Assembly: GCA_000517565.1 (NCBI GenBank)
Contig: CP007051.1
Location: 1,015,039-1,079,038, forward strand
Length of the DNA: 64,000 nucleotides
DNA from: Desulfurella acetivorans A63
GTDB taxonomy: Bacteria > Campylobacterota_A > Desulfurellia > Desulfurellales > Desulfurellaceae
Reading direction: 5' to 3'
Part shown: piece after piece, positions 1 through 64,000 of the stretch
How positions within the stretch are numbered: position 1 is the stretch's first letter
How the letters are laid out: every line of letters begins with the position of its first letter
Notes under the pieces: model-generated
What the model saw: only the letters and a program-made list of their open reading frames with translations
What the model was told of the DNA's origin: nothing
Database searches by the model: none
Made by a program: the position numbers and the translations under genes

Positions 1-294
1 ATTATTTTCAATTGAACAAATGGCAAGCTTATAGTCAAAATGCACATCAGCAATAATTGGTATTGGACTTTTTTGTTTTAATACAGACAATGCCTTACAA
101 GCCTCTTTGTCTACTATAGCACATCTTACTATTTCGCAACCTTTTGTGTATAACGAATTTATTTGTGCAAGTGTTGCATTAATATCTCGTGTATCAGTAT
201 TTGTCATAGATTGGACACTTATTGGCTCAAAACCACCTATCGCAACATTTCCAACGTATATTTTTTTTGTTTTTTTTCTTTGAATAAAACTCAT
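1..294 (-). CDS. ispG: 4-hydroxy-3-methylbut-2-enyl diphosphate synthase (GcpE), N-terminal part
   Basis: This gene runs off the left edge, so only the first 98 codons are visible. The translation begins MSFIQRKKTKKIYVGNVAIG and continues with PISVQSMTNTDTRD, the characteristic N-terminal TIM-barrel opening of IspG/GcpE, followed by a stretch (CEIVRCAIVDKEAC) that also fits. IspG is the iron-sulfur enzyme that makes HMBPP in the non-mevalonate isoprenoid pathway. The C-terminal cluster cysteines lie outside the window. The ATG overlaps the TGA of rseP as ATGA, which fixes the start and implies translational coupling. It is the last visible gene of the rpsB-led operon and works in the same pathway as dxr three genes upstream. 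Confidence 0.9.
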   Translation of the reverse strand, partial: MSFIQRKKTKKIYVGNVAIGGFEPISVQSMTNTDTRDINATLAQINSLYTKGCEIVRCAIVDKEACKALSVLKQKSPIPIIADVHFDYKLAICSIENN

Positions 295-1373
295 CTTTTA
301 ATTACATTGTGCGTTGTAACATTTTTTGGTATAAAAAATCGTTTTATATCATTGTAAAATGCAAAAACCATTAATACTATCAAAAGCGCTATGCCAACCT
401 TTTGAGCAGCAATCTGGAATTTTTCACTTACAGGCTTTTTTCTTATTGCTTCGATTGTAAAAAACATTAAATGCCCACCATCCAATACAGGTATTGGAAA
501 CAAGTTTAATAATCCAAGATTTATACTTATAATACTAGCAAATATCAAAAATGCGCCAAATCCAGCTTGTGCAGCTTTACTTGCAATATCAACTATCATT
601 ATAGGCCCCCCAACCTCAGAGGATGGTATAAACCCACCAATAAGCCTAATAATACCTTCAATAGTCAATTTTGTAATGTAAATTGTTTTTTCGATACCCA
701 AATATAAAGATTTCCATATGGGATATCTAACAAGTGTTGTTTCACCAGAAGGTAAAATTCCTATAACATTAATTTTTTCTTTGTATCCCAAAGGATTTTT
801 TACAATTTCTGTCTTTGGTTTAATATTTACTTTGACTATTTTACCATTCCTTTGAATAACAATATCTAAATTATTGTGAGTTTTAATTATTTTAGACATA
901 TCTTCCCATGTAGTTAATTTTATATTATTAATTTCTAAAATTTTATCTTTTGGTTGTAAGTGTGCATAATAAGCTGGAGAATCTTTCAAAACTTTTCCAA
1001 TTTGTGGCGACAAAGTTTGAATGCCGATAGAATAGGCAATAGCAAAAAACAAAACTGCAGAAAGTATATTAAAAAAAGGACCAGCAAATACTATCAACAT
1101 TCTTTTATAAACACTTTGAGCATAAAACGCACCTTCTTTATCATTTTCGTCAATACTATTGGGTTCTTCACCTTTCATTTTTACATATCCGCCAAGTGGT
1201 ACAGCTGATATTACAAACTCTGTTATTTTGGTTTGTTTTTTTAATAGGACTGGTCCAAAACCAATAGAAAATCTTTCTACCTTTACTCCACTTAATACTG
1301 CAACAATAAAATGTCCAAATTCATGTATTATAATCATAACGACTAGCGCTAATATGCCATATATTATATACAT
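291..1373 (-). CDS. rseP: RIP zinc metalloprotease RseP
   Basis: A 360-residue site-2 protease of the inner membrane. The zinc motif HEFGH sits at residues 17-21 inside the first membrane helix. A PDZ-like domain covers about residues 115-190, and the third zinc ligand motif PIPVLDGG falls at about 293-300 before the last helices. Family members cut anti-sigma factors and leftover signal peptides within the membrane. The length is slightly below the E. coli form because there is one PDZ domain rather than two. The start codon overlaps the stop of dxr by one base (TAATG), with AGGAGG just upstream. The dxr-rseP-ispG order is typical of diderm bacteria. Confidence 0.95.
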   Translation of the reverse strand: MYIIYGILALVVMIIIHEFGHFIVAVLSGVKVERFSIGFGPVLLKKQTKITEFVISAVPLGGYVKMKGEEPNSIDENDKEGAFYAQSVYKRMLIVFAGPFFNILSAVLFFAIAYSIGIQTLSPQIGKVLKDSPAYYAHLQPKDKILEINNIKLTTWEDMSKIIKTHNNLDIVIQRNGKIVKVNIKPKTEIVKNPLGYKEKINVIGILPSGETTLVRYPIWKSLYLGIEKTIYITKLTIEGIIRLIGGFIPSSEVGGPIMIVDIASKAAQAGFGAFLIFASIISINLGLLNLFPIPVLDGGHLMFFTIEAIRKKPVSEKFQIAAQKVGIALLIVLMVFAFYNDIKRFFIPKNVTTHNVIKR

Positions 1374-2521
1374 TAAGACCTCCTTAAACTCTCTATTACT
1401 TTTTCAGTTTCTTTCTTAATTAGCTGTGTTTGATCTTGTAGATCAAAAATATTTTCAGGCATTTTATCCTCAAAATCCTCCATAATTTTTTTAATTATTT
1501 TTGAAATATCCGTAAATTTAATCTTATTTTGCAAAAAATACTCAACACATACCTCATCAGCTGCATTTAATAGTAAACCACAATTTTTATCTTTTTTTCT
1601 AAATGCATCTTGCGCCAAAGCTAAAAGCTCAAATTTATCTAAATCTGGTTTTTCAAAAGTCAAAGTCCCTATATCAATAAGTGAAATTTTATTTTCAAAC
1701 TCAATTCTATCTGGTTTATATAAAGCGTAGGCTATGGGCAACTTCATATCTGGCTGAGCCATTTGAGCAATAATGCTTCCGTCGATGAGTTCTACTGCTG
1801 AGTGAACTATACATTCTTTATGAACAACAACTTCAATTTGTTTGCTATCCACATCAAAAAGCCATCCAGCCTCTATAATCTCAAAACCTTTATTCATCAT
1901 AGTTGCTGAATCAATTGTAATTTTTGCACCCATATTCCATTTTGGGTGATTAAGAGCCATTTCTTTTGTTATACTCTCAAATCGTTCCTTATCAGTTAAC
2001 CTAAAAGGACCTCCAGATGCAGTTAAGATAATTTTTTTTAGGAACTGTCTTTTGCCTTCCAAACACTGGTATATTGCAGAGTGTTCGCTATCAATTGGTA
2101 CTATTTCAATCTTGTTTTTTTTTGCCAATTCTGTCAGTATCTTTCCAGCAACTACCAAACTTTCTTTATTAGCTAAAGCAAATTTTTTTTTATAATAAAT
2201 CGCATAGTAAGAAGGCAGTATGCCTGCACTTCCAACAAAAGCATTTATAACAAAATCTATATCATTTTTTGCAATTAATTCAGACAATTCATTTTGTGAA
2301 AAAAATTCTATATATGGAAAAAGATTTTTTAATTGAGAAATGTATTCTAACTGTCCTACGTAAACATACTTTGGTTTTAGTTTTTCAATTTGCTCTATAG
2401 CTTTAGTGATATTTTTATTGAAAGCAATACCAATTATGTTATATTTTGAACCTTTTTTAATAACTTCAATTACATTTTGACCAATTGAACCTGTAGATCC
2501 TAATATTAAAATATTTTCCAT
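1373..2521 (-). CDS. dxr: 1-deoxy-D-xylulose 5-phosphate reductoisomerase
   Basis: A 382-residue NADPH-dependent enzyme that converts DXP to MEP, the committed step of the non-mevalonate pathway. The nucleotide-binding motif GSTGSIGQNVIEVI is at residues 8-21. The family motifs NKESLVVAGK and DSEHSAIYQCLEG (metal and substrate binding) follow, and NHPKWNMGAKITIDSATMMN is intact. The length is normal for the family. It overlaps cdsA by 16 bases and rseP by one base, so it is part of the tightly packed minus-strand operon. The pairing with ispG in the same operon supports isoprenoid supply for the undecaprenyl carrier made by uppS. Confidence 0.96.
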   Translation of the reverse strand: MENILILGSTGSIGQNVIEVIKKGSKYNIIGIAFNKNITKAIEQIEKLKPKYVYVGQLEYISQLKNLFPYIEFFSQNELSELIAKNDIDFVINAFVGSAGILPSYYAIYYKKKFALANKESLVVAGKILTELAKKNKIEIVPIDSEHSAIYQCLEGKRQFLKKIILTASGGPFRLTDKERFESITKEMALNHPKWNMGAKITIDSATMMNKGFEIIEAGWLFDVDSKQIEVVVHKECIVHSAVELIDGSIIAQMAQPDMKLPIAYALYKPDRIEFENKISLIDIGTLTFEKPDLDKFELLALAQDAFRKKDKNCGLLLNAADEVCVEYFLQNKIKFTDISKIIKKIMEDFEDKMPENIFDLQDQTQLIKKETEKVIESLRRS

Positions 2522-3273
2522 AAAAACATTAAATATACTAAATATGCTGAAAATGCAAGACTGTCAAGTCTATCAAGCATACCCCCGTGTCCTGGTATGA
2601 TATTAGAAGAATCTTTTTTGTTATATATACGCTTTACAACAGACTCAGACAAATCTCCAAAAATACCTGCCATATTAGATACTAAACCTACGCCAAAAGC
2701 TACTTTTAAATCAATATTTAAAAAATAAGCAAACATGATAGAAGAAATTGTGCCAAAAATTACGCCACATATGGCTCCTTCATAAGTTTTGTTTGGACTG
2801 ATATTTGGAGCCAATTTAATTTTTCCAAATGATTTTCCACAAAAATATGCAAATGAATCACCAACCCATATGCTTACACAAACAAGCAAAAATAGCCATC
2901 TACCATTATCTAATTTTACAATGTTTACAAAAAATGTATATAGCGATACATATAATATACCACCAAGCAAATAGTAATGAGTCAAAATTCTATTTTTATC
3001 AATATTTTTAAAACCAATAATCATATGTATTAAAAAAATTAACATCAAAACAATAAATATATACTCAAAGTAAAACAAAACAGTTGATAAAAATACTGCA
3101 GTCAAAACAAAATACAAATATCTTTCTTTTAATCCAGTAAAATTTGACCATTCAAAGTATGATAATAATCCAACCATTAAAATTATAAGCTTTATAAGCC
3201 ACAACGGCGCATATAAAATAATTGCAAGGACAAAAGGTATTAACAGACCTGCACTTATAATTCTTTTAATCAT
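2506..3273 (-). CDS. cdsA: Phosphatidate cytidylyltransferase (CDP-diglyceride synthase)
   Basis: A polytopic inner-membrane enzyme that makes CDP-diacylglycerol from phosphatidate and CTP. The C-terminal CdsA signature is clear: a basic stretch (VVKRIYNKKDSS) followed by IPGHGGMLDRLDS. About seven to eight hydrophobic helices precede it. The longest open frame begins at a TTG at 3285, but the ATG at 3271-3273 lies a proper distance after GGTGG and gives MIKRIIS, so I use that start. It overlaps the end of uppS by 8 bases. Phospholipid, undecaprenyl and isoprenoid genes are packed together here, as in many bacteria. Confidence 0.94.
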   Translation of the reverse strand: MIKRIISAGLLIPFVLAIILYAPLWLIKLIILMVGLLSYFEWSNFTGLKERYLYFVLTAVFLSTVLFYFEYIFIVLMLIFLIHMIIGFKNIDKNRILTHYYLLGGILYVSLYTFFVNIVKLDNGRWLFLLVCVSIWVGDSFAYFCGKSFGKIKLAPNISPNKTYEGAICGVIFGTISSIMFAYFLNIDLKVAFGVGLVSNMAGIFGDLSESVVKRIYNKKDSSNIIPGHGGMLDRLDSLAFSAYLVYLMFLWKIF

Positions 3274-3970
3274 CAAGTCCACCAAATCGTCTTTTTCTTT
3301 CTGAAAATTCTTTTATGCAATACTCTAAATCATCTTCATTAAATTCTGGCCAGTATTTATCTAAAAAAATAATTTCCGCATATGCGATTTGCCATAGCAA
3401 GAAATTACTTATCCTTTTTTCACCACCAGTTCTAATTAACAAATCAACATCTGGTATATCTTTAGTATATAGGTATTGTTCAAATATATTTTCATCAATA
3501 TTATCACAATTAAGTTTATTCAAACTAAAATCCATACATATGTTTTTACAGGCTCTTATAATTTCCATATAAGATCCGTAATTTATTGCAAAATTTATCG
3601 TTAAATCTGAATTGTTTTTTGTTTTTTCTTGAAGGTTTAATATAGCTTCCTGTTGCTTTTGAGGTAATTTTGTGATATCTCCAATACAGTTAAATTTTAT
3701 ATTTTCCTTCATCATAAAATCTGATTTTTTCCTTACCTGTATACCAAGTAATTTCATTAAAAAATTAACTTCATTTTGCGGTCTTTTCCAGTTTTCTGTA
3801 GAAAATGTATATAAAGTCAAATATTCGATTTTTAATTCTTTGGCTTTTTTTGCAATTTTATCAATAATTGTAGAACCAATAAAATGACCATAAATTCTTT
3901 TTTTACCATGGAGGTTGGCCCAACGGCCATTGCCATCCATTATAATAGCTATATGTTTGGGAATATTCAT
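3266..3970 (-). CDS. uppS: Isoprenyl transferase (undecaprenyl diphosphate synthase)
   Basis: A 234-residue cis-prenyltransferase that builds the C55 carrier for peptidoglycan and O-antigen from FPP and IPP. The substrate-binding motif IAIIMDGNGRWA lies near residues 8-19, with the catalytic Asp in MDGNG. Further family motifs are TLYTFSTENWKRP, the pyrophosphate motif LLIRTGGEKRISNFLLWQ and YAEIIF. The length is typical. It is separated by one base from frr and overlaps cdsA. Confidence 0.95.
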   Translation of the reverse strand: MNIPKHIAIIMDGNGRWANLHGKKRIYGHFIGSTIIDKIAKKAKELKIEYLTLYTFSTENWKRPQNEVNFLMKLLGIQVRKKSDFMMKENIKFNCIGDITKLPQKQQEAILNLQEKTKNNSDLTINFAINYGSYMEIIRACKNICMDFSLNKLNCDNIDENIFEQYLYTKDIPDVDLLIRTGGEKRISNFLLWQIAYAEIIFLDKYWPEFNEDDLEYCIKEFSERKRRFGGLDD

Positions 3971-3971
3971 T

Positions 3972-4526
3972 TTAAACAGATAAAATCTCTTTTTCTTTTA
4001 AGCTAAATAAATTATCTATTTCTTTAATGTATTTATCCGTTAATTTCTGCATTTCATCTTCTTCTTTTTTTAGATCATCTTTAGATATAGCTTTATCTTT
4101 TTCTAAATCTTTTAGAATTGTATTTGCCTTTTTTCTTATGTTTCTAATATTTACTTTATATTTTTCACTTTCTTGTTTAAGTTGCTTCACAATACTTTTT
4201 CTATCTTCTTCGGTTAGTGGTGGCATGTTAATTTTAACAACTTTACCATCATTATTTGGTGTCAATCCTATATTTGATTTTAAAATCGCCTTCTCAATAG
4301 CTTTTAGTAAACTCAAATCCCACGGTTTAATTATTATCGTTGTAGCATCAGGAACCGAAATAGAAGCGACCTGCTTTAGCGGCATTTTTTTTTCGTAACT
4401 TTCAATAAGAATATTTTCAACAAGCAGACTGTGAGCTTTACCTGTTTTGAGAGACGTAACATAGTTTTTATAGGCTAAAAGAGCTTTTTCCATTTCAGAA
4501 GCAATGGGTTTAACTTCATCTATCAT
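3972..4526 (-). CDS. frr: Ribosome recycling factor
   Basis: A 184-residue protein with the normal RRF length and motifs: the N-terminal helix, the R-loop region (here KTGKAHSLLVENI), the beta domain around IIIKPWDLSLLKAIEKAI, and the C-terminal coiled arm ending in KYIKEIDNLFSLKEKEILSV. It dissociates post-termination ribosomes together with EF-G. It sits between pyrH (9-base gap) and uppS (1-base gap) in the conserved rpsB-tsf-pyrH-frr order. Confidence 0.96.
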   Translation of the reverse strand: MIDEVKPIASEMEKALLAYKNYVTSLKTGKAHSLLVENILIESYEKKMPLKQVASISVPDATTIIIKPWDLSLLKAIEKAILKSNIGLTPNNDGKVVKINMPPLTEEDRKSIVKQLKQESEKYKVNIRNIRKKANTILKDLEKDKAISKDDLKKEEDEMQKLTDKYIKEIDNLFSLKEKEILSV

Positions 4527-4535
4527 ACTGCCTCC

Positions 4536-5249
4536 TTAGCTAACTAATGTGCCTACCTTTTTGCCTTCTATTATGCTTTTTAGGATACCCTCTTTGTTTA
4601 TATTTAAAACAATAATAGGTAATTTATACTCCATACACATAGATATTGCCGTTGAGTCCATAACTTTTAAATTTTGATCAAGAACTTGAATGTATGTGAT
4701 TTCTTCTATCAATTTGGCATTTTCATAAACCATAGGATCTTTATCGTAAACACCATCAACTTTTGTAGCTTTAAGTAATACTTGAGCGCCCATTTCCATA
4801 GCCCTAAGTGCTGCTGCTGTATCTGTAGTAAAGTAAGGGTTTCCAGTACCAGCAACAAATATTACCACCCTACCTTTTTCTAAGTGTCTCAAAGCCCTTC
4901 GTCTAATATATGGTTCAGAAATCTGCCTCATTTCTATTGCGCTAATAACGCGGGTGGGCACATCAAGTTTTTCTAAACTATCTTGTAGAGCTAAACCATT
5001 GATTACTGTAGCAAGCATACCCATATAGTCTGCACTTGCTCTATCCATACCAAGCGCAGCACCTTTAATACCTCTAAAAATATTTCCACCACCGATAACA
5101 ATAGAAATACTTACACCCATTTCCCACACTTGTTTAACTTCGAAGGATATTTTTTTTATCATTTTGTCATCTATGCCAAAAGGAAGCTCGCCAAGCAAAG
5201 CTTCCCCACTGAGTTTTAATAAAATATTATTATAAGCAGGTTTAGCCAC
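4536..5249 (-). CDS. pyrH: UMP kinase
   Basis: A 237-residue amino-acid-kinase-fold enzyme that phosphorylates UMP to UDP. The phosphate-binding [10 protein letters not shown] is near the N-terminus, GGGNIFRG follows, and the nucleotide/UMP motif [17 protein letters not shown] is intact. Length is typical. It starts 3 bases after the tsf stop, so the two are cotranscribed. Confidence 0.96.
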
Positions 5250-5252
5250 GAC

Positions 5253-5849
5253 TTATTCTTCTCCTAACTTAAATCTTACAAATCTTCTAAGTATAATATT
5301 TTCGCCAAATTTTGCTATAGCGTTATTAATTAAATCTCTTACTTTAATCATATCGTTTTTTACAAAAGGTTGATCAAGTACGCAAATTTCTTCAAGGTAT
5401 TTGTTAATTTTGCCTTCTAATATTTTATCAATAACATTTTCAGGTTTACCACTTTTTATTAGCTGCTCCCTTTGAAAAGTTTTTTCCTTTTCAATTACTT
5501 CTTGAGGAACACTTTCTTTGTCAACATAAAGTGGATTTGTAGCCGCAATATGCATTGCTATGTCTTTTGCAAGTTGAGCAAACTCGTCTGTATTTGCTAC
5601 AAAATCCGTTTCACAATTCAATTCTACCATTACGCCGATTTTACCACCTGCATGTATATAGCTTACTATTTTACCTTCATTTGCAACCCTAAGCGATTTT
5701 TTTCTAGCACTTGCAAGCCCCATTTCTCTGAGTTTTTCTATAGCTTTATCAATATCGCCATTTGCTTGCTCAAGAGCTTTTTTGCAATCCATCATACCAG
5801 CGCCAGTGCGTTCTCTTAACTCTTTAACTAATTGGGCATTTATTTCCAT
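5253..5849 (-). CDS. tsf: Elongation factor Ts (short form)
   Basis: A nucleotide exchange factor for EF-Tu. The UBA-like N-terminal domain contains RTGAGMMDCKKALEQANGD, and the core contains the conserved VELNCETDFVANTDEF. At 198 residues it is much shorter than the E. coli form (about 283), matching the compact EF-Ts class with a single core half found in many low-GC and thermophilic bacteria. It starts 3 bases after rpsB ends. Confidence 0.95.
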   Translation of the reverse strand: MEINAQLVKELRERTGAGMMDCKKALEQANGDIDKAIEKLREMGLASARKKSLRVANEGKIVSYIHAGGKIGVMVELNCETDFVANTDEFAQLAKDIAMHIAATNPLYVDKESVPQEVIEKEKTFQREQLIKSGKPENVIDKILEGKINKYLEEICVLDQPFVKNDMIKVRDLINNAIAKFGENIILRRFVRFKLGEE

Positions 5850-5852
5850 TTC

Positions 5853-6638
5853 TTATAAATCCTCCTCTTCACTAAACTCTTCTTCACTTTCAACTTTTTC
5901 AGCTACAGCTTCTTCAAATTTTTCTGCTTCTATTTTATCTGCTACTTCTTTATTGTAGCGTTCTCTTCCTCTCAACACAGCTTCTTGCATCTTTTGTGCA
6001 AGCAAACTTATTGATCTAATTGCATCGTCGTTGCCTGGAATAATGTAATCTATAGGATCTGGATCACAATTTGTATCAACTAGTGCAACTACAGGAATTT
6101 TTAATTTATTTGCTTCTTTAATAGCAAGTTCTTCTCGTTTGGTATCAACTGCTATAATTACATCCGGTAATTTTGTCATATTCTTTATGCCAGAGAGGTA
6201 TTTTTCTAGCTTTTCTTTCTTTTTCATTAAAATTTTTGCTTCTTTTTTGGTATACTTATTTATCTCGCCACTTTCTTCAAGTTCTGTAAGTCTTTTTAGA
6301 TTCTCTACGCCTTTTTTGACAGTAGAAAAATTTGTAAGCAAACCGCCAAGCCACTTATAAGTAACATAAGGCATACCGCAAGCTATAGCTGCCTCCCTAA
6401 TTTCGTCTTGACCTTGTTTCTTTGTGCAAACAAACAATATTGTTTTGTTTGCAGCAGCCTGTTCTTCTACAAATTCGTAAGCTTTCTCAAAGTAATAGAG
6501 TGTTTGCTGCAAATCAATAATGTGAATACCTTTCCTTGCAGCAAAAATGTAAGGTTTCATTTTTGGGTTCCAGCGTTTGGTTTGGTGACCAAAGTGAACC
6601 CCTGCTTCTAAAAGTTCTTTCATCGTAATGTGCGACAT
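5853..6638 (-). CDS. rpsB: 30S ribosomal protein S2
   Basis: A 261-residue S2 protein. The N-terminus carries the hallmark [19 protein letters not shown], followed by IHIIDLQQT and the conserved WLGGLLTNF and PDVIIAVD segments. The C-terminal tail (about residues 230-261) is highly acidic. It is the first gene of the operon and has an AAGGAG site ahead of the ATG. A long inverted-repeat leader lies upstream, consistent with S2 autoregulation of the rpsB-tsf unit. Confidence 0.97.
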
Positions 6639-6667
6639 ACAAACTCCTTAAAAAATGGATTTACCAC

Positions 6668-6729
6668 CACTTGCTAAATGTGCACAAATCTAATATTAGA
6701 CTCCATGTGCACACAAGATTAAGCAAGTG
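6668..6729 (-). ncRNA. Structured 5' leader of rpsB (candidate S2 autoregulatory element)
   Basis: Between the predicted promoter and rpsB the transcript can fold into a long hairpin. CACTTGCT (6722-6729 read on minus) pairs with AGCAAGTG (6668-6675 on minus). TGTGCACA at 6706-6713 pairs with TGTGCACA at 6679-6686, and TCTAATATTAGA at 6689-6700 closes the top. The arms are seen directly; the regulatory role is inferred from known S2 leader RNAs in other bacteria. Confidence 0.6.
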
Positions 6730-6747
6730 TGCGTTTTTCAGATTGGC

Positions 6748-6776
6748 ATTTTATCATAAACTCTATTATATTACAA
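6748..6776 (-). promoter_or_regulatory. Sigma70-type promoter for the rpsB operon
   Basis: On the minus strand TTGTAA (6771-6776) and TAAAAT (6748-6753) are separated by exactly 17 bases. Transcription would start near 6741, placing the complete hairpin leader at the 5' end of the mRNA. Confidence 0.55.
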
Positions 6777-6813
6777 TAATAAAATTTTAGCAGCATCGTG
6801 TGTAATTTTTTAA

Positions 6814-6842
6814 TTTACAAACAACAGAAACTGAAGTATAAT
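6814..6842 (+). promoter_or_regulatory. Sigma70-type promoter for the mannose-1-P guanylyltransferase/eno operon
   Basis: TTTACA (6814-6819) and a perfect TATAAT (6837-6842) are separated by 17 bases on the plus strand, about 35 bases before the GTG start at 6877. It is arranged back to back with the rpsB promoter. Confidence 0.65.
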
Positions 6843-6876
6843 TCAAATAAATGAACCAAACATTGAGGTGAAAAAA

Positions 6877-9378
6877 GTGAAAACAATACTAATGGCAGGC
6901 GGATTTGGAACAAGACTTAGACCTCTTACTATTAAAATACCCAAACCAATGGTTCCGGTAGTCAATAAACCTATCATGCTACATGTAATTAATTTACTAA
7001 AACGTCATCAACTGCTCAACATAAGTGCTTTGTTATTTTTTCAACATGATGTTATAAAAAATTTCTTCCAAGATGGACAGGAATTTGGTGTTGATTTAAG
7101 TTATATTCTGCCAGATGAAGATTATGGCACAGCTGGAGCAGTAAAATATGCAATTGTAGAAGAAAATATAAACGAAACAATACTTGTTATAAGTTCTGAT
7201 ATACTATGCGATTTTGATCTCACAAAAGCAATTGAATCACATAAAAAAAAGCATGCAAAAGCCACAATTATTTTAACACACACAAAAGATCCCACATCAT
7301 ATGGCATAGTAATTACAGATTCCAATTCAAATATTGAAAAATTTTTAGAAAAACCATCATGGGGTGAAGTATTTTCTGATCTTATAAATACAGGAATATA
7401 CATATTGGAAAAAGAAGTGTACGACTTAATACCAGAAAAAACAGAGTTTGATTTTAGCAAGGATCTTTTTCCACTTTTGCTTGAAAAAAACATAAAAATA
7501 AATGCATATATAGATAATGGTTACTGGAAAGATATAGGGAATATATCTGAGTATTTTGCAGCAAATATGGATTGCTTAGAAAGTAAAGTACGCATTGAAT
7601 TAAACGAAGAAAGGATTGAAAATACAAATTTTTATGTTGGTAAAAATACAAATATAAATTTCACATCAACTTTAGAAGGTAGTGTTGTTATTGGTGAAAA
7701 TTCTATCATTGAACCCAAGGCAAGAATCAAAAACTCTATTATTGGTAAAAATGTACACATTGGAAAAAATTGCAATATAGAAAACACTATTGTATGGGAC
7801 AATACACAAATTTTGCAAGATAGTCAGATAAGAAACTCGATAATTTTAGATAATGTTACAATAGGCTGTCAAACAATTATTGATGATAATTGTGTTGTAT
7901 CAAGTTCAGTAAAAATAGGCAATAATGTTATTATAAAACCAAATGTTAAAATCTGGCCAAACAAAGAAGTAGAATCAGGTGCAATTTTATCATCATCTCT
8001 AATTTGGGCCGAAAAATGGTCATACATGCTATTTGCAAAGTACGGTGTTACCGGACTTGCAAATTTGGAAATTACACCTGAGTTTTGTACAAAACTTGGC
8101 TCGGCATATGCAACAAGCTTAAAAGAAAAATCTACTGTAGTCTGCGGTAGAGATACGCACCCCGTATCGAGATTGCTAAATAGAGCTTTAATGTCCGGTG
8201 TTTTATCATGCGGTGTAAATGTAGAAGATTTAAGTGATACACCAATACCTATTATAAGGTACATTATAAAAACTACGGGTAAATCAGGTGGTTTTTACTT
8301 GAGACGTTCACCATTTGACACAGAATTTGTGGATATTAAGTTTTTTGATAACAATGGGATGGATATTGTTAGTTCAAAAGAAAAAACTATAGAAAGGCTT
8401 TTTTTTAGAGAAGATTTTAGAAAGTCACCTATTAATAAAGTGGGAAATTTAAATTTTCCATATCATGTAATAGAAAGCTACAATAACTCAATTTTGAATA
8501 AGCTAAACATCGATAGTATAAAACAAAAAAGCTTAAGGGTTGTTATTGACTACTCATATGGCAGTGCATCAAAAATTTTACCAAATATTTTAGGCAAAAT
8601 AGGTATTGAAGTAATAAGCTTAAATGCTTTTATAGAACCCAATAAAACAACACGTACTAAAGAAGAATTTGATCAAGCTCAACACACATTATCAGTTATT
8701 ACAAAAAGTACAAATGCAGATTTAGGTATAATGCTTGATTCTGGTTGTGAAAAAGTTTTTTTAGTTGACAACCATGGAGAAATAGTAGATAATGAAAGTG
8801 CTGTAAGAGCATTAGTCTTACTCCAGGCTCAAAAACTAAAGGGCAAAAAGATTATTTTGCCAATAAATGCTTCTTTTATGTGCGAAAAGCTTTGCAACGA
8901 CTTAAATATAGAATTTTATGAATCGCCATTCACTATGAAAGAATTAATGTATAATGCTTATAATTTAAAAGCTGATTTTAGTGCAGATGCAAATGGTGGT
9001 TTTTTGTTTAGCGAATACCAGTATTTTTTTGATGGTATATACTCTACACTTAAAATACTAGAACTATTGAGTTTACAAGAAAAAAGCATATCTCAGTTCG
9101 TAAATATGTATGAATCAACACCAAAAAGAAAAGTTTTGATTCCTTGCCCTTTTGACAAAAAAGGTAGTGTAATGCGAAAGTTGTTTGAAGATACACAAAA
9201 TACAGATAGACTAACTACCTTTGGTATTAAAATATACCATAAAGATATGGAAGGTTGGGTTTTGCTTTATCCAGAAGAAGATAAGTCTTATTTTGCCATA
9301 GAAGCAAATGCAAAAACTCAAAAAGATTTGGAAAATCTTATTGACACTTACAAAGAAATGGTAAAAAAATATATTTAA
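6877..9378 (+). CDS. Bidomain NDP-sugar pyrophosphorylase / phosphomannomutase-like protein
   Basis: An 833-residue fusion. Residues 1-230 are a nucleotidyltransferase with the signature [14 protein letters not shown]. Residues about 250-370 are left-handed beta-helix hexapeptide repeats ([19 protein letters not shown] and similar). The rest resembles the alpha-D-phosphohexomutase fold. The architecture matches the mannose-1-phosphate guanylyltransferase/PMM fusions of cyanobacteria and other phyla, suggesting GDP-mannose supply for glycans. The mutase part lacks the TASHNP phosphoserine loop ([11 protein letters not shown] from residue 471) and the DGDADR metal motif (DSGCEK from 621), so it may be inactive. 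A GTG at 6868 is possible, but the GTG at 6877 follows GAGGTG at the right distance and is preferred. It is first in an operon with eno. Confidence 0.85.
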
Positions 9379-9391
9379 TTTAGGAGGAAAC

Positions 9392-10648
9392 ATGAGCGCA
9401 ATAATTGAAGTTAACGCGATTGAAATTTTAGATTCAAGGGGAAATCCTACCATTAAAACTATCATTAAAACAGAAGATGGTGCTATTGGAAAAGCTGAAA
9501 TCCCATCCGGAGCATCAACTGGCTCAAAAGAAGCTTTAGAATTAAGGGACAACGATCCACAAAGGTACAATGGCAAGGGAGTACTTCAAGCTGTATCCAA
9601 TGTAAATGATAGAATTGCAGATGAAATAATTGGGATGGAAGTTTTAGAACAATCAGAAATCGATAATTTATTAATAGAACTTGACGGAACTGAAAACAAA
9701 TCAAATTTAGGCGCAAATGCAATTTTATCTGTATCGCTTGCCTGTGCAAAAGCAGCTAGCAGAGAGCTCAACATACCTCTTTATAGATACATTGGCGGTC
9801 TTGGCGCAAAAACACTGCCTATTCCAATGCTCAATGTAATTAATGGTGGTGTTCATGCAGATAATAACATTGATTTTCAAGAATACATGATCGTACCTGT
9901 TGGTGCCCAAAATTTTGCAAGCGCGATGCAAATGGCATCTGAAACCTTTCAAATGCTTAAAAAACTATTAAAAGCTGATGGTCATTCAACAGGTGTTGGT
10001 GACGAAGGTGGCTTTGCACCAAACCTAAAATCAAACGAAGAACCACTACAATACTTAGTAGATGCAATTGAAAAAGCCGGATATGTTCCAGGTGAAGATA
10101 TCGACATTGCACTCGATTTAGCAGCAAGCGAGTTTTACAAAGATGGATATTATTATGTTTCAAATAAAAAAATATCCAGCAATGAGCTTATAGATTTGCT
10201 TGGCAACTTAATAGAAAAATACCCAATTTTCTCAATTGAAGATCCAATGTCAGAAGATGATTTAGAAGGCTGGGCAAAAATTACAGAAGAGCTTGGTGAA
10301 CATATAATGCTTGTTGGAGACGATGTATTTGTAACAAACGAAAAAATCTTTGCAGAAGGTATAGAAAAAGGTATTGCTAATGCTATTTTGATCAAACTAA
10401 ATCAAATTGGAACGTTGACTGAAACACTTAATGTTATAAATATGGCTCAAGAAAACGGCTATAACTATGTAATTTCTCACAGATCCGGTGAAACAAAAGA
10501 TACATTTATAGCTGATTTAGCTGTTGCTGTAAATTCTGGATTCATTAAAACAGGTTCTGTTAATAGAGGAGAACGCATTGCAAAATACAATAGACTACTC
10601 GAAATTGAACAAGAGTTAAAATCTAATGCGATTTACCCGACTTGGTAA
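9392..10648 (+). CDS. eno: Enolase
   Basis: A 418-residue phosphopyruvate hydratase. Visible motifs are the N-terminal [10 protein letters not shown], the catalytic loop [26 protein letters not shown] with a catalytic Glu, [18 protein letters not shown] (usually GDDLFVTN) and the C-terminal [17 protein letters not shown]. It interconverts 2-phosphoglycerate and PEP in the cytoplasm. AGGAGG precedes the ATG. The last 23 bases overlap the next reading frame. Confidence 0.97.
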
Positions 10649-10907
10649 AATTTTTGAAAATGTTCTTATTGTGATTTTTATTATTGTCATAGGAGTTTTA
10701 ATAAAAAGCTTCTATGACAACTATACAAATTTAAAAACACTTCAGCAAACTAAAGAACAACTAAACAAAGAAATATCAAAAGAAAAAAAAGATGTGCAAC
10801 ATCTCAAAGAAAATGTAAATTCTACAAACTCGACAATTGAACAAAAAGCAAGGAGCCAATATTACATGCAAAAAGATAACGAAACTGTTATAATATTTAA
10901 GAAGTAA
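10626..10907 (+). CDS. FtsB/DivIC-like septum formation initiator
   Basis: A 93-residue bitopic membrane protein with a short cytoplasmic N-terminus, one helix at about residues 13-30, and a coiled coil at about 33-70 ([20 protein letters not shown]). It ends in [19 protein letters not shown], the usual tail of the FtsB/DivIC family in which a tyrosine- and lysine-rich segment follows the coil. Members join FtsQ and FtsL in the divisome. Placement directly after eno, with a 23-base overlap, is the classic eno-ftsB order, which supports the call. Confidence 0.85.
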
Positions 10908-10910
10908 GTT

Positions 10911-11558
10911 ATGGAAGTAAAACTATTAAATTTCACACCAAATCCCGATGATATTTGTTTTGAAACAGCAAAAATTTGCTATCAATCAAAAACTAAAGAT
11001 AAAGAAGGTTTACTCAGCAAAATTATCAAATCAGGTCATTTATCTATTTTAGAACATGCAAGTTTTACGTTTTTAATAAAAGGTATAAGCCGCGTAGCAT
11101 CTCATCAGCTTGTAAGGCATAGAATCGCAAGCTTTACTCAACAATCTCATAGATATACAAAAGCTTCTGGTTTTTTTGTGCCTGAAAAAATCTTAAACAA
11201 TACTAAAGCAAAAGAAATCTTTGATGATATAATCAAGAAAGCTCAGTCTGCCTATGAAGAACTATTAAACTTAGATTTACCAAAAGAAGATGCCAGATAT
11301 GTTTTGCCTTGCGCAATAGTATCCGATATAATTGTTACTATGAATGCCAGAGAATTACTTCATTTTTTTACATTAAGAACGTGCAAAAAAGCCCAAAAAG
11401 AAATCCAAGATATTGCGATCGAAATGTTGAAAATTTGCAAAAAAACTGCCCCTATTATCTTTAAAAATGCTGGTCCTTCATGCATACGAGGCAGATGTTA
11501 TGAAGCAAAACCATGCGATGATATTAGCCAGATAAGGCAATTTTTCGCCAACCTATGA
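10911..11558 (+). CDS. thyX: Flavin-dependent thymidylate synthase
   Basis: A 215-residue ThyX enzyme that makes dTMP from dUMP using FAD, NADPH and methylene-THF. The signature RHRIASFTQQSHRYT fits the ThyX motif RHR-x7-8-S-x-R. The downstream VLPCAIVSDIIVTMNARELLHFFTLR and the CKKAQKEIQ segment carry the conserved dUMP-binding residues. It starts 3 bases after the ftsB-like gene and overlaps rsmI as ATGA. No ThyA is visible here. Confidence 0.96.
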   Translation: MEVKLLNFTPNPDDICFETAKICYQSKTKDKEGLLSKIIKSGHLSILEHASFTFLIKGISRVASHQLVRHRIASFTQQSHRYTKASGFFVPEKILNNTKAKEIFDDIIKKAQSAYEELLNLDLPKEDARYVLPCAIVSDIIVTMNARELLHFFTLRTCKKAQKEIQDIAIEMLKICKKTAPIIFKNAGPSCIRGRCYEAKPCDDISQIRQFFANL

Positions 11559-12226
11559 ATACCAGACTTTATGTAGTTGCCACCCCTATTGGTAATTTAA
11601 AAGACATAACATATAGAGCCATCGAAACATTAAATTCTGTAGATGTAATTTTTGCAGAAAATCCTAAGCATTCAAAGATATTGCTATCAACATACAACAT
11701 AAAAAAAGACGTAACATCCTACAATGATCATAATTATCAAAAAAAAATACCAATTGCTTTAAATATAGCAAGTCAGGGTAAAACCATAGCTCTAATTACA
11801 GATGCTGGCACACCAACTATACAGGATCCAGGATATAGAATTGTTAAAGCTTTTATAGAGCACGGATACAAAGTAGAACCCATACCTGGAGCAAGCGCAT
11901 TTGTATGTGCTCTACAAGCAAGTGGTCTTGCAACAGATAAATTTATATTTTTGGGTTTTTTACCAAAATCACTATCTAAACAATCAAAAATTCTTTTAAA
12001 ATATGACCTTGACGCAACAATAATTATATATGAATCGCCAAACAGACTTATAAAAACACTTGAAAATATAAAACAAACTCTAGGAAATAGGCATATCGTA
12101 TTAGCTAGAGAATTAACAAAAGTCCATGAAGAATTTATAAGAGGACCTGTTGATGATGTAATCAAATTGTTTGAAACAAAGAAAATCATAGGTGAATTTG
12201 TTATTTTAATAAAAAAAAATGTTTAA
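11555..12226 (+). CDS. rsmI: 16S rRNA 2'-O-ribose C1402 methyltransferase
   Basis: A 223-residue tetrapyrrole-methylase-fold enzyme. VATPIGNLKDITYRAIE opens the protein, ITDAGTPTIQDPGYRIV is the SAM-binding loop region, PGASAFVCALQASGL follows, and ARELTKVHEEFIRG is the C-terminal RsmI signature. It methylates the 2'-O of C1402 in the ribosomal P site. The start overlaps the thyX stop (ATGA). Confidence 0.95.
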   Translation: MNTRLYVVATPIGNLKDITYRAIETLNSVDVIFAENPKHSKILLSTYNIKKDVTSYNDHNYQKKIPIALNIASQGKTIALITDAGTPTIQDPGYRIVKAFIEHGYKVEPIPGASAFVCALQASGLATDKFIFLGFLPKSLSKQSKILLKYDLDATIIIYESPNRLIKTLENIKQTLGNRHIVLARELTKVHEEFIRGPVDDVIKLFETKKIIGEFVILIKKNV

Positions 12227-13697
12227 AAATATAAAAATTATTGCTTTTTTTACAATACTATCTAGAATTTTAGGTTTTTTCAGAGATTTTTTGATAACAC
12301 GGTATTTTGGTGCAGATATTTATACAGATATGTTCTTTGTAGCTTTTAAAATACCAAATCATTTCAGAAGAATATTTGGTGAAGGTGCAATAAATTCTTC
12401 TGTGGTACCTGTTTTATCAAAAATAGATAAAGATAACCCAGAAAAAGCAAAAGTTGCTATAGGAAATTTAATTATAATTTTTGGAACAATATTGCTCTTA
12501 TTTACTATTATTGGTATAATTTTTTCAAAAATCTTAATTTTAATTTCTGCGCCTGGCTTACTTTTGGACCCTCATGTTAAAACATTAGATTTGCTTGTTA
12601 AGATCAATTTTAGCTACATATTCTTTATTGGTATGGCAATATGTTTTATGGGTATAATGAATAGTTATAACCAGTTTGGTGTTGGAGCTTTTTCCCCATC
12701 TTTACTAAATATCAGCATGATTGTATCTATATTAATTCTATATGATTTTTTTAAACCTCATATTTTTACTTTATGCTTTGGTGTTGTGCTTGGTGGGATA
12801 CTTCAGATGATTTTTTCTTATTATGGCTTAAGATGGGGTAAAATTCCAATTCAATATACATTTAAAATAGAAGATTCAACAAAACAGATTTTAAAACTAA
12901 TGTCAGTTACAGCAATTAGCGGCTCTGTCTTACAAATTGGTGATATGATAGATACATTCATTGCCAGTTTTTTAAAAGTAGGCAGTATATCTTACCTTTA
13001 TTATGCTAATATTTTATTTCAGTTGCCATTTGCTATTGTTGTTCTTGCAATCTCTCAAGCCACATTACCTCAGCTTAGTAAATTAGAAAAGCCTCAATTG
13101 GTAGAAAATACAAACCAATTACTAAAAATCATACTTAACTTATCCATACCAATTACACTGTATTTTATTTTTTTTGGTAAAGACTTAATTACAATAATTT
13201 TTCAACATGGCAAATTTACATCAAGTGATACTGCAAATACTGATATAGCACTGACTATGTTTATGCTTGGTTTTTTATTTTTTTCACAATTAAGAATAGT
13301 AAATAATGCATTTTATGCTATAAAAGATGTAAAAACTCCACTTAAAGCATCAATGATCTCAGTTTTAGCAAAACTAATAACCTCTGTTGTATGTGCCTAT
13401 CTATTTGGTTTTTGGGGGCTAGCTTTATCTTTAAGTATTGTAGGATTTATTAATTTAGCAATACTGAACCACTATTTTAAAAGAAAAATTGGAAAAATTG
13501 TATATAAAATACCAAAAGAAAGTGTAATTATTTTTTTTGTACTGCTTTTTATATCAATTGGGCTAAAAAACATAAATTTTAGTAAAACATACGTTGTCAA
13601 CGCTTTATTTCGTTTACTATTATCTGCTTTAATTTATGGACCAATAGGGTTTTATATAATAAAAAAAGAATTACTAAGCTATAGGATCAAGCAATGA
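12219..13697 (+). CDS. murJ: Lipid II flippase MurJ
   Basis: A 492-residue MOP-superfamily membrane protein with about 14 hydrophobic helices. The opening LSRILGFFRDFLITRYFG and AFKIPNHFRRIFGEGAIN are the MurJ/MviN hallmarks, including the charged residues that line the cavity. It flips lipid II across the inner membrane for peptidoglycan synthesis. It overlaps rsmI by 8 bases and overlaps the convergent ftsY by 24 bases. Confidence 0.95.
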   Translation: MFKNIKIIAFFTILSRILGFFRDFLITRYFGADIYTDMFFVAFKIPNHFRRIFGEGAINSSVVPVLSKIDKDNPEKAKVAIGNLIIIFGTILLLFTIIGIIFSKILILISAPGLLLDPHVKTLDLLVKINFSYIFFIGMAICFMGIMNSYNQFGVGAFSPSLLNISMIVSILILYDFFKPHIFTLCFGVVLGGILQMIFSYYGLRWGKIPIQYTFKIEDSTKQILKLMSVTAISGSVLQIGDMIDTFIASFLKVGSISYLYYANILFQLPFAIVVLAISQATLPQLSKLEKPQLVENTNQLLKIILNLSIPITLYFIFFGKDLITIIFQHGKFTSSDTANTDIALTMFMLGFLFFSQLRIVNNAFYAIKDVKTPLKASMISVLAKLITSVVCAYLFGFWGLALSLSIVGFINLAILNHYFKRKIGKIVYKIPKESVIIFFVLLFISIGLKNINFSKTYVVNALFRLLLSALIYGPIGFYIIKKELLSYRIKQ

Positions 13698-14567
13698 TTC
13701 AATAAAATCTCTTGCAACAAATGCCCTTAGGTCTTCTATTTTTTCACCCATGCCAATGTATCTAATTGGAATTTTAAGTTCTTGGCTTATTGCAAAAATA
13801 ATACCACCTTTGGAAGTACTATCAAGTTTGGTTAAAACTATTCCGCTTACACCTAATGCATTATTAAACTCTTTTGCTTGTACAAGTGCATTTTGACCGA
13901 TTGTTGAATCGAGTACAAGTAATATTTCTTGTGGGTAATTTCCTAGTTTTGCAACAGAACGCTTTATCTTTTTTACTTCTTCCATTAAATGCTTTTGTGT
14001 ATGGAGTCTGCCAGCCGTATCAATTAAAACTACATCGTAATTTTTTGCAATTGCTTTGTGAACACCGTCATATGCAACAGCTGCAGGATCAGCTTTAGTT
14101 TGTAATGCTAAAATATCGCATGAGCTTTTTTTAGCCCATTCCTGAAGTTGCTCAATTGCCGCAGCCCTGAATGTATCCGCTGCAACAAGCAACACATTTT
14201 TACCCCTTTCTGAGTATAAACTTGCAAGTTTTCCAATAGTTGTAGTTTTTCCAGAACCATTTATTCCAACAACCATAATAACAAATGGAGATCCTTTTAG
14301 ATAAAGAGGTTTCTCGACGCTTTCAAGAACACTTAAAAGAATATTTCTAATTACAAACTCAGCATCTCTAATTGTTTTAACAGATCCACCAATATTTTTG
14401 TTTATTTCTTCAATAATTTTCTGTGTAATTTCAACTCCAAAATCCGAAGTAATAAGTAATTCTTCAAGCTGATCTAAGTAATTTTGATCTATAGGCTTAT
14501 CTTTGAGTGTTTCTTTTTCTTGAGTAAAACCAGATTTTATTTTTTTAAATATATCAAAAATGCTCAT
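13674..14567 (-). CDS. ftsY: Signal recognition particle receptor FtsY
   Basis: A 297-residue SRP-family GTPase made only of the N and G domains; the acidic A domain is absent. Motifs are VGINGSGKTTTIGKLA (G1), AADTFRAAAIEQLQEW, LIDTAGRLHTQKHLMEE (G3) and VLTKLDSTSKGG (G4). It docks SRP-ribosome complexes at the membrane translocon. The start overlaps the stop of the enoyl-CoA hydratase gene (ATGA), so it is the distal gene of the 13.7-18.5 kb minus operon. Confidence 0.96.
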   Translation of the reverse strand: MSIFDIFKKIKSGFTQEKETLKDKPIDQNYLDQLEELLITSDFGVEITQKIIEEINKNIGGSVKTIRDAEFVIRNILLSVLESVEKPLYLKGSPFVIMVVGINGSGKTTTIGKLASLYSERGKNVLLVAADTFRAAAIEQLQEWAKKSSCDILALQTKADPAAVAYDGVHKAIAKNYDVVLIDTAGRLHTQKHLMEEVKKIKRSVAKLGNYPQEILLVLDSTIGQNALVQAKEFNNALGVSGIVLTKLDSTSKGGIIFAISQELKIPIRYIGMGEKIEDLRAFVARDFIESLLDPIA

Positions 14568-15319
14568 TTTCTCCTCTTTGTAAATTTATCCATTACAAAT
14601 TGCCTTTTCCCAAGCATCCATGTATCAGAAAAAATATCACGTTCTAAAGCCATAGCATTAAAGTTATTCAAATGCTCCGATTCTTTAACAAGAGTTTTGA
14701 TTGATTTAATAAGATCTAAATTTTCTTTCGAAAAACTTTTACAAAACTTTAAAGCTTCTTGAACTATTATTTCTTTGTCAAAGTAATTATTAATTAAGCC
14801 GATGCTTAAAGCCTCCTCTGGCATTATTGGCCTTGCACAAAGCAAAATCTCTAAAGCTTTAGATCTACCCACAAGATTTACCAACCTATAAGTACCCCCC
14901 CACCCTGTAGTTACACCCATTTGTATTTCTTTAAATTGAATAAAACTATCACTTTGTAAAAATCTAATATCAAAAGCCAAAATAAACTCTGCACCACCAC
15001 CAACTGCACTACCATTTATACAGGCTATTGTTGGAATTTGCAAATTTTCTATCTCATTTAATATATTATGCATTAAAAAAGCCATATCTTTAGCTTTTTC
15101 TTTTGAATCCAAAGTTGCAAAATAATCAATATCACCACCTGAGCAAAAAACATTACCGCTGGATTTAACAAGCAAAGCTTTGATATCCAAATTTTTAATA
15201 TCAGATATAATTTTACTAAGCTCATACATAAATTCTAAATTAATAGCGTTTCTTTTTTGGTAACGATTTAATGTCAAAATACCTATGTCGTCAATATTTT
15301 CAAATATGATATAACTCAT
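14564..15319 (-). CDS. Enoyl-CoA hydratase/isomerase family protein
   Basis: A 251-residue crotonase-fold protein. The oxyanion-hole segments are SSGNVFCSGGDIDYF and CINGSAVGGGAEFILAFD. QFKEIQMGVTTGWGGTYRL and IMPEEALSIGLIN follow, the latter carrying a Glu in the usual second catalytic position. The first catalytic Glu region reads FKEIQMG, so hydratase activity is plausible, but substrate and exact reaction cannot be told. It overlaps mtnA upstream and ftsY downstream by 4 bases each. Confidence 0.87.
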   Translation of the reverse strand: MSYIIFENIDDIGILTLNRYQKRNAINLEFMYELSKIISDIKNLDIKALLVKSSGNVFCSGGDIDYFATLDSKEKAKDMAFLMHNILNEIENLQIPTIACINGSAVGGGAEFILAFDIRFLQSDSFIQFKEIQMGVTTGWGGTYRLVNLVGRSKALEILLCARPIMPEEALSIGLINNYFDKEIIVQEALKFCKSFSKENLDLIKSIKTLVKESEHLNNFNAMALERDIFSDTWMLGKRQFVMDKFTKRRK

Positions 15320-16329
15320 AGCTCAAAATCAGGCCTGTATATACCTTTTTCGGTAATTATAGAATCTATCAAATAATTCGGTGTAACATCAAAGGCAAAA
15401 TAAAGGGCTTTTGCGCCATCTGGTGTTAAATTAACACCATTAAAATTTAATATTTCGCTTGAATCTCTAATTTCGATATCAAGATCACTTAGATTATTAA
15501 GACTTCTATCTATTGTAGACTCTGGTGCAGCGACAAAAAATTTTACATTATGCAATTTTGCAAGTTGTGCTAAGCAATATGTACCTACTTTATTTGCTAC
15601 ATCACCATTTTTTGCAATTCTATCAGCACCAACAATTATACAATCGATCAACTTTTTTTGCATTAAAATGCCACATGCACTGTCAGTTACAATTTTATAA
15701 TTAATATTTTCTTTTGATAACTCAAAAGCAGTTATTCTACTTCCTTGAAAATACGGTCTTGTTTCATCAACATAAACTTCTTCCACTAGATTTTGTTGTG
15801 CTGCATATTTTATTATTCCAAGAGCTGTGCCTATACCACCTGTAGCAAAGCTTCCTGTATTGCAATGTGTTAAAATTCTCATTTTTTTATCGAATAAAAC
15901 AAGTGCGTTTTTTGCCATTTCATAATCAGCTTTCTTTTGGTCTTCAAAAATACCAAAAGCGTTCGCTCTTACTTTTTTTATTATTTTTTCTACAGGCAAA
16001 AATGCATTTTGTTCTATTAGTTTCTTTTGACTTTCAACAGCCCATTTCAGGTTTACAGCGGTAGGTCTTGTCGCAAGAAGGCTTGTATATGCTGTCAAAG
16101 AAGCTTGATTAAGTTCGTCTAAATCTTTAGCGTTTTTTATTGCAAGATAATAACCAAACGCAGCTACAATGCCAATCAGTGGTGCACCTCTTACAATCAT
16201 ATCCTTTATAGCCATACAGGTATCGTTTAAATTTTCTAATTTCACTTTTTTTATCTGAGGTAAAAACCGCTGATCTATAACAATAAATTCATCGTTATCA
16301 GTAAATATAAAAGGACTATAACCACCCAT
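15316..16329 (-). CDS. mtnA: S-methyl-5-thioribose-1-phosphate isomerase
   Basis: A 337-residue aldose-ketose isomerase of the eIF2B-alpha fold that acts in methionine salvage. Diagnostic segments are MIVRGAPLIGIVAAFGY, THCNTGSFATGGIGTALG with the catalytic Cys, YVDETRPYFQGSRITAFEL and VGADRIAKNGDVANKVGTY with the catalytic Asp. It overlaps the upstream epimerase gene by 14 bases. Other MTA-salvage genes are not in this window. Confidence 0.92.
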   Translation of the reverse strand: MGGYSPFIFTDNDEFIVIDQRFLPQIKKVKLENLNDTCMAIKDMIVRGAPLIGIVAAFGYYLAIKNAKDLDELNQASLTAYTSLLATRPTAVNLKWAVESQKKLIEQNAFLPVEKIIKKVRANAFGIFEDQKKADYEMAKNALVLFDKKMRILTHCNTGSFATGGIGTALGIIKYAAQQNLVEEVYVDETRPYFQGSRITAFELSKENINYKIVTDSACGILMQKKLIDCIIVGADRIAKNGDVANKVGTYCLAQLAKLHNVKFFVAAPESTIDRSLNNLSDLDIEIRDSSEILNFNGVNLTPDGAKALYFAFDVTPNYLIDSIITEKGIYRPDFEL

Positions 16330-17209
16330 TTTGCCTATACCACCTTATGGTTTTATACATCCCATTAAATAAATTGTACTTAGGTTCAAAACCAAAGTCT
16401 AAGCAAAATTCATTTGGCTTACAAACCCATTTTTGTACTCTAATTTCATTTAGCTTATCAAAAAAAATCCCACCTGTTTTTAAACCAAAATTTATTGAAT
16501 CAAATAAAATTTCAGGTAAAACAATTTTATTTAGACGTTTCCCTAAATGATATTCGATAATGTCTGCTATTTTATAAAAATCATAACAGTAATTTTCGCA
16601 TATTGTATATATTTTTGGTCCAAAAAAGCTATAATTAAGAGCATAATCAATAGCATCAATTAGATCATCAATATAAATAAAACTTAATTTCATTTTTTTT
16701 ACAATAAAAAACAAACTAGTTTCATATGCAAATTTAATCAGTTTATATACTTCTTGCTCATGTGGTCCATAAATAACAGGGGGCCTTAAAATTAACAAAT
16801 TGTATTTGTGCGAATTTTTTAACAATTCTAGCTCTGCAAGTCTTTTTGTATAGCCATAATAAGAAACAGGCCCATTTTTTTCTAAAGGGCCTCTTGCAGC
16901 TAGTGAACTCACATATATTAGCTTTTTTACATTATGTTTAGCAGAAAGCTGACTTAAATTTTTTGCACCCTCAACATTTGTTTTATAAAAGGCTTTTTTT
17001 GAGCCCTTAATTAAACCAGCTAAATGTACTACAGTATCTACATGTGCTATAGCATTTTCTAAATCCTTAATATTTGATATATCTCCCTGAAAGTATTCAA
17101 TTCCATTAATCTTTCTTCTTGAGAAACCATAGATTTTATATTTAAAGGATAACTTATCAATTAAATTTTTACCAACAAAACCGCTTGCACCTGTTAGGAG
17201 TATTTTCAT
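16316..17209 (-). CDS. NAD-dependent epimerase/dehydratase family protein
   Basis: A 297-residue extended short-chain dehydrogenase. The Rossmann motif GASGFVGKNLI is at the N-terminus, VVHLAGLIKGS follows, the serine of the triad is in YVSSLAARG, and the YxxxK pair is in SYYGYTKRLAELE. RPPVIYGPHE is the usual substrate-side motif. It probably acts on a nucleotide-activated sugar or a lipid-linked sugar, but the substrate is not evident. It overlaps the zinc-ribbon gene upstream by 4 bases. Confidence 0.85.
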   Translation of the reverse strand: MKILLTGASGFVGKNLIDKLSFKYKIYGFSRRKINGIEYFQGDISNIKDLENAIAHVDTVVHLAGLIKGSKKAFYKTNVEGAKNLSQLSAKHNVKKLIYVSSLAARGPLEKNGPVSYYGYTKRLAELELLKNSHKYNLLILRPPVIYGPHEQEVYKLIKFAYETSLFFIVKKMKLSFIYIDDLIDAIDYALNYSFFGPKIYTICENYCYDFYKIADIIEYHLGKRLNKIVLPEILFDSINFGLKTGGIFFDKLNEIRVQKWVCKPNEFCLDFGFEPKYNLFNGMYKTIRWYRQNGWL

Positions 17210-17673
17210 TTAACCCAATAAACCCTTGCTACTTTATCATTTTCTTTATATTTAATATCCAAATCACCTTTAAAAGCTCTCTGAATAGCTTTGCCAATAG
17301 CTACTGCTAAGTGTTCAAATGTAGTGTATACATTCATTTCATTATCACTTATTTGTTCAATTTTTCCTATTCTTCTTAATGGATTAATATTTTCACTCTC
17401 TTTTTCTTTATTTTTCATTAAATTAATTATTTCTTCTTTTTTTGATTTTATAATGTCGCTTTTTAAATTCAATATACCTCCGTAATAATTATCTTGAATC
17501 CTTCTGCAAGCAGGGCAAATATCTTCAAAATATTCTCCTTTTGGTTTTTCAATTTTTTTCCAAATACCATCAATAAAAACAAGCCCACAAACTTTACAAA
17601 CTGTTGGTTCTTTGTATTTCTTGTTTTTAAGATAAAGCCTTTCGTTTCTTTGCGCATAAAGGTTTGTTTTCAT
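17206..17673 (-). CDS. BCAM0308-like zinc-ribbon protein, function unknown
   Basis: A 155-residue soluble protein. Two CxxC pairs, TVCKVCGLVF and DICPACRRIQDNYYGG, form a probable zinc ribbon, followed by NPLRRIGKIEQI and VYTTFEHLAVAIGKAIQRAFKGDL. This pattern resembles the BCAM0308 family of small zinc-ribbon proteins; no molecular role is established. A longer frame starts at 17685, but its first four codons overlap the GGAGG that serves the ATG at 17671-17673, so I use the internal start. It lies between the HDOD gene and the epimerase gene. Confidence 0.72.
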   Translation of the reverse strand: MKTNLYAQRNERLYLKNKKYKEPTVCKVCGLVFIDGIWKKIEKPKGEYFEDICPACRRIQDNYYGGILNLKSDIIKSKKEEIINLMKNKEKESENINPLRRIGKIEQISDNEMNVYTTFEHLAVAIGKAIQRAFKGDLDIKYKENDKVARVYWVK

Positions 17674-17685
17674 AAAAACCTCCAT

Positions 17686-18543
17686 TTAAAAAATTTCTTT
17701 TGAAAAATTTATTCTTGCTAATATTTCTTGCAAAAAATCATCCATATTATCAATACGGATTTTTAAAAAATTAAACGATTCTACGTCTTGCAAAGGAACA
17801 GCTCTATAAGGCTTTATCCTTCCAATCGACAGCCAGTTAACTACATAATCAGAAAAATTAACAATAGCTGAAAGTTTGCCTGCATCTGTATCAACAAATT
17901 TATCGCTATGGTGAAGATAGATTGCCTCAACAATCAAATTATCAAAGTTCCATATACTAAGTAATTCTTTTGATACATCACAATGGTTAAAATTATACAA
18001 TTTATTTTCTAACTCAATGCTTAACAAATTATCATTTGAATTAACTTGTTTTATAACAGTTTCATAGTTTATCTGCTTACTTTTATACATAACTGTTTTG
18101 CCTATATCGTGTAGTAAACCTGCTACATAACTTACGTTTTCATTAAATAAATTAAACTTAAAGCTAATTGCTTGTGCACATGTAGCTACGCCAATCATAT
18201 GTTCCCATAAAAGTTTATCAAACTCATCATAGTCTTTGAATATTGATCTTGCACTAATGGTTAAAACTAACCTTTTTACACTTTCTAAACCAATAATTGA
18301 TATAGCATGCATTAGGTCTGTAACTTTATTTTTAACACCATAAAAAGGAGAATTAGCCAATCTTATTAGAGTAGCTGCTATATATGAATCATGCGAAACC
18401 ACTTTGGATAAACTATAAATACTGACATTTTCATCGTTTAAAAGATTGAGTATTTGATTTGCAGCTTGAGGAAAAGCTTCTAAATGAACTTGCTCAATCA
18501 TGTTTTGTATTAAAAATCTTTTTTCTTGTTCTAAAGCCACCAA
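17686..18543 (-). CDS. HDOD domain protein
   Basis: A 285-residue HDOD protein. Key segments are SLSKVVSHDSYIAATLIRLANSPFYG, ISIIGLESVKRLVLTISA and the partially conserved HD-like VAGLLHDIGKTV; the later HHSDK keeps further histidines. HDOD proteins usually act in signalling or stress control rather than as nucleases. The start is TTG (18543) or GTG (18540); TTG is better spaced from AAGGAG (18550-18555). It is the first gene of the minus operon that leads to ftsY. Confidence 0.85.
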   Translation of the reverse strand: MVALEQEKRFLIQNMIEQVHLEAFPQAANQILNLLNDENVSIYSLSKVVSHDSYIAATLIRLANSPFYGVKNKVTDLMHAISIIGLESVKRLVLTISARSIFKDYDEFDKLLWEHMIGVATCAQAISFKFNLFNENVSYVAGLLHDIGKTVMYKSKQINYETVIKQVNSNDNLLSIELENKLYNFNHCDVSKELLSIWNFDNLIVEAIYLHHSDKFVDTDAGKLSAIVNFSDYVVNWLSIGRIKPYRAVPLQDVESFNFLKIRIDNMDDFLQEILARINFSKEIF

Positions 18544-18569
18544 TAAACACTCCTTATTAATATTGTTAC

Positions 18570-18604
18570 TTGCAAATTATACACAATTCAAGTATAATTT
18601 ACAA
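18570..18604. promoter_or_regulatory. Overlapping divergent sigma70-type promoter pair
   Basis: On plus, TTGCAA (18570-18575) and TATAAT (18593-18598) are 17 bases apart. On minus, TTGTAA (18599-18604) and TATAAT (18576-18581) are also 17 bases apart. The two promoters share nearly the same 35 bases, so RNA polymerase can hardly occupy both at once. Plus drives the TPR lipoprotein; minus drives the HDOD-to-ftsY operon. Confidence 0.65.
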
Positions 18605-18611
18605 TTGAAAT

Positions 18612-19382
18612 ATGAGAAAGATTGCAATTGTTTTAATTTTATTAGTTAGTTTTTCTATAGTATCGTGTCAAACTATGCCTTCAAGTACACAAAGCGATGG
18701 TAGTAAAGTAGCTCAAATATACTATGAAATGGCAAAAAATATCATAGTAAATAAAGATTATTCTAAACTTTCCGAAGCTTTTGTTTATCTCAATAAAGCA
18801 AAAGATATTGAACCATCAAATCCTAATATTTACTTTATTTACGCTTTAGCTTATAGACTTAAAAAAGATGATAACACAGCAAAACAATATTTGGAAAAAA
18901 CTATTAATTTAGATAAAAATTACTATGATGCATACAATGAATTAGGTGTAATTTATTATGAAGAAGGTAATTATTCAAAAGCAAAAGAGTTATTTGATAA
19001 ACTTATTGACACACTTACTTATCCAAATATCGATGTGGCATATTATAACCGTGCTATTTTGTATTTGACGCTAAAAGAAAATCATAAAGCAATAAACGAC
19101 TTAGAAAGCGCCATAATGTACTCTGACTACAAAAATCCTCTATACTGGCAAAAACTTATAGAAGTGTATTTAAATGAAAATAATTACCAAAAAGTACTTA
19201 TTGTGGCTCAAGAAATGGAAAGCCATTTAGGTCCATCCGATTACATACATTACATAAAAGCGTTATGTTATTATCATTTAGGCTTATTTGATCAAGCAAA
19301 AGATTCTTTATCAAAAATAAATAATCAAGATAATTACTTTTCTATTGAGAAAGATTTGCTTTTGAAAAAGATGCAGCGCTAA
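18612..19382 (+). CDS. TPR-repeat lipoprotein
   Basis: A 256-residue exported protein. The signal peptide ends in a lipobox, LVSFSIVSC, with the acylated Cys near residue 19. At least four tetratricopeptide repeats follow (for example NIYFIYALAYRLKKDDNTAK and YYDAYNELGVIYYEEGNYSK). It resembles PilF/PilW-like or general TPR scaffold lipoproteins; a pilus role is possible given pilT and comEC nearby, but this is inference. The ATG has no Shine-Dalgarno, and the -10 box lies only 13 bases upstream. The last 41 bases overlap the convergent comEC. Confidence 0.8.
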   Translation: MRKIAIVLILLVSFSIVSCQTMPSSTQSDGSKVAQIYYEMAKNIIVNKDYSKLSEAFVYLNKAKDIEPSNPNIYFIYALAYRLKKDDNTAKQYLEKTINLDKNYYDAYNELGVIYYEEGNYSKAKELFDKLIDTLTYPNIDVAYYNRAILYLTLKENHKAINDLESAIMYSDYKNPLYWQKLIEVYLNENNYQKVLIVAQEMESHLGPSDYIHYIKALCYYHLGLFDQAKDSLSKINNQDNYFSIEKDLLLKKMQR

Positions 19383-20775
19383 TTTTACTTACTATCAATT
19401 CAACTAAAGCAATTAAAACAATGTATAAAAGCACCACAACTACGTTATTAATAGGGTTTATATGAATTATTTTTGTAAGATTGCTCAAAAAAATCAATAT
19501 TTGAAAATAAATTTTGATTACAAAATCAAAAATAGCAAAAAATGGCCATTTAAAATAATATGGTAAAAAAGTAAATACAATACTCAAAAACGACATAGGC
19601 ATTATTAAAAAACCAAAATAAGGATCAAGGATTAGGTTTGAAACAAAACTTGTTGTAGAAACATATCCAAAATAATAAACTGACAGTGGTATTGAAAATA
19701 CACTCATGCAAAAACTAAAAACAAAAAATGCATACAATTTTTTTAATTTCAGCTTTTGAATTACAAATGCAGTGTAAATAGCAAAAAATGTCATTACAAA
19801 AGATAAAACAAAAGAAATATCACTAAAAATTTCAAATCCATAAAAAATAAAAAATAGAGTTGCAACAAAAAATAATATATTATAAGCATTTTTCTGCAAA
19901 CCAAATATCATTGATAAAACAAAAAGCATAATCATAATAAAAGAGCGCACAGCAGGAATCTGTCCACCGCTTATACTAAAATATACCAATGTAGATACGA
20001 TACCAAAAATAGATGAAATAATTTTTAAATTGTACCGTTGGTATATTGATTTTATATTTGAAACAATCTTGAAAAATAAAAAGTAAAATATAGCAAAAGC
20101 AAAACTCATATGTACACCGGAAACACTCAAAATGTGAATAGTTTGAGTATTTTTAAAATAATCTATAATAGGAGAGAGACGTTTTGTATCACCAAAAACT
20201 GCAGCTTCTATCAATCTATCATGCGGATCTTTTAAAAAATAATAGTTTTCAGTTATGATTTTTCGTCTAAAATTATCTAGCATATTGCCAGTTGACAAAC
20301 ATTTTGCATAATAAGCAAATCCGTAATAATAAATACCTTTACTTTTTAAGAAGTCTCTAAAATCATCATCTTTTAGCGCATCAATGCTTTTGATTTTAGC
20401 ATAAAATAGGTATTTGCCACTATCGTTTATTGTATATTTTTTTGGTACATACAAAAAAACATTTTTAGAACTTTCGCTTCTTGCAATAACACTCAAAAAT
20501 CTACTTTGTTCTTTTACCGATATTATTTTAGCTTTAAATTCACTGTCTTGTTCGAAATTTAGTGGCAAGGTTTGACTTTTTTTAAAAGCAAAAACCAAAA
20601 TTACTAAAAATGCAGTTAAAATAATTAGTTTAAACCTAAATATTGCAATTGTAAAAGCTATAAGACTAAAAATTAGTAAAGAACTTTTTGTAAGAAAAAA
20701 ATAAGTACTTAATATCCCGCTTAAAACAAAAGCAAATGGATATTGCCAAAGGATTTTGGAGATTTTCGATCTCAT
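19342..20775 (-). CDS. ComEC/Rec2-type DNA uptake channel (short form)
   Basis: A 477-residue polytopic membrane protein. The N-terminal soluble part carries the DUF4131-like beta domain (FKAKIISVKEQSRFLSVIAR). The competence domain follows with LIEAAVFGDTKRL and HILSVSGVHMSFAFAIFYF, the hallmark of ComEC. It lacks the C-terminal metallo-beta-lactamase domain of longer ComEC proteins, as seen in short forms from Campylobacterota. Proposed role: passage of single-stranded DNA across the inner membrane. It lies at the distal end of the recA-pilT operon and overlaps amrB by 4 bases. Confidence 0.85.
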   Translation of the reverse strand: MRSKISKILWQYPFAFVLSGILSTYFFLTKSSLLIFSLIAFTIAIFRFKLIILTAFLVILVFAFKKSQTLPLNFEQDSEFKAKIISVKEQSRFLSVIARSESSKNVFLYVPKKYTINDSGKYLFYAKIKSIDALKDDDFRDFLKSKGIYYYGFAYYAKCLSTGNMLDNFRRKIITENYYFLKDPHDRLIEAAVFGDTKRLSPIIDYFKNTQTIHILSVSGVHMSFAFAIFYFLFFKIVSNIKSIYQRYNLKIISSIFGIVSTLVYFSISGGQIPAVRSFIMIMLFVLSMIFGLQKNAYNILFFVATLFFIFYGFEIFSDISFVLSFVMTFFAIYTAFVIQKLKLKKLYAFFVFSFCMSVFSIPLSVYYFGYVSTTSFVSNLILDPYFGFLIMPMSFLSIVFTFLPYYFKWPFFAIFDFVIKIYFQILIFLSNLTKIIHINPINNVVVVLLYIVLIALVELIVSKISAASFSKANLSQ

Positions 20776-21563
20776 TGAATTAAAATACTTGCATATCCTA
20801 CAGTTTGGTCCATTTGTCCATTTACATCAAAACTCGTTTTATGCTCAATTAGCTTTGCATTTTTAGCACCAAGATCTTTGCTTGCTACAAGCGCTGCATA
20901 AGCAATATTGGCACCACACATCGAAATATCGTATTTTTCAATAGTATTTGCAAATTCATTTTCAGATAGAGAAAGAATTTTTTCTATTGCTAAATTATCT
21001 TTATAAATGGTTGTTTTTTGATCTTCATAATGATTAAAATCACTACTTACAATAATTAAAGCATTTTTTGACTTTAAAGCATTGCTAAGCAAATGCCCAA
21101 ATTCTGCCAATATATTCCAATCAGCTGTTCCAACAACAATAGGTACAATACAAAAATTATTTTTATTTGTAAATTGTATAAATGGTAACTGTACCTCAAT
21201 GCTATGCTCTTTTATATGAGCCAGACTATCTTTTTTAACCAAATAACTTTTTGTTATTTCGTTAATTATTGACTCGCATGGCTTTATTTTGCCAAGTGGC
21301 GTTTCGTATATTCCATCAAATACAGATATATATTCTCCAAGTCCAGTGTGGTTTGGTCCTAGAACAACATATATGTCATATGGTTCGATAATACTGTATG
21401 CTTTTGCTGCAATATAGCCACTATAAACATATCCAGCATGCGGTACAATTATAGCTTTTGGCTTATACAATGGTTTATAATCAATTACACTATTTAGATA
21501 TTCTATAAGCTCAATCTTGTCTGATGGGTAAAAATAACCAGCTACAATAGGCTTTCTATTCAT
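20772..21563 (-). CDS. amrB: MEMO1-like AmmeMemoRadiSam system protein B
   Basis: A 263-residue protein of the MEMO family. Recognisable segments are VAGYFYPSD, IVPHAGYVYSGYIAAKAY, VVLGPNHTGLGEYISV, EHSIEVQLPFIQF, VGTADW and IVSSDFNHYED, which supply the conserved His/Asp/Cys-type site of the dioxygenase-like fold. In bacteria it is often encoded with a radical SAM partner (AmrS) and an AMMECR1 protein; neither is adjacent here. The biochemical role is unsettled. It overlaps the phasin-like gene by 8 bases and comEC by 4. Confidence 0.87.
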   Translation of the reverse strand: MNRKPIVAGYFYPSDKIELIEYLNSVIDYKPLYKPKAIIVPHAGYVYSGYIAAKAYSIIEPYDIYVVLGPNHTGLGEYISVFDGIYETPLGKIKPCESIINEITKSYLVKKDSLAHIKEHSIEVQLPFIQFTNKNNFCIVPIVVGTADWNILAEFGHLLSNALKSKNALIIVSSDFNHYEDQKTTIYKDNLAIEKILSLSENEFANTIEKYDISMCGANIAYAALVASKDLGAKNAKLIEHKTSFDVNGQMDQTVGYASILIQ

Positions 21564-21819
21564 GTTTAAAGTTTTTAAGTTCCTGTCTTAATTTTTCTAT
21601 ATCCTCTTTTGTTGCCATCCCAATTTTAGAAAAAAATTCATTCAAAGATTCTGATATAATTTTGTCAATATCTTCTTTCTTTTTTGTTACTTCAGAACTA
21701 ATATACTCGCTTACATTTTTTTCTTTTAATATGCTTTTGCCATCTTCAATTGCTTTTGTTATTTTCTGGTTTATGTTGTATGCCAAACCAACACCTGCAT
21801 AAAATAAATCTTTTAGCAT
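21556..21819 (-). CDS. Small phasin-like (PhaI/granule-associated type) helical protein
   Basis: An 87-residue, mostly helical protein: an N-terminal LKDLFYAGVGLAYNINQKI, a central charged helix with repeated VTKKKEDIDKI, and a C-terminal MATKEDIEKLRQELKNF. This is the layout of small PhaI/phasin-like proteins, in which the AT(K)EDIxxLxxxL tail is common. No PHA synthase is in view, so the role is open. The ATG at 21817-21819 sits 6 bases after AAGGAGG and one base after the alaS stop; the longer frame from 21858 is an overlap artefact. Confidence 0.6.
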   Translation of the reverse strand: MLKDLFYAGVGLAYNINQKITKAIEDGKSILKEKNVSEYISSEVTKKKEDIDKIISESLNEFFSKIGMATKEDIEKLRQELKNFKHE

Positions 21820-21820
21820 A

Positions 21821-24409
21821 CTATTCCTCCTTTTTATAAAGCGATTCATCAAAAACAAGTTCTTTATTTATTTTATCAATACTTACACCCGCCTGGGCGT
21901 ATTGTTCTTTTCCGCCACCTTTCGCTCCAAATTTTTTGCAAATATTTTTAATAATTTCATTAGCTTTAAAATAATTTTTACATTCACCACTTACCATACA
22001 TACAATATAAACCTTTTCTTCAAATTTTCCATACAAGACTACAACAATATCTTTTACACGATTTTTTACTGCATCACCATATTTTTTTAGCATTTCGATA
22101 TTGCCTTCAACAAAATCAATATAAAAATTGCACATATCTATGTTTTTTATTTTTTCTTGGTTAAATTCAATCTTAAAGGTTTTTGATTTTTCTTTTGGTT
22201 GTTGTTTTAATTCTGTTATTTTTTTAGGAAGTTCATCAATATTTGTTGATAATTCCTTTAAAACAAAATTTAGTGCTTTTTCCAGTTTTAAAACATGGTC
22301 GTATGCAGACATACCAACTTTTGCTTCGATTCTTCTTACGCCTTTAGATAGTGCTTCTTCTGAAATAATTTTGAAAAATCCTATTTCTCCAGTATTTTTA
22401 ACATGAGTACCACCACACAGCTCTCTACTAACATTACCCATTTCAACAACACGCACAAATTCATCGTATTTTTCACTAAATAATGCTATGGCACCTGATT
22501 CAATTGCGTCTTTAGTATTCATAATTGTAGTCTTAACAGGGTATGCTTCCTGTATCCAGCTATTTACTATGATTTCTATATCTTTAATTTCTTCTTCTGT
22601 AAGTTTAAAATTATGTGTAAAATCAAACCTAAGTCTTGTTGGTTCAACTAAAGAACCAGCTTGCTTAACATGATTTCCAAGCCTCCTAATAAGAGCAGAA
22701 TCAAGCAAATGAACTGCACTATGGTGACGCGCTATATCTTTTCTTCTAGCAACGTTAATACTCAATGTATAGCTTTTGTCTTTTTCAAATTCGCCTTCTA
22801 AAATTTCAACTTTATGAATAAAATACTTATCTAAATGTTTAAAAACATCTGATACATAAGCTTTTGAAGTTTCAGAAAAAATAAATCCGCTATCTGCAAC
22901 TTGACCCCCACCTGTTGCATAAAATGGCGTTTTATCAAAAACAAAATAAGCAATTTCTTTAGCATTAACAACGTTTTTATTGTTAAAATTCAAATCAAAT
23001 ATTGCTATTAAGTGTCCTTTGTATTCTAAATTATCGTACCCTACAAATTCTGTAGGCTCTAAGTCTCTAAGAGCTAAAGCCAAACTGTCTTTTAAATCTA
23101 TATTCATACTAAAGCTTGACTTTGACTTTTGTCTTTGTGTTTCTAGGTGTCTATTAAAACCCTCAATATCGACAAAAATATTTTGTTCTTTTGCTATATC
23201 AAGTGTTAAATCGATTGGAAAACCATACGTATCGTATAATTTAAAAGCTTTTTGCCCATCCAAGATATTATTTGACCTATCAACAAGTTTATCAAATAAA
23301 GCAAGTCCTTCTTCAAGCGTATTTAAAAATTGCTCTTCTTCCAGTTTTATAGTATTTTTAACAAATATTTGATTTTGAACAATCTCAGGGTAAATATCAC
23401 CAAGAGATTCATTTACGCTATCAACAAGTTTAAACAAAAACGGTTCTCTTGCACCTAATTTTGTACCAAACCTCATAGCTCTTCTTATAATTTTTCTTAA
23501 CACATAACCTCTGCCTTCTTTATCTGGCAATACTCCATCAGCTATTAAAAAATCCATAGCTCTTAGGTGGTCTGCTATTACTCTAAGGGCTACATCTATA
23601 CTTTCATTATTTTTATATTCAACAGAAAAATAATCACATACACTATGTATAATCGGGATAAACAGATCTGTATCAAAATTACTGTAAACACCTTCTAATA
23701 CTGCGCTTATTCTCTCAAGACCCATACCTGTATCAATACTTGGTTTTGGAAGTGGGGTAAGTTTACCATCTATTGACCTATCAAATTGCATAAAAACTAA
23801 ATTCCATATCTCTAAAAATCTATCGCAATCACATTCTATAGAGCATTCAGGACGTCTACAACCTACATTTTCTCCTTGATCTATGTGTATTTCTGAACAC
23901 GGTCCGCATGGTCCTGTATCACCCATTGACCAGAAGTTATCTTTTTCGCCCATTCTAACGATGCGAGACGCATCAACACCTTCTTGTTTGTGCCATATTT
24001 CAAAAGCTTCATCATCTTCTTTAAAAATTGTAATCCAAAGCTTTTCTTTGGGTAAACCATAAACATTTGTAACTAAATCCCATGCATAATGTATAGCTTC
24101 TTTTTTAAAATAGTCACCGAATGAAAAATTACCCAGCATCTCAAAAAATGTGTGATGCCTTGCAGTGTAGCCTACATTTTCCAAATCATTATGCTTGCCA
24201 CCTGCCCTTACGCATTTCTGAGAACTACAGGCTCGTGTATAATTCCTCTTTTCGTTACCCAAAAATACATTTTTAAATTGCACCATCCCTGCATTTGTAA
24301 AAAGCAAAGTAGGGTCATTTTGTGGTACCAGCGAAGAACTTTTCACACGAGTGTGAGAGTTTTTTTCAAAATACTCTAAAAAAGTTTCCCTTACAATTTT
24401 TGAATTCAT
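21821..24409 (-). CDS. alaS: Alanine-tRNA ligase
   Basis: An 862-residue class II synthetase. The N-terminal motif 2 area reads ARHHTFFEMLGNFSFGDYFKKEAI. The editing domain contains HHSAVHLLDSALIRRLG, and its second zinc-site half SRELCGGTHVKNTGEIG is intact. The C-terminal DHHA1-like domain ends with the KFGAKGGGKEQYAQAG motif. Full length for the family. It overlaps recX by 4 bases, so it is read from the recA promoter. Confidence 0.97.
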   Translation of the reverse strand: MNSKIVRETFLEYFEKNSHTRVKSSSLVPQNDPTLLFTNAGMVQFKNVFLGNEKRNYTRACSSQKCVRAGGKHNDLENVGYTARHHTFFEMLGNFSFGDYFKKEAIHYAWDLVTNVYGLPKEKLWITIFKEDDEAFEIWHKQEGVDASRIVRMGEKDNFWSMGDTGPCGPCSEIHIDQGENVGCRRPECSIECDCDRFLEIWNLVFMQFDRSIDGKLTPLPKPSIDTGMGLERISAVLEGVYSNFDTDLFIPIIHSVCDYFSVEYKNNESIDVALRVIADHLRAMDFLIADGVLPDKEGRGYVLRKIIRRAMRFGTKLGAREPFLFKLVDSVNESLGDIYPEIVQNQIFVKNTIKLEEEQFLNTLEEGLALFDKLVDRSNNILDGQKAFKLYDTYGFPIDLTLDIAKEQNIFVDIEGFNRHLETQRQKSKSSFSMNIDLKDSLALALRDLEPTEFVGYDNLEYKGHLIAIFDLNFNNKNVVNAKEIAYFVFDKTPFYATGGGQVADSGFIFSETSKAYVSDVFKHLDKYFIHKVEILEGEFEKDKSYTLSINVARRKDIARHHSAVHLLDSALIRRLGNHVKQAGSLVEPTRLRFDFTHNFKLTEEEIKDIEIIVNSWIQEAYPVKTTIMNTKDAIESGAIALFSEKYDEFVRVVEMGNVSRELCGGTHVKNTGEIGFFKIISEEALSKGVRRIEAKVGMSAYDHVLKLEKALNFVLKELSTNIDELPKKITELKQQPKEKSKTFKIEFNQEKIKNIDMCNFYIDFVEGNIEMLKKYGDAVKNRVKDIVVVLYGKFEEKVYIVCMVSGECKNYFKANEIIKNICKKFGAKGGGKEQYAQAGVSIDKINKELVFDESLYKKEE

Positions 24410-24816
24410 AATTTATCCTCATACTTGTAAATTAAATTTTTAATGTCACTACTATCAAAGCCTCTATTTATTAAAAATGCGTATATTTTTTGTTTTTTAT
24501 TATCCTTTATTTTTTGAATCTTACTTAAAAAAATTTCTTCTAATTTACTATTTGAAAATTCTAAATTATTTAAAATATCTTCACTTATACCCTTATTTTT
24601 TAACTGAAATAAAATCTTGTACTTACCATAACCTTCGTTTTGCTTTTTGTTTTTATAATCTATGGCATATTCCAAGTCATTTAGATAATTAAGTTCTTTT
24701 AATCTATTAATAATGGGCTCTGGATCAATGCCTTTTTTTTCAAGTTTTTCCTGAAGTTCTTTTGAAGTATATCGTTTTTTTGATATCAATTTAAATGCGT
24801 AATCTAAGCCTTCCAC
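24406..24816 (-). CDS. recX: Regulatory protein RecX
   Basis: A 136-residue helical protein with the RecX layout of three repeated three-helix units: ALLISKKRYTSKELQEKLEKKG-like N-terminus (here AFKLISKKRYTSKELQEKL), LNDLEYAIDYKNKK in the middle, and FLINRGFDSSDIKNLI at the end. RecX binds RecA filaments and limits recombination. It follows recA and pilT in one operon and touches pilT by one base. Confidence 0.9.
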   Translation of the reverse strand: MEGLDYAFKLISKKRYTSKELQEKLEKKGIDPEPIINRLKELNYLNDLEYAIDYKNKKQNEGYGKYKILFQLKNKGISEDILNNLEFSNSKLEEIFLSKIQKIKDNKKQKIYAFLINRGFDSSDIKNLIYKYEDKL

Positions 24817-25886
24817 TAATAAATGCCTTTAAACTTCAAAGATAGGTCATTTGGATTGTTGGCAAATTCCAAAGCGCTCTCAATGCTAATTAGTCCTTTA
24901 TTGTAAAGTTCCATTAAAGAAAAATCAAATGTACGCATTCCTTGTGTACCTAAAACCAAAGCTTTAGATAAATCAGAGCTTTTTTGTGGATCTAATATAG
25001 CCTGTCTAACAAAATCTGTACCCAAAAGTATTTCTGTAGCAACAACTCTTGACTTTTCTTTTGATGTGCTTTTTATTAGCCTTTGAGAAATCACTGCTTC
25101 AATAACGTTTGATAGCTGACTTCTAATTTGTTTTTGATCTTTATAATCAAATGTTGACACAATTCTATTTACGGTTTCTGTAGCATTTAAAGTATGAAGT
25201 GTTGACAAAACCAAATGTCCAGTTTCTGCAGCTTCAAGTGCAATTTTAATAGTTTCACTATCTCGCATTTCTCCAACCATAATTACATCTGGGTCTTCTC
25301 TTAAAGCACCTCTTAGTCCCCATGCAAAATCAATACAGTCAAAACCTACTTGTCTTTGGATAACTATACTTTTTTTATCATTAAAGATATACTCAATTGG
25401 ATCCTCTATTGTAATAACATTTTTTGCTTTTTGTTCATTTATTAGCTCAATCATAGAAGCAAGCGTAGTTGACTTACCACTACCTGTTACACCAGTAATC
25501 AAAACCAAACCTCTGGGCTTTAGAGCAATCTCTCTTACAACATCTGGTAAGCCCAATTCTTCAAGTGTCGGTATATTATATGGTAAAAACCTGAATACAG
25601 CAGCATAAGAGCCGCGTTGATAAAATACATTCACCCTGAATCTACCAATACCTTCCAAGCCATATCCTATATCAATTTGTCTGTTTTTTATCAGTTTATC
25701 CATCTGATAACTTGTTAAATCAAGTGTATCCAAAATAGATTCAAAATCATTTGCAGAAATTACATCAAAATTACTTTCCTGAATATCACCTGCTATTCTA
25801 TATTTTGGTTTTGTACCTACCTTCAAATGAATATCAGATGCTTTATTCTCTATAGCATCTTTTAAAACTTCTTTAATCTGCAACAT
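24816..25886 (-). CDS. pilT: Type IV pilus retraction ATPase PilT
   Basis: A 356-residue secretion-type ATPase. The N-terminal PAS-like domain begins [18 protein letters not shown]; Walker A is [15 protein letters not shown]; the Asp box is [11 protein letters not shown]; Walker B is [18 protein letters not shown]; and the His box and AIRNLIRE-like region are partly replaced by [21 protein letters not shown]. PilT depolymerises type IV pili for twitching and DNA uptake. It is sandwiched between recA and recX, with comEC in the same operon. Confidence 0.93.
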
Positions 25887-26889
25887 CTTCTTTTTTTTGC
25901 GTAAAACAATTTAATTTTGTTTTGATTTCGTCTATAAGATTATTCAGTAGGTCAGGATTTTCTTTTAGAAAATCCCTTGCATTGTCTCTGCCTTGACCTA
26001 AACGCTGATTTTGATAAGCAAACCAGGATCCGCTTTTTTCTACAATTTCATGATTAACAGCTAAATCAAGTGCATCTCCAATATAATCTATACCTTTGCC
26101 GTATATGATATCAACTTCTGCCTCTTTGAATGGCGGTGCTACTTTGTTTTTAACTATTTTCACTTTAGTGCGATTGCCAACAATATCTTGGCCTTGTTTT
26201 ATGTTATTTACTTTTCTAATATCAATTCTAACAGAAGCGTAAAATTTTAGCGCATTGCCACCAGTTGTTGTTTCTGGATTGCCAAACATAACACCAATTT
26301 TGCTTCTTATTTGATTTAAGAAAATTATAGCCGTATTCGTCTTGCTTATAGCACCTGTTAGTTTTCTCAACGCTTGACTCATCAGTCTAGCCTGCAAACC
26401 CATATGGGCATCACCCATATCTCCTTCAATTTCAGCTTGTGGTACAAGGGCTGCAACAGAATCAAGTACGATAATATCTACTGCATTGCTTCTAACTAGC
26501 GTATCAATGATCTCAAGTGCCTGTTCTCCAGAATCAGGCTGACTAATTAAAAGATTGTCAACATCTACGCCTAAATTTTTCGCGTACTCTACATCTAAAG
26601 CATGTTCTGCATCTACAAACGCAGCGATGCCACCTTCTTTTTGAGCATTTGCAACACAATGCAAAGCAAGTGTAGTTTTACCGCTTGATTCTGGTCCGTA
26701 AATTTCTGTTATTCTACCTCTTGGTATTCCACACACGCCTATTGCGTAATCAATAGATAGCGAGCCTGTTGGTATAACATCTATTTTAACTGCTTCGTGT
26801 TCACCAAGTTTCATTAATGAACCCTTGCCAAAACGTTTTTCTATACTTGATATGGCAACTTTTAACGATTCCAGTTTCTTTTCATCCAT
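25873..26889 (-). CDS. recA: Recombinase RecA
   Basis: A 338-residue RecA. Walker A is [28 protein letters not shown] follows, loop L1 lies around [25 protein letters not shown]-type sequence, and loop L2 around [28 protein letters not shown]. It drives homologous recombination and LexA/UmuD cleavage where present. No obvious LexA box was seen at its promoter. It is first in the recA-pilT-recX-alaS-phasin-amrB-comEC operon; pilT overlaps its end by 14 bases. Confidence 0.98.
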
Positions 26890-26907
26890 ACAATCTCCCT
26901 TTTTTGT

Positions 26908-26936
26908 ATTTTACAATATTTACAAAATATTTTCAA
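26908..26936 (-). promoter_or_regulatory. Sigma70-type promoter for the recA operon
   Basis: Minus-strand TTGAAA (26931-26936) and TAAAAT (26908-26913) with a 17-base spacer. The AAGGGAG site lies just before the recA ATG. Confidence 0.6.
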
Positions 26937-26953
26937 TTCAATGTTGAAAAAAA

Positions 26954-28711
26954 TTAGCTTCTTCTAAGATTTAACTCATCTGCAAAATCTGACTCTTTGA
27001 ATTCAAATTCACCTCTTATGCCTTTTTTTCTTAATTCTTGATCGTAAGTTTTTAAATCTTTTCTCATAACTTTAGCACTTATTGTTTTTGGAAATGCGCT
27101 CATAAACTCAATTACCCTTGGCCTTTTATATGGTGCCATATGGTCTCTTATAAATCTAAAAATATCTAATGCCATTTCTTTTGAAGCTATATAATCGGGT
27201 TTCAACACTATAAATGCTTTTGGCACAATTCTGTCTTTTTCATCTACAGTTGGTATTACGCCTACTTCTAAAACTGCATGGTGAACCATAATTTCACTTT
27301 CTACTTCAAACGGACTTATCCTATAATCAAGACTCTTGAATACATCGTCTGCTCTGCCAACAAAATAAAAATAACCATCCTCATCTATAGAAGCTACATC
27401 ACCGGTTAAATAATAACCACCTTTAAAAATTGCCGCATTCTTTTCTGGATCACCTAAAGCCGTCAATAAACCAAGTGGTTTTACAGGATAAATTTTAACG
27501 GCAAGCTGACCGTCTTCTTTTGGTTTAACTGGATCAAGAAATTCATTTAATGCAAAAAGCTCATAGCCCGGTGCGGTTTTGCCCATAGAACCTTCTTTAA
27601 TAGGCTCTCCAATAAAATTTCCCACCATAGCTGTGCTTTCTGTTTGACCATAACCTTCCCTTAAATCGATATTTAATTTTTCTTTTACCTTTTTTACTAT
27701 TTCTGGGTTTAGTGGCTCTCCTGCACTTACAAGTTGCTTTAGAGAAAATTTATATTGACTTAAATCTTCAATTAAAAACAATTTCCAAACACTCAGTGGC
27801 GCACAAAGCGTTGTTACTTTATATTTTTCTATTGCAGATAAAACTTTTTTAGCATTAAACTGCTTGTATCGATAAGTAAAAATAGTGCTTTGAGCGTTCC
27901 ACGGTGCATAAAAACTACTCCAAGCATGTTTTGCCCAACCTGGTGCGCTAATATTGTAATGAATATCGCCTTTTTTGCAACCAATCCAGTAAGTTGTTGT
28001 TAAGTGGCCAACTGGATAATGATGAGAATGCATAACTAGCTTTGGTTTTGCAGTTGTGCCGGAAGTAAAAAAAGAATACATTTCATCTGTAGAGTACGTT
28101 ATAAATGTAGGTACGTATTCATCTTTGTATTTATCGACTTCTTTGTAATTAAACCAGAGTGGTACTTTATCCGAATCTTCTTCCAAAACCGTATCCAATG
28201 GATCTCCAACATTTATTCGAGCGACCAAATCAAATAATGCTTCCTTTGCTTTCATTACCTTATCTACATATTCACTGTTAACGAATAAAAACTTTATATT
28301 TGCTGATTTAATCCTATCTGCTACATCTTCGGGAGGCAACATTGTAGCAGCTGGGATTATTACACCACCTGCTTTCATCAAACCAAGTAAAATTTCATAC
28401 AAATACACCGAGTTTTCCATCATAATCATGGCTCTATCGCCTTTTTGCAAGCCCAAATCCTTAAAAAAATTCGCAGCTTGATTAGAACGTCTTCTCATCT
28501 CATCAAATGTAACCTTTTTTTCTAAACCATTTTCATCTGCACAAATTAGTGCCAGATCGTTATTATCTTTTGCAATATAATCAAAATAGTCTAATGCCCA
28601 ATTGAATTTAACCAAATGAGGCCATTTAAATTCTTTTTTGCATGTATTGTAATCAGGTCCACTTAAAATAAAATCCCTAAGCTTCAAGAACTCCGATAAT
28701 TCTTTTTTCAT
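26954..28711 (-). CDS. AMP-forming acyl-CoA synthetase
   Basis: A 585-residue ANL-superfamily ligase. The P-loop-like motif is SFFTSGTTAKPKLVMHSH. LREGYGQTESTAMVGN gives motif A5, YYLTGDVASIDEDGYFYFVGRADDVFKS gives A7-A8, and the C-terminal PKTISAKVMRKDL holds the catalytic, acylation-prone Lys. It resembles medium-chain and short-chain acyl-CoA synthetases that activate acetate, propionate or fatty/aromatic acids as acyl-CoA with ATP; the substrate cannot be fixed by eye. It stands alone behind a near-consensus promoter, suggesting high expression and a central catabolic role. Confidence 0.9.
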   Translation of the reverse strand: MKKELSEFLKLRDFILSGPDYNTCKKEFKWPHLVKFNWALDYFDYIAKDNNDLALICADENGLEKKVTFDEMRRRSNQAANFFKDLGLQKGDRAMIMMENSVYLYEILLGLMKAGGVIIPAATMLPPEDVADRIKSANIKFLFVNSEYVDKVMKAKEALFDLVARINVGDPLDTVLEEDSDKVPLWFNYKEVDKYKDEYVPTFITYSTDEMYSFFTSGTTAKPKLVMHSHHYPVGHLTTTYWIGCKKGDIHYNISAPGWAKHAWSSFYAPWNAQSTIFTYRYKQFNAKKVLSAIEKYKVTTLCAPLSVWKLFLIEDLSQYKFSLKQLVSAGEPLNPEIVKKVKEKLNIDLREGYGQTESTAMVGNFIGEPIKEGSMGKTAPGYELFALNEFLDPVKPKEDGQLAVKIYPVKPLGLLTALGDPEKNAAIFKGGYYLTGDVASIDEDGYFYFVGRADDVFKSLDYRISPFEVESEIMVHHAVLEVGVIPTVDEKDRIVPKAFIVLKPDYIASKEMALDIFRFIRDHMAPYKRPRVIEFMSAFPKTISAKVMRKDLKTYDQELRKKGIRGEFEFKESDFADELNLRRS

Positions 28712-28746
28712 AAAAACCCCCTTTTTTAATTAGTTTATATAATAGT

Positions 28747-28774
28747 AGTATATATAAAAAGCATAATATGTCAA
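28747..28774 (-). promoter_or_regulatory. Strong sigma70-type promoter for the acyl-CoA synthetase gene
   Basis: A perfect TTGACA (28769-28774) and TATACT (28747-28752) with a 16-base spacer on minus. Transcription would start about 28 bases before the ATG, and a GGGGG Shine-Dalgarno-like run lies between. Confidence 0.7.
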
Positions 28775-28781
28775 TAAAAAA

Positions 28782-29879
28782 CTATTTTTTTAAGTAAGAG
28801 TAAACTCTGGCTAAAAGAGGACTTGAATACATTTGCAAACGCATTTTAAACCAATTTAGATCAGACTTCCAAACCCTAAACCTCTTTATCTCAAGCACAT
28901 TAGATCCAACTATATTCGCTCCTGTTTTAGTTGTAAATAAATATTTAAACCCAGCCTCTTTTGCTGCTTTTATACTAATCTCATCGTATGCACCCCACGG
29001 CCATGCAAATGAATATGTTTTTCTTTTAATCTCTGTTTCAAGTTCACCTTTTACAAGTTTTAATTCTCTCAAAACCCTCATGTATCTTTGTTCGTCTGTT
29101 TCAAATATACCAATTGAACCTTTTTCTTGTCTATAATTTTCAACAATCTTGTCAAGTTCTCTTTTGTAGTTTTCTTTTTTAAAAAAATCCAAGTAACCAT
29201 TATCCAAAACATGCTTGTGCAACATATCGTTTAAATCTTTGTCAGGAATAAATTCATTGTAAGCAAACTCAGGCTTTCTGTCAAAATCAAGTGTTCCATA
29301 CCTTTTATCACCAGCAACATCTCCAAAATATGATAGTTTTTCTCTTGGTCTATTGTAGCCAATAATTTTATCGCTTGCATAAACCTTTTGATGCATTTTA
29401 GAATGTGGTAAAACCTTTATAACACCGCTTTTATCCATAAAACGCACTTCGCTCCAGCATAGCTTGCTTTCTACTTTATGTCTAAAACCATCAATTATAG
29501 CATATTGCGCTTCACACTTTGGTAGTTTATCCATTTGAATTTTACCAGCATAAACATCATCTAAATTAAATCCCAATGATTCTTCTTCTTCTACATTCCA
29601 TGTAACCAAAAAAAGCAAGGCTTTAAAACCATATTTTTTAAGTAAAGGATATGCCCACACCCAGGTATCTAAATACCCATCATCAAATGTTATAACAACA
29701 GCCTTTTGCCAATCTTTTTTGCCTTCAATCATATATTGAGCCAGTTCTTCATCGTCTATACTTACATAGCCTTCCTGTTTTAAATATTTCAAATGTTCTT
29801 CAAATACTTCTGGGCTAATAGATAAAACATCGTTATCGTAATTTATATGGTGATATAGTAATACTGGTACACTAAACAT
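28782..29879 (-). CDS. Polysaccharide deacetylase (NodB-homology) family protein
   Basis: A 365-residue CE4-type protein. VPVLLYHHINYDN and AVVITFDDGYLDTWVWAYPLLKKYGFKALLF are the motif-1 segments with the metal-binding Asp-Asp. The His-box region is less standard (VLPHSKMHQK in place of the usual SHTxxH), and SFAWPWGAYDEISIKAAKEAGFKYLFTT gives the C-terminal motif. A long insert lies between the motifs. It probably acts on a cell-surface glycan. It starts 8 bases inside the end of the GT9 gene upstream, in an operon of LPS-type genes. Confidence 0.82.
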   Translation of the reverse strand: MFSVPVLLYHHINYDNDVLSISPEVFEEHLKYLKQEGYVSIDDEELAQYMIEGKKDWQKAVVITFDDGYLDTWVWAYPLLKKYGFKALLFLVTWNVEEEESLGFNLDDVYAGKIQMDKLPKCEAQYAIIDGFRHKVESKLCWSEVRFMDKSGVIKVLPHSKMHQKVYASDKIIGYNRPREKLSYFGDVAGDKRYGTLDFDRKPEFAYNEFIPDKDLNDMLHKHVLDNGYLDFFKKENYKRELDKIVENYRQEKGSIGIFETDEQRYMRVLRELKLVKGELETEIKRKTYSFAWPWGAYDEISIKAAKEAGFKYLFTTKTGANIVGSNVLEIKRFRVWKSDLNWFKMRLQMYSSPLLARVYSYLKK

Positions 29880-30822
29880 TGTTTTCCTCCAATAAACTTT
29901 TAACAGCTAAAAAAACCTCTTGTGGATGAATGTCTTTCATACATCTAAAATGACCTTCTTTGCAAACATTGCCCCCATGCAGGTGACACGGTCTGCAATC
30001 AAGTTGTTTTTCTATTATAACAGATTTAGTTCGTGGATAAAACCCGAATTCTTTTACAGTTGGACCAAAAATAGCAACAATTGGCACATTGCAGGCGCTT
30101 GCAATATGCATTAAACCTGAATCATTTGTAACGAAAACATCGCACAAACCTATTTTATTTACAAGCTCACTTAAAGACAAAACCCCAGTATAATTTTTTA
30201 TATTATATGGGAGTTTATCGAAATCCTTTGATAAAATTTCTTCCTGTTTTGAGCCAAAAATAAAAAAAGTTTTTTTTGTAAAAGCAACATCTAAAAGTTC
30301 AATCAGTTCTATAAAATTTTGTTTTGGCCATATTTTGTTTTTCCACGCAGCAAAAGGCGCTATACCAATTATTAATTCCTTATTTTTTTGTTTTTTGCAA
30401 GTTAGTTTCGGGTAACCTTCTTTTTTGCCAATAAGGCTTAAATAATCTTCTATAATATCTTTTTGTTTTTTGTCTTTAATAAAATTAAATGGAAACCGTG
30501 ATTTGTACAAGACTTTCAATCTATACAACCTGTGTTTTGGTGCCCTATATATTTTGCCTTTTAGTTTGGTTGATATCAAAAAACTTCTAAGATTAACCTG
30601 CAAATCGTATATTGCATCAAATTTTATGTTCTTTAAACATTTTATTTGATTAAAATCCAATACTTTGTCAACAAAATCTATATTTTTAAATAAATCAATA
30701 AAGGCTTTTTTTGTTACATAAAAGATCTTGCTATCTGGGTACTTTTTCTTTAACTCTTCAATAAAAGCTGTTGTTAAAACAATATCTCCAAGTGAGCTTA
30801 AGCGAATAATACAAAAGTTCAT
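29872..30822 (-). CDS. GT9 heptosyltransferase-like glycosyltransferase (first of two)
   Basis: A 316-residue GT-B enzyme. The N-terminal RLSSLGDIVLTTAFIEELKKKYP and the C-terminal VTNDSGLMHIASACNVPIVAIFGPT are hallmark GT9 motifs, with the donor-binding region at the second. After that comes a Cys-rich extension, LDCRPCHLHGG, a Cys four residues on, then HFRCM. It probably adds heptose or a similar sugar to the LPS core. It overlaps the second GT9 gene by 4 bases; the two share the extension and look like paralogues. Confidence 0.87.
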   Translation of the reverse strand: MNFCIIRLSSLGDIVLTTAFIEELKKKYPDSKIFYVTKKAFIDLFKNIDFVDKVLDFNQIKCLKNIKFDAIYDLQVNLRSFLISTKLKGKIYRAPKHRLYRLKVLYKSRFPFNFIKDKKQKDIIEDYLSLIGKKEGYPKLTCKKQKNKELIIGIAPFAAWKNKIWPKQNFIELIELLDVAFTKKTFFIFGSKQEEILSKDFDKLPYNIKNYTGVLSLSELVNKIGLCDVFVTNDSGLMHIASACNVPIVAIFGPTVKEFGFYPRTKSVIIEKQLDCRPCHLHGGNVCKEGHFRCMKDIHPQEVFLAVKSLLEENNV

Positions 30823-31841
30823 CCCAAAAACTCTATAGCTGTTTTAAATACTTCCTGAGGAATGATGCGCATCATACAATCAAAATGAGATTTTTTGCAT
30901 GAATTGCCTCCATGTGTGCCACATGGTCTACAGTCTAAATCTTTTATTTCAAAGATCGCTTTTTTTTCACTCAAAGAATAAAAACCAAATTCTGGCAATG
31001 TTGGACCATATATTTCAATCGTTGGGATATTAAAAGCAGATGCTATATGAACAGGCGCAGAATCATTTGAGATAAGTAAATTTGCTTTTGAAATTACAGC
31101 AAAAAGCTCTTTTAAATTTGTTTGACCCATTAAATTAACAATATTTTTTCTATTATTTTTTATATATTCTCCGATATTAATATCTTTTTGAGTACCAACC
31201 AATACTATCAAATACCCGCTTTGCTCAAGCATAAAAGCTAATTCTTTGTAATATTCTTTTGGCCATCTCTTTGTTGGCCAGGCTGAAACTGGGTTAATAA
31301 CAACAATCCTTTTTGTATGATCAATAGAATAAGCTTCCAGCACACCATTTATAAGTTTTTCATCATCTTTTGAAAAAAACAAATTTATTTTTCTAATCAA
31401 ATCTTTTTCCTCAAAATCCAATAACGTAAGCAATGCAAGGTTCTTATCGATTTGATGTGGCATAGATTCTACACTGATAGTATTTGTATATAAAAAACTT
31501 AGAGAAACACTTGATGGTGCAATACGACATCCGGCTCTACTAAAGTAACTAATAATTGCCGTTCTAGCACTTGGATGAGAGGTAACTATGCAGTCAAAAC
31601 CAATGCTTTTTAATAGTTTAATTTTTTTTATCATACTAAATATATCATTTTCTAAACCATGCTTATCATACAAAATAATCTTATCTATATTTGGATTAAG
31701 CGTGTAAACATCTTTGTTTTGTGGAATCGTAAGAACAAAAACTTCTGCATTTTTATGTTTGTTTTTTATTGAATCCGCTATAGGTACGCTAAGTATTGCA
31801 TCGCCTAAAAACGCTGTTTGAATAACTAGGAATCGTTTCAT
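30819..31841 (-). CDS. GT9 heptosyltransferase-like glycosyltransferase (second of two)
   Basis: A 340-residue GT9 protein, likely of the lipopolysaccharide heptosyltransferase II (WaaF) type. QTAFLGDAILSVPIADSIK opens the protein, NPVSAWPTKRWPKEYYKELA starts the second Rossmann half, and ISNDSAPVHIASAFNIPTI is the donor-site motif. The Cys-rich LDCRPCGTHGG and HFDCM segments repeat those of the neighbouring GT9. The ATG at 31839-31841 overlaps the VKOR stop as ATGA; the longer TTG frame is unlikely. Confidence 0.88.
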   Translation of the reverse strand: MKRFLVIQTAFLGDAILSVPIADSIKNKHKNAEVFVLTIPQNKDVYTLNPNIDKIILYDKHGLENDIFSMIKKIKLLKSIGFDCIVTSHPSARTAIISYFSRAGCRIAPSSVSLSFLYTNTISVESMPHQIDKNLALLTLLDFEEKDLIRKINLFFSKDDEKLINGVLEAYSIDHTKRIVVINPVSAWPTKRWPKEYYKELAFMLEQSGYLIVLVGTQKDINIGEYIKNNRKNIVNLMGQTNLKELFAVISKANLLISNDSAPVHIASAFNIPTIEIYGPTLPEFGFYSLSEKKAIFEIKDLDCRPCGTHGGNSCKKSHFDCMMRIIPQEVFKTAIEFLG

Positions 31842-32581
31842 TTTGTACAATTATTACCTATTATGCATGTTTGGTTTTCGTTAAAAAAAATGTAATTAAT
31901 ATTGGGCTTAGGTTTAGAAAAATATTTTTCAATATTTTCTTGTCCTACTATAAATTTCTTTTGATCTTTTAAATTCACAAAAAGAACTGGTACCTGGTTA
32001 ATACCGATATTATTTAAAAAATTTTTATATTCATTCACATTGTATAAATTTACATTGATATGAGCATTTTTTAAAAAAGCAATAGTTCTTTCACAATGCG
32101 GACAAGTTTTAGAGTAAAATAAATCATACCCGTAACTTAGAGGAGAAAGGTTAGGCATTACAAGATAGCCTACAAAAAAAACGCTTATGAAACTGACAAA
32201 CGCAAAAATCATTAAATAGTGTTTTTGTATCAACCTTACAATCACTATAATTAAAAAAATCAAAAAAATTGAAAAACAAAAATAACAAATAACCTTTAAA
32301 GAAAAAATCTGAAAAGATAAAAGTAAGCCTTCACTTGATAATGCAGCTATCAAAATCGCGTCAATTAGGTGCTCTTTTAATCTCAATTTTGATAACTCAA
32401 GCAATATTAAGCTCAAAAAAGTAACCACACCAATTAAAATTAATATAGATTCGCCGTATCTAACATAATTTGCAACCAATTTACAAGAATATGCATCACA
32501 CAGGCTTTTATTAAAAAAAGATAAAACAAGTTCTATAAAAGATAAAGTAAAGCCTAAAAAATATACAACAATTTTTTTCAC
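31838..32581 (-). CDS. VKOR-family membrane protein with C-terminal thioredoxin-like domain
   Basis: A 247-residue protein with four or five helices and a Cys pattern of the vitamin K epoxide reductase family: a loop with LCDAYSC and a redox ICYFC in a helix. A C-terminal thioredoxin/glutaredoxin fold with YSKTCPHCERTIAFL and the cis-Pro QVPVLFV follows. VKOR-Trx fusions replace DsbB/DsbA in disulfide formation. The frame is open from a TTG at 32617, but the promoter boxes lie inside that stretch, so the GTG at 32579-32581 (MKKIVVYFLG) is preferred. No Shine-Dalgarno is seen. It heads the operon with the two GT9 genes and the deacetylase. Confidence 0.8.
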   Translation of the reverse strand: MKKIVVYFLGFTLSFIELVLSFFNKSLCDAYSCKLVANYVRYGESILILIGVVTFLSLILLELSKLRLKEHLIDAILIAALSSEGLLLSFQIFSLKVICYFCFSIFLIFLIIVIVRLIQKHYLMIFAFVSFISVFFVGYLVMPNLSPLSYGYDLFYSKTCPHCERTIAFLKNAHINVNLYNVNEYKNFLNNIGINQVPVLFVNLKDQKKFIVGQENIEKYFSKPKPNINYIFFNENQTCIIGNNCTK

Positions 32582-32588
32582 GCTACAA

Positions 32589-32617
32589 AGTATACATAAA
32601 GAGCTTTCAATTTTCAA
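32589..32617 (-). promoter_or_regulatory. Sigma70-type promoter for the VKOR-GT9 operon (leaderless candidate)
   Basis: Minus-strand TTGAAA (32612-32617) and TATACT (32589-32594) with a 17-base spacer. The -10 box ends 7 bases before the GTG at 32581, so the transcript probably starts at or next to the start codon. Confidence 0.55.
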
Positions 32618-32623
32618 TAATTC

Positions 32624-32652
32624 TTGAAAATATTATTATTTTATGGTATTTA
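32624..32652 (+). promoter_or_regulatory. Candidate promoter for minCDE
   Basis: Plus-strand TTGAAA (32624-32629) and TATTTA (32647-32652) with a 17-base spacer. The box ends 9 bases before the minC ATG, leaving almost no leader. Confidence 0.45.
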
Positions 32653-32661
32653 TAAAATGCC

Positions 32662-33303
32662 ATGGAAAATTTAGCAATAAAAGGTAGAAACTATTTAGGT
32701 TACGAAATACAAATAGACAAATCCAGCTCAAATGAAGAAATTATTAATTTTTTTAATAGCCATCTAATAAAAAATATTGAATTTTTTAAGAATTCCATAC
32801 TTACTATAAAACTAGACTCACAAAGAAACATAGATTTTGCAATAGATTATTTAAAAAAACATAATTTATATATAAACGCAATTTATATAGATAATACAAA
32901 AACTGTAAATAACCTTGATGTACCTACTTTAACGCAAGCCATTACACACCCAAATTCTGTGGTATTCAAAGGTAATATAAGAAGTGGACAAACACTCGAA
33001 TCCGATGATAATCTAATAATTATGGGCAATGTGAATAGAGATGCCTATATATATGCCAAAAAAAATATTTTTGTTTTAGGCAGCCTTGAAGGTATACCTC
33101 ATGCTGGTTTTAAAACTAATAAAGAAGCATTTATATTTGCCTTTGAACTTAATAGTCCCCAAATTCGTATATTTGACTATCTTGCCAAAGCTCCAGATAA
33201 ACCAAAAAATACTATTAAAAAAGAACCAGAAGTTGCATTTATTGAAAATGATAATATAATTGTACTAGCATATAAAGAATGGTTAAACTATAAAATGGAG
33301 TGA
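32662..33303 (+). CDS. minC: Septum site-determining protein MinC
   Basis: A 213-residue FtsZ-polymerisation inhibitor. The C-terminal right-handed beta-helix half is clear: VVFKGNIRSGQTLESDDNLIIMGNVNRDAYIYAKKNIFVLGSLEG-like repeats, with the MinC signature GNVNRDA and the RGxxHAG-like IPHAG. The N-terminal domain is weakly conserved, as usual. It works with MinD and MinE to keep the FtsZ ring at mid-cell. There is no Shine-Dalgarno before the ATG. Confidence 0.92.
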   Translation: MENLAIKGRNYLGYEIQIDKSSSNEEIINFFNSHLIKNIEFFKNSILTIKLDSQRNIDFAIDYLKKHNLYINAIYIDNTKTVNNLDVPTLTQAITHPNSVVFKGNIRSGQTLESDDNLIIMGNVNRDAYIYAKKNIFVLGSLEGIPHAGFKTNKEAFIFAFELNSPQIRIFDYLAKAPDKPKNTIKKEPEVAFIENDNIIVLAYKEWLNYKME

Positions 33304-33307
33304 GTAA

Positions 33308-34102
33308 ATGGGAAAAGTAATAACTATAACATCCGGCAAAGGCGGTGTTGGAAAATCGACAACAAGCGCAAATATTGCACTTGGTCTTGCACTTGCTGGA
33401 AAAAAATGCGTCGCAATTGATCTAGATATTGGTCTTAGAAATCTTGATATGATTTTAGGTCTAGAAAACCGAATAGTATATGATGTTGTAAATGTTATCG
33501 AAAATGTGGCCAAAGTTAGTCAAGCCCTCATAAGAGATAAAAGAACAGAAAATCTGTATCTTATAGCAGCTGCCCAAACACGAGATAAATCAGCAGTTAA
33601 ACCAGAACAGATAGTTAAATTAACAAATGAATTAAAAGAAGAATTTGATTTTATTATTTTAGACTCACCTGCTGGTATTGAAGGGGGATTTAAAAACGCA
33701 ATGATACCAGCAGACGAAGTATTAATTGTCACAACACCAGAAATTTCTTCTATAAGAGATGCTGATAGAGTTGTAGGCATACTTGAAGCTAATGAGAAAA
33801 GAAACATTAAACTTATAATCAACAGAATAAACCCACTTTTAGTAAAAAATGGCGATATGCTCAGTAAAGATGATGTTTTACAAATTCTTAGCATACCGCT
33901 TATCGGTCTTGTACCTGAAGACAAAAATATTATAAGCTATACAAATATGGGTGAGCCATCAGTATTACATAAAGATAGCCCATCAGGAAAAGCTTACTTT
34001 AATATTGTACGAAGAATTTTGGGTGATAACGTTGAATTCAATGAAATCAAAGAGGAAAAAAAGGGTTTTTTGCAAACAATTATTGGTTTTTTTAAGGAAT
34101 GA
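33308..34102 (+). CDS. minD: Septum site-determining protein MinD
   Basis: A 264-residue ParA/MinD ATPase. The deviant Walker A TSGKGGVGKSTTSANIALGLA has the signature Lys; switch I and II areas are IDLDIGLRNLDMILG and IILDSPAGIEGGFKNA. The C-terminal amphipathic helix (KKGFLQTIIGFFKE) serves as the membrane-targeting sequence. It lies 4 bases after minC and overlaps minE by 4 bases. Confidence 0.97.
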   Translation: MGKVITITSGKGGVGKSTTSANIALGLALAGKKCVAIDLDIGLRNLDMILGLENRIVYDVVNVIENVAKVSQALIRDKRTENLYLIAAAQTRDKSAVKPEQIVKLTNELKEEFDFIILDSPAGIEGGFKNAMIPADEVLIVTTPEISSIRDADRVVGILEANEKRNIKLIINRINPLLVKNGDMLSKDDVLQILSIPLIGLVPEDKNIISYTNMGEPSVLHKDSPSGKAYFNIVRRILGDNVEFNEIKEEKKGFLQTIIGFFKE

Positions 34103-34344
34103 AAATGAGATTGTTGGATTTTTTTACTAAAAGACGAGAATCTGCAAATGTTGCTAAAGACAGATTGCAAATAATACTTGCGCACGAAAGACAGCTCAAT
34201 AGCGCACCTTTTGTAGAAGATTTAAGAAAAGATTTAATCTCTGTTATATCAAAATATGTTAATATTGATCCAACACGTATAGATGTTAAGTTAGAGCGCG
34301 ATAATCATCTTGAAATATTGGAAATCAATATACCATTGCGCTAG
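34099..34344 (+). CDS. minE: Cell division topological specificity factor MinE
   Basis: An 81-residue MinE. The anti-MinCD helix region reads SANVAKDRLQIILAHER, and the C-terminal topological domain follows with LRKDLISVISKYVNI and VKLERDNHLEILEINIPL. The start overlaps the minD stop (ATGA), and it converges on cca with 4 bases between the stops. Confidence 0.95.
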   Translation: MKMRLLDFFTKRRESANVAKDRLQIILAHERQLNSAPFVEDLRKDLISVISKYVNIDPTRIDVKLERDNHLEILEINIPLR

Positions 34345-34348
34345 ACAT

Positions 34349-35746
34349 TTACAAAAATTCTTTTACAAAAGCTATTGCTTCGTCTTTTGTTTTAATTTTT
34401 TGCAAAAATACATTTTTTCTAAGCAACCTAATAACTACAGATAATTTTTTATTTTCTATGCCAAGCTTAAGTATCTCATCTGATTTTAAAATTTGTGGAA
34501 GTTTCAAAAAATTCAAATATCTTTGAAAATAAAAACAAGTCATGTCTTTCAAAAAATCTATAAATACTTCTCTATTTACCATTTTTATTTTGCCTTTTGC
34601 CAAAGTGTCTGCTAAAGCAAAAACAAGAAGATCCACACCATTAATGCCAAATTTATCAAAAAAATCATATAGCAGCTCGTCAGTTAAAGTATTATTTTTC
34701 CAGTTCAAAAAAAGCCTAGCAGGTTCAATATGATTTAAAATCAAAAAAATTGTAATTTTGACAATTTTCTTTTGAAAATTGTACTGTTTGGCGTATTTTT
34801 TAAAAATTTCTGCACTATAAATTTCGTGATTTTTAAATGAAATTTCGCCGTTGTCTATCTGCTTTACAAAAGGTTTTGCACAATCATGAAATAAAGCCGC
34901 TAATTTTAGTGCAATTATAATTTGTTTTCTATTACTTTTGTAATAATCAAAATAATACTCAAAACATTCTTCACCAACAATTCTTTTCATTCTCAAAATT
35001 GACCATTCAACAAAATTATAAACGTTTAAAGAATGTGATTTCACATCAAACAAATGACTTGAGCTTTGCATGCATCCATTTTCATATGATAATTCTTCAA
35101 AAAGTTCATCGAGTAAACCAATTTTATCCATTAGCAATAAATAATTAAATGTATCATTTATAAGAAAAAACTTTTCCAGTTCCTGGGTTATTCTGTCATT
35201 TGCTATATTATGAATAAGATAAATACAACTTTTAGCTTTTTCTAAAGTGTTTTTTTCTATATCAAACTTTAGTTGTGCAGCTATGCGAAATAACCTAATT
35301 AACCTTATTGGATCGTCTTTAAATACATCAGCGCTTATACATTTAACTACACGATTTTTAATATCCTCAATACCTTTTGTTGGATCGATTATTGATTTCG
35401 TATCTAAATCAAAAGCAATTGCATTAATTGTAAAATCGCGCCTTTTTAGTTCTGAATCAAGATCATTAAAATCAAATTCTAATAAATCAACTATACAATC
35501 ATTAAAAACATATCTAAAAACCCTAATTTTTTTTTCAAATAAAATATATTTTGTGTTTGTTACTTGCGAAAATTCTGCAGCTATCTTATCTATTTTACTA
35601 GATACTAAAAAGTCAAAATCAATAGGCCTTTTATTTAACAAAATATCTCTTACGGCACCACCCACTAAATAAAGTTTAACATTATATCTATCACATATTA
35701 TTTTTAAAGATTTTAAAATTTGATAAGATTCAATATCAAAATTCAT
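34349..35746 (-). CDS. CCA tRNA nucleotidyltransferase / poly(A)-polymerase family protein
   Basis: A 465-residue class II nucleotidyltransferase. The active-site motif is LYLVGGAVRDILLNKRPIDFDFLV, with ELKRRDFTINAIAFDL (motif B) and KDDPIRLIRLFRIAAQL (motif D/E). An HD domain with LAALFHDCAKPF follows in the C-terminal half. It most likely adds or repairs tRNA 3'-CCA ends; a split CC- or A-adding enzyme is possible because such enzymes occur in some lineages. It overlaps the gph-like gene by 4 bases. Confidence 0.88.
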   Translation of the reverse strand: MNFDIESYQILKSLKIICDRYNVKLYLVGGAVRDILLNKRPIDFDFLVSSKIDKIAAEFSQVTNTKYILFEKKIRVFRYVFNDCIVDLLEFDFNDLDSELKRRDFTINAIAFDLDTKSIIDPTKGIEDIKNRVVKCISADVFKDDPIRLIRLFRIAAQLKFDIEKNTLEKAKSCIYLIHNIANDRITQELEKFFLINDTFNYLLLMDKIGLLDELFEELSYENGCMQSSSHLFDVKSHSLNVYNFVEWSILRMKRIVGEECFEYYFDYYKSNRKQIIIALKLAALFHDCAKPFVKQIDNGEISFKNHEIYSAEIFKKYAKQYNFQKKIVKITIFLILNHIEPARLFLNWKNNTLTDELLYDFFDKFGINGVDLLVFALADTLAKGKIKMVNREVFIDFLKDMTCFYFQRYLNFLKLPQILKSDEILKLGIENKKLSVVIRLLRKNVFLQKIKTKDEAIAFVKEFL

Positions 35747-36387
35747 AAAGTTATATTTAATATATACTCGAATTTATCAAAAATAAAGTCAGGAGTAATT
35801 TTTTTTAAAATTGATTCGTTTTTATAGCCAAAACTAACCCACCCCATTTTTAGATTTGATGCTCTTGCAGCAAAGTAATCATTTTCGCTATCACCCACAA
35901 AAAGTGAACTATGTGGATTTATTTTATATTTTTTAATTAAATTTAGAATAGGTTGTGGGTCTGGTTTTTTATTTTCAAAGCTGTCTCCACCTATTATCTC
36001 TTCAAAAAAATTATCTATTTTTAACTCATTCAATAATTTTTTGGAAAATTTTTCTAATTTATTGCTCACAACAAATAATTTATACTGTTTTGTTAATAGC
36101 TGAAGTGTAGGTTTAACGTTATTATAAAGGTAACTATTATCACAAATATGCTCGTAATAGTATGATAAAAATATTTTTAAAAACTGTTCGTAATAATCAG
36201 TTGCATTTATAGAAACTAAATAATCATTAATTAGCCTATATATTCCATTTCCTACCAATGACAATATATATTCTTTGTCTAAAATTTCTAATTTAAGGTT
36301 TAAAGCAGTGGAAACCACTGCTTTTTCCAAATCTTTTTTTGAGTCTACAAGGGTTCCATCTAAGTCAAAAAATATAGCACTATTCAT
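35743..36387 (-). CDS. HAD-family phosphatase, phosphoglycolate-phosphatase-like
   Basis: A 214-residue HAD hydrolase with the four motifs in order: [11 protein letters not shown] (nucleophile Asp), FVVSNK, KKPDPQP with the motif-III Lys, and [15 protein letters not shown]. The Gph/CbbY-like cap is inserted after motif I. Phosphoglycolate phosphatase is the best guess, but HAD substrate ranges are broad. It overlaps fabF by 8 bases and cca by 4. Confidence 0.82.
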
Positions 36388-37621
36388 TAAATTTCTTAAA
36401 AACTAAAACAGCATTTGCGCCACCAAAGCCAAAAGAATTTGACATAACAGCATTAACTTTCTTTTCAATAGATTTATTTGGTACATAAAATAAATCACAT
36501 TCAGGATCCTGATGCTCTAAGTTTATTGTTGGTGGTATAATCGAATTTTCAATTGTCATAACACTAAAAACAGCCTCAACTCCACCTGCTGCCCCAAGTA
36601 AGTGACCTGTCATTGATTTTGTAGAACTTACAGCTAATTTATATGCATGATCTTTAAACACACTTTTGATACTTAACGTTTCAATTTTGTCGTTGAAATA
36701 TGTTGATGTGCCATGAGCATTAATGTAATCAATATCTTCTGGGTTTAGTCCTGCATCATTTAAAGCCATTTGCATAGCAAAAATGGCACCCTTGCCTTCT
36801 GGATCTGGCGCAGTTATATGGTAACCATCATCACTCATACCAAACCCAACAAGTTCGGCAATAATGTTAGCATTGCGCCTTTTAGCAAACTCATACTCTT
36901 CTAAAATTAGTATACCTGCACCTTCTCCAACAATGAAGCCATCTCTATCTTTATCAAACGGACGTGACGCTTTTTGAGGCTCATCATTCCTGGTAGAAAG
37001 TGCTTTCATATTCTGAAAACCTGCTATAGCAAGTGGCGTAATTGTAGATTCACAACCACCAGCCACCATAACGTCAGCATCACCGTACATTATATTTCTT
37101 GCTGCAAAACCTATTGCGTGCGTAGCTGATGCACAGGCTGTAACTGTTGCATAATTTGGGCCTTTAAAACCGTACTTTATAGCAATGTTGCCCCCTGCCA
37201 TATTTATAACAGCAGTAGGTATAAAAAAAGGAGATACACCTTTGTAACCTCTTTCTAACAAAGCATGATCGTATTTTTCTATTGTTCCAAGACCACCAAT
37301 ACCAGAACCTACACTAACACCGCACCTAAATAAATTATATTTTTCCAGTTCTAAACCAGAATGCTCTATGGCTTCTTGAGCTGCAGCTAAAGCATATAAA
37401 CTAAATAAATCATACTTTTTAACTTCTTTTTTTTCTACATATTTTTCTGGCTCAAAACCTTTTACTTCAGCAGCTATTTGAACTTCAAAATTAGAAGCAT
37501 CAAATCTAGTAATTTTATCAATTCCACTTATACCGTTTATTGCATTCTTATAGCTTTCTTTAGCAGACAGACCTATGGGCGATACCATCCCATAGCCTGT
37601 TACAACAACTCTTTTTTTCAT
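36380..37621 (-). CDS. fabF: Beta-ketoacyl-ACP synthase II
   Basis: A 413-residue condensing enzyme of type II fatty-acid synthesis. The Cys-His-His triad is visible: [12 protein letters not shown] (Cys), [17 protein letters not shown] (His) and [19 protein letters not shown] (His). [14 protein letters not shown] closes the protein. It elongates acyl-ACP with malonyl-ACP. It follows acpP with a 6-base gap in the fab operon. Confidence 0.97.
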
Positions 37622-37627
37622 AATGTT

Positions 37628-37867
37628 TTATTTGTTGATATGACTTTCTACATAATTTATTGCATCTTGAACAGTTAAAATTTTTTCGGCGTCTGAATCG
37701 GGAATTTCTATGCCAAATTTCTCTTCCATAGCCATAACTAGCTCAACAGTATCCAAAGAGTCCGCTCCCAGATCTTCAATAAACTTTGCTTCTGGTTTAA
37801 TTTCTTCTTCTTCTACCCCAAGTTGTTCTTTAATAATTTCTTTTACCTGATCTGCAATAGATGACAT
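37628..37867 (-). CDS. acpP: Acyl carrier protein
   Basis: A 79-residue acidic four-helix protein. The phosphopantetheine site is in [21 protein letters not shown], with the modified Ser in the DSL motif. AGGAGG lies ahead of the ATG. It carries growing acyl chains for the neighbouring Fab enzymes and PlsX. Confidence 0.98.
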
Positions 37868-37896
37868 CTATTTATTCCTCCTTGTACAATTATTTT

Positions 37897-38640
37897 TTAT
37901 ATAGTAAGTCCACCGCTTACGTTTATTACTTCACCTGTAATGTAACTTGACTCTTCGCTAAGTAAAAACGCAACTACATTAGCTACATCCTCGCCACTAC
38001 CAAGTCTTTTTAAAGAAATTTTATCTGTTAAAAGCTTTTTTTGTATTATATTAAGGCTCTCAGTCATGTCTGTTTCAATAAATCCAGGGGCAACTGCGTT
38101 AACTCGGATATTTCTTGAACCAAGCTCCTTTGCTAAACTTTTTGTAAAACCTATTATCCCAGCCTTTGAAGCAGCGTAATTTGATTGACCTGCATTTCCA
38201 AAAATACCTATAATCGAGCTAATATTTACTATCACGCCAAATTTTTGTTTTATCATGTATTTTGCAGCAATTTTGGAGCAATTAAACACACCGTATAAGT
38301 TTGTTTTTATTACTCGATCAAATTCTTCTTCTTTCATTTTAATTATCAGATTATCTGAAACGATACCCGCATTGTTTACGAGATAATCAATTGTCTTATA
38401 CTTATCAACAACTTCCGCAAATGCAGCTTCAACTTCTGCGAAATTTGAAACGTCAAATTTCTTAATTTCACATTTACCCTGTTCTTTTTTTATAGTTTCG
38501 CTTAATTTCATAGCTTGTTCTTCGCTTGCATTGTAATTTATAATTACATTTAAACCTTTTTTTGCAAGCTCTACAGCAATAGCTGCTCCTATACCTTTTG
38601 AGGCTCCACTAATAATAGCTACACTGCCTTTGTAACCCAT
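37897..38640 (-). CDS. fabG: 3-oxoacyl-ACP reductase
   Basis: A 247-residue short-chain dehydrogenase. The NADP-binding GASKGIGAAIAVELAKKG, NNAGIVSDNLI, the catalytic NISSIIGIFGNAGQSNYAASKAG (Ser, Tyr, Lys) and INVSGG at the end are intact. It reduces beta-ketoacyl-ACP with NADPH. It overlaps fabD by 22 bases. Confidence 0.97.
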   Translation of the reverse strand: MGYKGSVAIISGASKGIGAAIAVELAKKGLNVIINYNASEEQAMKLSETIKKEQGKCEIKKFDVSNFAEVEAAFAEVVDKYKTIDYLVNNAGIVSDNLIIKMKEEEFDRVIKTNLYGVFNCSKIAAKYMIKQKFGVIVNISSIIGIFGNAGQSNYAASKAGIIGFTKSLAKELGSRNIRVNAVAPGFIETDMTESLNIIQKKLLTDKISLKRLGSGEDVANVVAFLLSEESSYITGEVINVSGGLTI

Positions 38641-39569
38641 ACACTTTCCTTAAATGTATTATAGCTTTTTAAATCAAAAATTCCACTAATATTTACATTT
38701 TTTATATTTCTTTTCAACATTGCAGATAAAACATCCTTTGGACCGCATTCAACGATTAATTCTATAGGATAACTCAAAGCTTTATTTACATTATCAATCC
38801 ATCTTACAGGTTTTGCTATTTGATCAAGTAATGAATGTTTTATTTCATCGGGAAATTTAATGATATTTGAATTAACATTTTCTATAATAATTTTGCTAGC
38901 AGGATTTATCTTTATGCTATCAAGTATTTTTTGCATTTTTTCTACAACTGGCTCCATTAATTTACAATGAAATGGTGCTGATACATCAAGCATAATTGTT
39001 TTGCCTAAATTGTTTTCTTTTATAATTGACTGGAGTTTCTCAACACCTTTTTTATAACCAGAAACTATAATCTGCGTTGGGGCATTGTAATTTGCAATGT
39101 CACAGTAATAATCACTTTCTTTAGAAATTTCTTTACATAAATCTTCAACTTCTTTTATATTGTTACCTATTACAGCCATCATCGCACCAGTACCTATGCT
39201 GACGGCCTCTTGCATATATTTGCCACGATTGTAAACAGCAAAAACAGCATCTTCAAAACTTAAAGAGCCAGCGGCAACGAGACTTGAGTATTGCCCTAAA
39301 GAGTGCCCTGCGCTTATATCAAAATCGAATCCTAATTCTGATTTTAAAAGTTCGTAAATTGCAATTGAAGCTGTTAGTATTGCCGGTTGGGCATTTTGAG
39401 TTAAAACAAGCTCAGTTGAAGGTCCACTAAACATCAAATTACTTAAATTAAAAGGTAGTGATTCATCAGCTTTTTTTACAATTTTTTTTACTATATCAAA
39501 ATTGTCATACAAATCTTTTATCATCCCTACAAACTGCGAACCCTGGCCAGTGAAAATCAAAAATTTCAT
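38619..39569 (-). CDS. fabD: Malonyl-CoA:ACP transacylase
   Basis: A 316-residue FabD. The opening FIFTGQGSQFVGM-type sequence (here LIFTGQGSQFVGMI), the nucleophile elbow SAGHSLGQYSSLVAAG and the catalytic His in DVSAPFHCKLM are all present. It loads malonate onto ACP. The open frame extends to 39587, but the ATG at 39567-39569 is 6 bases after GGAG and starts MKFLIFTGQG, so it is preferred. It is one base from the fabK stop. Confidence 0.96.
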   Translation of the reverse strand: MKFLIFTGQGSQFVGMIKDLYDNFDIVKKIVKKADESLPFNLSNLMFSGPSTELVLTQNAQPAILTASIAIYELLKSELGFDFDISAGHSLGQYSSLVAAGSLSFEDAVFAVYNRGKYMQEAVSIGTGAMMAVIGNNIKEVEDLCKEISKESDYYCDIANYNAPTQIIVSGYKKGVEKLQSIIKENNLGKTIMLDVSAPFHCKLMEPVVEKMQKILDSIKINPASKIIIENVNSNIIKFPDEIKHSLLDQIAKPVRWIDNVNKALSYPIELIVECGPKDVLSAMLKRNIKNVNISGIFDLKSYNTFKESVWVTKAV

Positions 39570-39570
39570 A

Positions 39571-40515
39571 TCAGGCTCCAAGTGCATTCAAATTTTCCAA
39601 TGTTTTTTTTGCCTGACTGATTATATCATTTATGATTTCTTTAACAGGCTTTATATCTTTTACTAAACCAGAAATCTGACCTGCCATCACGCTACCATTT
39701 TCTACATCTCCATCTACTACAGCAAGTCTAAGCTTCCCAGAACCTAATTTTTCAATTTCTTCAATGGATGCTTCTTGTTTTTCTAATTTTTCGAACTCTC
39801 TTGCAAGTTTATTTCTAATAATTCTAACAGGATGACCCGTAGATAATCCAGTTACAACTGTATCTCGATCTTTTGCTTTAATTATAGCCTGTTTGTAATT
39901 ATCTGATGCCTGGCACTCAATTGAAGCAATAAATCTTGTACCAATTTGGACACCTTTTGCACCCAAAGATAAAGCAGCCAAAAATCCTCTACCATCTGCT
40001 ATGCCTCCAGCTGCTATAACAGGAATTTTCACAGCATCGACAACTTGAGGTACAAGTGCCATTGTAGTTAACTCGCCAATGTGTCCGCCAGATTCCATAC
40101 CTTCTGCTACAACTGCTACTGCACCAATAGACTCCATACGTTTTGCTAAAGCTACAGCCCCAACTACTGGTATAACTTTAATATTGGCATCTGCAAAAGC
40201 TTGCATGTACTTACCAGGATTTCCAGCACCAGTCGTAACAACTTTTACTTTATGCTTTATCACCAATCTAACAATTTCTTCAACATACGGCGATAACAAC
40301 ATTATATTTACGCCAAATGGCTTATCTGTCATTTCTTTTGCAAGTAAAATCTGGCTCTCTAACCACTGCGGCGTTGCATGACCTGCTGCTATTATACCAA
40401 GTGCACCCGCTTGACTTACACTTGAAGCTAATTTTGCATCTGAAACCCAGGCCATGCCACCTTGAAATATAGGATACTCTATGTCAAGTATATCACAAAT
40501 TTCTGTTTTAAACAC
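39571..40515 (-). CDS. fabK: FMN-dependent enoyl-ACP reductase FabK-type
   Basis: A 314-residue TIM-barrel flavoprotein of the nitronate-monooxygenase/FabK group. Visible motifs are IEYPIFQGGMAWVSDAKLA, TTGAGNPGKYMQAF, AEGMESGGHIGELTTMALVPQ with the catalytic His, and IPVIAAGGIADGRG for FMN phosphate. Its place inside the fab operon argues for enoyl-ACP reduction rather than nitronate oxidation, and no FabI is in the window. The GTG at 40513-40515 lies 6 bases after GGAGG, so I use it rather than the longer TTG frame. Confidence 0.9.
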   Translation of the reverse strand: MFKTEICDILDIEYPIFQGGMAWVSDAKLASSVSQAGALGIIAAGHATPQWLESQILLAKEMTDKPFGVNIMLLSPYVEEIVRLVIKHKVKVVTTGAGNPGKYMQAFADANIKVIPVVGAVALAKRMESIGAVAVVAEGMESGGHIGELTTMALVPQVVDAVKIPVIAAGGIADGRGFLAALSLGAKGVQIGTRFIASIECQASDNYKQAIIKAKDRDTVVTGLSTGHPVRIIRNKLAREFEKLEKQEASIEEIEKLGSGKLRLAVVDGDVENGSVMAGQISGLVKDIKPVKEIINDIISQAKKTLENLNALGA

Positions 40516-40525
40516 CTGTTGCCTC

Positions 40526-41494
40526 CTACCAAACAATCACGCAAGCACCCCATGTTAAACTTGCGCCAAAACTATTAAGTAAAATTTTATCATTCTTTTT
40601 AATTTTTCCCTGATTATAAGCTAAATCTAAAGCCAATGGTATAGAAGCCGCAGCAGTATTTCCATGAATGTCAAGTGCAATTTGTACTTTCTCCATAGGT
40701 AGATGTATTCTTTTTGCAACACCTTCTATAATTCTAATATTTGCTTGGTGACTAACCATTAAATCTATATCATTATAACTTAAATTGCATTTGTTTATAG
40801 CTTCTTCTGATACAGCTGCGATACTTTGCACTGCCATTTTAAATGTCTGATTGCCAAGCATTTTTATATAAATGTCATGATTATCTACAGCCTCTTTTGA
40901 ACAAGGTGATAAACTGCCACCTGCTGGTATCTGCATAAGATCCGTGTAATCTCCATCTGAGTGTAATACAATATTTAAAATACCACTATCATCATCGCTT
41001 GGCTGTAACAATACAGCAGCTGCTCCATCTCCAAAAATTACACACGTACTTCTATCTGTCCAGTCTACAAACTTACTCAATACTTCAGCACCAATTATAA
41101 GTACATTTTTTGCAACACCAGAGCGTATATAAGAATCACCTACGCTTAATGCATACAAAAAACCGCTACATGCAGCATTTATATCAAAACAAAAAGCATT
41201 TTTCGCCTTAAGTTGTGATTGCACAAATAAAGCCGTAGCAGGTAAGATTTTATCCGGAGTTACTGTAGCGACTATTATTACATCGATTTCTTCTGGACTG
41301 ATAACGCCTTCTATGGTTTTTTTAGCTGCCATATAGGCTAGATAACTTGTAGGTTTATCTGAAATATGACGCTCTTTAATTCCCGTTCGTTGCACAATCC
41401 ATTCATTTGATGTATCAACTATTTTTTCAAGATCAAAATTTGTTAAAACTTTATCTGGCAAATAAGAACCAATAGAAACAATTTTAGATCGCAT
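40526..41494 (-). CDS. fabH: Beta-ketoacyl-ACP synthase III
   Basis: A 322-residue initiating condensing enzyme. The triad is FDINAACSGFLYAL (Cys), MVSHQANIRI (His) and ALDIHGNTAAASIPLA (Asn). It condenses acetyl-CoA with malonyl-ACP. The ATG at 41492-41494 follows GAGGTG at 6 bases and overlaps the end of plsX by 11 bases; a longer frame starting at GTG 41503 would use the Shine-Dalgarno itself as coding sequence. Confidence 0.97.
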   Translation of the reverse strand: MRSKIVSIGSYLPDKVLTNFDLEKIVDTSNEWIVQRTGIKERHISDKPTSYLAYMAAKKTIEGVISPEEIDVIIVATVTPDKILPATALFVQSQLKAKNAFCFDINAACSGFLYALSVGDSYIRSGVAKNVLIIGAEVLSKFVDWTDRSTCVIFGDGAAAVLLQPSDDDSGILNIVLHSDGDYTDLMQIPAGGSLSPCSKEAVDNHDIYIKMLGNQTFKMAVQSIAAVSEEAINKCNLSYNDIDLMVSHQANIRIIEGVAKRIHLPMEKVQIALDIHGNTAAASIPLALDLAYNQGKIKKNDKILLNSFGASLTWGACVIVW

Positions 41495-42530
41495 TTTCCA
41501 CACCTCTTTGAATATACTTTAGCGCTGAGCATTTTTCAATAGCTTCTTCAATTTTTGTATTTATATCAAGGCTTGCAAACTTTGCAGCTTTTAAAATGGC
41601 ATTTTTTATGGCATAAGCTTTACTTCTGCCATGGCTTACAATACAAGCACCATTTACACCTAATAAAGGTGCACCCCCAAATTCTGCATAATCAGTTTTC
41701 TTTTTTAACATTCTAAATGCTGGTTTTGATAATAAATAGCCAATTTTATACACCAAACTTTTAGAAATTTGTGCTTTTAAAAATTCTCCAATTATACTAG
41801 GTACAGATTCAGATGTTTTTAAAATAATATTGCCTACAAAGCCATCACATACAGCTACATCTACTTTATCTGAAAATATTTCATTACCTTCTATATTTCC
41901 GTAAAAATTTAATGCTGATGATTTAATTAAATCATAAGATTTAATTACTAGGCTATTACCTTTGCCTGGCTCAGAACCGTTGCTAATTAAGCCTATTTTT
42001 GGTTTTTGTATGCCAAGCATATGTTTAATAAAAACAGAACCCATAATACTAAATTCAAGTAAATGAATAGGCTTACAATCAACATTTGCCCCTGCATCTA
42101 AAAGCAAAACACTACCATTAATAGTAGGCAATAAAGCACCTATCGCAGGTCTTGAAACACCTTTTAGTTTTCCCAAAACCATCATAGCAATAGCCATAAC
42201 GGCACCAGAATTTCCTGCGCTTATGAAAGCACTAGCTTCATCATGTTTAACAAGCTCCATGCCTACATGCATTGAAGAATTTCTTTTCCTTACAGCTACG
42301 CTTGGTTTATCAAACATAGTAATGACAGTTGGAGCATCTTTTATTGTAATTCTTTGTGCTAGATTTGAGCTAAAATCTTTAGAAATAATTTCTATACTTT
42401 TTTCTATCTCATGTCTTTTACCGACCAACACTATATCTAAATTAAATTCTTTGGCAGCAAGAAATGCCCCTAAGATAATTTCTTTTGGAGCATGGTCACC
42501 ACCAAAGGCATCTACGACTATCGGCTTCAT
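41484..42530 (-). CDS. plsX: Phosphate acyltransferase PlsX
   Basis: A 348-residue acyl-ACP:phosphate transacylase that supplies acyl-phosphate for phospholipid synthesis. DAFGGDHAPKEIILG is the N-terminal signature, and SAGNSGAVMA, LLDAGANVDCKP and VCDGFVGNIILKTSE follow. It overlaps rpmF as ATGA and precedes fabH in the conserved rpmF-plsX-fabH order. Confidence 0.96.
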   Translation of the reverse strand: MKPIVVDAFGGDHAPKEIILGAFLAAKEFNLDIVLVGKRHEIEKSIEIISKDFSSNLAQRITIKDAPTVITMFDKPSVAVRKRNSSMHVGMELVKHDEASAFISAGNSGAVMAIAMMVLGKLKGVSRPAIGALLPTINGSVLLLDAGANVDCKPIHLLEFSIMGSVFIKHMLGIQKPKIGLISNGSEPGKGNSLVIKSYDLIKSSALNFYGNIEGNEIFSDKVDVAVCDGFVGNIILKTSESVPSIIGEFLKAQISKSLVYKIGYLLSKPAFRMLKKKTDYAEFGGAPLLGVNGACIVSHGRSKAYAIKNAILKAAKFASLDINTKIEEAIEKCSALKYIQRGVENAI

Positions 42531-42706
42531 TCTTCAATTTTGAGAATTTCCTCATCTTTGTAGTAGCCACAAGATGGGCATACTGTATGCGGTAACTTCA
42601 CAGCACCGCATCGAGGGCACTTTGCCATAGCAGGCATAGATGCTTTTTTGTGCGTTGCTCTTTTTGCAGCTCTTGAATGACAGGATTTTCTTTTTGGTTG
42701 AGCCAT
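42527..42706 (-). CDS. rpmF: 50S ribosomal protein L32
   Basis: A 59-residue protein recognised on the minus strand. It begins MAQPKRKSCHSRAAKRATHK and has two CxxC pairs, CPRC at 30-33 and CPSC at 43-46, for a zinc ribbon, followed by GYYKDEEILKIEE. The ATG follows AAGGAGAT, and the TGA overlaps the plsX start. The usual upstream partner yceD (DUF177) is not present; ndk is there instead. Confidence 0.96.
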   Translation of the reverse strand: MAQPKRKSCHSRAAKRATHKKASMPAMAKCPRCGAVKLPHTVCPSCGYYKDEEILKIEE

Positions 42707-42717
42707 TTTTATCTCCT

Positions 42718-43134
42718 TTATAATATTTCTATTGAACTAAAAAAATATGGTATTTCAAAATCAGCCGATTCTTTAGAGTCAGATCCATGTACAGCGTTTT
42801 CTTCTATATTTTTTCCATACAAAGCCCTGATTGTGCCAGGCTGAGCTTTAGCTGGATCCGTAGCACCCATTAAATTTCTGTAATCAGCAATCGCATTTTC
42901 TTTTTCTAAAACCATAACAATTATGTTACCGCTCGACATAAATGTCGTAAGCGAGTCATAAAACGGCCTATTCTTGTGTACAATATAAAAACCTTCAGCT
43001 TGTTTTTTGGTTAAACGAATTTTTTTCATAGCTTTAATTTCAAAGCCGTTTTCTTCAAGCATAGTTATAATTTTACCGCTATAGCCAGCTTTTACTGCAT
43101 CTGGTTTAATGATTGACAGCGTTTTTTCCAGCAT
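42718..43134 (-). CDS. ndk: Nucleoside diphosphate kinase
   Basis: A 138-residue enzyme that balances NTP pools by a phosphohistidine. [18 protein letters not shown] opens the protein, and the active-site motif [13 protein letters not shown] contains the catalytic His. The ATG at 43132-43134 is 9 bases from AAAGGAG; a longer frame reaches 43161 but begins in a region shared with the fmdB-like gene. It overlaps that gene by 29 bases, an unusually long same-strand overlap. Confidence 0.96.
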
Positions 43135-43366
43135 CTTTTTGTTCTCCTTTATTAGATTCATTATTAGAATTTAGTTTTGAATTATTTTTATAATCTGTGA
43201 CATACCAACCAGAACCTTTTAGCTCAAAAGATGAATGCGAAATAAGTTTTTTTAGAGTATCATTTGCACCACATACAGGGCATTTTTTTGGAGTTTTAGA
43301 ACCCATCTTTTGCATTAACTCGATTTTTTGCCCACAAGCAGAGCATTTATACTCATAAATTGGCAT
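43106..43366 (-). CDS. FmdB-family zinc-ribbon protein
   Basis: An 86-residue protein starting [20 protein letters not shown], with a second pair [10 protein letters not shown], the CxxC-x(n)-CxxC zinc ribbon of the FmdB/putative regulatory family. The C-terminal third is low-complexity and Asn/Ser/Lys-rich ([18 protein letters not shown]). [16 protein letters not shown] is the usual conserved middle. Exact role unknown. It overlaps the DUF167 gene by 14 bases and ndk by 29. Confidence 0.85.
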
Positions 43367-43628
43367 TTTTAACCACCTTCTCTAATTTGGTATTAAAAAT
43401 TTGTTCATCTATATCTATATCAAGTGTCTTGAAAGGCGACCTTTCTCCGCTTATAATTTTAATCTTAGATTTTTTTATATTAAAATAAGAAGATATTAAT
43501 GAAATTAATGCTTTATTAGCCTTACCTTCGCATGCAGGCTTTGAAACTTTAACTTTCAAATATCCTCCTTCGAAACTACAGATTGAATCTTGCTTAGCAT
43601 TTGCTATAACTTTCAAATGCACAATCAT
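43353..43628 (-). CDS. DUF167 (YggU-like) protein
   Basis: A 91-residue protein with the DUF167 pattern: [12 protein letters not shown] at the start, [20 protein letters not shown] (the PPxxGKANxxLI-like motif) in the middle, and [17 protein letters not shown] at the end. Family members are small conserved alpha/beta proteins of unknown role. No clear Shine-Dalgarno lies ahead of the ATG. It is the first gene of the run through ndk, rpmF and the fab genes. Confidence 0.82.
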
Positions 43629-43644
43629 AAAAAAGCCAGACTAC

Positions 43645-43673
43645 AAACTACCATAATTTTTTTTATCAGTCAA
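43645..43673 (-). promoter_or_regulatory. Possible promoter for the DUF167-ndk-fab gene run
   Basis: Minus-strand TTGACT (43668-43673) and TAGTTT (43645-43650) with a 17-base spacer. The -10 box is weak. The gene run could instead be reached by read-through from the sugar transferase gene. Confidence 0.35.
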
Positions 43674-43692
43674 TATAGAAGCTACACATTTT

Positions 43693-45105
43693 TTAATAAA
43701 CACCTTCTTTTTTTACCACAACAACAAATGTTTTTACTATAATAATAACATCAAGCCATAAAGACCAATTAGTTACATACCAAGTATCCATTTTGATCCG
43801 AAAATCATAACTAGTATCGTTTCTACCACTTACCTGCCACAAACCGGTAAGTCCTGGATTTACCATATAGTAAAACTTGGCATATTCTCTGTAATATTTT
43901 TCAACTTCTTCTTTCACAACAGGCCGTGGACCTACAAATGACATTTCGTTTTTGATAATATTTATTATCTGCGGCAACTCATCAAGTGAAGTTTTCCTTA
44001 AAAAATTACCTACTTTAGTTATCCTTGGATCATTTTTTAACTTAAAAAACTGATTCCACTCATGTTTTAATTGCTCGTTGTTTTCAAGTAAAACCTTTAG
44101 GCGTTCTTGTGCATCTTCGTACATACTTCTAAACTTATATATTTTAATAATTTTCCCATTTTTACCAATGCGCTCATGTTTAAAAAAAATAGGGCCTTTT
44201 GATGTAGCTTTGATAGCTATACTTATAAAAATTAACGCTACTAAAAATAATGGAAATATAATAACTACCAATATAAGATCAAAAACTCTTTTAAGGATTT
44301 TGTTTGCAATAGATTCTAAATTATTTTTTGTATGAATAAATAGAAGTTTCTGAGAAAAATTAAAATTAACTTTTGTATTAAAAATAGATAATCCATCGAA
44401 ACTTGGTATCACTATTACATTTTTAAAGATTGTTTGAAGGCTTGTTAAATCAACCTTTGCATTGCATGCAGATATTATAAAAATAGTATCAATGCAGCTA
44501 GATTTAATTTCCGAAGAAAGTTCAATAAAAGATCTAATAATTTTTTTATCATTAATGTATTTTGTATTTGATTTTTGATCAAAAAAAGCTACGACATTAT
44601 AGCCTAAATAATGTTGGCTATCTAACGATTTTTGAAATGATAATGCTTGAGAACAAGTACCGCAGATTATTACATTTTTTTGCCAAAATTTAATTTTAAA
44701 TAGAAAAAATTTTGATAATGCATGAAAAAAAGAAAATATAACCAGACCATACAACCAAAACAAAAATATCAAGAGTCTTGAAAACAATAAACTGGATTTA
44801 GTTATTGAAACTAGTGAAAGTATGATAATTACAATAATTGTTATTGAGTTAAATATTTTCTTAACATCCTCCCAAATATCATAACGTTTTGTGTAAATAC
44901 CCTCATAATAAAACAAGAAAAATACAACAAAAAAAACAAAAAAATACTCATAGTAATAAGAAAACGGTTTTTTATATTGAACAATATTGAATACATTTAA
45001 AAAAATTCTTGTTTGGTGAGCTAAATATAAGCTTACTATAAAAGCAATAAAATCAAAAAAAGCTATTATTAAGATTGAAATATATTCTTTAGTTTTATTT
45101 TTCAT
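43693..45105 (-). CDS. Polyprenyl-phosphate sugar phosphotransferase (WbaP/WcaJ type)
   Basis: A 470-residue inner-membrane enzyme. Four or five N-terminal helices come first, then a Rossmann-like middle domain (WQKNVIICGTCSQALSF). The C-terminal bacterial sugar transferase domain contains KRVFDLILVVIIFP, FKHERIGKNGKIIKIYKFRSM, KTSLDELPQIINIIKNEMSF with GPRPV after it, and GLTGLWQVSGRNDTSYDFR. It puts the first sugar-phosphate on undecaprenyl phosphate for O-antigen or exopolysaccharide. The ATG at 45103-45105 overlaps the end of rfbD by 11 bases; no strong Shine-Dalgarno is visible. Confidence 0.92.
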   Translation of the reverse strand: MKNKTKEYISILIIAFFDFIAFIVSLYLAHQTRIFLNVFNIVQYKKPFSYYYEYFFVFFVVFFLFYYEGIYTKRYDIWEDVKKIFNSITIIVIIILSLVSITKSSLLFSRLLIFLFWLYGLVIFSFFHALSKFFLFKIKFWQKNVIICGTCSQALSFQKSLDSQHYLGYNVVAFFDQKSNTKYINDKKIIRSFIELSSEIKSSCIDTIFIISACNAKVDLTSLQTIFKNVIVIPSFDGLSIFNTKVNFNFSQKLLFIHTKNNLESIANKILKRVFDLILVVIIFPLFLVALIFISIAIKATSKGPIFFKHERIGKNGKIIKIYKFRSMYEDAQERLKVLLENNEQLKHEWNQFFKLKNDPRITKVGNFLRKTSLDELPQIINIIKNEMSFVGPRPVVKEEVEKYYREYAKFYYMVNPGLTGLWQVSGRNDTSYDFRIKMDTWYVTNWSLWLDVIIIVKTFVVVVKKEGVY

Positions 45106-45940
45106 AGTAATTTTGCAAAAAATCAATTAAAGCATTTTGCCAATCTCTAATTTCAACATTTAAATTCCTGCAAAAAAGTTCGTTTGACATAGCACTAAAA
45201 AATGGCCTATTTGCTTTAAGATTAAATATTGACCTGTCTACTGGATACAAAAATTTATTAATACCAAGCAAAGAAAGTGTTAGCTTTGCCCACTCAAATC
45301 TCGAACAAAAACCACTGTTAACCAAATGATAAACACCGCTTAAACCTTTATTTATTGCAATTAAACTATAATAAGCAATATCATAAGCACTTGTTGGAAC
45401 AGAAAATTCATTATATGCAATTTTTAGATATTCATTGTTTTTACACCAACCCATAAGTTTTGATATAAAGTTGTTTTTTGAGTTACCATAAACCCAGCTG
45501 GTGCGCAAAATTAAGCATTCACTTTGAGACTCCAATAAAAATTTCTCGCCTAAAAGTTTGGATTTTCCATACTCATTTAGCGGGTTTGGACTATCATTTT
45601 CACAATACAAACCACACTTTGAACCATCAAACACATAATCAGTACTATAATGAACAAAAAAACTGCCAAATTTTTTAGATAAATCTGTCATATGAGCTAC
45701 TGAAAAAGCATTTACTTTAAAGCCTTCAAAAAAATTAACTTCACATTCATCTACAAGGTTGTATGCAGATGCATTTATAACAATTTTAGGCCTGAAGGTT
45801 TCAAATGCACTTTTTAGCTGAATATAATCTGTTACATCGCACTGTTTTCTGTTTAAAGCGATAAATTTTTTATTTTCTTTTTCGAGTTGAAATTGAAAGG
45901 CTTTTGCAAGCTGGCCATTGCCACCAAAAACCAATATCAT
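45095..45940 (-). CDS. rfbD: dTDP-4-dehydrorhamnose reductase
   Basis: A 281-residue SDR protein that completes dTDP-L-rhamnose. The motif GGNGQLAKAFQFQLEK is the NADPH-binding loop, VINASAYNLVDECE follows, and HYSTDYVFDGSKCGLYCEND with the YGKSKLLGE motif provides the active-site Ser/Tyr/Lys. RfbA and RfbB are not in the window. It overlaps rfbC by 4 bases. Confidence 0.93.
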   Translation of the reverse strand: MILVFGGNGQLAKAFQFQLEKENKKFIALNRKQCDVTDYIQLKSAFETFRPKIVINASAYNLVDECEVNFFEGFKVNAFSVAHMTDLSKKFGSFFVHYSTDYVFDGSKCGLYCENDSPNPLNEYGKSKLLGEKFLLESQSECLILRTSWVYGNSKNNFISKLMGWCKNNEYLKIAYNEFSVPTSAYDIAYYSLIAINKGLSGVYHLVNSGFCSRFEWAKLTLSLLGINKFLYPVDRSIFNLKANRPFFSAMSNELFCRNLNVEIRDWQNALIDFLQNYYEK

Positions 45941-46485
45941 TTGTATGCCTCAAACTCTAAAAAATTTTTAAGAAGCATATCTTTTTGTGATACGATAGGT
46001 TTTTGCACTTTCCAGTCAATATTAAGCGTTTTGTCATTAAAAATCACACCATCTTCGCAGTCTGGACAATACTCATTTGAAGCTTTGTAATGGACAATTG
46101 CAGCATCACTTAACACAACAAAACCATGCAAAAAGCCTTCTGGCACATACAAAATATGCTGGTTGCTATCATTTAACTCAAAAGATAACCACTTAGCAAA
46201 TGTGTTTGAGTTTAGCCTCACATCAACTACAACATCCAGTATCTCGCCTTTGATGCATCTTACAAGCTTTGATTGTGGCTTTGGCTTTCTTTGCAAATGC
46301 AAACCTCTCACAACTCCTTTTTTTGAAAAAGAAAAATTATCTTGAAAGAAATCTTCACTAATGCCTGCTTCTAAAAACTGGCTTTTTTTATAAGTTTCTA
46401 AAAAAAAACCTCTCTCATCAAAAAATACTTTAGGTTTTATAAGCAAAACACCATTTATATTAACTTTTTCAAACTCAAATGGCAT
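45937..46485 (-). CDS. rfbC: dTDP-4-dehydrorhamnose 3,5-epimerase
   Basis: A 182-residue cupin-fold epimerase. KPKVFFDERGFFLETYKKSQF, FFQDNFSFSKKGVVRGLHLQ with the catalytic His, VDVVVDVRLNS-type core and VPEGFLHGFVVLSDAA are all family motifs. It acts just before RfbD. GGAGG lies ahead of the ATG, and 12 bases separate it from the glycosyltransferase gene. Confidence 0.95.
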   Translation of the reverse strand: MPFEFEKVNINGVLLIKPKVFFDERGFFLETYKKSQFLEAGISEDFFQDNFSFSKKGVVRGLHLQRKPKPQSKLVRCIKGEILDVVVDVRLNSNTFAKWLSFELNDSNQHILYVPEGFLHGFVVLSDAAIVHYKASNEYCPDCEDGVIFNDKTLNIDWKVQKPIVSQKDMLLKNFLEFEAYK

Positions 46486-46497
46486 AAAACCTCCATT

Positions 46498-47328
46498 TTA
46501 AGCGATTTTGTAAGCAAAAAACTTTAATACATCTTTAAGTAAAAACTGAGGAAGCAACTCAAATCTACCTGATTTAGCAATAAAACTAAACTGATCTATA
46601 ATATAGTTTAAACCTTCTTTTGTAGTTTTACCAAAGGTTTGCATAATCCAATTTTGTGATTTATAAAACTTACCTACAGCCAGGTAACGCTCAAATTCTT
46701 CCTTTAAGCTATAATTATGGGAGTGATAGACACAAGCTTTGTTATCATAATACACAGCCCATCCTGAAAGCAAAACTTTTGCAGCCATATATACATCTTC
46801 ACCAAAATCCAATTTTGGAAAACCGCCTAGACTTTGCACTATATCCTTTTTATATGCTGAAAACGAGTTAGAGTTAAATGCTAATTTTACACCATACACA
46901 TCTTTTTTATCAAAAGTCTTTTTTATAGAGTAATTTGGATAATTAAAGTATCTTAAGTGTTTAGAAAAAGCATCTGCATTTTTATGAGGCAATTGTCTAC
47001 CATAGACAATAGCTACATCTTTTTGATCAAAATTTCTAATTAGCTTTGCAATTGAGTCTTTACACAAAATAGCATCCTGAGTTAAAAATACAACTATATT
47101 AAATTTTGCCATATCAAGGGCTAAATTTCTAGTTAAACCATGATTGAAATTTTCTCTTTTAATTACATAAACTCTATCTGTAAAAGCATTTGCAATTTTT
47201 TGCGTATTATCATCCGATGAACTATCTATTATAATAATATCTTTAACATCTTCCTGTCTTAATCTTAAAAGAACAGCAGCTATTGTTTTTTGCGCGTTTA
47301 ATGTAGGAATTACAACAGATACATTCAT
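46498..47328 (-). CDS. Family 2 glycosyltransferase, rhamnosyltransferase-like
   Basis: A 276-residue GT-A enzyme. SVVIPTLNAQKTIAAVLLRL opens the protein, IIIDSSSDDNTQKIA follows, NHGLTRNLALDMAK is the GT2 substrate region, FLTQDAILCKDS provides the DxD-like site, and GGFPKLDFGEDVYMAAKVL ends the catalytic core. Neighbouring rhamnose genes suggest a rhamnosyl donor. It heads the minus cluster, and no Shine-Dalgarno precedes its ATG. Confidence 0.87.
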   Translation of the reverse strand: MNVSVVIPTLNAQKTIAAVLLRLRQEDVKDIIIIDSSSDDNTQKIANAFTDRVYVIKRENFNHGLTRNLALDMAKFNIVVFLTQDAILCKDSIAKLIRNFDQKDVAIVYGRQLPHKNADAFSKHLRYFNYPNYSIKKTFDKKDVYGVKLAFNSNSFSAYKKDIVQSLGGFPKLDFGEDVYMAAKVLLSGWAVYYDNKACVYHSHNYSLKEEFERYLAVGKFYKSQNWIMQTFGKTTKEGLNYIIDQFSFIAKSGRFELLPQFLLKDVLKFFAYKIA

Positions 47329-47335
47329 ATGAGTT

Positions 47336-47364
47336 CTTATAGCCTATTAACAGTAATTTTTCAA
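47336..47364 (-). promoter_or_regulatory. Sigma70-type promoter for the rhamnose/sugar-transferase cluster (leaderless candidate)
   Basis: Minus-strand TTGAAA (47359-47364) and TATAAG (47336-47341) with a 17-base spacer. The -10 box ends 7 bases before the GT2 ATG at 47328. Confidence 0.5.
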
Positions 47365-47392
47365 GCATTATTTTAAAATCTATACAAAGCAA

Positions 47393-47427
47393 TTGCACTT
47401 GACACAATTGAAATAGTATAATACAAT
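47393..47427 (+). promoter_or_regulatory. Strong promoter for the ferredoxin gene
   Basis: A perfect TTGACA (47399-47404) with TACAAT (47422-47427) at 17 bases. A second register, TTGCAC (47393-47398) with TATAAT (47417-47422) at 18 bases, overlaps it. A GGAGG site follows, so high expression is likely. Confidence 0.65.
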
Positions 47428-47450
47428 CTCAAAAAAAAGCGGAGGTTTGT

Positions 47451-47636
47451 ATGGCAAAAGTTACAGTAGATCAGTCAACATGCATTGGTTGCGAAGTATG
47501 TGTTGATACAGCACCTGATGTATTTGAAATGGTTGATGGAAAAGCTCAGGTAAAAAATCCTGATGGCGCTTCTATTGATGTTATCAAAGAAGCAGCTGAA
47601 GCATGTCCAACTGAATCTATCAAAGTAGAAGAGTAA
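47451..47636 (+). CDS. Monocluster [4Fe-4S] ferredoxin
   Basis: A 61-residue acidic ferredoxin. The first three cluster cysteines form CIGCEVC (residues 11-17), and the fourth lies in EACPTESIKVEE. The loop VDTAPDVFEMVDGKAQV is typical of small single-cluster ferredoxins that carry electrons for anaerobic oxidoreductases. A strong promoter and a bidirectional terminator make it a monocistronic unit. It stands between the polysaccharide cluster and a metallo-beta-lactamase hydrolase. Confidence 0.96.
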   Translation: MAKVTVDQSTCIGCEVCVDTAPDVFEMVDGKAQVKNPDGASIDVIKEAAEACPTESIKVEE

Positions 47637-47640
47637 ATAA

Positions 47641-47665
47641 AAAAGGGGAATTTTTCCCCTTTTTT
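47641..47665. terminator. Bidirectional rho-independent terminator
   Basis: AAAAGGGGAA and TTCCCCTTTT form a 10-base-pair stem with a short T loop, followed by T runs in both directions. It ends the ferredoxin transcript and, read on minus, the MBL hydrolase transcript. Confidence 0.9.
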
Positions 47666-47666
47666 A

Positions 47667-48281
47667 TTAAATAAACGGATTATTTGATAGTTCGTGTTTT
47701 ATGGTTGTCTTTGGACCGTGGCCTGGGTAGACAACACATTCATCGTCTAAAGTAAGTATTTTTTTAAGTGATTTCATTAGTTGGTTATAATTTCCAGTTG
47801 GTAGGTCGTATCTGCCTATCGATTCATAAAACAATGTATCGCCACTAAAGAGCACATGGTTATCTTTGTTAAACAAACAAATTGAGCCAATAGTATGTCC
47901 AGGTGTTTCAATTACAATAAATTTAATATTGTTAAGTTCAATTTCATCGTTTTCTTTAAGCAAAATATCGGCTTTTGGCGACTTTTTGGCATCGATCATA
48001 AATAAATGGGCATCAAGATAGGCATCTTCTAAATATTTTGCATCATTTATACCAATTGCAATGGGTATATTAAAAGCAATCTTTATATCCAGGTTAGCAC
48101 CTGTATGATCAAAATGGTAATGAGTATTAACTATTAATTTTGGCTGCAAATTTTTTTCTTCTATAATTTTTATTATTTTCTTTGCATCGCTAGCTGGATC
48201 AATTATTATGGCTTGCTTATTATCGTGCACTATATAACAGTTTGTTTCCAATACACCAACGACTAAAGTTTCGATTTCCAT
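47667..48281 (-). CDS. MBL-fold metallohydrolase, glyoxalase II-like
   Basis: A 204-residue metallo-beta-lactamase-fold protein. The metal motif NTHYHFDHTGAN (HxHxDH), the distal His in ETPGHTIGSICLF, SGDTLFYESIGRYDLPTGN with the bridging Asp, and VYPGHGPKTTI are all conserved. Members include hydroxyacylglutathione hydrolases and YcbL-type enzymes; the substrate is not evident. It converges with the ferredoxin gene at the shared terminator. Confidence 0.88.
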   Translation of the reverse strand: MEIETLVVGVLETNCYIVHDNKQAIIIDPASDAKKIIKIIEEKNLQPKLIVNTHYHFDHTGANLDIKIAFNIPIAIGINDAKYLEDAYLDAHLFMIDAKKSPKADILLKENDEIELNNIKFIVIETPGHTIGSICLFNKDNHVLFSGDTLFYESIGRYDLPTGNYNQLMKSLKKILTLDDECVVYPGHGPKTTIKHELSNNPFI

Positions 48282-48307
48282 ATTTTTAAATTATAACCAG
48301 CAAACAG

Positions 48308-48336
48308 TTGAAATTCAAATGTTAATTTTATATACT
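48308..48336 (+). promoter_or_regulatory. Sigma70-type promoter for bioB
   Basis: TTGAAA (48308-48313) and TATACT (48331-48336) with a 17-base spacer. GGAGG lies just before the ATG. Confidence 0.65.
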
Positions 48337-48350
48337 TTGCTTAATTAACA
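48320..48350. promoter_or_regulatory. Inverted repeat over the bioB promoter, candidate biotin operator
   Basis: TGTTAATT (48320-48327) and AATTAACA (48343-48350) form an 8-base inverted repeat spaced by 15 bases and bracketing the -10 box. The half-site and spacing resemble BirA operators (TGTWAAC-type arms). Whether this organism's BirA has a DNA-binding domain is not known from the window. Confidence 0.4.
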
Positions 48351-48363
48351 AGTTGGAGGCCTA

Positions 48364-49341
48364 ATGCATTTAGACAAGCTTTTTGATAAAGCTCTGGAAA
48401 AAAATATAGACTTTAACAATGCAATGGATATTTTAAAAACACCACAAAATGCTATGCTGGATCTGTTTAGCGTTTCAAACAAATTAAGACAATTTTTTAA
48501 AGGAAATACAATAAGTTTGTGTTCGATCGTAAATGCAAAAAGCGGTCGTTGCAGCGAAAATTGTGCTTTTTGTGCACAATCGGCTCACTTTAATACAAAT
48601 ATTGAATCTTACGATTTTCTACCACCAAGTACTATTGAACAAAAAGCAAAATACATTGCAAATTATCCAGTCGAGCGTTTTAGCATAGTAACAAGTGGAC
48701 TTAGCTTAAATAACAAACAGGATTTTGAAAACCTAAAAATTTCTATCAATAAGATTTCTAAATTAGCTTTGATACCTGGTGTATCTATAGGCTTGCAAAC
48801 AAAAAATCAGCTTCTTGAGTTAAAAAAAGCTGGACTTTTGGAGTTTCACCACAACTTAGAAACTTCAAGGGAATTTTTTCCAAAAATCTGCACAACGCAC
48901 AGCTACGATGATGATGTAAATACTGTAAAAGTTGCAAAACAGCTAGGTTTTTATGTTTGCAGCGGCGGTATATTTGGTATAGGCGAATCTTTAGAAGATA
49001 GAATTAGTCTTGCTTTTGAGCTTAAAAATTTAGATGTTGATTCTATACCCATAAATTTTTTGATTAGTATTAAAGGTACACCACTTGAAAACCAAAAACC
49101 TCTTGAACCATTTGAAGCGTTAAAAATTATATCCATGTTTAGATTTATAATGCCAGACAAAGACATAAGAGTATGTGGTGGTAGAGAACATGTTTTAAAA
49201 CAACTTCATGCGCTAGTTTTTTTTGCTGGAGCAAATGGAATAATGGTAAGTGATTATTTAACACAAAAAGGTCGCAGCATTCAAGATGATCTGGATATGA
49301 TTAAATATCTTGGCTTAAATGTAAATCCTCAACGCTTTTAA
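48364..49341 (+). CDS. bioB: Biotin synthase
   Basis: A 325-residue radical SAM enzyme that inserts sulfur into dethiobiotin. The SAM-cluster motif is SGRCSENCAFCAQSAHF (CxxxCxxC), and SGGIFGIGESLEDRISLAFEL, INFLISIKGTPLE and VCGGREHVL carry further conserved residues. No other bio genes are next to it. The final 41 bases overlap the convergent DinG-like helicase gene. Confidence 0.95.
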   Translation: MHLDKLFDKALEKNIDFNNAMDILKTPQNAMLDLFSVSNKLRQFFKGNTISLCSIVNAKSGRCSENCAFCAQSAHFNTNIESYDFLPPSTIEQKAKYIANYPVERFSIVTSGLSLNNKQDFENLKISINKISKLALIPGVSIGLQTKNQLLELKKAGLLEFHHNLETSREFFPKICTTHSYDDDVNTVKVAKQLGFYVCSGGIFGIGESLEDRISLAFELKNLDVDSIPINFLISIKGTPLENQKPLEPFEALKIISMFRFIMPDKDIRVCGGREHVLKQLHALVFFAGANGIMVSDYLTQKGRSIQDDLDMIKYLGLNVNPQRF

Positions 49342-51175
49342 TCTCAATATCAACTTCCGGGAGTGATTTCAAAAAAATTTTACCATAAGATTTTTTTAAC
49401 AACCTGTTATCTGCAATAATAATAAAGCCAGTATCTTTTTTTGTTCTAATCAATCTGCCAAACCCCTGTTTGAATTTTAAAATTGCTTTTTGAAGAGAAT
49501 AATCTATAAATGCATTTTTACCTTTTTGTGCAAAGTTAGCGTACTTTGCTTTTTCAATCGGGTGTGTGGGTACTTCGAAAGGTAGTTTTGTAATAATTAC
49601 GCAAGATAGGTTATCTCCTTTTATATCAATTCCTTCCCAGAAACTATTTACACCAAAAAGTATAGTTTTGCTTTTAAAAAATACTTTTTGCATATTGTAG
49701 TTATCCATAAAACCTTGTTTTAAAACATTATAACCAAAATCATTGAGTAAGGTATTTGTTTTATTGTAGACTTCATTTAAAGTTTTATATGATGTAAAAA
49801 GCACTAAAATTCCTTTATTAAAGTTTGATGCAACACTCAAAACCAACTTTGCAATATCTTCTTCATAATTGTTACTTTGTGGGTTATTTATATTGTTTAT
49901 TACAAAAAGTCTGGCTTGTTTTTTATAGTCAAACTCCGTTTTAAATGTTTTTTCAAATGCATCTTCTATACCCAGAATGTTTTTTATAAAACTAAAATCA
50001 CCATTAATAGAAAGTGTAGCAGAAGTAAAAATTATACTTTCAACTTTTGGATATAAATTTTTTCTTAGCAAATCAGCAAAATTTAAGTTTGTGATATTGA
50101 ATAACACTACGTCTTTAAATCTTTCAAGCCAGTAAACACATGATAGAGCATCTTGATTTGCAAAAGATTTAAGTATTTTGAGATTGAAATTTAATTTATC
50201 AATAATAGCTTTAAAATCAACACTAAGCTCAATGTCAATTTTGTCTTTAAAATTTACAAAATCAAATACAAGCTGTTCTTGTAATCTTAAGATATTTAAT
50301 AAATAAGTCTTTGCAAATTCTTCATCGTAGTTTACGCTAAAATCAATCAAATTAGAAAGCTTTAAGAGTTCTTCCTTGAGATCATCCATTGTCTTTGTAG
50401 CATTACTTATTAGTTCAAATAGTCTTAATTTACCCATAATATTAAAAAAATTTTTAATTGCATTTAGCTGATCATAAAAATTAAATGATAATGTCGCAAA
50501 GCTTGTTAGATTTTTTTCAATATTATGGGCTTCATCAAAAATAATCACATCAATTGTATCAAATACTTCTCCTATCTCAAACAAATCACTAAAAACAAGG
50601 TGATGATTTGTGATAACGATATCAGCATCTTTTAGTCTTGATCTTGCATTGAAGAAAAAACAATTCCGAAATTGCGGACAAAAACGTCCCATACAAGAAT
50701 CTTTTTCAGATTTTATTTGTTCAAATAAACCTTCTTCAAGCAAGTCGAATTCATCTTTTGTACCATTTTTTAAACCTGATAAAAACGATTTAGGGTCATC
50801 TATATTGCTAAATATACTCGCTGCATATGCATAAAATTTTCTCTTGCAAGCATAATTTTGTCTACCAAGAGCTATTTCAAATACAATATCGCCAAAAATC
50901 TCTCTAATTACAGGTATATCTTTCAGGATAAGCTGTTTTTGAAGGTTAATAGTACTCGTTGCAATAATTGTTTTTTTCCTATATTTTTTTGAAAATAAAC
51001 TTGCTGCAACAAGATAAGCAAAACTTTTGCCAGTACCTGTTGGTGCTTCAATTAAACCTATTTGTCCGTTTAACATCAAATTATATATATCTTTTGACAT
51101 TTCTATCTGAGATTGTCTTTTCTCGTAATTATCAACTTTCTGGCGTAGAATTTCAAAAATTTCGTCTATACACAT
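49301..51175 (-). CDS. DinG/XPD-like ATP-dependent DNA helicase
   Basis: A 624-residue superfamily 2 helicase. Walker A is IEAPTGTGKSFAYLVAAS, the DEAH box is VIIFDEAHNIEKNL, motif III-like FTSATLSINGD and motif VI QGFGRLIRTKKDTG are intact. Four cysteines (RKFYAYA region upstream, then DSCMGRFCPQFRNCFFF) suit the Fe-S cluster of DinG/XPD helicases. It unwinds DNA from 5' to 3' in repair or R-loop removal. No operon partner is visible. Confidence 0.9.
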   Translation of the reverse strand: MCIDEIFEILRQKVDNYEKRQSQIEMSKDIYNLMLNGQIGLIEAPTGTGKSFAYLVAASLFSKKYRKKTIIATSTINLQKQLILKDIPVIREIFGDIVFEIALGRQNYACKRKFYAYAASIFSNIDDPKSFLSGLKNGTKDEFDLLEEGLFEQIKSEKDSCMGRFCPQFRNCFFFNARSRLKDADIVITNHHLVFSDLFEIGEVFDTIDVIIFDEAHNIEKNLTSFATLSFNFYDQLNAIKNFFNIMGKLRLFELISNATKTMDDLKEELLKLSNLIDFSVNYDEEFAKTYLLNILRLQEQLVFDFVNFKDKIDIELSVDFKAIIDKLNFNLKILKSFANQDALSCVYWLERFKDVVLFNITNLNFADLLRKNLYPKVESIIFTSATLSINGDFSFIKNILGIEDAFEKTFKTEFDYKKQARLFVINNINNPQSNNYEEDIAKLVLSVASNFNKGILVLFTSYKTLNEVYNKTNTLLNDFGYNVLKQGFMDNYNMQKVFFKSKTILFGVNSFWEGIDIKGDNLSCVIITKLPFEVPTHPIEKAKYANFAQKGKNAFIDYSLQKAILKFKQGFGRLIRTKKDTGFIIIADNRLLKKSYGKIFLKSLPEVDIEIKSVEDLHLSQDI

Positions 51176-51219
51176 AAAGCTAATCTAAATTAAAATAATT
51201 CTTATGTCAATAGTTAAAC

Positions 51220-51247
51220 TTGAAAGTAGGCAAAAAAATGCTAATAT
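51220..51247 (+). promoter_or_regulatory. Sigma70-type promoter for the gpmA-rtcB operon
   Basis: TTGAAA (51220-51225) and TAATAT (51242-51247) with a 16-base spacer; AGGGGGTG serves the ATG downstream. Confidence 0.5.
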
Positions 51248-51263
51248 AACAAGGGGGTGAAAT

Positions 51264-51935
51264 ATGTCACATTTAATTTTAATAAGACACGGTCAATCAA
51301 TTTGGAATGATAAAAATTTATTTACCGGGTGGGTAGACATTCCTCTTAGCCAAAAGGGCATTTTTGAGGCATTAAATGCAGGTGAAAAGCTCTCAAAATT
51401 TAACATAGATATTGTGTATACTTCAAAATTAGCAAGGGCTATACAAACAGCACTAATTTTACTATCAAAACTTGACACGCAAAAAACACCCGTTATTATT
51501 CACACAAAAGGAAAGATGAAAAAATGGTCAAACTATGCAAGTAGTATCGAAATAATACCAATTATACAGAAAAAAGCACTAAATGAACGTTATTATGGTA
51601 CGCTTCAAGGCTTAAACAAAAAAGAAGTGGGCCTAAAATATGGCGAACAACAGTTAAAACTCTGGCGCAGGAGCTTTGATGTAGCACCACCTGGTGGAGA
51701 ATCTCTAAAAGACAATCTGAAACGCACACTACCCTTTTTCAAACAAAAAGTTGTCGAACAACTGGAAGATGGTAAGGATGTTTTAATTGTAGCTCATGGA
51801 AATAGCTTGAGAGCTATTACAAAATACATAGAAAATTTGGATGAAAACCAAATTATTAAAGTTGAAATACCAACGGGCACACCTATTGTTTATAATTACG
51901 AAAACAAAATATTTAAAAACAAGGTTATTTTATGA
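51264..51935 (+). CDS. gpmA: 2,3-bisphosphoglycerate-dependent phosphoglycerate mutase
   Basis: A 223-residue histidine-phosphatase-fold enzyme. LILIRHGQSIWNDKNLFTGWVD has the phosphorylated His, LNERYYGTLQGLNKKEVGLKYG supplies the substrate motif, and LIVAHGNSLRAI holds the second catalytic His. It interconverts 3- and 2-phosphoglycerate, one step before enolase. The stop overlaps the next ATG. Confidence 0.95.
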   Translation: MSHLILIRHGQSIWNDKNLFTGWVDIPLSQKGIFEALNAGEKLSKFNIDIVYTSKLARAIQTALILLSKLDTQKTPVIIHTKGKMKKWSNYASSIEIIPIIQKKALNERYYGTLQGLNKKEVGLKYGEQQLKLWRRSFDVAPPGGESLKDNLKRTLPFFKQKVVEQLEDGKDVLIVAHGNSLRAITKYIENLDENQIIKVEIPTGTPIVYNYENKIFKNKVIL

Positions 51936-52345
51936 TTAATAAACTAAAAGAATCCTTAAAAATCAACAAAATAGAGCTATTGGAAGCTCAAAGTTTTGGT
52001 TTTTTGGCTGAAATGGGACTTGATATTTCAAAAGATTACTACTGCTTAAGCGACACTGGCTTTGTGAAAGCTCTTAGTGTATCAGCAGAAAGTGCTCAAG
52101 CTATAATAGACATTGATAAAAAAGAAAAATTAGAAAAAATAATGACTGTTCAAACACTCTATATTCTATTTAGCTTTAACGATATAAAAGAAAACCTCAT
52201 CGAAGCCTATAATCTTGCAAAGCAAAAAAAGCCAAGTGCATATTTTATTTTTGTTTCACAGGAAAGCAAAACAGCCGATATAGAAAAAACACTTGTAAGT
52301 GGTGTACAAGGACCCAAAAAAGTAATTTTTGTATGCGAAAAATAG
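51932..52345 (+). CDS. Short LUD-domain-like protein (LutC/YkgG type)
   Basis: A 137-residue protein. The C-terminal SKTADIEKTLVSGVQGPKKV closely follows the LUD/LutC ending (SxTADIE...LVxGxHGPxxL), and the middle CLSDTGFVKALS resembles the ADTGT region of that family. The N-terminal half of a full LUD domain (about 200 residues) is largely missing, so this may be a compact version. LUD proteins are linked to lactate utilisation, but this context (gpmA, archease, rtcB) is different. It overlaps gpmA as ATGA and archease by 13 bases. Confidence 0.55.
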   Translation: MINKLKESLKINKIELLEAQSFGFLAEMGLDISKDYYCLSDTGFVKALSVSAESAQAIIDIDKKEKLEKIMTVQTLYILFSFNDIKENLIEAYNLAKQKKPSAYFIFVSQESKTADIEKTLVSGVQGPKKVIFVCEK

Positions 52346-52737
52346 AAGATTATTCAAGCGATATTGCAATAATTATAAAGTCTAAAACCAAAGAAGGATT
52401 AATAAAAGAAGCAATATATGGATGTTTTGAATACCTATTGGGCAAAAAACCTATGTTAGGTAAAGAAAAAAAAGTTATCTTTTTTGAAATAAAAGGCAAC
52501 TTAGAAGACGGTATAGTTGATGCATTGAATTTTTTTCTAAAGACATTTTATATTGAAAAATATGTCCCATATAGAATTTATGTAAAAGAAACAAAAGAAA
52601 AAAATTTTGAAATTAAAGCTTTTGCACGTTTGTTTAATGGTAATTTAATCCATTACATAAAAGCTGCAACATACCAGGACAATAAAATAGTCCAAAAAGG
52701 CGATATGTTTACTTTAAAGGTAGTTTTTGATGTTTAA
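52333..52737 (+). CDS. Archease, RtcB activator
   Basis: A 134-residue protein. The opening DYSSDIAIIIKSKTKEGLIKEA matches the archease DHTADIxI start, with EDGIVDALNFFLK as the central motif and HYIKAATYQDNKI and FTLKVVFDV as the C-terminal motifs. Archease helps RtcB reach turnover and broadens its nucleotide use. It overlaps rtcB by 8 bases, the usual archease-rtcB pairing, which confirms the call. Confidence 0.87.
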   Translation: MRKIEDYSSDIAIIIKSKTKEGLIKEAIYGCFEYLLGKKPMLGKEKKVIFFEIKGNLEDGIVDALNFFLKTFYIEKYVPYRIYVKETKEKNFEIKAFARLFNGNLIHYIKAATYQDNKIVQKGDMFTLKVVFDV

Positions 52738-54142
52738 TATTGAAAAAGTTACAGATTACTTCTATAAAATCAAAACAAATACGGTTGATATAGAAATTTA
52801 CGCAAATAAAACAATTCTAAAAAAAATAGAAGAAGATGATACTTTAAAACAGGCTTTAGATATAACAAAACTACCTGGCATAAAAAAAGTTTTGCTAATG
52901 AGCGATGCACATCAAGGCTATGGATTTCCCATAGGAAGTGTTGCTGCTTTTGATTATGAAGAAGGCATCATATCACCTGGCGGTGTTGGATATGATATAA
53001 ATTGCGGTGTTAGAGCTATTAGCTTAAATGTTGATGTTGAAGAAGTGCAAAAAAACGCGGAAAGGATTCTATATGGACTATATGCACAAATTCCAAAAGG
53101 CGCTGTAAGTGATAAGGCAATCTACTATTTAAACGAAAAAAAACTCAGACAGGTAACATTTGAAGGTGCTGAATTTGCAATAAAAAATGGTTTTGGAGAA
53201 AAACTGGACCTTCAGGCAATAGAAGATAATGGTCGTATAGAAATTAACAATGATTGTCTGACAAATGATGCTATAGAAAGAGGAAAAACAGAGCTTGGAT
53301 CGCTTGGTAGTGGTAATCATTTTTTAGAAATCGATAAAGTTGAAGAGATATTCGATAAAAAAATAGCCAGTGCTTTTGGTATTTATCAGAACTACCCTAT
53401 TTTACTCTTACATACAGGCTCAAGGGGTCTTGGTCACCAAATTGCAATTGACTATTTAAGATTATTTAAAGAAAACGCTAACCAAAAAAAATTATCGTTT
53501 CCAAATAAAGAACTTACCAGCTTACCATTTTCTGACAAATTAGCTAAAGATTACTTTGAAGCAGCAAATCAAGCTGCAAATTATGCTTTTGCAAACAGGC
53601 AAATTTTAGGTTTTAAAGCTTTACAGATAATTTTTGAGATTTTAAAAAAGCCCATTAACTACACATTAATTTACGATATTGTTCATAATATCGCAAAAAT
53701 AGAGCAACATAACATAAATGGCAAAAACCAAAAATTAATAATCCACAGAAAAGGTGCAACACGGGCATTTTATGCAAAACACTCAGCTTTGAAAAATTCA
53801 CGTTATTTTGAGATAGGTCATCCTATCCTTATACCAGGTACAATGGGAAGCAACTCTTATATTTTAGTTGCCAATGAGTCAGACCAAACTCTAAATAGTA
53901 TATGTCATGGTGCAGGTAGAATCCTGGGCAGAAGGCAAGCCATAAAAACACTAAAAAATCAAGACTTAATAACTCAATTAAAACAAAAAGGTATACTGCT
54001 TCTTGGAGATTCAAAAAAAGGCTTGCTTGAAGAAGCACCGCTAGCCTATAAAGACATAGACGAAGTTATTGATATAACGATAAAAGCTAATATTGCAAAA
54101 AAGATTGCAAAACTTAAACCCCTACTTGTTATTAAAGGTTAA
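52730..54142 (+). CDS. rtcB: RNA-splicing ligase RtcB
   Basis: A 470-residue GTP- and Mn-dependent RNA ligase that joins 2',3'-cyclic phosphate or 3'-phosphate ends to 5'-OH ends. The metal Cys is in GVGYDINCGVRAI; LGSLGSGNHFLEI, LLHTGSRGLGHQIA and IIHRKGATRAFYAKH carry further metal and GTP residues; and CHGAGRILGRRQA contains the guanylylated His region. The ATG at 52730 is used, although TTG at 52727 is also in frame. It is the last gene of the operon. Confidence 0.96.
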   Translation: MFNIEKVTDYFYKIKTNTVDIEIYANKTILKKIEEDDTLKQALDITKLPGIKKVLLMSDAHQGYGFPIGSVAAFDYEEGIISPGGVGYDINCGVRAISLNVDVEEVQKNAERILYGLYAQIPKGAVSDKAIYYLNEKKLRQVTFEGAEFAIKNGFGEKLDLQAIEDNGRIEINNDCLTNDAIERGKTELGSLGSGNHFLEIDKVEEIFDKKIASAFGIYQNYPILLLHTGSRGLGHQIAIDYLRLFKENANQKKLSFPNKELTSLPFSDKLAKDYFEAANQAANYAFANRQILGFKALQIIFEILKKPINYTLIYDIVHNIAKIEQHNINGKNQKLIIHRKGATRAFYAKHSALKNSRYFEIGHPILIPGTMGSNSYILVANESDQTLNSICHGAGRILGRRQAIKTLKNQDLITQLKQKGILLLGDSKKGLLEEAPLAYKDIDEVIDITIKANIAKKIAKLKPLLVIKG

Positions 54143-54227
54143 CAATAAAGAGGCCATTCATTATTCTGTGTCAAACCAGAATGAAAATGTGTAAAATATT
54201 TTAACTTTTTAGGAGGTTTGACCAGTT

Positions 54228-54311
54228 ATGAATTTTAGTGAACAGGAAACTCAAAAGCTACTAAAAGGTATTGATGTTAACCCATCTTCGTCAAAAACCT
54301 CCCAAGTTTAG
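54228..54311 (+). CDS. 27-codon open frame after a strong Shine-Dalgarno, uncertain
   Basis: An ATG at 54228 sits 11 bases after AGGAGG and reads MNFSEQETQKLLKGIDVNPS plus seven residues before TAG. The rest of the sequence up to the transposase remnant has no frame. It may be the truncated 5' end of a lost gene or element; no family was recognised. Low confidence that it makes a functional peptide. Confidence 0.25.
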   Translation: MNFSEQETQKLLKGIDVNPSSSKTSQV

Positions 54312-54460
54312 CTAAAATGCTTTACCTATAAAAGCATAAACATTATCCAGAAGGCATCTTTTGTAATTATCTTTATCATTTTGCCCAAAAAGCTTAATTG
54401 AGTGACTGAATATTAATATAACACTTAACAAATGAAATTTGATAGTGTATATTGCCTTTT

Positions 54461-55349
54461 ATGTATATTCGTCCTGTCGCAAAATTAGACAAAAAGAACA
54501 ATAAGAAATACACAGCATATGAGCTTGTCCAATCTTACAACACTCCAAAAGGACCAAGGCAGGAAGTTACCTTGTATCTGGGAAGTTCAAACAAGTTAAG
54601 CGATCTTACCAAAGAGGAGTTCAAGCTTCTTGCCAAAAGAATACGTGATATACTATACAATCGCCCCTAACCTCTTTTTGGGTTTTCTCCCAAAATAGAA
54701 GAGTTAGCCGAATTTTACGCAGACACAATAATAAAGAAAAATAGAAACAGCAATACAGTTGGTAATCATACTCCAGCGCAATTTACATCCGTTGATATTG
54801 ACAGCATAGAGCATTCAAAGGTAAGGACAATAGGAGCAGAATATATTATTTTAGAGGCTCTAAAATCTCTCAGTATAGATAGAATCCTAAAAGGGCTCGG
54901 GTTTTCAAAAAAAGAAATAAATACAACAATAGCTCTTATAACGGGCAAGCTATTTGGAAACACACAAGAATGCTCCATCCATTCTTTCCTTCAAAATCAA
55001 AGCGCAATAGATGAACTTTTAGACACAAACTTCAATAAACTTTCTTTGTTTAGTCTGTATAGAGTTCAAGACAAACTCTTCAATCAAAAAGAACAAATAG
55101 AATCTAAGCTCTATGAAAAACAAAGCCTATACTGATTTAGTCCAATATGGCCACTCCAAAGAAAAAAGAACAGATTGTCCTTTGGTAAGTCTAGCCCTTG
55201 CTTTAAACCAATACGGCTTTCCTGTAAAAAGCTTTATATTCAAAGGCAATGTATCTGAACCCAAAACACTTTCTTCTATGATAGAAAGCATTACTATGGA
55301 TGCTTCTATACAAAAGTGCATTGTGTTTGATGCTGGCTTTGCTAATAAC
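54461..55349 (+). pseudogene. IS1634-type transposase remnant
   Basis: Fragments of one transposase are read in two frames. The first part starts MYIRPVAKLDKKNNKKY and LVQSYNTPKGPRQEVTLYLG, then meets an in-frame TAA (54668-54670) and continues with PKIEELAEFYADTIIKK and a helical middle until TGA at 55133-55135. The second part, in another frame from 55113, gives QYGHSKEKRTDCPLVSLALA and FIFKGNVSEPKTLSSMIESI and ends at IVFDAGFANN. The DDE region before QYGHSKEKR is deleted, and the 3' end is missing. The family is inferred from these patterns. No terminal repeats could be recognised. Confidence 0.75.
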
Positions 55350-55617
55350 ATGCATTTTCCTTTGATTGTTGCTTTTCTTGTAGGTTTAGCTGAGTTTTGT
55401 GGTGGAATTTCTATGCTGACTGGTATATTTGTACGCCTTGGAGCGCTTGGTATTATGATTGTAATGTTTGGCGCTATAATAATTGTTCATCTGCCGCATG
55501 GATTTGACTTGCAAAAAGGCGGTATGTGCACTAACAGAATTTTTACTGGCTCTAAGCGTTTTTGTATATAAAGCTGGCAATATAACGTTAAAGTTTAAAA
55601 AAGGAGGAAAGTTATAA
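55350..55617 (+). pseudogene. doxX-family gene remnant fused in frame to the transposase fragment
   Basis: From the Met at 55350 the frame reads MHFPLIVAFLVGLAEFCGGI, then GIFVRLGALGIMIVMFGAII and VHLPHGFD, the core of DoxX membrane proteins. The N-terminal helix is missing. The C-terminal part (ALTEFLLALSVFVYKAGNIT) is only found in another frame, so there is a frameshift near 55527. The open frame 55113-55571 is therefore a chimera of transposase and doxX debris, not a real gene. The doxX frame would end at TAA 55615-55617. Confidence 0.75.
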
Positions 55618-55931
55618 GCAAGGTAGTCATTATTTTAGCTAATCCAAATGACGAAGTTTTAAAAACCGGTGTTTTATATGGCGCTAATGCTGTAAAATAC
55701 AAATGGTTTGAAGATGTAAAATTTTTTGTGTTTGGCGCAAGCCAGGAAATAATCCTAAAAAACGATGAACTTTTAAACACACTTAAAAAACTCCAGGCGG
55801 TAGCCTGCAAGTTTGTTGCCAAAGAAAAAAGCATTGATAAGCTATATAAAGAAAAAGGTTTTAACTTAGAATACATTGGCGAACCTCTATCTAATTTAAT
55901 TAACGAAGGCTATATTCCAATGGTGTTTTGA
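55614..55931 (+). pseudogene. DsrE-family gene with ATA in place of the start codon
   Basis: The frame reads SKVVIILANPNDEVLKTGVL, YGANAVKYKWFEDVKFFVFG, and ends YIGEPLSNLINEGYIPMVF: a complete 105-codon DsrE/DsrF-like protein. AAGGAGG (55601-55607) is perfectly spaced before codon ATA at 55614-55616 where ATG is expected. A G-to-A change at 55616 would explain both this ATA and the TAA end of the doxX frame (TTATGA to TTATAA). A shorter start at GTG 55728 would lose a third of the fold. It could still be translated weakly from ATA. Confidence 0.7.
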
Positions 55932-55939
55932 ATTCTACT

Positions 55940-55967
55940 AAAATAGAACACTTTTGCTATTTTTTTT
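55940..55967 (+). terminator. Weak rho-independent terminator after the dsrE remnant
   Basis: AAAATAG (55940-55946) and CTATTTT (55957-55963) make a 7-base-pair AT-rich stem ending in a T run. The stem is weak, so this is tentative. Confidence 0.35.
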
Positions 55968-56025
55968 AAACAAAAATGTGAAAATGCATTCAGAATTGAA
56001 AGTAGATTGAACTAAGCACAACACA

Positions 56026-56337
56026 TCAGATCTTAATATTTAACAAACTACCTAACATTTGATTTTGTGCTTGAATAGCTTTAGTGTTTGCTTTATAAGT
56101 TATGCTGTTTAAATTCAAATTTACTATTTGGCTTGTTAAGTCAACATTATTGCCATTTAAATTTGATGGGGTGTTTGATTGGATTATGGTTTGCGTTACA
56201 CCTTTATTGTTTGGCAAAGTCATTGATGTAACATTCAATTGTTTATAATTTTTTGAGTTTAAATTGGCAATATTACTTGCAGTTACATCTTGTCTTATGG
56301 ATGCATCGTTGAGTCCGCTAATACTTGTTAAAAACAT
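56026..56337 (-). CDS. Minimal flagellar basal-body rod-like protein
   Basis: A 103-residue protein. The N-terminal SISGLNDASIRQDVTASNIA and NLNSKNYK match the flagellar rod/hook Asn-rich motif (ANNIANxxTxGY), and the C-terminal VDLTSQIVNLNLNSITYKAN plus LGSLLNIKI matches the conserved rod C-terminal helix. The two ends are joined with almost no middle domain, shorter than FlgB or FlgC (about 130-140). It may be a stand-alone rod paralogue. It is 15 bases downstream of a second small motility-like gene. Confidence 0.7.
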   Translation of the reverse strand: MFLTSISGLNDASIRQDVTASNIANLNSKNYKQLNVTSMTLPNNKGVTQTIIQSNTPSNLNGNNVDLTSQIVNLNLNSITYKANTKAIQAQNQMLGSLLNIKI

Positions 56338-56352
56338 ATTATGGTCCTATGC

Positions 56353-56550
56353 TTATGCCATCTGATCAAATTGATTTCCAATGGTTTTGGATTTTGGCAC
56401 AAGATTTTCTTGATTGCTTTGATTGTTGATCTTTTGTGTATTATTAGTTTTTTGCTGCATTGCAATTAGATCACTCACCTGTTGTTTATTTTGATCTATA
56501 GCTTTTTTAAGCGTGTCTATTTGCACCTGAGCACTTGCATTAACTTGCAT
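56353..56550 (-). CDS. YjfB-like small putative motility protein
   Basis: A 65-residue helical protein starting MQVNASAQVQIDTLKKAIDQ with QVSDLIAMQQK later, then an Asn/Gln-rich tail. This resembles small YjfB/putative motility proteins that lie near flagellar genes; the match is by pattern only. The ATG at 56548-56550 directly follows AAGGAGGTGTTT, so the longer frame from 56628 is rejected. It and the rod-like gene share one promoter. Confidence 0.55.
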   Translation of the reverse strand: MQVNASAQVQIDTLKKAIDQNKQQVSDLIAMQQKTNNTQKINNQSNQENLVPKSKTIGNQFDQMA

Positions 56551-56584
56551 AAACACCTCCTTGCGTCTTTCATTCTTATCTACT

Positions 56585-56612
56585 AATATAAGCTTTAAAA
56601 GTCTTAAGTCAA
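56585..56612 (-). promoter_or_regulatory. Promoter for the two small motility-like genes
   Basis: Minus-strand TTGACT (56607-56612) and TATATT (56585-56590) with a 16-base spacer, then AAGGAGG before the ATG. No clear flagellar sigma28 pattern was found. Confidence 0.5.
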
Positions 56613-57037
56613 GCAATTTAATGATCATTAAGCGACTGATTTATTAATCTGTTACAAAACTTTTGCAAAATAGAAAACAAAGTGCTTGTTATGGTCAACT
56701 TAAATTACCAACCTAAGGCACGTTTATTTTCTCAAGTCTGTTTTGTTCGCTTTTTCATTAACTCTTTCATACTATAACTTTTACCCATTATAATAAAAAA
56801 TAGCGTTAGCGCATGATTCTGTTTGCAACATAAGGTTTGGTACACTTTATTTGAACAATGCTTTTTGGTTGGTTTAATAAATATAAAAATCAGTATAAAC
56901 AAAAAAGATAGAAGTAGTATAGTACAATAAATCATAATAAACTGCAAATGTATATAAATGTCTAAATAAAGCTTGAAGCAAAATGCCTGTCTTTTGATGA
57001 TTGTTGTTGTAAAGTGGTAAAAACTGGTTAAACCCTA
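56613..57037. other. Intergenic stretch with no convincing gene
   Basis: About 425 bases between divergent transcription units. An open frame of 71 codons on minus (56732-56947) starts with TTG, has no Shine-Dalgarno and shows only one hydrophobic segment, so it was not called. No clear repeat or RNA motif was found. Confidence 0.5.
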
Positions 57038-57065
57038 TTGTAATTTAAATCTTAAATCATATAAT
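57038..57065 (+). promoter_or_regulatory. Promoter for the tubulin/caspase-like gene cluster
   Basis: TTGTAA (57038-57043) and a perfect TATAAT (57060-57065) with a 16-base spacer, about 60 bases before the first ATG, which follows TAGGAGG. Confidence 0.6.
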
Positions 57066-57124
57066 TATTATAGGTTTATTTTATTAAAATTTAGTCCAAT
57101 AAAAATTTTTTAGGAGGTTGTGCA

Positions 57125-57964
57125 ATGAATATTTGTAAAGGTTTTTTAGTGTTGATTGCTTTGTTTGGTTTTGTGTCTTTGGCTTTTGGTGGAGATGGAG
57201 TTAGCTCAAGAGCTTTATTTTTTAGTACCGCAGGCACGGCAATTTCTGTCCCATCAGTATCTAGCACTAAGATAGAAACCACTACTGTAGTTGAAAAGCA
57301 TACTGTTACTAAAGTAACAAATAGCAACGAAGATTATGCTGCAAAAGCAAATGAATTTTATCAAAAAAAACCTTATGTTAAAAAGATTGCTCAAACTTTA
57401 CAACAAAATATTCCTGCTGGGTTTTCGATTAAGATAGAAAAAGTTACCGATAGTGGGATTATAAATGTAAACCCAAGCGATTACAAATTCAAAACTGGTG
57501 ATAAATTTATTGTCAATTTCCAAACAAATTTGCCCGGCATTGTAGAGGTTAGTAACATATCTCCAACAGGCGAAGAAACAAAATTAATACAAGAATATGT
57601 GGAAGCTTTCACGCCTATTCAGATACCAGGTAATGGTCAAGGTGAATTTGAATTTCAGGATAGCACAGGTGTTGAGAAGCTTGTTTTTAAGTTATATTCT
57701 TGTAAAAACCCGTCCAAGCAAACATATATTGCAAGCAGAAGCATTAATATTGTAAGAAATAATGATAATTATGGCAAAGTCAATAACGCAGTTTTTGAAA
57801 GCCTACCTAATTGCAAAAAAAGCTATGAAAGTAATGCTTCGAGTAGTAGAAGTATAGTTATATCAAACAACTCATATGTAGAAGATGCATCTTATTATGT
57901 AAGCAATACAGAAGCTGGTTCTTCACAACCAATAGTTGCCATAGTACGACTTATTCACGAATAG
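57125..57964 (+). CDS. Secreted protein with DUF4384-like domain
   Basis: A 279-residue exported protein. The Sec signal peptide is MNICKGFLVLIALFGFVSLA with cleavage after AFG. A low-complexity Ser/Thr/Val stretch follows (about 28-75), then a beta-rich domain with INVNPSDYKFKTGDKFIVNF and NLPGIVEVSNISPTGEETKL, the pattern of DUF4384 (FkxGDxFxVxFxxNxPGyV). The C-terminus is Ser-rich and ends in IVAIVRLIHE. DUF4384 domains are often fused to caspase-like peptidases in bacteria; here the caspase-like gene lies two genes downstream. It opens the cluster and probably acts in the periplasm. Confidence 0.65.
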   Translation: MNICKGFLVLIALFGFVSLAFGGDGVSSRALFFSTAGTAISVPSVSSTKIETTTVVEKHTVTKVTNSNEDYAAKANEFYQKKPYVKKIAQTLQQNIPAGFSIKIEKVTDSGIINVNPSDYKFKTGDKFIVNFQTNLPGIVEVSNISPTGEETKLIQEYVEAFTPIQIPGNGQGEFEFQDSTGVEKLVFKLYSCKNPSKQTYIASRSINIVRNNDNYGKVNNAVFESLPNCKKSYESNASSSRSIVISNNSYVEDASYYVSNTEAGSSQPIVAIVRLIHE

Positions 57965-57984
57965 CAAGATAGGAGATTGGGATT

Positions 57985-58767
57985 ATGAAAAAAGTTGTTA
58001 CCATAATATTAGTACTATTAGCATTTAATATTATTACTTTTCAAGATTCTATTGCAGGATCATTTTTCGAAAATTTGATTAATAATATTAAAAAAGCTGT
58101 CAATAGTAATTCAACCGCTCAAACCCCGGCTAATCAAAGTCAACAACAAACAACACCTGTAGCTCAAAACGTTCAGAAAGATTATTCTTGTGAAGCTATG
58201 TTTAATAATTCACCTAAAACAATAATAATAAAGCAGATGGGTAAAAATGCTTTAGTATCAGGTATAATTGGCGGTCTTGTCGGAGCTTTGCTTGGTGGTA
58301 AAAACAACAGAGCTGAAGGTGCTGTGGTTGGTGCTGTGGCTGGAGTAGCAGGGGGAGCTTTATATACAGCTTTAGCACACAAAAACGAGTTAAGCAAAGA
58401 TTATGATACAACTGCACGAGACGTCCATTATAATCCATCGAACGGACCATATTTTGATATTGCAAACATAATAATGAAACAAAATATTTTTCATGTGGGA
58501 GACTATATATACATAGATTCTAGATATGATATATTAAGCCCCGAAAAGGATCAAGCGGAACTTCTTACCTATTATGCAACTATTTATAGAAATGGAAAAC
58601 CTGTATTGAGTTTTACAGATAATAGATATATGCCAGAAGGAGAGGTTTCCGATTTGTTTTATATCCCAGTATGTGAAGGAGCTATACCTGGTAATTACAC
58701 ATTAAAATTAAAAGCAGTATGCATGGGCATAGCCAAAGAAAAAGATGTTAGCTTTGTAATTCAATGA
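57985..58767 (+). CDS. Secreted glycine-zipper protein with C-terminal beta domain
   Basis: A 260-residue protein. A signal peptide (MKKVVTIILVLLAFNIITFQ) is followed by a Gln/Thr-rich linker with repeated Gln-Gln-Thr, then at about residues 88-128 a glycine zipper (GIIGGLVGALLGGKNNRAEG and AVVGAVAGVAGGALYTAL) that can insert as paired helices into a membrane. The last 120 residues look like a beta-sandwich (LLTYYATIYRNGKPVLSF, GNYTLKLKAVC). The domain family was not recognised. It overlaps the frame of the next gene but is separated from its preferred start. Confidence 0.6.
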   Translation: MKKVVTIILVLLAFNIITFQDSIAGSFFENLINNIKKAVNSNSTAQTPANQSQQQTTPVAQNVQKDYSCEAMFNNSPKTIIIKQMGKNALVSGIIGGLVGALLGGKNNRAEGAVVGAVAGVAGGALYTALAHKNELSKDYDTTARDVHYNPSNGPYFDIANIIMKQNIFHVGDYIYIDSRYDILSPEKDQAELLTYYATIYRNGKPVLSFTDNRYMPEGEVSDLFYIPVCEGAIPGNYTLKLKAVCMGIAKEKDVSFVIQ

Positions 58768-58784
58768 TTGAAAGCGAGGTGTTT

Positions 58785-60053
58785 ATGTATAAAAAAATGA
58801 TTTTATTTTTAATAACTATGCTAGTATTTACATTTTCCATAGCTCAAGCTTCTGTTGTTAGTCAAATAAATGACGCTATAAAAGCTGCAGGTATTAGCGG
58901 CGGATATGTTCAAGAAGAAAACAATAAAATATACTTAAGAGGAAATTATTTAAATGAAGACCAATTTATAACAGCCTATCATATAGCTCAATCTATTGCT
59001 GGTGCTTCTAATATTAACCCTGGATATGATGTATTGTACACAAAAATTGCTATCACTAATTTTGAAGAGTGTATGTCGGCTGCGCTTACAAACAACCCTA
59101 GCTTATGCCCTTCTCCATTAGAGCTTATACCAAACTTAGCCAACGCTAATGCGACATCCGGAAAATATGCCTTAGTTTTTGGAATAGGATATTTTGAAAA
59201 TTTTCCAAATGTTCCTTTGGGCACTGCACCTTTCAAGGATATGAAGTTGGTTGCCAAAGTTTTGAGCCAAAATGGCTATAAAGTAACAGAAATACCTAAA
59301 TTGCCAACAAAATTTACAGAAAATGATGTTCGAAAGCTTTCATCACAAGCTACGCTTTATAATATTAAAAAAACAATCAAAGAAATGCTGGCTAAAATGC
59401 CAAACGGGTCAACTTTTGTTATATATGCATCAAGTCATGGAGCTACGCCAAGTCAAAATGGCGATACAGGAATAATTGTTTATGATACAAAAACCCAGGG
59501 ACCGGGCTGCCAAATATCATCTATTGCCTCTAGTGGATCAAGAAGCATAGTTTTAGCAGCATCTAATTCAAATAGTAATCTTAGCCAAGCAAATGCTGAT
59601 TGCAATGTGATTAACTCGTCGTTTACAATGCTTGGTAAAAACGGCATAATTAACATGGTTGAAGCTTCTGGAAAAAAAATAAACTTAATAGTTATACCAG
59701 ATGTTTGTCATAGCGGTGCTTTAGCTGGTAGTCAAAAAAATGTATATTCTACAACAGGAAAAGCAGCCACTCAAATAGCAGGTTCTTACGAATATCCTAT
59801 TATATTTATTGGAGCTGCTTCAGGTAATCAAGAGTCAATGCAGAAAAATAATGGAAATGGAGTTTTTACTTATTACTATTTTAGTAATCTTCCAGAAAAC
59901 CAATACAATGCTTATAAAACTTATGAAAATACAAAATCCGAAATAGAAAAAGAAAGTGCAGATTTGTGTAAAAAAGCTGGATGGAAAGGATGTGATCCAA
60001 ATGGGCAAACACCTGTATTTGTTTGGCAACAAGATAATAGTTTTGGTTTTTAG
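58785..60053 (+). CDS. Secreted caspase-like (C14-type) protease
   Basis: A 422-residue exported protein. A signal peptide ends near SIAQA (residue 22). Residues 24-90 resemble a BON-like domain (VVSQINDAIKAAGISGG, VYLRG-type strand). The caspase-like domain starts at KYALVFGIGYFENFPNVPLG (127 on), with the catalytic His218 in FVIYASSHGATPS and Cys308 in LIVIPDVCHSGA; GNGVFTYYYF and QTPVFVW fit the C-terminal caspase strands. A signal peptide puts this protease in the periplasm or on the surface, unlike most cytoplasmic bacterial caspase homologues. ATG 58785 follows GAGG; an ATG at 58764 overlaps the upstream stop. Confidence 0.78.
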   Translation: MYKKMILFLITMLVFTFSIAQASVVSQINDAIKAAGISGGYVQEENNKIYLRGNYLNEDQFITAYHIAQSIAGASNINPGYDVLYTKIAITNFEECMSAALTNNPSLCPSPLELIPNLANANATSGKYALVFGIGYFENFPNVPLGTAPFKDMKLVAKVLSQNGYKVTEIPKLPTKFTENDVRKLSSQATLYNIKKTIKEMLAKMPNGSTFVIYASSHGATPSQNGDTGIIVYDTKTQGPGCQISSIASSGSRSIVLAASNSNSNLSQANADCNVINSSFTMLGKNGIINMVEASGKKINLIVIPDVCHSGALAGSQKNVYSTTGKAATQIAGSYEYPIIFIGAASGNQESMQKNNGNGVFTYYYFSNLPENQYNAYKTYENTKSEIEKESADLCKKAGWKGCDPNGQTPVFVWQQDNSFGF

Positions 60054-60080
60054 TCAAACATAAAAAAACGAGGTGTAATT

Positions 60081-60428
60081 ATGATAAGAGATTTTATACT
60101 ATTTAATTTGTTTAGTTTATCAAACGAAGCAATGGGTTTGTGGGTTTGGCAGTTATGGCTGGTATACATTGTTTTAATTTTAGGTATTGTTTTAGTTCAC
60201 TGGCCATTAAAGCTCTTATATTTAGAAAACACAGGAAGCCCGAAGACTGCCAAAATTCTTGTTCGGGTAAGTTCTGTTGCTTGGGCTATAGCTTTATTTT
60301 TTTCAATATTTAATCCATTGTCTTTTTATAGTGCAATAGCCGCTTTGGCCCCAATATTAATAGCTATAATTATAACTTTATTTGAACTTATACTGAGCTA
60401 TACTGTTCTAAAAGATAAGTATAAATAG
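60081..60428 (+). CDS. Small three-helix membrane protein, function unknown
   Basis: A 115-residue protein with three predicted membrane helices: LWLVYIVLILGIVLVHWPL (about 26-44), VSSVAWAIALFFSIFNPL (about 63-80) and IAALAPILIAIIITLFELIL (about 85-104), with a basic loop (LENTGSPKTAKILVR) in the cytoplasm by the positive-inside rule. No family was recognised. It is 27 bases after the caspase-like gene and 8 before the tubulin-like gene, so it may link the two across the membrane. Confidence 0.6.
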   Translation: MIRDFILFNLFSLSNEAMGLWVWQLWLVYIVLILGIVLVHWPLKLLYLENTGSPKTAKILVRVSSVAWAIALFFSIFNPLSFYSAIAALAPILIAIIITLFELILSYTVLKDKYK

Positions 60429-60436
60429 GAGGACCA

Positions 60437-63259
60437 ATGGCAGGCTTAGTAAATACGCTTTTTATAGGTTTAGGTGGCACTGGTATTCAGATTGGGACAT
60501 ATCTCAAATCTATGCTTGTTCATGACTTTGGTAGTCTTAGTGAAAATGAAAATTACAATGATAATAGAAACATAGTTCGTTTTTTATTTATAGATACAGA
60601 CCAGAACTGGAACTCGCCATTTAAAGGAAAAAAGTATATGGGTATAGATATTGGCGTAAAAGATGATGAAAAAATAGCTATTAGCCTTTTGTCTAGAGAC
60701 AAATCAGAAATTAAAAATCAGGAATTTTACAATTCTTTATATGGAAACAAAGGAAATTTTGTATCGCATGATTTTTCTCAAGGCGCTGGTGCCATAAGAG
60801 TGTATGGGCGTCTAGCCACTAAATACAACTTTGAAAAAATTTATGAAAAAATAAGCAACGTTAAAGCAGAAGTAGCATCTAATAGAGAAATATGGAATGT
60901 GATTGTCGCTTTTTCTTTGTTGGGTGGTACAGGAAGCGGTGTATTTTTAGACATAATGTTTATGTTACAAGAAATAATGACAGGCACAAGAGCTAAACCT
61001 TACTTTTATGCAGCAACTTCTATAGGCATACCAACTCCTAATGTTGCAATGAAAGCCAATCTTGTTTCTTCATTAATGGAAATGGAATATATTGCTAATA
61101 AGGAGTTATATAGAGATATCCAACTAGGTACCTACGAACACTTTGGTCGTAATTTAAAAAAATCTTTAGCAGACTTAGCAATACCGTCGACTATTTATTT
61201 GTTTGGTAATAAAAGAATAAATAATGCTGGAGTGGTTACAGAAGATATCAAAGCCGAAGATATATTCTCTGAAGTGGCAAAACATATTTACTATACACAC
61301 ATTTATAGTGCTACAAGAGGAGTATTCCATAGCTACAGAAACAATTTTCAAGGAATCCTAAACAAATCCCCAAGAGGTTTAACGCAAATATTTTCTACTT
61401 TTGGCGTATACTCAGAAGAAATACCTACAGAAAATATTGTTAATTTTTTTATAAAAAGAGAATTGATAGAGTACTTGAAAAATACTTTAAGTGAAAGAAA
61501 TGAAGAAATAAGAATGAACTTAGATAGGAATTTTGTGTACAATAATTTAGTTGTTGACGATGATTTGAGTCCACAATACTTTAGCAATAATGATGATTTT
61601 TCTCCAAACGGTAAAAATAATATAAAAACTATTTTCCAGAACTTTATTGAAAAAGTAAATGAAAGATATGGTGACCCAAATAATAGAAATCCTTTTTTGT
61701 TTTTATCAAAAAATCAGGATAAAATACTTAAATCGGATGAGACAATTAAAGATTTTTACAAAAACTGCAAAAGCTTAGAACAAGAAAATATAAATACAAT
61801 AGAAGAAAAACTTAAACAAAAAGGGGAATTTAAAAAACTTCTTAGTGCATTCAAATCTTTGAAATCTAACATAGATTCAGATAAAGAAGTATCGAATAAT
61901 TTATTTGTTTCTATAAATAACAAAAGGGAAGAAGCTTATAAAAACTTAAAAGCGGCCACAAAAGCTCTTTTAGAAGAGATTGAATCATCGTCTAAAAAAG
62001 ATGCCCAATGGTTGCTAGATAGAGTAAAAAAATCGTATGATATCTATTTTCAAAAAACAAAAGAATATTTAGAAATAGATATAAAGATAAAATTATACGA
62101 AAAAATAATAAAGTCATTGGATTCAAAAATTAATGAATTAGAATCATTAATAAATGATTATAAAAATCAAATCAAAACTAAAGAAACAGAGCTTGAAAAA
62201 TTAAGAGAGGAGATCCAACAAAAACTTAGAGAATTCAATATTGACTTTCGAAATCTTATCTCTACACCAGAATTGGTATCAGGTTTTTTAAAAGAAGAAA
62301 TTGCCGAAAACTGCAATTTTTGTAATATCAATAACAAAATAGACAACATTGATTCATCCACCTTATCTAATATTTGTCGCAATAAAGTAATTAGTAAAAT
62401 TAACATTGTTGATTTCATCAGAGATAATAAAGAAGTATTACAAACAAAATTTAACGAGAAGTCTCATTTAATGAGTATAGTTATTAACGGAGCAGTAAAT
62501 AGAGATCCAAAAAAAGATGATATTCAATATCTTTTTGTACCTTCAAATAGTACACAAATTTTTGTTACAGGTTTTACTTTAGATAATAAAGCTTTGGGTG
62601 AAAAAACCGATAGAATAATAAGCATAAAAGAAAGTAGCGGGTATCCTTTAGATGTTTTTACTGTTTTTAAAGATAACTTAGAAGATTTGTTGAATTTATC
62701 AAACAACTTAGGATTACAAGAATTAAAAAATTCCTTTACTTACGATTTTGATAGATTTTTCCCAATTTTTAAAGAAGCAATATCTACCAATACAAGAATT
62801 CAACCCGAAAAAATTGCTAACGAAAATGAGACAAAAAGTAAAATGGAGTCTCAACCTTATATTAAAACTGAAAAAAGCGAACCAAAAGAAATTTCTAACG
62901 ACAATTCAACAAAAAGCGTGGTTGAATCTAAATCTTCTACCGAGGCAATATTAAACGAATACCAAATTGAACAGATTGGTAAAGCTATGGGTTTGATACA
63001 AACAGAAAACGGCAAAGATGCCTACTTTGACGAAGAAGGATTTGATTTGCCAACAAAAGATGAAGATGGATTTGATATACCTAAAAACATAATGCTTAAA
63101 AAAATAGAACAAATAATACTATCACTATTAGAGAAGGACAAAAATTCAATAAAAGAAAAAGTCAAAAACTACATTAAACAAGAAAAAGCTAAATTGTCAG
63201 AAGAAGATTATGCTAAACTATATAATCAAATCGTTGAAGATTTTATTAGGAGGTATTAA
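60437..63259 (+). CDS. Tubulin/FtsZ-superfamily-like protein with coiled coil and acidic tail
   Basis: A 940-residue cytoplasmic protein. The N-terminal Rossmann-like GTPase domain opens LVNTLFIGLGGTGIQIGTYL (GLGGTG at 11-16), carries FLFIDTDQNWNSP at 49-61 and the tubulin signature LLGGTGSGVFLDIMF (GGTGSG at 163-168). This is the pattern of the Tubulin_2/FtsZ-like families, not of canonical FtsZ. A long helical and coiled-coil region spans about 430-610 (INELESLINDYKNQI, KETELEKLREEIQQKL). The tail from about 790 is Ser/Lys/Glu-rich and holds a repeated motif, DEEGFDLP and DEDGFDIP. AGGAGG lies before the ATG. The membrane TPR gene follows one base later. Confidence 0.8.
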   Translation: MAGLVNTLFIGLGGTGIQIGTYLKSMLVHDFGSLSENENYNDNRNIVRFLFIDTDQNWNSPFKGKKYMGIDIGVKDDEKIAISLLSRDKSEIKNQEFYNSLYGNKGNFVSHDFSQGAGAIRVYGRLATKYNFEKIYEKISNVKAEVASNREIWNVIVAFSLLGGTGSGVFLDIMFMLQEIMTGTRAKPYFYAATSIGIPTPNVAMKANLVSSLMEMEYIANKELYRDIQLGTYEHFGRNLKKSLADLAIPSTIYLFGNKRINNAGVVTEDIKAEDIFSEVAKHIYYTHIYSATRGVFHSYRNNFQGILNKSPRGLTQIFSTFGVYSEEIPTENIVNFFIKRELIEYLKNTLSERNEEIRMNLDRNFVYNNLVVDDDLSPQYFSNNDDFSPNGKNNIKTIFQNFIEKVNERYGDPNNRNPFLFLSKNQDKILKSDETIKDFYKNCKSLEQENINTIEEKLKQKGEFKKLLSAFKSLKSNIDSDKEVSNNLFVSINNKREEAYKNLKAATKALLEEIESSSKKDAQWLLDRVKKSYDIYFQKTKEYLEIDIKIKLYEKIIKSLDSKINELESLINDYKNQIKTKETELEKLREEIQQKLREFNIDFRNLISTPELVSGFLKEEIAENCNFCNINNKIDNIDSSTLSNICRNKVISKINIVDFIRDNKEVLQTKFNEKSHLMSIVINGAVNRDPKKDDIQYLFVPSNSTQIFVTGFTLDNKALGEKTDRIISIKESSGYPLDVFTVFKDNLEDLLNLSNNLGLQELKNSFTYDFDRFFPIFKEAISTNTRIQPEKIANENETKSKMESQPYIKTEKSEPKEISNDNSTKSVVESKSSTEAILNEYQIEQIGKAMGLIQTENGKDAYFDEEGFDLPTKDEDGFDIPKNIMLKKIEQIILSLLEKDKNSIKEKVKNYIKQEKAKLSEEDYAKLYNQIVEDFIRRY

Positions 63260-64000
63260 ATGTCAGGAGAAAAAAATTTTTATCAAAAACCATCTTTTGT
63301 TGCGGGTTTATCTTTAGGGTTTGTTTTGGTAATTATTATACTATTTGTTATTATAATTAACTCAACAGACCCCAAAAAGAAATATGAAGAAGCCCTAACT
63401 AGAGCTCTTCAACAAAGCAACTGTACATTATCAAACGAGACAAAAACATATTTAAATCAACTTGCAAAAAGAATCCATTTGCAACAATCAGACAAAGAAT
63501 TTATAACCGCAAAAGTTGAAGCTTCGTTGTGCCAGCCACATCAAAAAATCCAAGCACAAAGTAAAACTCAAAATGTTGAAAATGCTACTCAAAATCAAAC
63601 TCAGTCAAAGCAAACTGTCAATGAACAAAATCAAATGGTAGCCGACCAACATATAAATCTTGGTGTGATGCTAGCATCACAAAAAAACTTTCAAAAGGCA
63701 GAACAGGAATTTTCAGCTGCAATTAGTGCTGCTCCAAATTATAGTCTTGGTTATGTAAATCTTGCAGCAACTTATATAAGCGAGGGTTTTTATGAAAAGG
63801 CAATTAATACAGCAAAAGATGGCATAACTAACGCTGGAAACAATGCGGATTTGTACTATGAATTAGCTTGTGCGCAATCACAAAAAGGAGACTTAGGTAA
63901 TGCGCTTGATAGCTTAAGCAGAGCTCTTAGTTTAGGTTTTTCGCATATTGACCAGCTTAGCAATGATCCTGATTTAAACAATCTAAGAACAAAACAGAAA
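63260..64000 (+). CDS. Membrane-anchored TPR protein, partial
   Basis: The first 247 codons of a gene that runs off the right edge. One membrane helix lies at about residues 13-35 (VAGLSLGFVLVIIILFVIII), and a Gln/Asn-rich linker (QNVENATQNQTQSKQTVNEQ) follows. From about 131 there are three tetratricopeptide repeats (INLGVMLASQKNFQKAEQEF, GYVNLAATYISEGFYEKAIN, YYELACAQSQKGDLGNALDS), ending in the LSNDPDLNNLR pattern common at the ends of TPR proteins. AGGAGG overlaps the end of the tubulin-like gene. It likely docks the complex to the membrane. Confidence 0.75.
   Translation, partial: MSGEKNFYQKPSFVAGLSLGFVLVIIILFVIIINSTDPKKKYEEALTRALQQSNCTLSNETKTYLNQLAKRIHLQQSDKEFITAKVEASLCQPHQKIQAQSKTQNVENATQNQTQSKQTVNEQNQMVADQHINLGVMLASQKNFQKAEQEFSAAISAAPNYSLGYVNLAATYISEGFYEKAINTAKDGITNAGNNADLYYELACAQSQKGDLGNALDSLSRALSLGFSHIDQLSNDPDLNNLRTKQK

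Follow-up and report, generated by a model that had tools for sequence, protein, structure and literature searches.

A DsrE-like gene with ATA in place of ATG, a probable pseudogene in a damaged doxX operon of Desulfurella acetivorans

AUA start codons have been described in the infC, ccpN and citZ genes of S. aureus, where initiation was mapped or measured and where a strong Shine-Dalgarno sequence precedes the AUA (PMC13009471). The AUA starts of ccpN and citZ yield about 10-30% of the reporter expression obtained with AUG; that of citZ is limited to a single S. aureus strain lineage (PMC13009471). A different kind of precedent is provided by bacterial pseudogenes that arise from one of two paralogs by insertion or deletion involving insertion sequences (ISs) and by point mutation.

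In this study, we analyzed a stretch of 64,000 nucleotides (the window) from D. acetivorans A63, whose genome (G000) comprises 1.82 Mb, and compared it with the genomes of two genus mates (G001 and G002). An earlier note on this DNA had described a full-length DsrE-family frame behind a perfect AAGGAGG, with ATA as its first codon, and had offered as the explanation either that the locus is decaying and has recently lost the start codon or that a rare ATA start is used. The frame (55614-55931) and its start region (55600-55619) were confirmed as described. The best explanation, to which we assign a probability of about 0.8, is that a doxX-dsrE-like operon is dying and that its start-less DsrE-like copy represents ordinary gene decay, with at most weak initiation at AUA. 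The features of the locus are collected in Table 1.

Table 1. Positions of the features discussed, numbered from the first nucleotide of the window
Feature	Position	Strand	Remarks
Second IS, left end	54151..54276	+	IS256-like by inspection, no Pfam hit; interrupted by first IS
Truncated IS, right end missing	54277..55348	+	IS1634-like DDE transposase by inspection; left end TTAACCCATCTTCGTC
Chimeric ORF	55113..55571	+	Transposase fragment in frame with doxX fragment; tail frameshifted
IS transposase/doxX fusion junction	55344..55350	+	
doxX 3' part	55346..55617	+	From codon ~43 of G001 doxX; lacks 5' part; TAA at 55615-55617 ends ancestral frame
5-bp deletion site relative to G001 doxX	55524..55530	+	GGTATGGAATATGCA versus GGTATGTGCA; doxX frame shifted
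Shine-Dalgarno sequence AAAGGAGG	55600..55607	+	8 nt; 6-nt spacer to ATA
DsrE-like gene, probable pseudogene	55614..55931	+	ATA for ATG; 105 codons plus TGA, otherwise intact
ATA codon	55614..55616	+	Derived G-to-A at 55616; paralog and both genus mates have G

The start region and the protein

Positions 55600-55619 read AAAGGAGGAAAGTTATAAGC, i.e., AAAGGAGG AAAGTT ATA AGC, and the frame that begins at 55614 ends with TGA at 55929-55931. No in-frame ATG, GTG or TTG occurs upstream of 55614, where five codons are open before a stop is reached, and the first such codon downstream is a GTG at 55728 (codon 39); ATA is therefore the sole candidate start at a normal Shine-Dalgarno distance. A G at 55616 would give TTATGAGC. 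Two properties count against reading the gene as a pseudogene: the frame is free of stops and frameshifts and retains the conserved Cys65, and its Shine-Dalgarno sequence is the strongest among the four copies compared.

A second copy of the gene, 92% identical over 330 nt, is located on the minus strand of the same chromosome (G000:C1:1772945-1773262). Its start region reads GGAGGTAAGTTATGAACAAA, with the ATG form GGAGGTAAGTTATGAAC, and the corresponding regions of G002 (GGAGGAAATTATGGGCAAA) and G001 (AAGGAGGAAAAACTATGAGTAAG) also have ATG. A comparison of this base among close relatives, which the earlier note had proposed, found A in the window copy alone, the paralog and the two genus mates having G. 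Since ATG is present in these three copies, ATA is the derived state. The frame is more than a chance one: the intact paralog and the orthologues align with it nucleotide by nucleotide and have ATG where it has ATA. Codon 2 of the window copy encodes Ser, the same residue as in G001, unlike the Asn of the paralog. Where the alignment covers the N-terminus of more distant relatives, an ATG lies at most a few residues from the aligned start in nearly all of them, with TTG in one; an ATA start was found in no relative. These relatives were retrieved by an alignment query of genome contigs, a single-protein query having found none. Relative to its 813-aa counterpart in G001 (L014:3386-5827), a CopA-like P-type ATPase gene near the intact paralog (L003:3183-4944) lacks about 0.68 kb and is broken into two ORFs.

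Genome-wide, AGGAGG followed at a distance of 4-8 nt by ATG occurs 266 times versus 18 for reversed-pattern controls. The corresponding numbers for ATA are 49 and 36, i.e., near background and not clearly enriched. The DsrE-like gene is the only one of the 49 ATA matches with a frame of at least 60 codons for which no plausible start other than ATA exists; in the remaining matches a start precedes the ATA or follows it within a few codons, or the ATA lies inside a longer gene. Two matches that seemed startless at first sight were rejected, one as an internal codon of ilvD and the other because a usual start codon lies 7 codons in.

The AlphaFold model of the window protein is a confident alpha/beta fold (pLDDT 94.8). 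The closest protein is BT1422 of Bacteroides thetaiotaomicron (PDB 2fb6), with a sequence profile match at E = 8.7e-7, a Foldseek TM of 0.84 and a cysteine aligned at Cys65; it has no assigned function. DsrE (3pnx) is matched at TM 0.63 (E 0.014), and TusBCD/DsrEFH at about 0.58-0.6 with weak E-values. The window protein matched no Pfam or NCBIfam DsrE model, and none of 8 family members gave a Pfam DsrE match even at a cut-off of E = 1. Of the earlier DsrE-family label, which has fold similarity as its only basis, a DsrE-like fold may be a fair description of the predicted structure, but membership in the family is not established.

The broken doxX gene and its insertion sequences

The main lesion of the locus, which the earlier note did not mention, is the fusion of an IS transposase fragment to doxX. 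In G001, an intact doxX (135 aa) is located 24 nt ahead of the DsrE-like gene, and the two form a complete doxX-dsrE pair. The window matches other copies of the IS up to 55348 and G001 doxX from 55348 on; past the junction, the IS copy of G002 (L023) continues as transposase (GCTACTACAGAAAAT) and the window as doxX (AACATGCATTTTCC). The truncated IS is about 97-99% identical to this copy and to one in its own genome (L022), and G002 carries the second IS downstream of rtcB too, at the corresponding site. The junction is most simply read as an IS-associated deletion that extended into doxX.

The fusion removed the doxX start and the first ~42 codons, and the DoxX domain in the fused fragment (PF07681, E 2.3e-10) covers only part 31-84 of the 85-position profile. 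The operon promoter would have been removed along with the 5' part of doxX; a scan for promoters of the sigma-70 type gave no match in 55100-56050. A 5-bp loss after about 55526 causes the fused ORF to stop at 55569-55571, and because of this shift the ancestral doxX frame is unread. The earlier note had held that one base alters both the doxX stop and the downstream start. The doxX-derived frame indeed ends in TTA TAA at 55612-55617, and G would make the stop TGA; but doxX is broken and another frame is read, so that the change from TGA to TAA is real but silent. Literature searches on doxX-dsrE operons found nothing useful.

Elsewhere in the genome, a complete nested IS pair with both ends is present at C1:1171468-1172665 and beyond (within L022, G000:C1:1169968-1174165). 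It consists of an IS with matching ends TTAACCCATCTTCGTC / GACGAAGATGGGTTAA inside another IS, and its nested left part recurs in the window beside a different flank. In G001, the rtcB-archease region (L089, about 4200-5540) aligns with the window only as separate fragments and has no long rtcB ORF among those listed; it is possibly degraded in that species. On the other side of the DsrE-like gene, the minus strand at 56026-56562 encodes a short protein of the flagellar rod type (103 aa, with Flg_bb_rod and Flg_bbr_C), which adjoins a weak YjfB-like motility protein.

Selection and mosaic history

In a pairwise comparison of the window gene with its paralog, dN was 0.046 and dS 0.216, which indicates that most of their divergence built up under constraint. 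A custom-written branch codon model, applied to 104 codons with the start codon left out, gave an omega of 0.80 on the window branch versus 0.067 elsewhere. Of 400 simulations with a single omega, 3 reached the likelihood ratio (LR 6.28; P about 0.008), and an omega fixed at 1 on the window branch fits equally well, i.e., neutrality is not rejected. The same model found no significant omega effect on the branch of the paralog, and an alternative topology gave the same result (LR 6.67). Five sites are changed in the window copy with the other three copies agreeing, and four of these changes, including ATG to ATA and Gly73Ser, are GC-to-AT. The codon analysis provides moderate evidence that selection is relaxed on the window copy alone, since a gene of 104 codons leaves few substitutions to carry the signal.

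The two copies (window 55614-55931 and L003:6946-7263) are near-identical in the 5' half and diverged in the 3' half: 2 of 126 nt differ in codons 4-45 and 19 of 180 nt thereafter. Among the residues that distinguish the two proteins are K59, S73 and K76 of the window copy, where the paralog has E59, G73 and G76. Trees of the 3' part placed the paralog with G002 (lnL -472.4 vs -475.6) and those of the 5' part placed it with the window copy (lnL -331.9 vs -337.0). A simple recent duplication was rejected as the origin of both copies because of these different groupings. The mosaic suggests gene conversion between two older paralogs, an event that would help explain why a decaying frame is still open.

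Probable operon decay and other explanations

The earlier proposal that a locus in decay has recently lost a start codon is supported by the derived G-to-A change against three ATG copies, two independent lesions in the adjacent gene (the IS-doxX fusion and the 5-bp frameshift), and the relaxed constraint on this copy alone. On these comparisons, the DsrE-like gene is probably a pseudogene. With bacterial pseudogenes of one of two paralogs it shares a truncated neighbour, a frameshift, a lost start, a relaxed dN/dS and an intact second copy; the start loss here is a single base and the frame is otherwise open, and nothing essential differs.

The individual steps are shown by comparison, and we infer their order. 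ISs came to lie downstream of rtcB, and a deletion from inside a transposase into doxX took the doxX start and 5' part, probably together with the promoter of the operon. What remained of doxX was shifted by the 5-bp deletion, and the G-to-A change at 55616 converted the ATG of the downstream gene to ATA. The loss may have been tolerated because an intact paralog remains. Two things would account for the frame being open to this day: the loss is recent, and gene conversion with the paralog has probably renewed the 5' half. Given a transcript, weak initiation at AUA may persist, at most.

It is unlikely that AUA is a real, attenuated start at which the 8-nt Shine-Dalgarno sequence compensates, such that the gene serves as a low-dose paralog turned down rather than off. 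The perfect AAAGGAGG with its 6-nt spacing and the ccpN and citZ precedents argue for such a start, as the S. aureus genes also have a strong Shine-Dalgarno sequence before AUA and the citZ codon, like the window ATA, is lineage-specific (PMC13009471). However, initiation at AUA was mapped or measured in S. aureus, and in the window copy the branch has an omega near 1, the gene upstream is destroyed with no match in the sigma-70-like promoter scan, and a genome-wide signal of ATA starts is absent. The rare-ATA-start option of the earlier note thus found no positive support, and start-codon loss is the better of its two proposals.

A sequencing or assembly error at 55616, with G as the true base, is less probable still. 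Although a single base in one assembly is concerned, the substitution lies outside any homopolymer, and A suits a copy that carries further lesions and in which G-to-A changes are in excess. Codons 2-3 differ from those of the paralog (AGC AAG vs AAC AAA), so that the site does not stem from mis-assembled paralog reads, and a G would in any case leave the operon wrecked. Least probable is expression from another start: the GTG present at codon 39 is used by no close relative and would leave the predicted fold without its first strand and its first helix, and run-on from the transposase-doxX chimera is opposed by its stop at 55571, ahead of the gene.

Read as operon decay, the locus would be a clean example in which IS-driven deletion, frameshift and start loss are combined, with an intact paralog on the same chromosome as an exact control. 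Gene callers restricted to ATG, GTG and TTG will either overlook the frame or predict an incorrect 67-aa gene beginning at 55728. If its product appeared in a proteome, the gene would represent a natural case of an AUA start.
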